12,249 nucleotides of DNA, taken from NCBI GenBank assembly GCA_007128525.1, contig SKXG01000335.1:1-12249 (forward strand). The letters run 5' to 3'. Positions 1-12,249 of this stretch are shown piece by piece. Both the position numbers and the translations under genes were made by a program. Within the stretch, counting starts at the first letter, position 1; the number at the start of each line of letters is the position of its first letter. The notes beneath the pieces were generated by a model. It had not been told where the DNA came from, ran no database searches, and saw only the letters and a program-made list of their open reading frames with translations. Source of the stretch: Pseudomonadales bacterium (lineage in GTDB: Bacteria > Pseudomonadota > Gammaproteobacteria > Pseudomonadales > Azotimanducaceae).

Positions 1-90
1 CGTCGCCGCCGTTGGAATCGTCACCGCCGTTGGAATCGTCGCCGCCGTTCGAGTCGTCGCCGCCGTTTGAATCATCACTGCCGTTCGAGT
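1..90. repeat. 18-bp coding tandem repeat, at least 5 copies
   Basis: Five head-to-tail 18-bp units begin at 1, 19, 37, 55 and 73 (form CGTCGCCGCCGTTSGART on the plus strand). They encode DDSNGG on the minus strand. The unit length is a multiple of three, so copy-number change would alter stalk length without shifting the frame. Copies differ mostly at third codon positions. The array may continue past the left edge. Confidence 0.93.
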
Positions 91-232
91 CGTCGTCACC
101 GGGTTGCTCACCGGTTGGTGGGCCAGAGCCCCCATCACCAGACGAGCTGGACGATGAACTGCTACCACACGCGCTCAACAGCAGCGCGAGCAGAAGTACC
201 ACCGAAAAACGCAACAAGCTCCGAAATCCCAT
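1..232 (-). CDS. Putative lipoprotein, N-terminal part, with Asp-Ser-Asn-Gly repeats (runs off window)
   Basis: The first 77 codons of a gene read leftward off the window. ATG is at 232, preceded by AGGTG-type purine stretches (AAAGGTGCAGGTGT). Residues 4-22 are a type II signal peptide: Arg at 4 and 8, a hydrophobic core, and the lipobox L-S-A-C with Cys22 as the lipidation site. There follow Gly and eight Ser, a Gly/Pro spacer, and from about residue 46 a repeated DDSNGG hexapeptide up to the edge. This predicts an exported, membrane-anchored protein with a flexible, acidic stalk. The globular part, if any, lies outside, so no function can be given. Asp/Asn/Gly-rich repeats can bind calcium, but these lack a recognised loop consensus. 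It is separated from the next minus-strand lipoprotein by a terminator, so it is probably its own transcription unit. The lipoprotein call is strong. Confidence 0.82.
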   Translation of the reverse strand, partial: MGFRSLLRFSVVLLLALLLSACGSSSSSSSSGDGGSGPPTGEQPGDDDSNGSDDSNGGDDSNGGDDSNGGDDSNGGD

Positions 233-360
233 ACACCTGCACCTTTGAAAAAATGACGTCACAGGCAAATTGCCCGAGCGGCCACCAAAATGCTTCTTCT
301 GGCGGACGGCGACGAACATAGAGACTTGGCGTGCACTTTGAAAGCGCAAAAGGGCAGGTT

Positions 361-388
361 TTGCAATACCAAGAATCAGGCATTGCAA
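361..388. promoter_or_regulatory. Spaced inverted repeat, candidate operator
   Basis: TTGCAAT at 361-367 and ATTGCAA at 382-388 are perfect 7-bp inverted arms separated by 14 bp, so their centres are 21 bp apart, about two helical turns. It lies 129-157 bp upstream of the ATG of the leftmost lipoprotein gene. That geometry fits a dimeric regulator on one DNA face. No cognate regulator is evident and binding is inference. Confidence 0.35.
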
Positions 389-474
389 GCTACTTACAAC
401 CCGCGCCTATACACAGCCGTCAGGCGTGGATTTCTTGGCCGGATCTACGGCGGCAATCTCTGATCGGACAATCA

Positions 475-507
475 GAAAAAGAGAGAGCCGGCACAAGGCC
501 GGCTCTC
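475..507 (-). terminator. Rho-independent terminator of the DUF4397 lipoprotein gene
   Basis: A perfect 10-bp stem (GAGAGCCGGC at 483-492 with GCCGGCTCTC at 498-507) and a 5-nt loop are followed, reading on the minus strand, by TCTCTTTTTCTG. It sits 100 bp past the stop codon at 608. This is the clearest intrinsic terminator in the window. Confidence 0.88.
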
Positions 508-607
508 AAGCCGAACAAACCTGAATCAGGTCTGTCCGCCTGTGGTCTGCCCTCCCGCTCGCTTGGCTGGCAGACGCACCTTCGAGCGCGCAGTGCGCGC
601 AATTCAA

Positions 608-1981
608 TCAGGGCGCCAGATCGTCCAGCAGGATCAGCCCGAAAGGACCGCCACCGCCGACTTCGTCTCTGGCGACTGCGGTGTAGATGCCGCCCGCCTC
701 GACAGTCACGGGCACTGGTCCGATCGCGACATCAACCGTATCTGCCACAGTTACCACGACGTCATAGTCGCCAGGCGCCAGTGACACGTAGCCGGTGTCT
801 GCCGTGAAAGGCACTGCGGTGAATGCCGGATCAAAGTCGGTAAAGTCAGCTGCTGCTGGGACCACATAGAGATCCACCTCAGGCGCGGACGGTGCCCCGT
901 GAACAATCCGGACGCGCGCTTCAGTCGCGATGCGACGGTTGTCATCGACGAGTACGAGCGGTGCGATGTCTGCTGCCAGACCAACGGCGAACACTGAGTA
1001 TTCAAAGCCGGCAACCAGGTCCAGATCCGCATCAATGGCCGCAGGCTCAGTGGTGCCTGTCTCCACGACCTGCACGTTGATCGTCTCCGCCGGCAGCGGC
1101 AGATAACCGGTGAACTCGGGGAAAGCCAGATCGGCAACAGCCGGTGGCGTTACGCCTTCAACCAGAACATCGACGTTAAACGCATCCGGTGAGGCATGAA
1201 TGACTCGGGCCGCGGCACCAGTGTTCTGGTCGAGGATTTCGAAAGCACCTGTACCATCCAGCACGACCAGGCTGATCGGAGCATCACCAGCGCCAGTGTT
1301 CTCCACTGCTGTGATGACCAGATCGGCACCACCAGGGACATCTACCGGGCCGGAATCGAACACCACCGCACTGGCGTCACTGGCTGCAGTCACGCGTATC
1401 CGGTAAGTGCCTTCAGCGACAGTTAACGGTCCCAGGTCTTCGCCGAAGGATGCTGAGCCCAACGGCGTGGCACCGCTCAAGTCGTCTTCCGGAGCCGTCG
1501 CATAAATGTCCACCATCGGGGCGTTGGGCGCTGCATGCACGACGCGCAGTCGCGCTTCATCGGCGTCCAGATCTGCCAGAGGCGCCAGCAGGACCAGCGG
1601 CTCAATGGTACCCCCGCCAGCTTCGCCGATGGCAATCACGGTAATGCGCTCATTGCCGGGCAGGGACAAATCGACCGGGCCGATCACGTCTAGGTTGCCA
1701 CCAGGCACAATGGCTTCAACGCGGACTTCAAGGTCGCCTTCTTCGACTTCGACGAAACCGCTGCCGGCCTTGAAGGGCACATCGGTCAGCAGTGCCTCAC
1801 CACCTGCAAAGACATTGACTGCCGGGGCATCGGCTACGGCGTGCAGCACCTCAAGCTGAGACACAGCCGGGGGCGTGGGTTCGGGAACACTACTCGAACT
1901 GCTGCTGCTACCGCACCCGGCCAGCACGAGGCTGATCGAAAGGGCAGCAGCGAGTTGGGCAAAAAAGTTACGTAATCGCAT
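608..1981 (-). CDS. DUF4397-domain lipoprotein with four tandem modules
   Basis: A 457-residue predicted lipoprotein. Residues 1-23 form a type II signal peptide with lipobox L-A-G-C (Cys23), followed by Gly, seven Ser and a Pro-rich linker. The rest is about four DUF4397 repeats at roughly 43-136, 143-243, 257-345 and 355-454. Each opens with the family signature (LEVLHAVADAPAVNV, RLRVVHAAPNAPMVDIY, ARVIHASPDAFNVDV, VRIVHGAPSAPEVDLY), has a G-Y/F-V/L-x-L/V turn in the middle and ends in a hydrophobic strand before the linker. DUF4397 is a beta-sandwich domain of extracytoplasmic proteins with no established reaction; binding or surface adhesion is a guess. ATG at 1981 has a good AGGAGAGG ribosome site. 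Cys23 is followed by Gly rather than Asp, so outer-membrane sorting is expected. The upstream spacer carries an 11-bp-period repeat array, and an intrinsic terminator follows the gene. Confidence 0.92.
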   Translation of the reverse strand: MRLRNFFAQLAAALSISLVLAGCGSSSSSSSVPEPTPPAVSQLEVLHAVADAPAVNVFAGGEALLTDVPFKAGSGFVEVEEGDLEVRVEAIVPGGNLDVIGPVDLSLPGNERITVIAIGEAGGGTIEPLVLLAPLADLDADEARLRVVHAAPNAPMVDIYATAPEDDLSGATPLGSASFGEDLGPLTVAEGTYRIRVTAASDASAVVFDSGPVDVPGGADLVITAVENTGAGDAPISLVVLDGTGAFEILDQNTGAAARVIHASPDAFNVDVLVEGVTPPAVADLAFPEFTGYLPLPAETINVQVVETGTTEPAAIDADLDLVAGFEYSVFAVGLAADIAPLVLVDDNRRIATEARVRIVHGAPSAPEVDLYVVPAAADFTDFDPAFTAVPFTADTGYVSLAPGDYDVVVTVADTVDVAIGPVPVTVEAGGIYTAVARDEVGGGGPFGLILLDDLAP

Positions 1982-2054
1982 CTCGCCTCTCCTGATGATT
2001 CGATGGCCATGCCGGGGCGCCTGACCTCTCGAGAAGGCAACTTAGGCAGGGCGG

Positions 2055-2093
2055 CGTGAAACAGCCGTGAGGCTGACGTGAAGAGTCCGTGAA
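2055..2093. promoter_or_regulatory. Four CGTGA direct repeats at 11-bp period, OmpR/PhoB-like array
   Basis: CGTGAA, CGTGAG, CGTGAA and CGTGAA start at 2055, 2066, 2077 and 2088, exactly 11 bp apart; on the minus strand this reads TTCACG-N5 repeated. Winged-helix response regulators of the OmpR/PhoB family bind tandem direct repeats with one helical turn between units. The array begins 7 bp past the LysR-gene stop and lies 74-112 bp upstream of the DUF4397 lipoprotein ATG. A weak -10-like TAAGTT occurs about 10 bp beyond the last repeat in the direction of that gene. The repeat is seen; the regulator is inferred. Confidence 0.5.
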
Positions 2094-2099
2094 GGCTGG

Positions 2100-2981
2100 C
2101 TACAAAGCGAAAGCGCTCTGGCATAGCGCCACAAACCGCCGCGCACCCTCGGACAGGGGCTGGTGACGCTTGTAGTAGACGCCGACCTGGCGCTCGATCT
2201 GCGAGAATTCGAGGCCGGCAACCGGCTCGAAACCATCGAGTTCTGCAAGCAGCCGGTCGGAGAGGTATATCAACCCCATGCCGGCAGCGGCCAGGTCCAG
2301 CCTCAACTCCAGATGGCTGACTTCCCAGACCCCGCCAAACGCATCCCTGAGGCGCTCCATACCGGGCCGCCGTGATGCATCATCGAGATAGGACGTGATC
2401 AAGGTAAGCTCGGCGAGCGTCTGCCGCGGATGCCGCTGCAAATCAGCCCAGCGCGGATGCTTTCGGTGCGCCACCAGCAGCCGCTGTTCGGTGAAGCACG
2501 GCAGCACCACGAAGTGGCCGGGCATCTGGTGCTGGAACGGCCCAAAGCCCAGTTCCCAGCGGCCTTCATCCACGCCATAGACAATCTCCCGGCTCGGCGC
2601 GACATCAAGCTTCAGGCGGGTCAATGGGTTGCTTGCACAGAACTGCAGCAGCAGCTCGCGGCCATAGACCCTGTTCACCAATGAGTTCATGGCCAGATTC
2701 AGCGTGCTCAGGGCGCCGCTACGAATACGCTCGATGTCCTGCAGGGCAGCCCGCTCCTCGCCATCGAGCAACTGGGCGTAGCGCAGAAATCTTAGGCCCG
2801 CCTCCGTAGGCCGCAACGGCCGGCCCCGCACCAGCAGAGCCGTGCCTACTTTGTGTTCGAGGTTGGCAATGGTCTGGCTCACCGCCGACTGCGACAGGTT
2901 CAGACGCTCGGCCGCACGACTGAAACCGCCTGCTTCCAGCACCTGTATAAAAGCCCGCACCTCGTGACGCTCAATCTGCAT
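2100..2981 (-). CDS. LysR-family transcriptional regulator
   Basis: A 293-residue protein of normal length for the family. Residues 3-62 form the N-terminal winged helix-turn-helix, with the hallmark A-x-x-L-x-x-S-Q-x-A-V-S-Q-x-I-x-x-L-E over 23-42 and the wing at R-P-L-R-P-T-E-A-G. A linker helix (about 65-90) leads into a periplasmic-binding-protein-like effector domain, about 92-293. It is a DNA-binding cytoplasmic regulator, expected to act as a tetramer and often to autoregulate. It diverges from the citrate-synthase-family gene at 3158 across 176 bp, the classical arrangement for a LysR protein and its target, so that enzyme is the best candidate target; the effector is unknown. The start is fixed by the position of the HTH, yet no Shine-Dalgarno sequence precedes the ATG, and a TAATAC hexamer lies only 7 bp upstream of it, so translation may be weak or leaderless. 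Confidence 0.95.
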   Translation of the reverse strand: MQIERHEVRAFIQVLEAGGFSRAAERLNLSQSAVSQTIANLEHKVGTALLVRGRPLRPTEAGLRFLRYAQLLDGEERAALQDIERIRSGALSTLNLAMNSLVNRVYGRELLLQFCASNPLTRLKLDVAPSREIVYGVDEGRWELGFGPFQHQMPGHFVVLPCFTEQRLLVAHRKHPRWADLQRHPRQTLAELTLITSYLDDASRRPGMERLRDAFGGVWEVSHLELRLDLAAAGMGLIYLSDRLLAELDGFEPVAGLEFSQIERQVGVYYKRHQPLSEGARRFVALCQSAFAL

Positions 2982-3021
2982 AAGTGGGTATTAGCTGAAT
3001 TGATAAGGTGAGACTAAACCC

Positions 3022-3050
3022 TTGATATCATGCTGAACAGAGTTTATGCA
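3022..3050 (+). promoter_or_regulatory. Candidate sigma-70 promoter of the citrate-synthase-family gene
   Basis: TTGATA at 3022-3027 (5 of 6 to the -35 consensus), a 17-bp spacer and TATGCA at 3045-3050 (weak -10). A second TTGATA is at 3000-3005, 22 bp upstream, so the hexamer also forms a direct repeat on the same DNA face that could be part of a LysR-type binding site. The alternative AT-rich -10 candidates at 3062-3073 lack a good -35. Confidence 0.35.
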
Positions 3051-3095
3051 TTAGCCAGTCTTATAGATATATAGGCGGGGACCACTGCTCTCCAG

Positions 3096-3131
3096 ACACC
3101 GGCCGGTGTACCCTGCTGCCTGTCATGACAG
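3096..3131. promoter_or_regulatory. Two perfect palindromes in the leader of the citrate-synthase-family gene
   Basis: ACACCGGCCGGTGT (3096-3109) and CTGTCATGACAG (3120-3131) are perfect palindromes of 14 and 12 bp with centres 23 bp apart, between the candidate promoter and the start codon at 3158. The second can be extended by CTGC/GCAG with one bulged base. They could be operators for a dimeric repressor or form leader hairpins. No regulator can be assigned. Confidence 0.4.
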
Positions 3132-3157
3132 CAGTTCTTTGAGACAGGAGACACACG

Positions 3158-4270
3158 ATGAGTAGCACGCCGATTTACGCCAAGGGTCTGGACAACATCG
3201 ACGTGGACGAGTCCGCGCTGTCGCTGGTGGACGGCGAACGGGGCCAGCTCAGCTATCGTGGCCGTGACATTTCCGAGTTGGTCGATTTGCCATTCACCGC
3301 AGTCGTCCAGCTGCTGCTGGACGACACCCTGCCGGATGACCAGGCGCGCCGCGCCTTCGATGCGGAACTGGCCGAACACGGCCGTCTGAGCGCCCGGGAA
3401 ACCAGTCTGCTGACCGCGCTGGCCGAATCCCCGGCGCACTCCATGCAGGTTCTGCAAAGCATGGCGCCAGTTCTGGATCAGCCGGACGGGGCTTTTGCAC
3501 GCTATGGTGAAGGTGCCCAGGGGCTGGTCATTGGCGCCAAACTGCCGCAGATCATTGCCGGCCTGCTGGCGCTGCGTCACGGTGAAGCCTTGCCGGCATT
3601 CCCTGAGTCCGCCGACAACCTGATCGCCCGCTTCCTGGCCCAAACACCCGGAGGCCTGACCGAAGAGCGTGAGCGCGCACTGCGCGTCACCCAGATTCTG
3701 CAGCTCGACCATGGCTTTAATGCCAGCACCTTCTCGGCCCGGGTGACGGCCAGCACCCTGGCGCCGGTTCAGAATGCCGTCTCGGCTGCGCTGGGCACCC
3801 TGCACGGCATCCTCCACGGTGGCGCTGACCAGGCCGCACTGGAAACGGCAGAAGAAGTCGGTTCTCCGGAGGCGGCCGAGGCCTTTGTCGACGAATGCAT
3901 GGCGACCGGCCGCAAGGTCATGGGCATGGGCCACCGTGAATACAAGGTGCTCGACCCGCGCGCGCGTTTCGTCAAAGCCCTTGCCGATGAGCTGGCCCAG
4001 ACGCCAGAGCTGCGCAACACTTATGACACCCTGGTTGCGATAGAAGATGCCTTCATGCGGCGCATGGCCGAGAAAGGCAAGGCGCTGTACGCCAACCTGG
4101 AGTTCTACAAAGGCGTGATTTATCGCGCGCTGGGCTTGCCACCAAGTTTCTTCACGGCGGGCTTTGCGATGGCGCGGGTGTTTGGCTACACGGCGCACTT
4201 TATCGAGAGCCGTCAGGACAACCGGTTGATCCGTCCTGGTGTGCGCTACATCGGCCGGGTACCAGGCTAA
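3158..4270 (+). CDS. Citrate synthase family protein (citrate or 2-methylcitrate synthase type)
   Basis: A 370-residue protein, the size of the short archaeal/Bacillus/methylcitrate type rather than the roughly 430-residue hexameric GltA. The family normally condenses acetyl-CoA or propionyl-CoA with oxaloacetate. Visible landmarks are the N-terminal S-x-V-D-G-E-x-G-x-L-x-Y-R-G-R-D-I motif (22-38), DHGFNAS (184-190), the active-site L-H-G-G-A-D with His220, G-H-R-E-Y-K-V-L-D-P-R-A with His259, and the C-terminal A-H-x-x-E and N-R-L-I-R-P (355-360). The third catalytic residue, normally Asp in N-V-D-F-Y, is Glu315 in N-L-E-F-Y-K-G, so rate or reaction may differ. No prpB, acnD or prpF lies nearby, arguing against an ordinary methylcitrate operon. 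ATG at 3158 has an AGGAG site. The divergent LysR gene is the likely regulator. The family is certain; the substrate is open. Confidence 0.93.
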   Translation: MSSTPIYAKGLDNIDVDESALSLVDGERGQLSYRGRDISELVDLPFTAVVQLLLDDTLPDDQARRAFDAELAEHGRLSARETSLLTALAESPAHSMQVLQSMAPVLDQPDGAFARYGEGAQGLVIGAKLPQIIAGLLALRHGEALPAFPESADNLIARFLAQTPGGLTEERERALRVTQILQLDHGFNASTFSARVTASTLAPVQNAVSAALGTLHGILHGGADQAALETAEEVGSPEAAEAFVDECMATGRKVMGMGHREYKVLDPRARFVKALADELAQTPELRNTYDTLVAIEDAFMRRMAEKGKALYANLEFYKGVIYRALGLPPSFFTAGFAMARVFGYTAHFIESRQDNRLIRPGVRYIGRVPG

Positions 4271-4280
4271 ACCAGCGGCG

Positions 4281-4308
4281 GCATCACTCCTGCATCACTC
4301 CCGCATCA
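4281..4308. repeat. 11-bp tandem repeat (about 2.5 copies) across the GNAT stop codon
   Basis: GCATCACTCC recurs at 4281 and 4292, with a partial copy (GCATCA) at 4303, giving an 11-bp period. The repeat includes the last codons and stop of the minus-strand acetyltransferase gene, so each unit carries its own in-register TGATG-like end. It looks like a small slippage duplication in the gap between the two convergent genes. Confidence 0.7.
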
Positions 4309-4729
4309 GTGTCAGCGTCCAGGCCTCGCTGCCTGGCGCTGATCCGGGCGCGACCGTAAAGCCGAAACCCGCCAGTAAGGTGGACATCTGCGATTGGGGC
4401 TCTGGCAGTGTCACATGGACGTTACGGCCGCCTTTGCTCTCTGCAATACCCACCGCGTGCCCGAGCATCCAGCGCCCCAATCCCTGACGACGAAGCGCTG
4501 GCGCGACTACCAACAGCAACAGCTCAAAATTGGTAATGTCCTGCTGGCGGAGTATGTAGGCAGCAACGGGCGTGTCATCCAGCAGGGCCATTCGAAGCAT
4601 GCCGCCCTGTATCCAGCCCTCAAGGCGAGTGCGGTCCGGCTCGACGGTCTGCAGCAGTTGCCAGGGCACTTCTGACGGATAGGGATGCAGCAGGCGCAAT
4701 GCCCGGAAGTTGAAACGGCTCACAGCCAT
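4295..4729 (-). CDS. GNAT-family N-acetyltransferase
   Basis: A 144-residue single-domain protein, typical of GNAT enzymes, which transfer an acetyl group from acetyl-CoA to an amine. Motif A is clear: strand F-E-L-L-L-L-V-V (69-76), then A-P-A-L-R-R-Q-G-L-G-R (77-86), the pyrophosphate-binding loop, followed by the helix W-M-L-G-H-A-V-G-I-A. A motif-B-like end, L-L-A-G-F-G-F-T-V (118-126), is also present. The substrate cannot be told. The frame is open 34 codons further upstream, but I chose ATG at 4729 because it lies 4 bp past the stop of the preceding gene, has AAGGA in front, and places the fold correctly; the extension would lie wholly in the upstream gene. It is co-transcribed with the DUF7832-like gene and is convergent with the citrate-synthase-family gene, 24 bp away. 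Confidence 0.9.
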   Translation of the reverse strand: MAVSRFNFRALRLLHPYPSEVPWQLLQTVEPDRTRLEGWIQGGMLRMALLDDTPVAAYILRQQDITNFELLLLVVAPALRRQGLGRWMLGHAVGIAESKGGRNVHVTLPEPQSQMSTLLAGFGFTVAPGSAPGSEAWTLTLMRE

Positions 4730-4733
4730 CAGC

Positions 4734-5225
4734 TCAGTCCTTGCGTCCACCGGTGATGACACGCAGCCAGCTGGCGGCCCGATTGCGTGGCTTGCGGCCA
4801 GTGCTGGCCTGCGGCGAGCTTTGACTGCCATACAAACGCCGGGTCAGCACCCCGGCGAGCTTGTCATAATTGGCCCAGTTGTCTTCCACATCATAAATGT
4901 GTTCATCGTCCGGACCATTCTTGTCGAAGGTCGCCGCGAAATCGTTCAGGTACTGCACCTGATAATAGCTGTCAGCAAAAGCACGGCCGCGGGCATTAAG
5001 CTCTTCGGTACCAAAGCGCCCATCACCGCAGGTGATCAAGAACTCACCCGGCGTGAGATCGCGCATTCGCAGGCGCACCAGGGCATCGGCATGCCGGCGA
5101 CTGAAGTCGTCGCTCAGCATCTGCAGGTTCGCACACCAGGCAAGAAAGAAGCCGGGCGGACAGGCTGCCCGCTCGATACTGCCGGCCAGCGGCATGTGGA
5201 GGTCTATGTCATCGATGATCAGCAT
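4734..5225 (-). CDS. DUF7832-like conserved hypothetical protein
   Basis: A 163-residue soluble protein without a signal peptide or membrane segment. From memory it resembles conserved hypothetical proteins now called DUF7832: a short acidic start, G-F-F-L-A-W-C (25-31), L-T-P-G-E-F-L-I (57-64), D-G-R-F-G-T-E-E-L-N-A-R-G-R-A-F-A-D-S-Y-Y (68-88) and Y-D-V-E-D-N-W-A-N-Y-D-K-L-A-G-V-L-T-R-R (110-129) lie in the family order. The last 30 residues are a basic, Ser/Arg-rich tail without family resemblance. I know of no defined function; such genes often sit in small mixed operons. ATG at 5225 has a modest GGAA site, and the family match starts close behind it. It is the first gene of a two-gene unit with the acetyltransferase and diverges from the SDR gene across 121 bp. 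Confidence 0.72.
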   Translation of the reverse strand: MLIIDDIDLHMPLAGSIERAACPPGFFLAWCANLQMLSDDFSRRHADALVRLRMRDLTPGEFLITCGDGRFGTEELNARGRAFADSYYQVQYLNDFAATFDKNGPDDEHIYDVEDNWANYDKLAGVLTRRLYGSQSSPQASTGRKPRNRAASWLRVITGGRKD

Positions 5226-5346
5226 GCCAAGTTCCAGTGGCGTCGCGTTCCCGGACTTAAGGGGCCAAGCCTGCCATGATAACGCTGATTGACCGGCGCG
5301 TAAGTCTCCCAGTAGTCTCGCCGCTCACGCACTGAAGGACGGACGG

Positions 5347-6069
5347 ATGAAGCTGGCACTGATTACAGGTGGCTCGACAGGTCTCGGACAGGCCCTGACA
5401 GAGGCCTATCTGGCGGCGGATTTCGAGGTTCTGGAATTTTCCCGCTCCGGCGAAGGTGCGCACCATGTGAGCTGCGACCTCGGTGATCCGCAGGCGGCCT
5501 CTCAGGTGCTGCAGCAGCGACTGCGCGATGCGGCTGCCCGTGACGACTACGAATCCGTGGTGTTTCTAAGCAATGCCGGCGTTATCGAGCCCATTGGGCC
5601 GGTGGCCGCAAGCCAACCGGAACAATGGCAGCACAGCCTGCAGGTCAATCTGGTCGGCGCCATCACCGCAATGGGGCTGTTCCTGCAGGCATTTCAGGAT
5701 CACAAAGGCCACAAAGTGCTCGCCAACGTCTCCTCCGGTGCCGCTCAGGCCATTATTCCAGGCTGGTCGCTGTACTGCGCGGCCAAGGCCGGGCTGGAGC
5801 ACTTCATCGGCCATGTCGCTGTTGAGCAGGAAGACCAGCGCCACCCGATTACCGCGATCAACATCGATCCCGGGCTGATTGACACGCCAATGCAGGCGCG
5901 CATCCGCGACGCGGACCCGGACCAGTTTCCAGGCTTGCAGCGCTTTTTGGACTACAAGACCCAAGGCGCGCTAAAGTCACCCAGCGAGGTCGCGGCCAGA
6001 ATCAAGGCCATCATCGACCGCCGTCCGGTAAGCGGCACGCGCTATATTACCGACAGCCTCGCTGACTGA
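5347..6069 (+). CDS. Short-chain dehydrogenase/reductase (YueD / sepiapterin-reductase-like)
   Basis: A 240-residue classical SDR, an NAD(P)H-dependent carbonyl reductase or alcohol dehydrogenase of the cytoplasm. Cofactor loop T-G-G-S-T-G-L-G at 7-14, N-A-G at 76-78, Asn101, Ser130 and Y-C-A-A-K with Tyr143 and Lys147 make a complete catalytic tetrad. After the P-G (175-176) the segment L-I-D-T-P-M-Q-A-R-I-R-D-A-D-P-D-Q-F (177-194) and the later L-K-S-P-S-E-V-A recall the YueD benzil-reductase and sepiapterin-reductase branch more than FabG; the match is from memory and the substrate is unknown. Arg33, just after the second strand, suggests NADPH. ATG at 5347 follows GAAGGACGGACGG. A poor promoter candidate (TTGACC at 5289) lies in the spacer to the divergent DUF7832-like gene. 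Its stop is only 2 bp from the convergent gene at 6072. Confidence 0.93.
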   Translation: MKLALITGGSTGLGQALTEAYLAADFEVLEFSRSGEGAHHVSCDLGDPQAASQVLQQRLRDAAARDDYESVVFLSNAGVIEPIGPVAASQPEQWQHSLQVNLVGAITAMGLFLQAFQDHKGHKVLANVSSGAAQAIIPGWSLYCAAKAGLEHFIGHVAVEQEDQRHPITAINIDPGLIDTPMQARIRDADPDQFPGLQRFLDYKTQGALKSPSEVAARIKAIIDRRPVSGTRYITDSLAD

Positions 6070-6071
6070 CC

Positions 6072-6614
6072 TCAGCGCCGCAGTGGCCTGGGTAACGGGT
6101 CCAGCGGGTTGGGCAGGACGGGACTGATGCCGCCATGTCGCACGCGCGGGAACTGCAGGTTGATCAGCTCACGAACCTGGCACTTCTGGTCCTTGCTGAC
6201 ATCGATCATCAGCAGGTAGCGGCCGGCTTCGATTTCATCGTGAAACGGTGCAATGCGGTAGTTTTCGCGGGTCCGTCCGAGCAGCACGCCCTGCCAGGCA
6301 CCAAACAGAAACCCGGCCAGCCCCAGCAACAGCACGGTCAGCAGATTGACAGCCCAAGGCAGAACCGGCACAACGTAGAGCGCCAGACCCAGCGTCAAAC
6401 CCAGCAGAGCCCCGATCAGGCCCAGTCGCTCACCGGAATGCAGAATGTCGAGCCGGTGCAGGGCAGAGGCCGAATGAATGTTGTGCTGATACAAGCCATC
6501 AGCGTTCTTCGACAGGACATGCAGGCGCCAGCGCCGCAGCCCCTCACCCTGCAGCGCGCCAGCCACCCGACACACGGTGTCGAGATCATCCGCCAGATAA
6601 TAGAGCCTGCGCAT
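6072..6614 (-). CDS. Unknown two-helix inner-membrane protein
   Basis: About 180 residues with no family I recognise. From the chosen start, residues 1-60 look like a small cytoplasmic alpha/beta domain (R-R-L-Y-Y-L-A-D-D-L-D, then R-L-H-V-L-S). A helical hairpin follows: segment 64-84 is rich in Gly spaced as in glycine zippers (G-L-I-G-A-L-L-G-L-T-L-G), and 88-112 has L-G-L-A-G-F-L-F-G-A. Residues 117-157 form a second soluble part containing H-D-E-I-E-A-G-R-Y-L-L-M-I-D-V, and a Pro-rich tail ends the protein. Both soluble ends probably face the cytoplasm. Two adjacent ATGs (6617, 6614) follow GGAGGGGG; I took 6614 because it gives 6-nt spacing from GGAGG, and the open frame extends to a GTG at 6650. 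It diverges from greB across about 135 bp and is convergent with the SDR gene. That the gene is real is likely; its function is not known. Confidence 0.8.
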   Translation of the reverse strand: MRRLYYLADDLDTVCRVAGALQGEGLRRWRLHVLSKNADGLYQHNIHSASALHRLDILHSGERLGLIGALLGLTLGLALYVVPVLPWAVNLLTVLLLGLAGFLFGAWQGVLLGRTRENYRIAPFHDEIEAGRYLLMIDVSKDQKCQVRELINLQFPRVRHGGISPVLPNPLDPLPRPLRR

Positions 6615-6698
6615 CATCCCCCTCCGCAAAGGCACCACCTCTATAAACACCGGATCCGGAGAAGTGACAAGCTTGGGTTCGACAAAGTGTTAGATGAA

Positions 6699-6727
6699 TT
6701 GACACTAACAATGCCGCAAACTAAGAC
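6699..6727 (+). promoter_or_regulatory. Candidate sigma-70 promoter of greB
   Basis: A perfect -35 TTGACA (6699-6704) is followed after 17 bp by a weak -10, TAAGAC (6722-6727). Transcription would start near 6734, downstream of the ATG at 6711 and upstream of those at 6750 and 6768. This supports a shorter GreB, though the -10 match is only 3 of 6. Confidence 0.4.
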
Positions 6728-6749
6728 CATCGAGTCGCAGATCCAGTCT

Positions 6750-7265
6750 ATGCCACCAAAACCAGACATGGCTTCACGACGCCCGGCGCCGTACATCACT
6801 CCGGCAGGTCAACAGCGGCTGAACAGCGAGCTGCGTTATCTGTGGAAAGAAAAGCGCCCGGCCGTCACCAAAAAGGTGGCCGAGGCTGCCGCCATGGGCG
6901 ATCGCTCGGAGAATGCCGAGTATATCTACGGCAAGAAGCAATTGCGGGAGATCGACCGACGCATTCGTTATCTGTCCAAGCGCCTGGATGAGGTTGTTGT
7001 CGTAGACCGGACACCACCGGATCAGAACAAGGTGTACTTTGGTGCCTGGGTCAAACTGCTCGATAACGATGGCACCCACAAGTCGTATCGGCTGGTGGGT
7101 TCGGATGAGTTTGACATGCACGAGACGTACATCAGCATCGACTCTGTATTGGCCCGCGCTCTTTTGCAAAAGCGCACTAACGATGTAGTTGAGGTTCGCC
7201 TGCCGGCAGGGTCACAACACTACCAGATCACAGCAGTCTGGTATGGAGAACCAGGGCACTCCTGA
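6750..7265 (+). CDS. greB: Transcription elongation factor GreB
   Basis: A 171-residue Gre factor that enters the RNA polymerase secondary channel and stimulates cleavage of backtracked RNA. The N-terminal coiled coil carries L-R-Y-L-W-K-E-K-R-P-A-V-T-K-K-V (28-43), a form seen in GreB, and its tip G-D-R-S-E-N-A-E-Y (50-58) keeps the acidic residues equivalent to E. coli Asp41 and Glu44 that hold the catalytic magnesium. The FKBP-like C-terminal domain has V-Y-F-G-A-W-V (95-101), Y-R-L-V-G (113-117) and Y-I-S-I-D-S-V-L-A-R-A-L-L (127-139). The start is uncertain: ATGs at 6711, 6750 and 6768 all lack a good ribosome site. I chose 6750 because a candidate promoter would place the transcript start after 6711. 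The frame is open further upstream to 6135, but that stretch is antisense to the neighbouring gene. Family assignment is very secure. Confidence 0.95.
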   Translation: MPPKPDMASRRPAPYITPAGQQRLNSELRYLWKEKRPAVTKKVAEAAAMGDRSENAEYIYGKKQLREIDRRIRYLSKRLDEVVVVDRTPPDQNKVYFGAWVKLLDNDGTHKSYRLVGSDEFDMHETYISIDSVLARALLQKRTNDVVEVRLPAGSQHYQITAVWYGEPGHS

Positions 7266-7294
7266 ACAACCTTAAGCTGAACCAACCCTGAACC
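7262..7294. repeat. CTGAAC direct repeats between greB and the EF-hand gene
   Basis: CTGAACA at 7262 (overlapping the greB stop codon) and CTGAACC at 7277 and 7288, the last two 11 bp apart. The TGAACC element resembles -35 elements of some ECF sigma factors, which would suit autoregulation of the downstream operon, but I find no matching -10 at the right distance. Confidence 0.4.
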
Positions 7295-7312
7295 TTGCGC
7301 GAAAATACTTGC

Positions 7313-7346
7313 AAAAAACCCGGTCTGGCTGCGACAGCCGGCCCGG
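7313..7346 (-). terminator. Hairpin with T-run on the minus strand, opposite to flanking genes
   Basis: A 12-bp stem with one mismatch and one G-T pair (7320-7331 with 7335-7346, loop CGA) is followed on the minus strand by G and TTTTTT (7313-7318). On the plus strand the side after the stem has no T-run, so it is a poor greB terminator. It would stop leftward transcription entering from the EF-hand operon, or be a leader hairpin of that operon. Confidence 0.45.
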
Positions 7347-7387
7347 ACGGCCACGTAAAACTTCCTGACTGAAACAGGAGGTTCACC

Positions 7388-8131
7388 ATGTCACACCGTT
7401 CGAGTTTCACCTTGCTTCGCAGCAGCCTGCTTGGTGCAGGAATGCTGGCCATGGGCGCAGCCTGGGCCGCTGATGCGCCGGCATCGGGCCAGGGCAGCGA
7501 CAATCCAACGTTTCCGATCGATCTCGCACCACTGACGGCCAAGGCTGATGCCCGGTTCGAGCGCCTCGACCAGAGCGGTGATGGCAAGATCACATTGGAA
7601 GCGTTTCTGAGCGCGGACCGTCGAGATCTGCACGGCGTTGCTTCTGAACGCGTTTATGGCGGCCGGGGCGGCGCTCGAGAGCACCGGATGCATGGTCGCC
7701 GCGGTGCCGATGCCGGCAGCCATGAACGTCAGGGCTGGATGGCTCGACGTGCGGAACGGCGCAGTGGCAACGACCGGGCGGAAGCTGCAGAGCGCCGAGA
7801 CAGGTATAGGGCACAGCGCGTCGAACGTCAGGCCGACTGGCAGCAGCGGTTGTTCAGCGCGCTGGATACGGATGGCGACGGCCAGCTCTCCGCAGCAGAA
7901 TTCGCGGCGCTGCCGGACGTGCGCGAACAGCTGCACCGTGAGGCGCTGTTCGAGCGACTCGACCAGAACAACGATGGTGTGCTGGATCGCAGCGAGTTTC
8001 CGCCGCGCATTGCGCGACTGGAGGCCATGGATCTTGACGGTGACGGTCAGGTAACGCGGGATGAAATGCGCCGCTACATGGCCGAACGGCGTGACGATCA
8101 GCGTAGAATGGGGCGGCGCTCGAGAGACTAA
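7388..8131 (+). CDS. Exported EF-hand protein, first gene of the sigma-factor operon
   Basis: A 247-residue protein with a signal peptide (Arg4, hydrophobic core, A-A-W-A-A-D, probable cut near residue 28), hence periplasmic. Four EF-hand-like loops begin at Asp61, Asp160, Asp192 and Asp215. Loops 2 to 4 match D-x-D/N-x-D-G-x-L/V-x-x-x-E with Glu at position 12. Loop 1 (D-Q-S-G-D-G-K-I-T-L-E-A) has Ala at position 12 with Glu at 11, so its calcium affinity is probably altered. The part between (80-150) is very rich in Arg, Glu and Gly, with several His, and may be a charged helix. Calcium binding is expected from the motif. ATG at 7388 has a strong AGGAGG site. The stop lies 8 bp before the ECF sigma gene, so the two are almost certainly co-transcribed; the protein could be a calcium-sensing partner or target of that system. 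Function inferred only. Confidence 0.88.
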   Translation: MSHRSSFTLLRSSLLGAGMLAMGAAWAADAPASGQGSDNPTFPIDLAPLTAKADARFERLDQSGDGKITLEAFLSADRRDLHGVASERVYGGRGGAREHRMHGRRGADAGSHERQGWMARRAERRSGNDRAEAAERRDRYRAQRVERQADWQQRLFSALDTDGDGQLSAAEFAALPDVREQLHREALFERLDQNNDGVLDRSEFPPRIARLEAMDLDGDGQVTRDEMRRYMAERRDDQRRMGRRSRD

Positions 8132-8139
8132 GGCACCGC

Positions 8140-8700
8140 GTGACTGACGCCAGCGACGAGACCCTGATGGCCAGGGTGCAGGAACGGGACCAGCAGGCGT
8201 TCGCGCGCCTGCTGGACCGTCATGCCCAGTCGCTGCGCAATTTCCTGTACCGCTTTAGCCAGAACACGGCGGACGCAGACGAACTCTGCCAGGAAACATT
8301 CCTCCGGGTCTGGCAGCATGCCGCCCGCTGGGAGCCGGGCCGGGTACAGTTCAACACTTGGCTGTTTCGCATCGGCCACAATCTCGCCATCGACCGCCTG
8401 CGCAAGCACCGTGAAACCATCAGCGATCAGCTGCCGGAGCAAAGCGATGAGAGCGCAGAGCTGAGCCAGGCGCTGTCCCGCGAGCAGGCCCGTGACACAC
8501 TGCGGGCGGAGATCGCAAAACTGCCGGAAAGACAGCGTACAGCACTGCTTTTGTGCCATTTTCAGGGAATGTCCTACCAACAAGCGGCGGATATTCTCGA
8601 GGTAAGCGTAGAAGCCTTAGAGTCCTTGATTGCACGCGCCCGACGGCGCCTCAAACAGACCTTGAAACCCCTGGTGAAAGACATCGATATCGCATCATGA
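8140..8700 (+). CDS. ECF (extracytoplasmic function) RNA polymerase sigma factor
   Basis: A 186-residue sigma-70-family protein with only regions 2 and 4, the ECF layout. Region 2 spans about 21-90: F-A-R-L-L-D-R-H, then D-A-D-E-L-C-Q-E-T-F-L-R-V-W (45-58) for core binding, and F-N-T-W-L-F-R-I-G-H-N-L-A-I-D-R-L-R-K-H (71-90) for -10 recognition. An acidic linker (95-110) leads to region 4 (126-175), with L-P-E-R-Q-R-T-A-L-L-L, M-S-Y-Q-Q-A-A-D-I-L-E-V-S-V-E-A-L-E-S-L-I-A-R-A-R-R-R-L as the -35-binding helix-turn-helix. GTG at 8140 is the assumed start, with a weak AAGG site; ATG at 8167 is the alternative, but would trim the usual D-E-x-L-M lead-in. Its stop overlaps the next start (ATGA), which indicates translational coupling to the putative anti-sigma factor. 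It probably drives its own operon. Confidence 0.95.
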   Translation: MTDASDETLMARVQERDQQAFARLLDRHAQSLRNFLYRFSQNTADADELCQETFLRVWQHAARWEPGRVQFNTWLFRIGHNLAIDRLRKHRETISDQLPEQSDESAELSQALSREQARDTLRAEIAKLPERQRTALLLCHFQGMSYQQAADILEVSVEALESLIARARRRLKQTLKPLVKDIDIAS

Positions 8701-9170
8701 GCACAATGACACAAGACCAGTTCGACGCAGCCCTGGACATCTATGGACCAGACCTGCGCCTGTGGCCCTCGGCCCTGCAACAGCCAGCACAACAGCTATT
8801 GCAAAGCTCGGCATCCGCGCAGGCAGCGCTGAGCCTGGCCAAGCGCCTGGATGAGGAGCTCGATGCCAGCCTGCCACCGGCGCCTGCCCGCGGCCTGCCC
8901 TTGCTGAAGGAGCAGATCATGGCCAGGGTCCTGGCCTCCGGACCGCAGACCAGCCTGATTCTGCGCTTCTGGGCCTGGCTGCTGGCCGGCCCACGTCTGA
9001 TGCAGGTGCTGCTGCTGCGTCCGGCGGTGCTGGCGATGATCCCGCTGATTGGCGGCTTCCTGCTCGGTATGAGCGTTGCCGACGTCGGCGGCGCCGATGA
9101 CGACCTGGTTGCGGAAATGGTGTACATGGCCTTCACCGACCGCTTTGAGGGGTATGTCAATGGGCAATAG
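8697..9170 (+). CDS. Putative anti-sigma factor, one-helix membrane protein
   Basis: A 157-residue protein with no name I can give with certainty. The N-terminal part (1-85) is soluble, with Q-F-D-A-A-L-D-I-Y-G-P-D-L-R-L-W-P-S (8-25), a pattern I recall from hypothetical proteins next to ECF sigma and heavy-metal-sensor genes in Proteobacteria. A hydrophobic stretch at about 104-126 (Pro-containing, ending G-G-F-L-L-G) is the one clear membrane helix, followed by a roughly 30-residue acidic tail predicted to be periplasmic. It lacks the H-x3-C-x2-C zinc motif of ZAS anti-sigma factors. ATG at 8697 overlaps the sigma stop as ATGA; ATG at 8706 is an alternative. Position between sigma and sensor genes and topology match CnrY-like anti-sigma factors. 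That role is inference; the gene itself is secure. Confidence 0.72.
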   Translation: MSTMTQDQFDAALDIYGPDLRLWPSALQQPAQQLLQSSASAQAALSLAKRLDEELDASLPPAPARGLPLLKEQIMARVLASGPQTSLILRFWAWLLAGPRLMQVLLLRPAVLAMIPLIGGFLLGMSVADVGGADDDLVAEMVYMAFTDRFEGYVNGQ

Positions 9171-9666
9171 CAAGTGGCTGCTGACAGCTCTGGTGCTGTC
9201 GCTGATCGTGAATCTGGCGCTGGCCGGCTTTCTGCTCGGCCGCAGCAGCAGCCAGCACAGCGGTCAGTGGGGCACGCCCGACCCGGCTGCAGGCTATTTT
9301 CGCCTGATTGGTTTTCTGCCGGAAGAACGACGTGCCGAGCTGCAACCGCTGATCAAGGCGCACTTCGACAACATCCGGCCTGAGATACGCGAGACACGCC
9401 GCCATCTGCGCAGCATGTACGAGCAGCTCAACGCCGAGACCCTCGACAGCGCGAAGCTCGAACGCGACCTGACGGCGCTCCGGCAACTGCTCGGCACGAC
9501 GCAGGAAGCCTCACACCAGACTTTCGTTGATCTGGTTCGCCAGATGTCTCCGGAAGAGCGGCAGCAATTGGCCGAAGCGATGCGGCGTCCGCGTGACGCC
9601 GAACAGGATCGCCAACGCGGCACGCGACCGCCGCCACCCGCAGCTGACGGCGACACCGGCAGCTAG
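9160..9666 (+). CDS. Periplasmic heavy-metal-sensor-like protein (Metal_resist / CnrX-like)
   Basis: A 168-residue protein with an uncleaved-looking N-terminal helix (6-27, W-L-L-T-A-L-V-L to F-L-L-G-R) that should anchor it with the rest in the periplasm. The body (50-142) is almost all helix, rich in Arg, Glu and Leu: L-P-E-E-R-R-A-E-L-Q-P-L-I-K-A-H-F (53-69), I-R-E-T-R-R-H-L-R-S-M-Y (76-87), a third helix to L-G-T-T-Q, then H119 to M-S-P-E-E-R-Q-Q-L-A-E (129-139). This is the shape of the Metal_resist family that includes CnrX, and resembles Spy/CpxP-type helical hairpins. Possible metal ligands are His68, His82, His119, Met86 and Met129, none proven. A Pro-rich tail ends it. ATG at 9160 gives the better spacing from GAGGGG; ATG at 9154 is also possible. 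The start overlaps the preceding gene by 11 bp. It is the last gene of the operon. Confidence 0.82.
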   Translation: MGNSKWLLTALVLSLIVNLALAGFLLGRSSSQHSGQWGTPDPAAGYFRLIGFLPEERRAELQPLIKAHFDNIRPEIRETRRHLRSMYEQLNAETLDSAKLERDLTALRQLLGTTQEASHQTFVDLVRQMSPEERQQLAEAMRRPRDAEQDRQRGTRPPPPAADGDTGS

Positions 9667-9687
9667 GGTACCTCTACACGGCGGGGA

Positions 9688-10263
9688 TCAGCGCTCAGAA
9701 TCCGGCAGAAAGACCGGCTGCGCCGGTTCCAGCTCGCCAAGAAACGCCGCCAGAGAATCCGACACCTGCCGCACGGGCTTGTAACCGGGCTTCTCCAACA
9801 ATACCGCGCCGGTGTCATTCTCCACACTCAGAAAGAGGTCAGAGTTCGGTTCGGTACAGGCAAAGAACACCGAGTACCCAACACCTGCCTGGCGCTTGGC
9901 GAGCGCGTGGCCGATCAGGTTCTCGATGAGCCGTTCCACATCCTGCGGATTCCACAACTGGATCAGGCTGACGTGGCCCTCGGGGGCCGTCATTTCCAGG
10001 CCACCGGACCAATAACGCCCGAAGTACGCCTTGATGTCCGGGTGAATCTCCAGCTCCAACGCCCGCTCCAGGCCGGCAAAGTCATCAGCCAGCGTGCGAG
10101 GCAGTGGGCGCCAGGGCACCAGCGCCTCGCCACCGGCCTGCTGCTCCGGGGGGCCAATTTCACAGGGCGATCGCCAGTCCGGGTCATAAGGCTCATAGAG
10201 CTGCGGCCAACGGGCCAGATAGCGCTCAACCAGCGCATCGAGTTGCTGTTCTACCTCTCGCAT
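9688..10263 (-). CDS. syd: SecY-interacting protein Syd
   Basis: A 191-residue protein matching the Syd family, cytosolic proteins bound to SecY that in E. coli help recognise faulty SecYEG. Similar segments in order are S-P-C-E-I-G (32-37), W-R-P-L-P-R (51-56), L-E-R-A-L-E-L-E-I-H-P-D-I-K-A-Y-F (66-81), V-S-L-I-Q-L-W-N-P-Q-D (98-108), E-N-L-I-G-H-A-L-A-K-R (114-124) and F-F-A-C-T (133-137), ending with L-A-A-F-L-G-E-L. The E. coli protein is about 180 residues, so length is normal. The frame is open upstream to 10356, but that would lie in aroA; ATG at 10263 fits the family start, though only a weak GCGGG precedes it. It is head to head with aroA at 17 bp and convergent with the sensor gene, 21 bp away. 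Confidence in the family is high. Confidence 0.93.
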   Translation of the reverse strand: MREVEQQLDALVERYLARWPQLYEPYDPDWRSPCEIGPPEQQAGGEALVPWRPLPRTLADDFAGLERALELEIHPDIKAYFGRYWSGGLEMTAPEGHVSLIQLWNPQDVERLIENLIGHALAKRQAGVGYSVFFACTEPNSDLFLSVENDTGAVLLEKPGYKPVRQVSDSLAAFLGELEPAQPVFLPDSER

Positions 10264-10280
10264 CCCGCTAAGATACACAA

Positions 10281-11552
10281 ATGCAAAGCCTGACACTGCA
10301 ACCGATCCGACACGCCCAGGGCACCGTGCGCCTGCCGGGCTCGAAAAGTATCTCAAACCGCGCGCTGCTGCTCGCGGCGCTGGCCAACGGTGACACCCGC
10401 ATCAGCAACCTGCTGCGCAGCGATGACACCAACTACATGCTGCGGGCGTTGCGCCAGCTTGGGGTCACGGTACGCGAGCATGGCGACGACTGGGTGGTGA
10501 AGGGGCATGGTGGTCCGCTGATACGTACAAACGAACAGGTCGAGCTGCAGCTGGGCATGGCTGGCACCGCTTATCGACCATTGGTAGCAGCGCTGTGCCT
10601 GGGACAGGGCGACTTTAGCTTGCAGGGCAACGCCCGCATGCGGGAACGCCCGATTGGTCATCTGGTAGATGCGCTGCGCGAGCTGGGCGCCGACATTCGC
10701 TACCTGGAGAATGACGGCTTTCCGCCTGTCGCCGTTCGGGGTACCGGCCTGACCGGCGGACAGACCCGGATTGCCGGCAACATTTCCAGCCAATTTCTGA
10801 CAGCGCTACTAATGGCGCTACCGCTGGCCGACAAGCCCACTCGCGTGGAGATCATCGGCGAGCTGGTGTCGAAACCCTACATCGACATCACGCTCAACCT
10901 GATGGCCCGTTTCGGTGTAGAGGTCTCACACCAGGACTACCAAGTGTTCGATGTTCCGGTCTCACCCTATCAGTCACCGGGGCGCTTCCTGGTCGAGGGT
11001 GATGCGTCCTCTGCCAGCTACTTTCTGGCAGCCGGGGCCATCAGCGGGCCGGTGCGGGTCGAGGGCCTGGGCCGCGACAGCATTCAGGGGGACACCGCCT
11101 TCGTCGAAGTGCTCCAGGCCATGGGCGCCAAAATCGACGTTGGTGAGGACTACATTGAAGTTGCCAGCGGCGCACTAAAAGGCGTAGACCTGGATCTCAA
11201 CGCCATCCCGGATGCGGCCATGACGCTGGCCGTGCTGGCGCTGTTCGCCGAAGGTCCAACCCGCATCCGGAACATCTACAACTGGCGGGTGAAGGAGACG
11301 GACCGGCTGCATGCCATGGCCACTGAGCTGCGCAAGCTCGGCGCCACTGTGGAAGAAGGCCGGGATTACCTGGTCATCGAGCCGCCAACGGAACTGCAAC
11401 CGGCGGAAATCGAGACGTACGACGACCATCGCGTCGCGATGTGTTTCTCACTGGCAGCGCTCGGCGGCGTTCCGGTCACCATCCTGGACCCGGGCTGCGT
11501 GGCCAAAACCTTTCCGGACTATTTCGAGCGCTTTGCCGAGATCTGTGCCTGA
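10281..11552 (+). CDS. aroA: 3-phosphoshikimate 1-carboxyvinyltransferase (EPSP synthase)
   Basis: A 423-residue monofunctional EPSP synthase, the shikimate-pathway step that joins phosphoenolpyruvate to shikimate 3-phosphate; it is close to E. coli AroA along its length. Substrate residues by E. coli equivalence are present: L-P-G-S-K-S with Lys22, Arg123, S-S-Q with Gln171, I-P-D-A-A-M with Asp311, K-E-T-D-R-L with Glu339 and Arg342, D-D-H-R with Arg384 and A-K-T-F-P with Lys409. Gly95, Thr96 and Pro100 of the PEP/glyphosate loop are the usual class I residues, but the near-invariant Asn before A-G-T is Met93 ([10 protein letters not shown]). ATG at 10281 has only a weak site (AAGA) and lies 17 bp from the divergent syd start, so its promoter must lie inside syd. 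Its last 34 bp overlap the convergent methyltransferase gene. No fusion to tyrA or cmk is seen. Confidence 0.97.
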
Positions 11553-12249
11553 CGTTCAAAGCGCCAATACTTCACCGGCATTCCTTCGTCGACCTCAACC
11601 GCATGCAGCCCCACCGCCGCCGCCTTGTCGACCAGATCAAACTGGTGCCAGGCGGCGAGGAAGGGCTCATACAGGCGTCTGACCAGTCCCCGGAAGTACA
11701 ACCCGCGCCAGCCCCAGTGCCGGACCAGGCGCCCCAATGGCCAGTGCATCTGCACCGGCGACGGTTCCGCAATCACCAGCTGGCCACCGGGACGCAGCAC
11801 GCGGGCCACTTCGGCAAGCGCGCGCTGCAGATAGCGCGGCGGAATTTCGTGGAATACAAAGTGCACCGCAACGCCGTCGCACCAGGCATCCGGCAGCGGC
11901 AGGTCCTCGACGATCCCCTGCAGTAAGGGCAGCTCCGGGTAACTGTTGGCGGCATGGATGAGCAGATAGGGTGACGGCTCCAGGCCCCAGACTTCCGCTG
12001 CCCCGGCGGCCCGGATCTGTGCCGCTGTGCTGCCGCCGCCGGTACCGACATCCAGCACGCGCTGACAACCCGCCAGGTCCTGCGCAATCCGGCTCCGGGA
12101 ACGCCGCGTCTCGCCCAGCATTGAGATGTCAAAACCGCGCAGATAACCGCGCGTGATGTGCCTGGAAAAGTTACCGTTGGGCAGGCCATGAAACTCCTGC
12201 AACAGATAGGGCGGCAATAGCGCCCGGCCAGGCAGGTCGGGCGGCAGGC
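11519..12249 (-). CDS. Class I SAM-dependent methyltransferase, start outside window
   Basis: At least 240 codons of a methyltransferase; the frame stays open to the right edge, so the true start is probably beyond it. A TTG at 12217 is in frame but has no special claim. Numbering from that codon, [12 protein letters not shown] (7-18) forms the lead-in, motif [11 protein letters not shown] is 54-63, the acidic residue ending strand 2 is Glu80, [11 protein letters not shown] (104-114) is motif II, and [13 protein letters not shown] (140-152) is motif III. This is the Methyltransf_11 type fold. A lengthened region follows with [14 protein letters not shown] (159-172), which may be an amphipathic lid. 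The methyl acceptor is unknown. The last 34 bp lie antisense to the end of aroA. Fold certain, substrate unknown. Confidence 0.92.

Follow-up and report, generated by a model that had tools for sequence, protein, structure and literature searches.

A four-gene module encoding EF-hand, ECF sigma, putative anti-sigma and CnrX-fold proteins recurs across bacterial families behind a shared promoter-like motif

The ECF sigma factors are numerous, and most of them have no known signal, anti-sigma factor or targets. Among the systems that have been described, CnrYXH of Cupriavidus metallidurans encodes together a sigma factor, a one-helix anti-sigma factor and an anchored protein of the CnrX fold, whose metal ligands include the pair His119 and Met123. 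In RpoE-RseA, RseA has a periplasmic part of its own and is joined by RseB. According to the available portion of PMC7406223, class I anti-sigma domains (ASDI) consist of an N-terminal three-helix bundle, a linker and a fourth helix, and CnrY is a two-helix factor of class II. Likewise, the available portion of PMC13171946 reports that in Caulobacter SigV raises the expression of cabp, and that both cabp and sigV respond to calcium limitation and to acid.

The stretch of DNA analysed here (the window; 12,249 nucleotides from a member of the Pseudomonadales) contains four same-strand genes at 7388-9666 (+) (Table 1), which were compared with loci in other genomes. The initial annotation described four co-oriented genes with an 8-bp gap, an ATGA overlap and an 11-bp overlap, and the arrangement was confirmed in every detail: 8 nt separate the EF-hand and sigma genes, sigma and ANT share the 4 nt of ATGA, and ANT and MR overlap by 11 nt. 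The sigma factor matches Pfam Sigma70_r2 (E = 2.9e-21) and r4_2 (E = 5.6e-17); its best NCBIfam model, NF004113, scores it at 195.5 bits, slightly below the cut-off of 208, and scores the sigma factor of a Caulobacter relative at 291.6 bits, above it. We consider it reasonably probable that the module as a whole works as an ECF sigma system that is tethered to the membrane, regulates itself and responds to an envelope signal.

Table 1. Positions in the window of the module genes and of the motif that precedes them
Feature	Position	Strand	Details
Predicted promoter motif	7331..7357	+	GCGACAG 7331-7337, 16 nt, CGTA 7354-7357; 30 nt 5' of the EF-hand start codon
Exported EF-hand protein, 247 aa	7388..8131	+	Signal-peptide-like N-terminus judged by eye; Pfam
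ECF sigma factor, 186 aa, GTG start	8140..8700	+	Pfam Sigma70_r2 + r4_2
ANT, putative anti-sigma factor, 157 aa	8697..9170	+	AlphaFold2 model; one membrane helix 101-129; YG-x(5)-WP
MR, Metal_resist protein, putative co-sensor	9160..9666	+	Pfam PF13801; N-terminally anchored periplasmic helical hairpin

Conservation of the gene order bears directly on whether these genes belong together. In the neighbourhood search that the initial annotation had called for, 20 ANT matches were retrieved within the window's own family, of which 19 showed the order EF-hand/sigma/ANT/MR; so did 39 of 60 loci outside that family, a recurrence that exceeds chance; because of it, the outcome that the annotation had named as contrary to its proposal, an order confined to close relatives, did not occur. 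When loci were selected by the sigma factor instead, 40 of 80 had the full order and another 35 kept sigma-ANT-MR. One could still suppose that the four genes are mere neighbours by descent and that ANT is no anti-sigma factor, given that Syd and AroA also lie nearby in 13 and 14 of the 19 family loci and that ANT has no sequence match to any anti-sigma family; yet the order and the motif described below persist in other classes, the module genes often overlap one another in the loci compared, and ANT has a class I-like topology, so that we attach hardly any credence to this explanation.

No family in Pfam or NCBIfam matched ANT at E values up to 1, and a search of 5.8 billion proteins returned only ANT itself among 651 candidates, although genome searches did find relatives. 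In its AlphaFold2 model (pLDDT 94-98 over residues 1-60, about 70-77 over 61-80), cytosolic helices at residues 6-16, 25-37, 39-58 and 68-81 form three bundled helices and a fourth before the membrane helix, which is long and hydrophobic by eye and is followed by a shorter helix in a short periplasmic tail. This predicted layout of three-helix bundle, linker and fourth helix is that of the ASDI. In the model, ANT is closer to the class I domains than to CnrY, with which the initial annotation had compared it; with four cytosolic helices predicted against two in CnrY, that comparison is not supported. Neither the ANT nor the MR model had a Foldseek match at E <= 0.001. The best structural match of ANT is a weak one to RseA, and the closest solved folds of MR are CnrX. 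We infer that ANT is an anti-sigma factor that binds the sigma factor.

The description of the fourth protein as CnrX-like is supported. MR is a Metal_resist protein (PF13801, E = 2.9e-20, 73.1 bits against a curated cut-off of 29.2; 58.1 bits in the Caulobacter relative L117), and its AlphaFold2 model has an N-terminal helix at residues 3-31 followed by a helical hairpin; the proposal of a sigma module that signals across the envelope and includes an anchored periplasmic protein of the CnrX fold is supported. MR models as a hairpin of the CnrX/CpxP/Spy/ZraP fold that lacks the CnrX His-Met pair. Specifically, the alignment places T121 and L125 of the window MR where NccX has its His and Met, and among 47 MR sequences none has His at 121 and one has Met at 125, while the His119 of MR itself is kept in only 25 of the 47. 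Metal sensing of the CnrX type is rejected on the basis of this His-Met pair; the initial annotation had suggested that calcium or metal status might be the signal. A sensor of the CnrYXH type, in which MR would bind Ni, Co, Zn or Cu and free the sigma factor for metal efflux, might be argued from the Metal_resist family, from the CnrX folds, from the joint operon of sigma, anti-sigma and CnrX-fold genes, and from the RND adaptors among the predicted targets; set against the unconserved His-Met pair, a class I-like rather than CnrY-like ANT and the lack of an adjoining metal pump, it is very improbable.

If MR does not respond to metal, it might instead act as CpxP and Spy do: misfolded or damaged proteins of the envelope would titrate it away, so that it lets ANT go. 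CpxP and Spy, however, are not membrane-anchored as MR is, and the fold alone shows no signal, which leaves this metal-free damage sensor possible but doubtful. It can also be seen as one possible working of the tethered sigma system favoured here, in which MR would be the periplasmic sensor.

The first gene of the module is interchangeable. Pfam marks four EF-hand stretches in the protein encoded in the window (EF-hand_5, E = 5.7e-22), with calcium-type loops at residues 61, 160, 192 and 215; position 12 is Glu in the three canonical loops (160, 192 and 215) and Ala in the first. Among 62 module EF-hand proteins, Glu occupies this position in 206 of 208 loops selected by pattern. Lanmodulin loops have Pro at position 2, where the module proteins mostly have Ala or Thr, and lanmodulin-like lanthanide binding is therefore disfavoured; the NCBIfam lanmodulin match is below threshold (37.9 against a cut-off of 135). 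Within the family, 19 of 20 matches have the EF-hand gene directly 5' of the sigma gene; the same holds for 42 of the 60 distant loci and 41 of the 80 sigma-selected ones. In 18 of these 80, a gene for a WXXGXW protein replaces it behind the same motif, and in 21 neither gene was found.

The close association and the canonical loops would suit a calcium-sensing relay, in which primary sensing falls to the EF-hand protein, whose loading with or loss of Ca2+ alters its own contact with MR/ANT and so frees the sigma factor; in addition, the available portion of PMC13171946 reports that EGTA induces cabp and that CaBP affects sigV expression. On the other hand, sigma-ANT-MR and the motif occur without an EF-hand gene 5' of them, and the same source describes an EGTA profile of the cabp promoter in M2G that is alike in the wild type and the cabp deletion mutant, with lower EGTA induction in the mutant in a different experiment. 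We regard such a relay as unlikely. Because a WXXGXW protein can stand in for the EF-hand protein at this motif, we take sigma-ANT-MR to be the core. An output or accessory role for the EF-hand protein is then more likely than that of an obligate sensor; of the two roles originally offered for it, sensor partner or output, the second is supported as an option and the first is disfavoured as a necessity.

Comparison of upstream regions revealed a feature absent from the initial annotation, the promoter-like motif GCGAC(A/G)G-N16-CGT(A/T). The window has it in its strict form, and so have 17 of the 19 family relatives, 32 of the 39 distant modules and 51 of 67 regions overall, counting sites within 250 nt 5' of the first gene (for loci in which an EF-hand gene was not found, of the sigma gene). 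Within 1.3 kb it occurs in 74 of 80 sigma-selected loci, compared with 7 of 80 for the reversed motif and 12 of 70 downstream controls. No sigma-70-type site was seen at positions 7200-9750 of the window. The position of the motif before the first gene across modules suggests autoregulation, presumably through recognition by the module's own sigma factor.

The motif also points beyond the operon. That no efflux pump lies beside these genes was correctly noted, and is true locally; elsewhere in the same genome, however, the motif precedes an RND adaptor, TolC and an ABC-MacA operon, in relatives it precedes macA (including two cases from the follow-up test alone), and in two genomes of another class it precedes HlyD-type adaptors. 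From these sites, tripartite efflux (export pumps) is probably an output of the module. Four sites were left out of the follow-up: C436, G019:C224 and G012:C45 from the searches in the window's family, and the non-operon site G637:C3. Genome-wide, there was no enrichment in the window's family (33 matches against 114 reversed, and 32 against 55). In seven genomes of the Caulobacter family the motif matched 33 times, 6 of these at the operon itself, and its reversed form once; counts were 11 against 13 in two genomes of family f229 and 12 against 7 in two of f200. As CpG steps are fewer in the reversed form, part of the contrast is compositional.

It is useful to consider how such a membrane-tethered system might work. 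At rest, the class I-like N-terminal domain of ANT would tether the sigma factor to the inner membrane, and MR, anchored beside ANT as its periplasmic sensing partner, would keep ANT engaged. An envelope signal acting on MR, on the periplasmic tail of ANT or on both would then free the sigma factor; candidates for this signal are low Ca2+, acid and damage to the envelope, and Ni and Co are improbable. Once free, the sigma factor would read the motif and transcribe the whole operon from 5' of the EF-hand gene, giving positive feedback that the extra ANT and MR would restrain, and would also transcribe a small set of envelope genes, notably tripartite efflux adaptors and TolC. The EF-hand protein would be an induced periplasmic Ca2+ binder, mainly an output and possibly feeding back.

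More broadly, and only tentatively, these features may together define a widespread envelope stress pathway of Proteobacteria, so far undescribed in the open PMC papers searched, that combines a class I-like anti-sigma factor and a metal-free CnrX/CpxP-fold co-sensor with a dedicated promoter, a regulon of tripartite efflux and periplasmic proteins, and an exchangeable first gene (EF-hand Ca2+ binder or WXXGXW protein), and that would supply the missing membrane link of CaBP-SigV. For one ECF group there is thereby a candidate family of anti-sigma factors that no Pfam model matches, together with a putative co-sensor, a promoter motif and a predicted output; the calcium circuit reported in Caulobacter in 2026 gains concrete candidates for its membrane component; and envelope sensing would be linked to efflux pump expression in bacteria of several classes.

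It is informative to set the module beside the known systems. Like CnrYXH, it places a sigma factor, a (putative) membrane anti-sigma factor and a CnrX-fold protein in one operon, but the gene order differs, an EF-hand gene is added, the anti-sigma domain is class I-like rather than class II, and both the CnrX His-Met pair and an adjacent efflux operon are lacking. ANT shares with RseA a predicted three-helix bundle and fourth helix followed by one membrane helix, and differs in having no sequence match to it, a short periplasmic tail and a separate MR. The RpoE8 operon of Azospirillum brasilense, which is upregulated upon RpoE6 overexpression, likewise encodes a sigma factor, a hypothetical protein and a periplasmic heavy metal sensor, with no EF-hand gene mentioned in the available portion of PMC12826043. 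The Sinorhizobium operons of ECF26 (RpoE1/E4) and ECF29 (RpoE8) were set aside, as their partners in the accessible text are others. In CaBP-SigV of C. vibrioides, an exported EF-hand gene directly precedes an ECF sigma gene and the two products regulate each other positively (PMC13171946, in part), a layout that the window fits, with its ECF-type motif upstream. The published cabp promoter (GGAAA, 13 nt, CGTTCA) matches the module motif in spacing (CGACGGA-N15-CGTT), the full four-gene module is present in three Caulobacter records (L324, L325 and L346), and the C. vibrioides control genome has a PF13801 match somewhere. What is available of that paper differs in presenting two genes, reported to be transcribed separately, with the membrane link marked by a question mark and neither MR nor the CGAC part of the -35 element named. 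The CaBP-SigV circuit and the module are probably the same system.

The four genes lie where the initial annotation had placed them, and re-reading the sequence returned the same 8-bp gap, ATGA overlap and 11-bp overlap between neighbors. The window is the entire contig C147 of a draft genome (2.6 Mb, 73% complete). In Pfam, the first product carries EF-hands, the second is an ECF sigma factor and the fourth (MR) is a Metal_resist protein; the third (ANT), the putative one-helix membrane anti-sigma factor, matches no family in Pfam or NCBIfam.

Features of the window, and sites in its genome with the promoter-like motif, a 16-nt spacer and CGTA (12 in all)
Feature	Location	Motif score	Description
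Lipoprotein-like gene	window 608-1981 (-)		four DUF4397 stretches (Pfam)
GreB gene	window 6714-7265		directly before module
Motif, module operon	window 7331-7357	19.2	fourth highest of 12
EF-hand gene	window 7388-8131
ECF sigma gene	window 8140-8700
ANT gene	window 8697-9170
MR gene	window 9160-9666
Syd and AroA genes	window 9688-11552		directly after module
Motif	C404, ~4960	26.0	highest of 12; no clear gene after
Motif	C354	20.6	lies in opposite frame; acyl-CoA dehydrogenase-like gene (by eye) 175 nt downstream
Motif	C430	20.2	13 nt before ABC ATPase, then MacA-like adaptor
Motif	C282	17.1	before TolC
Motif	C144	15.1	before short exported-looking frame
Motif	C116	10.4	132 nt before RND adaptor, then RND pump-like gene
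Motif	C314, C333	about 10.4	inside other genes

The gene order is shared well beyond the window, with kinship among the compared genomes taken from family and genus codes. A search with the single ANT sequence matched 20 of 58 genomes, counting the window's own; all 20 are among the 37 genomes of the window's family, and none among the 21 from other families of the order. When the 20 match places outside the window's own genome were fetched with their surroundings, 19 had the full order of EF-hand, sigma, ANT and MR genes, the EF-hand protein of one (L031) being identified from its loops alone; at the exception (L041), a weak ANT match lies within a 629-aa frame and there is no module. Neighbors in these loci mostly overlap or lie tens of bases apart, with a few gaps of 100–210 nt, values that depend on gene starts set by rule of thumb. 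GreB is found near the module in 8 of the 19 family loci (ending ~36–72 nt before the EF-hand start in seven), Syd in 13 and AroA in 14. An ANT profile search, with the own genome counted each time, extended the matches to 126 of 200 genomes and 33 of 37 genera in the family, 6 of 274 genomes in a class sample and 53 of 398 in a phylum sample. Of 60 loci from outside the family (all 55 non-own phylum-sample places and five from the class sample), 39 carry all four genes and eight carry sigma, ANT and MR with no EF-hand gene within 1.3 kb; three others lack MR, five have sigma and ANT only and five ANT only, and a rescan of these 13 with wider profiles found no MR. Conservation confined to close relatives is therefore excluded.

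Named genomes were scanned with a sigma alignment, and the best 80 of 555 confirmed stretches were taken. These include Caulobacter (L324, L325, L346), Brevundimonas, Phenylobacterium, Asticcacaulis, Mesorhizobium, Rhizobium, Sphingomonas, Burkholderia, Paraburkholderia, Cupriavidus and Pseudomonas. All four genes are present in 40 and sigma-ANT-MR in 35, the rest being two sigma-ANT, one EF-hand-sigma-ANT, one sigma only and one unclassified at a contig end (L337); the loci were chosen by sigma similarity to Caulobacter-family members, and these counts are not frequencies in nature.

Comparison of the regions upstream of the EF-hand gene revealed one common bipartite word pair. The window carries its strict form (CGAC(A/G)G, 15–17 nt, CGT) within 250 nt upstream, as do 17 of 19 family relatives, 32 of 39 distant four-gene modules and one of the eight distant modules that lack an EF-hand gene. 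Among these 51 cases, 45 have a spacer of 16 nt and six one of 17 nt. Of the two family loci missing it, L033 shows, on inspection by eye, a variant differing in one letter, and the gene start of L024 is probably misplaced. As second word, the window's family has CGTA and the Caulobacter class mostly CGTT. Among the best 80 sigma-selected loci, 74 have the motif within 1.3 kb upstream; in the controls it occurs in 7 of 80 sequences when reversed and in 12 of 70 stretches taken from downstream. A motif shared ahead of a sigma operon's first gene is the pattern expected of autoregulation, and we infer that the module's own sigma factor reads it.

What stands between motif and sigma gene can change. 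In 18 of the 80 loci (Burkholderia, Paraburkholderia, Caballeronia, Cupriavidus, Achromobacter and Pseudomonas records), a WXXGXW-repeat gene replaces the EF-hand gene, with the order motif, WXXGXW gene, sigma confirmed in all 18; both proteins tested have PF12779 and an exported-looking N-terminus. Neither gene was found in 21 of the 80, among them L337, where the upstream sequence extends for just 207 nt. What stays constant is the motif, sigma, ANT and MR. With the first gene thus exchangeable, the EF-hand protein, initially proposed as sensor partner or output, is more likely to be a target or accessory than a sensor that the system cannot do without. Three distant EF-hand proteins (L107–L109, family f218) have long tails rich in Gly, Met and His, which might bind metals such as copper.

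It is also worth asking what else the motif precedes, and the protein families behind its copies were checked separately. A stricter pattern gave 32 matches in 34 genomes (own included): three are the operon, two lie ~10 nt upstream of macA, and a further two precede an RpoS-like gene (by eye) and the gene of a protein of no family; most others fall within frames or are followed by no convincing gene. Four of the seven closest macA genes have motif scores of 11–21, and two of these four (G007, G019) had not prompted the idea; for comparison, 99% of 300-nt random stretches stay below 10. Scores above 10 also occur before TolC genes of four genomes (G005, G006, G012, G017) and adaptor genes of two (G004, G020), some at 270–490 nt; most TolC and adaptor genes scored did not exceed 10. 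In 11 genomes of other families, the CGTT form gave 56 matches, many inside genes. Among those at gene starts are copies upstream of HlyD-type adaptors in two genomes of a genus coded g364 (presumably Brevundimonas), of DUF1800 genes (G664, G637) and of an LTXXQ protein gene (G624). One further gene is preceded by the motif in three g364 genomes; the one product tested matches the TonB-receptor plug just under cut-off. Overall, tripartite efflux parts follow 7 of ~107 non-operon matches, about five independent cases once orthologous pairs are considered; the rough expectation is 0.06 (108 matches, assumed gene numbers, gene class chosen post hoc). Tripartite efflux is taken as a likely, not proven, output predicted from these motif positions.

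Several individual loci deserve mention. The C404 copy (L197, L211) is flanked by an esterase-like frame and by convergent ABC transporter genes; no clear protein gene follows it, and a small RNA is possible there. The copy before the protein of no family (L210, G002) is intergenic and stands 68 nt ahead of it; this 400-aa protein has no Pfam family, and its N-terminal membrane-helix-like stretch is reminiscent of MR. The MacA proteins L217 and L213, from relatives G006 and G017, have an extra C-terminal stretch, which in L217 resembles the LTXXQ (Spy/CpxP) family below cut-off.

The best-supported reading is a membrane-tethered, autoregulated ECF module with a class I-like putative anti-sigma factor and a CnrX/CpxP-fold putative co-sensor, which calcium enters at least via the EF-hand product. 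It is informative to compare this with the CaBP-SigV calcium circuit of Caulobacter (PMC13171946). There, the cabp promoter, from its mapped start, reads GGAAA, 13 nt, CGTTCA, the spacing expected for CGACGGA-N15-CGTT. In M2G medium, its EGTA profile was similar in wild type and the cabp mutant; in another experiment, induction was lower in the mutant. The same paper marks the link between CaBP and SigV by a question mark, and the module offers ANT and MR as candidates for that place.
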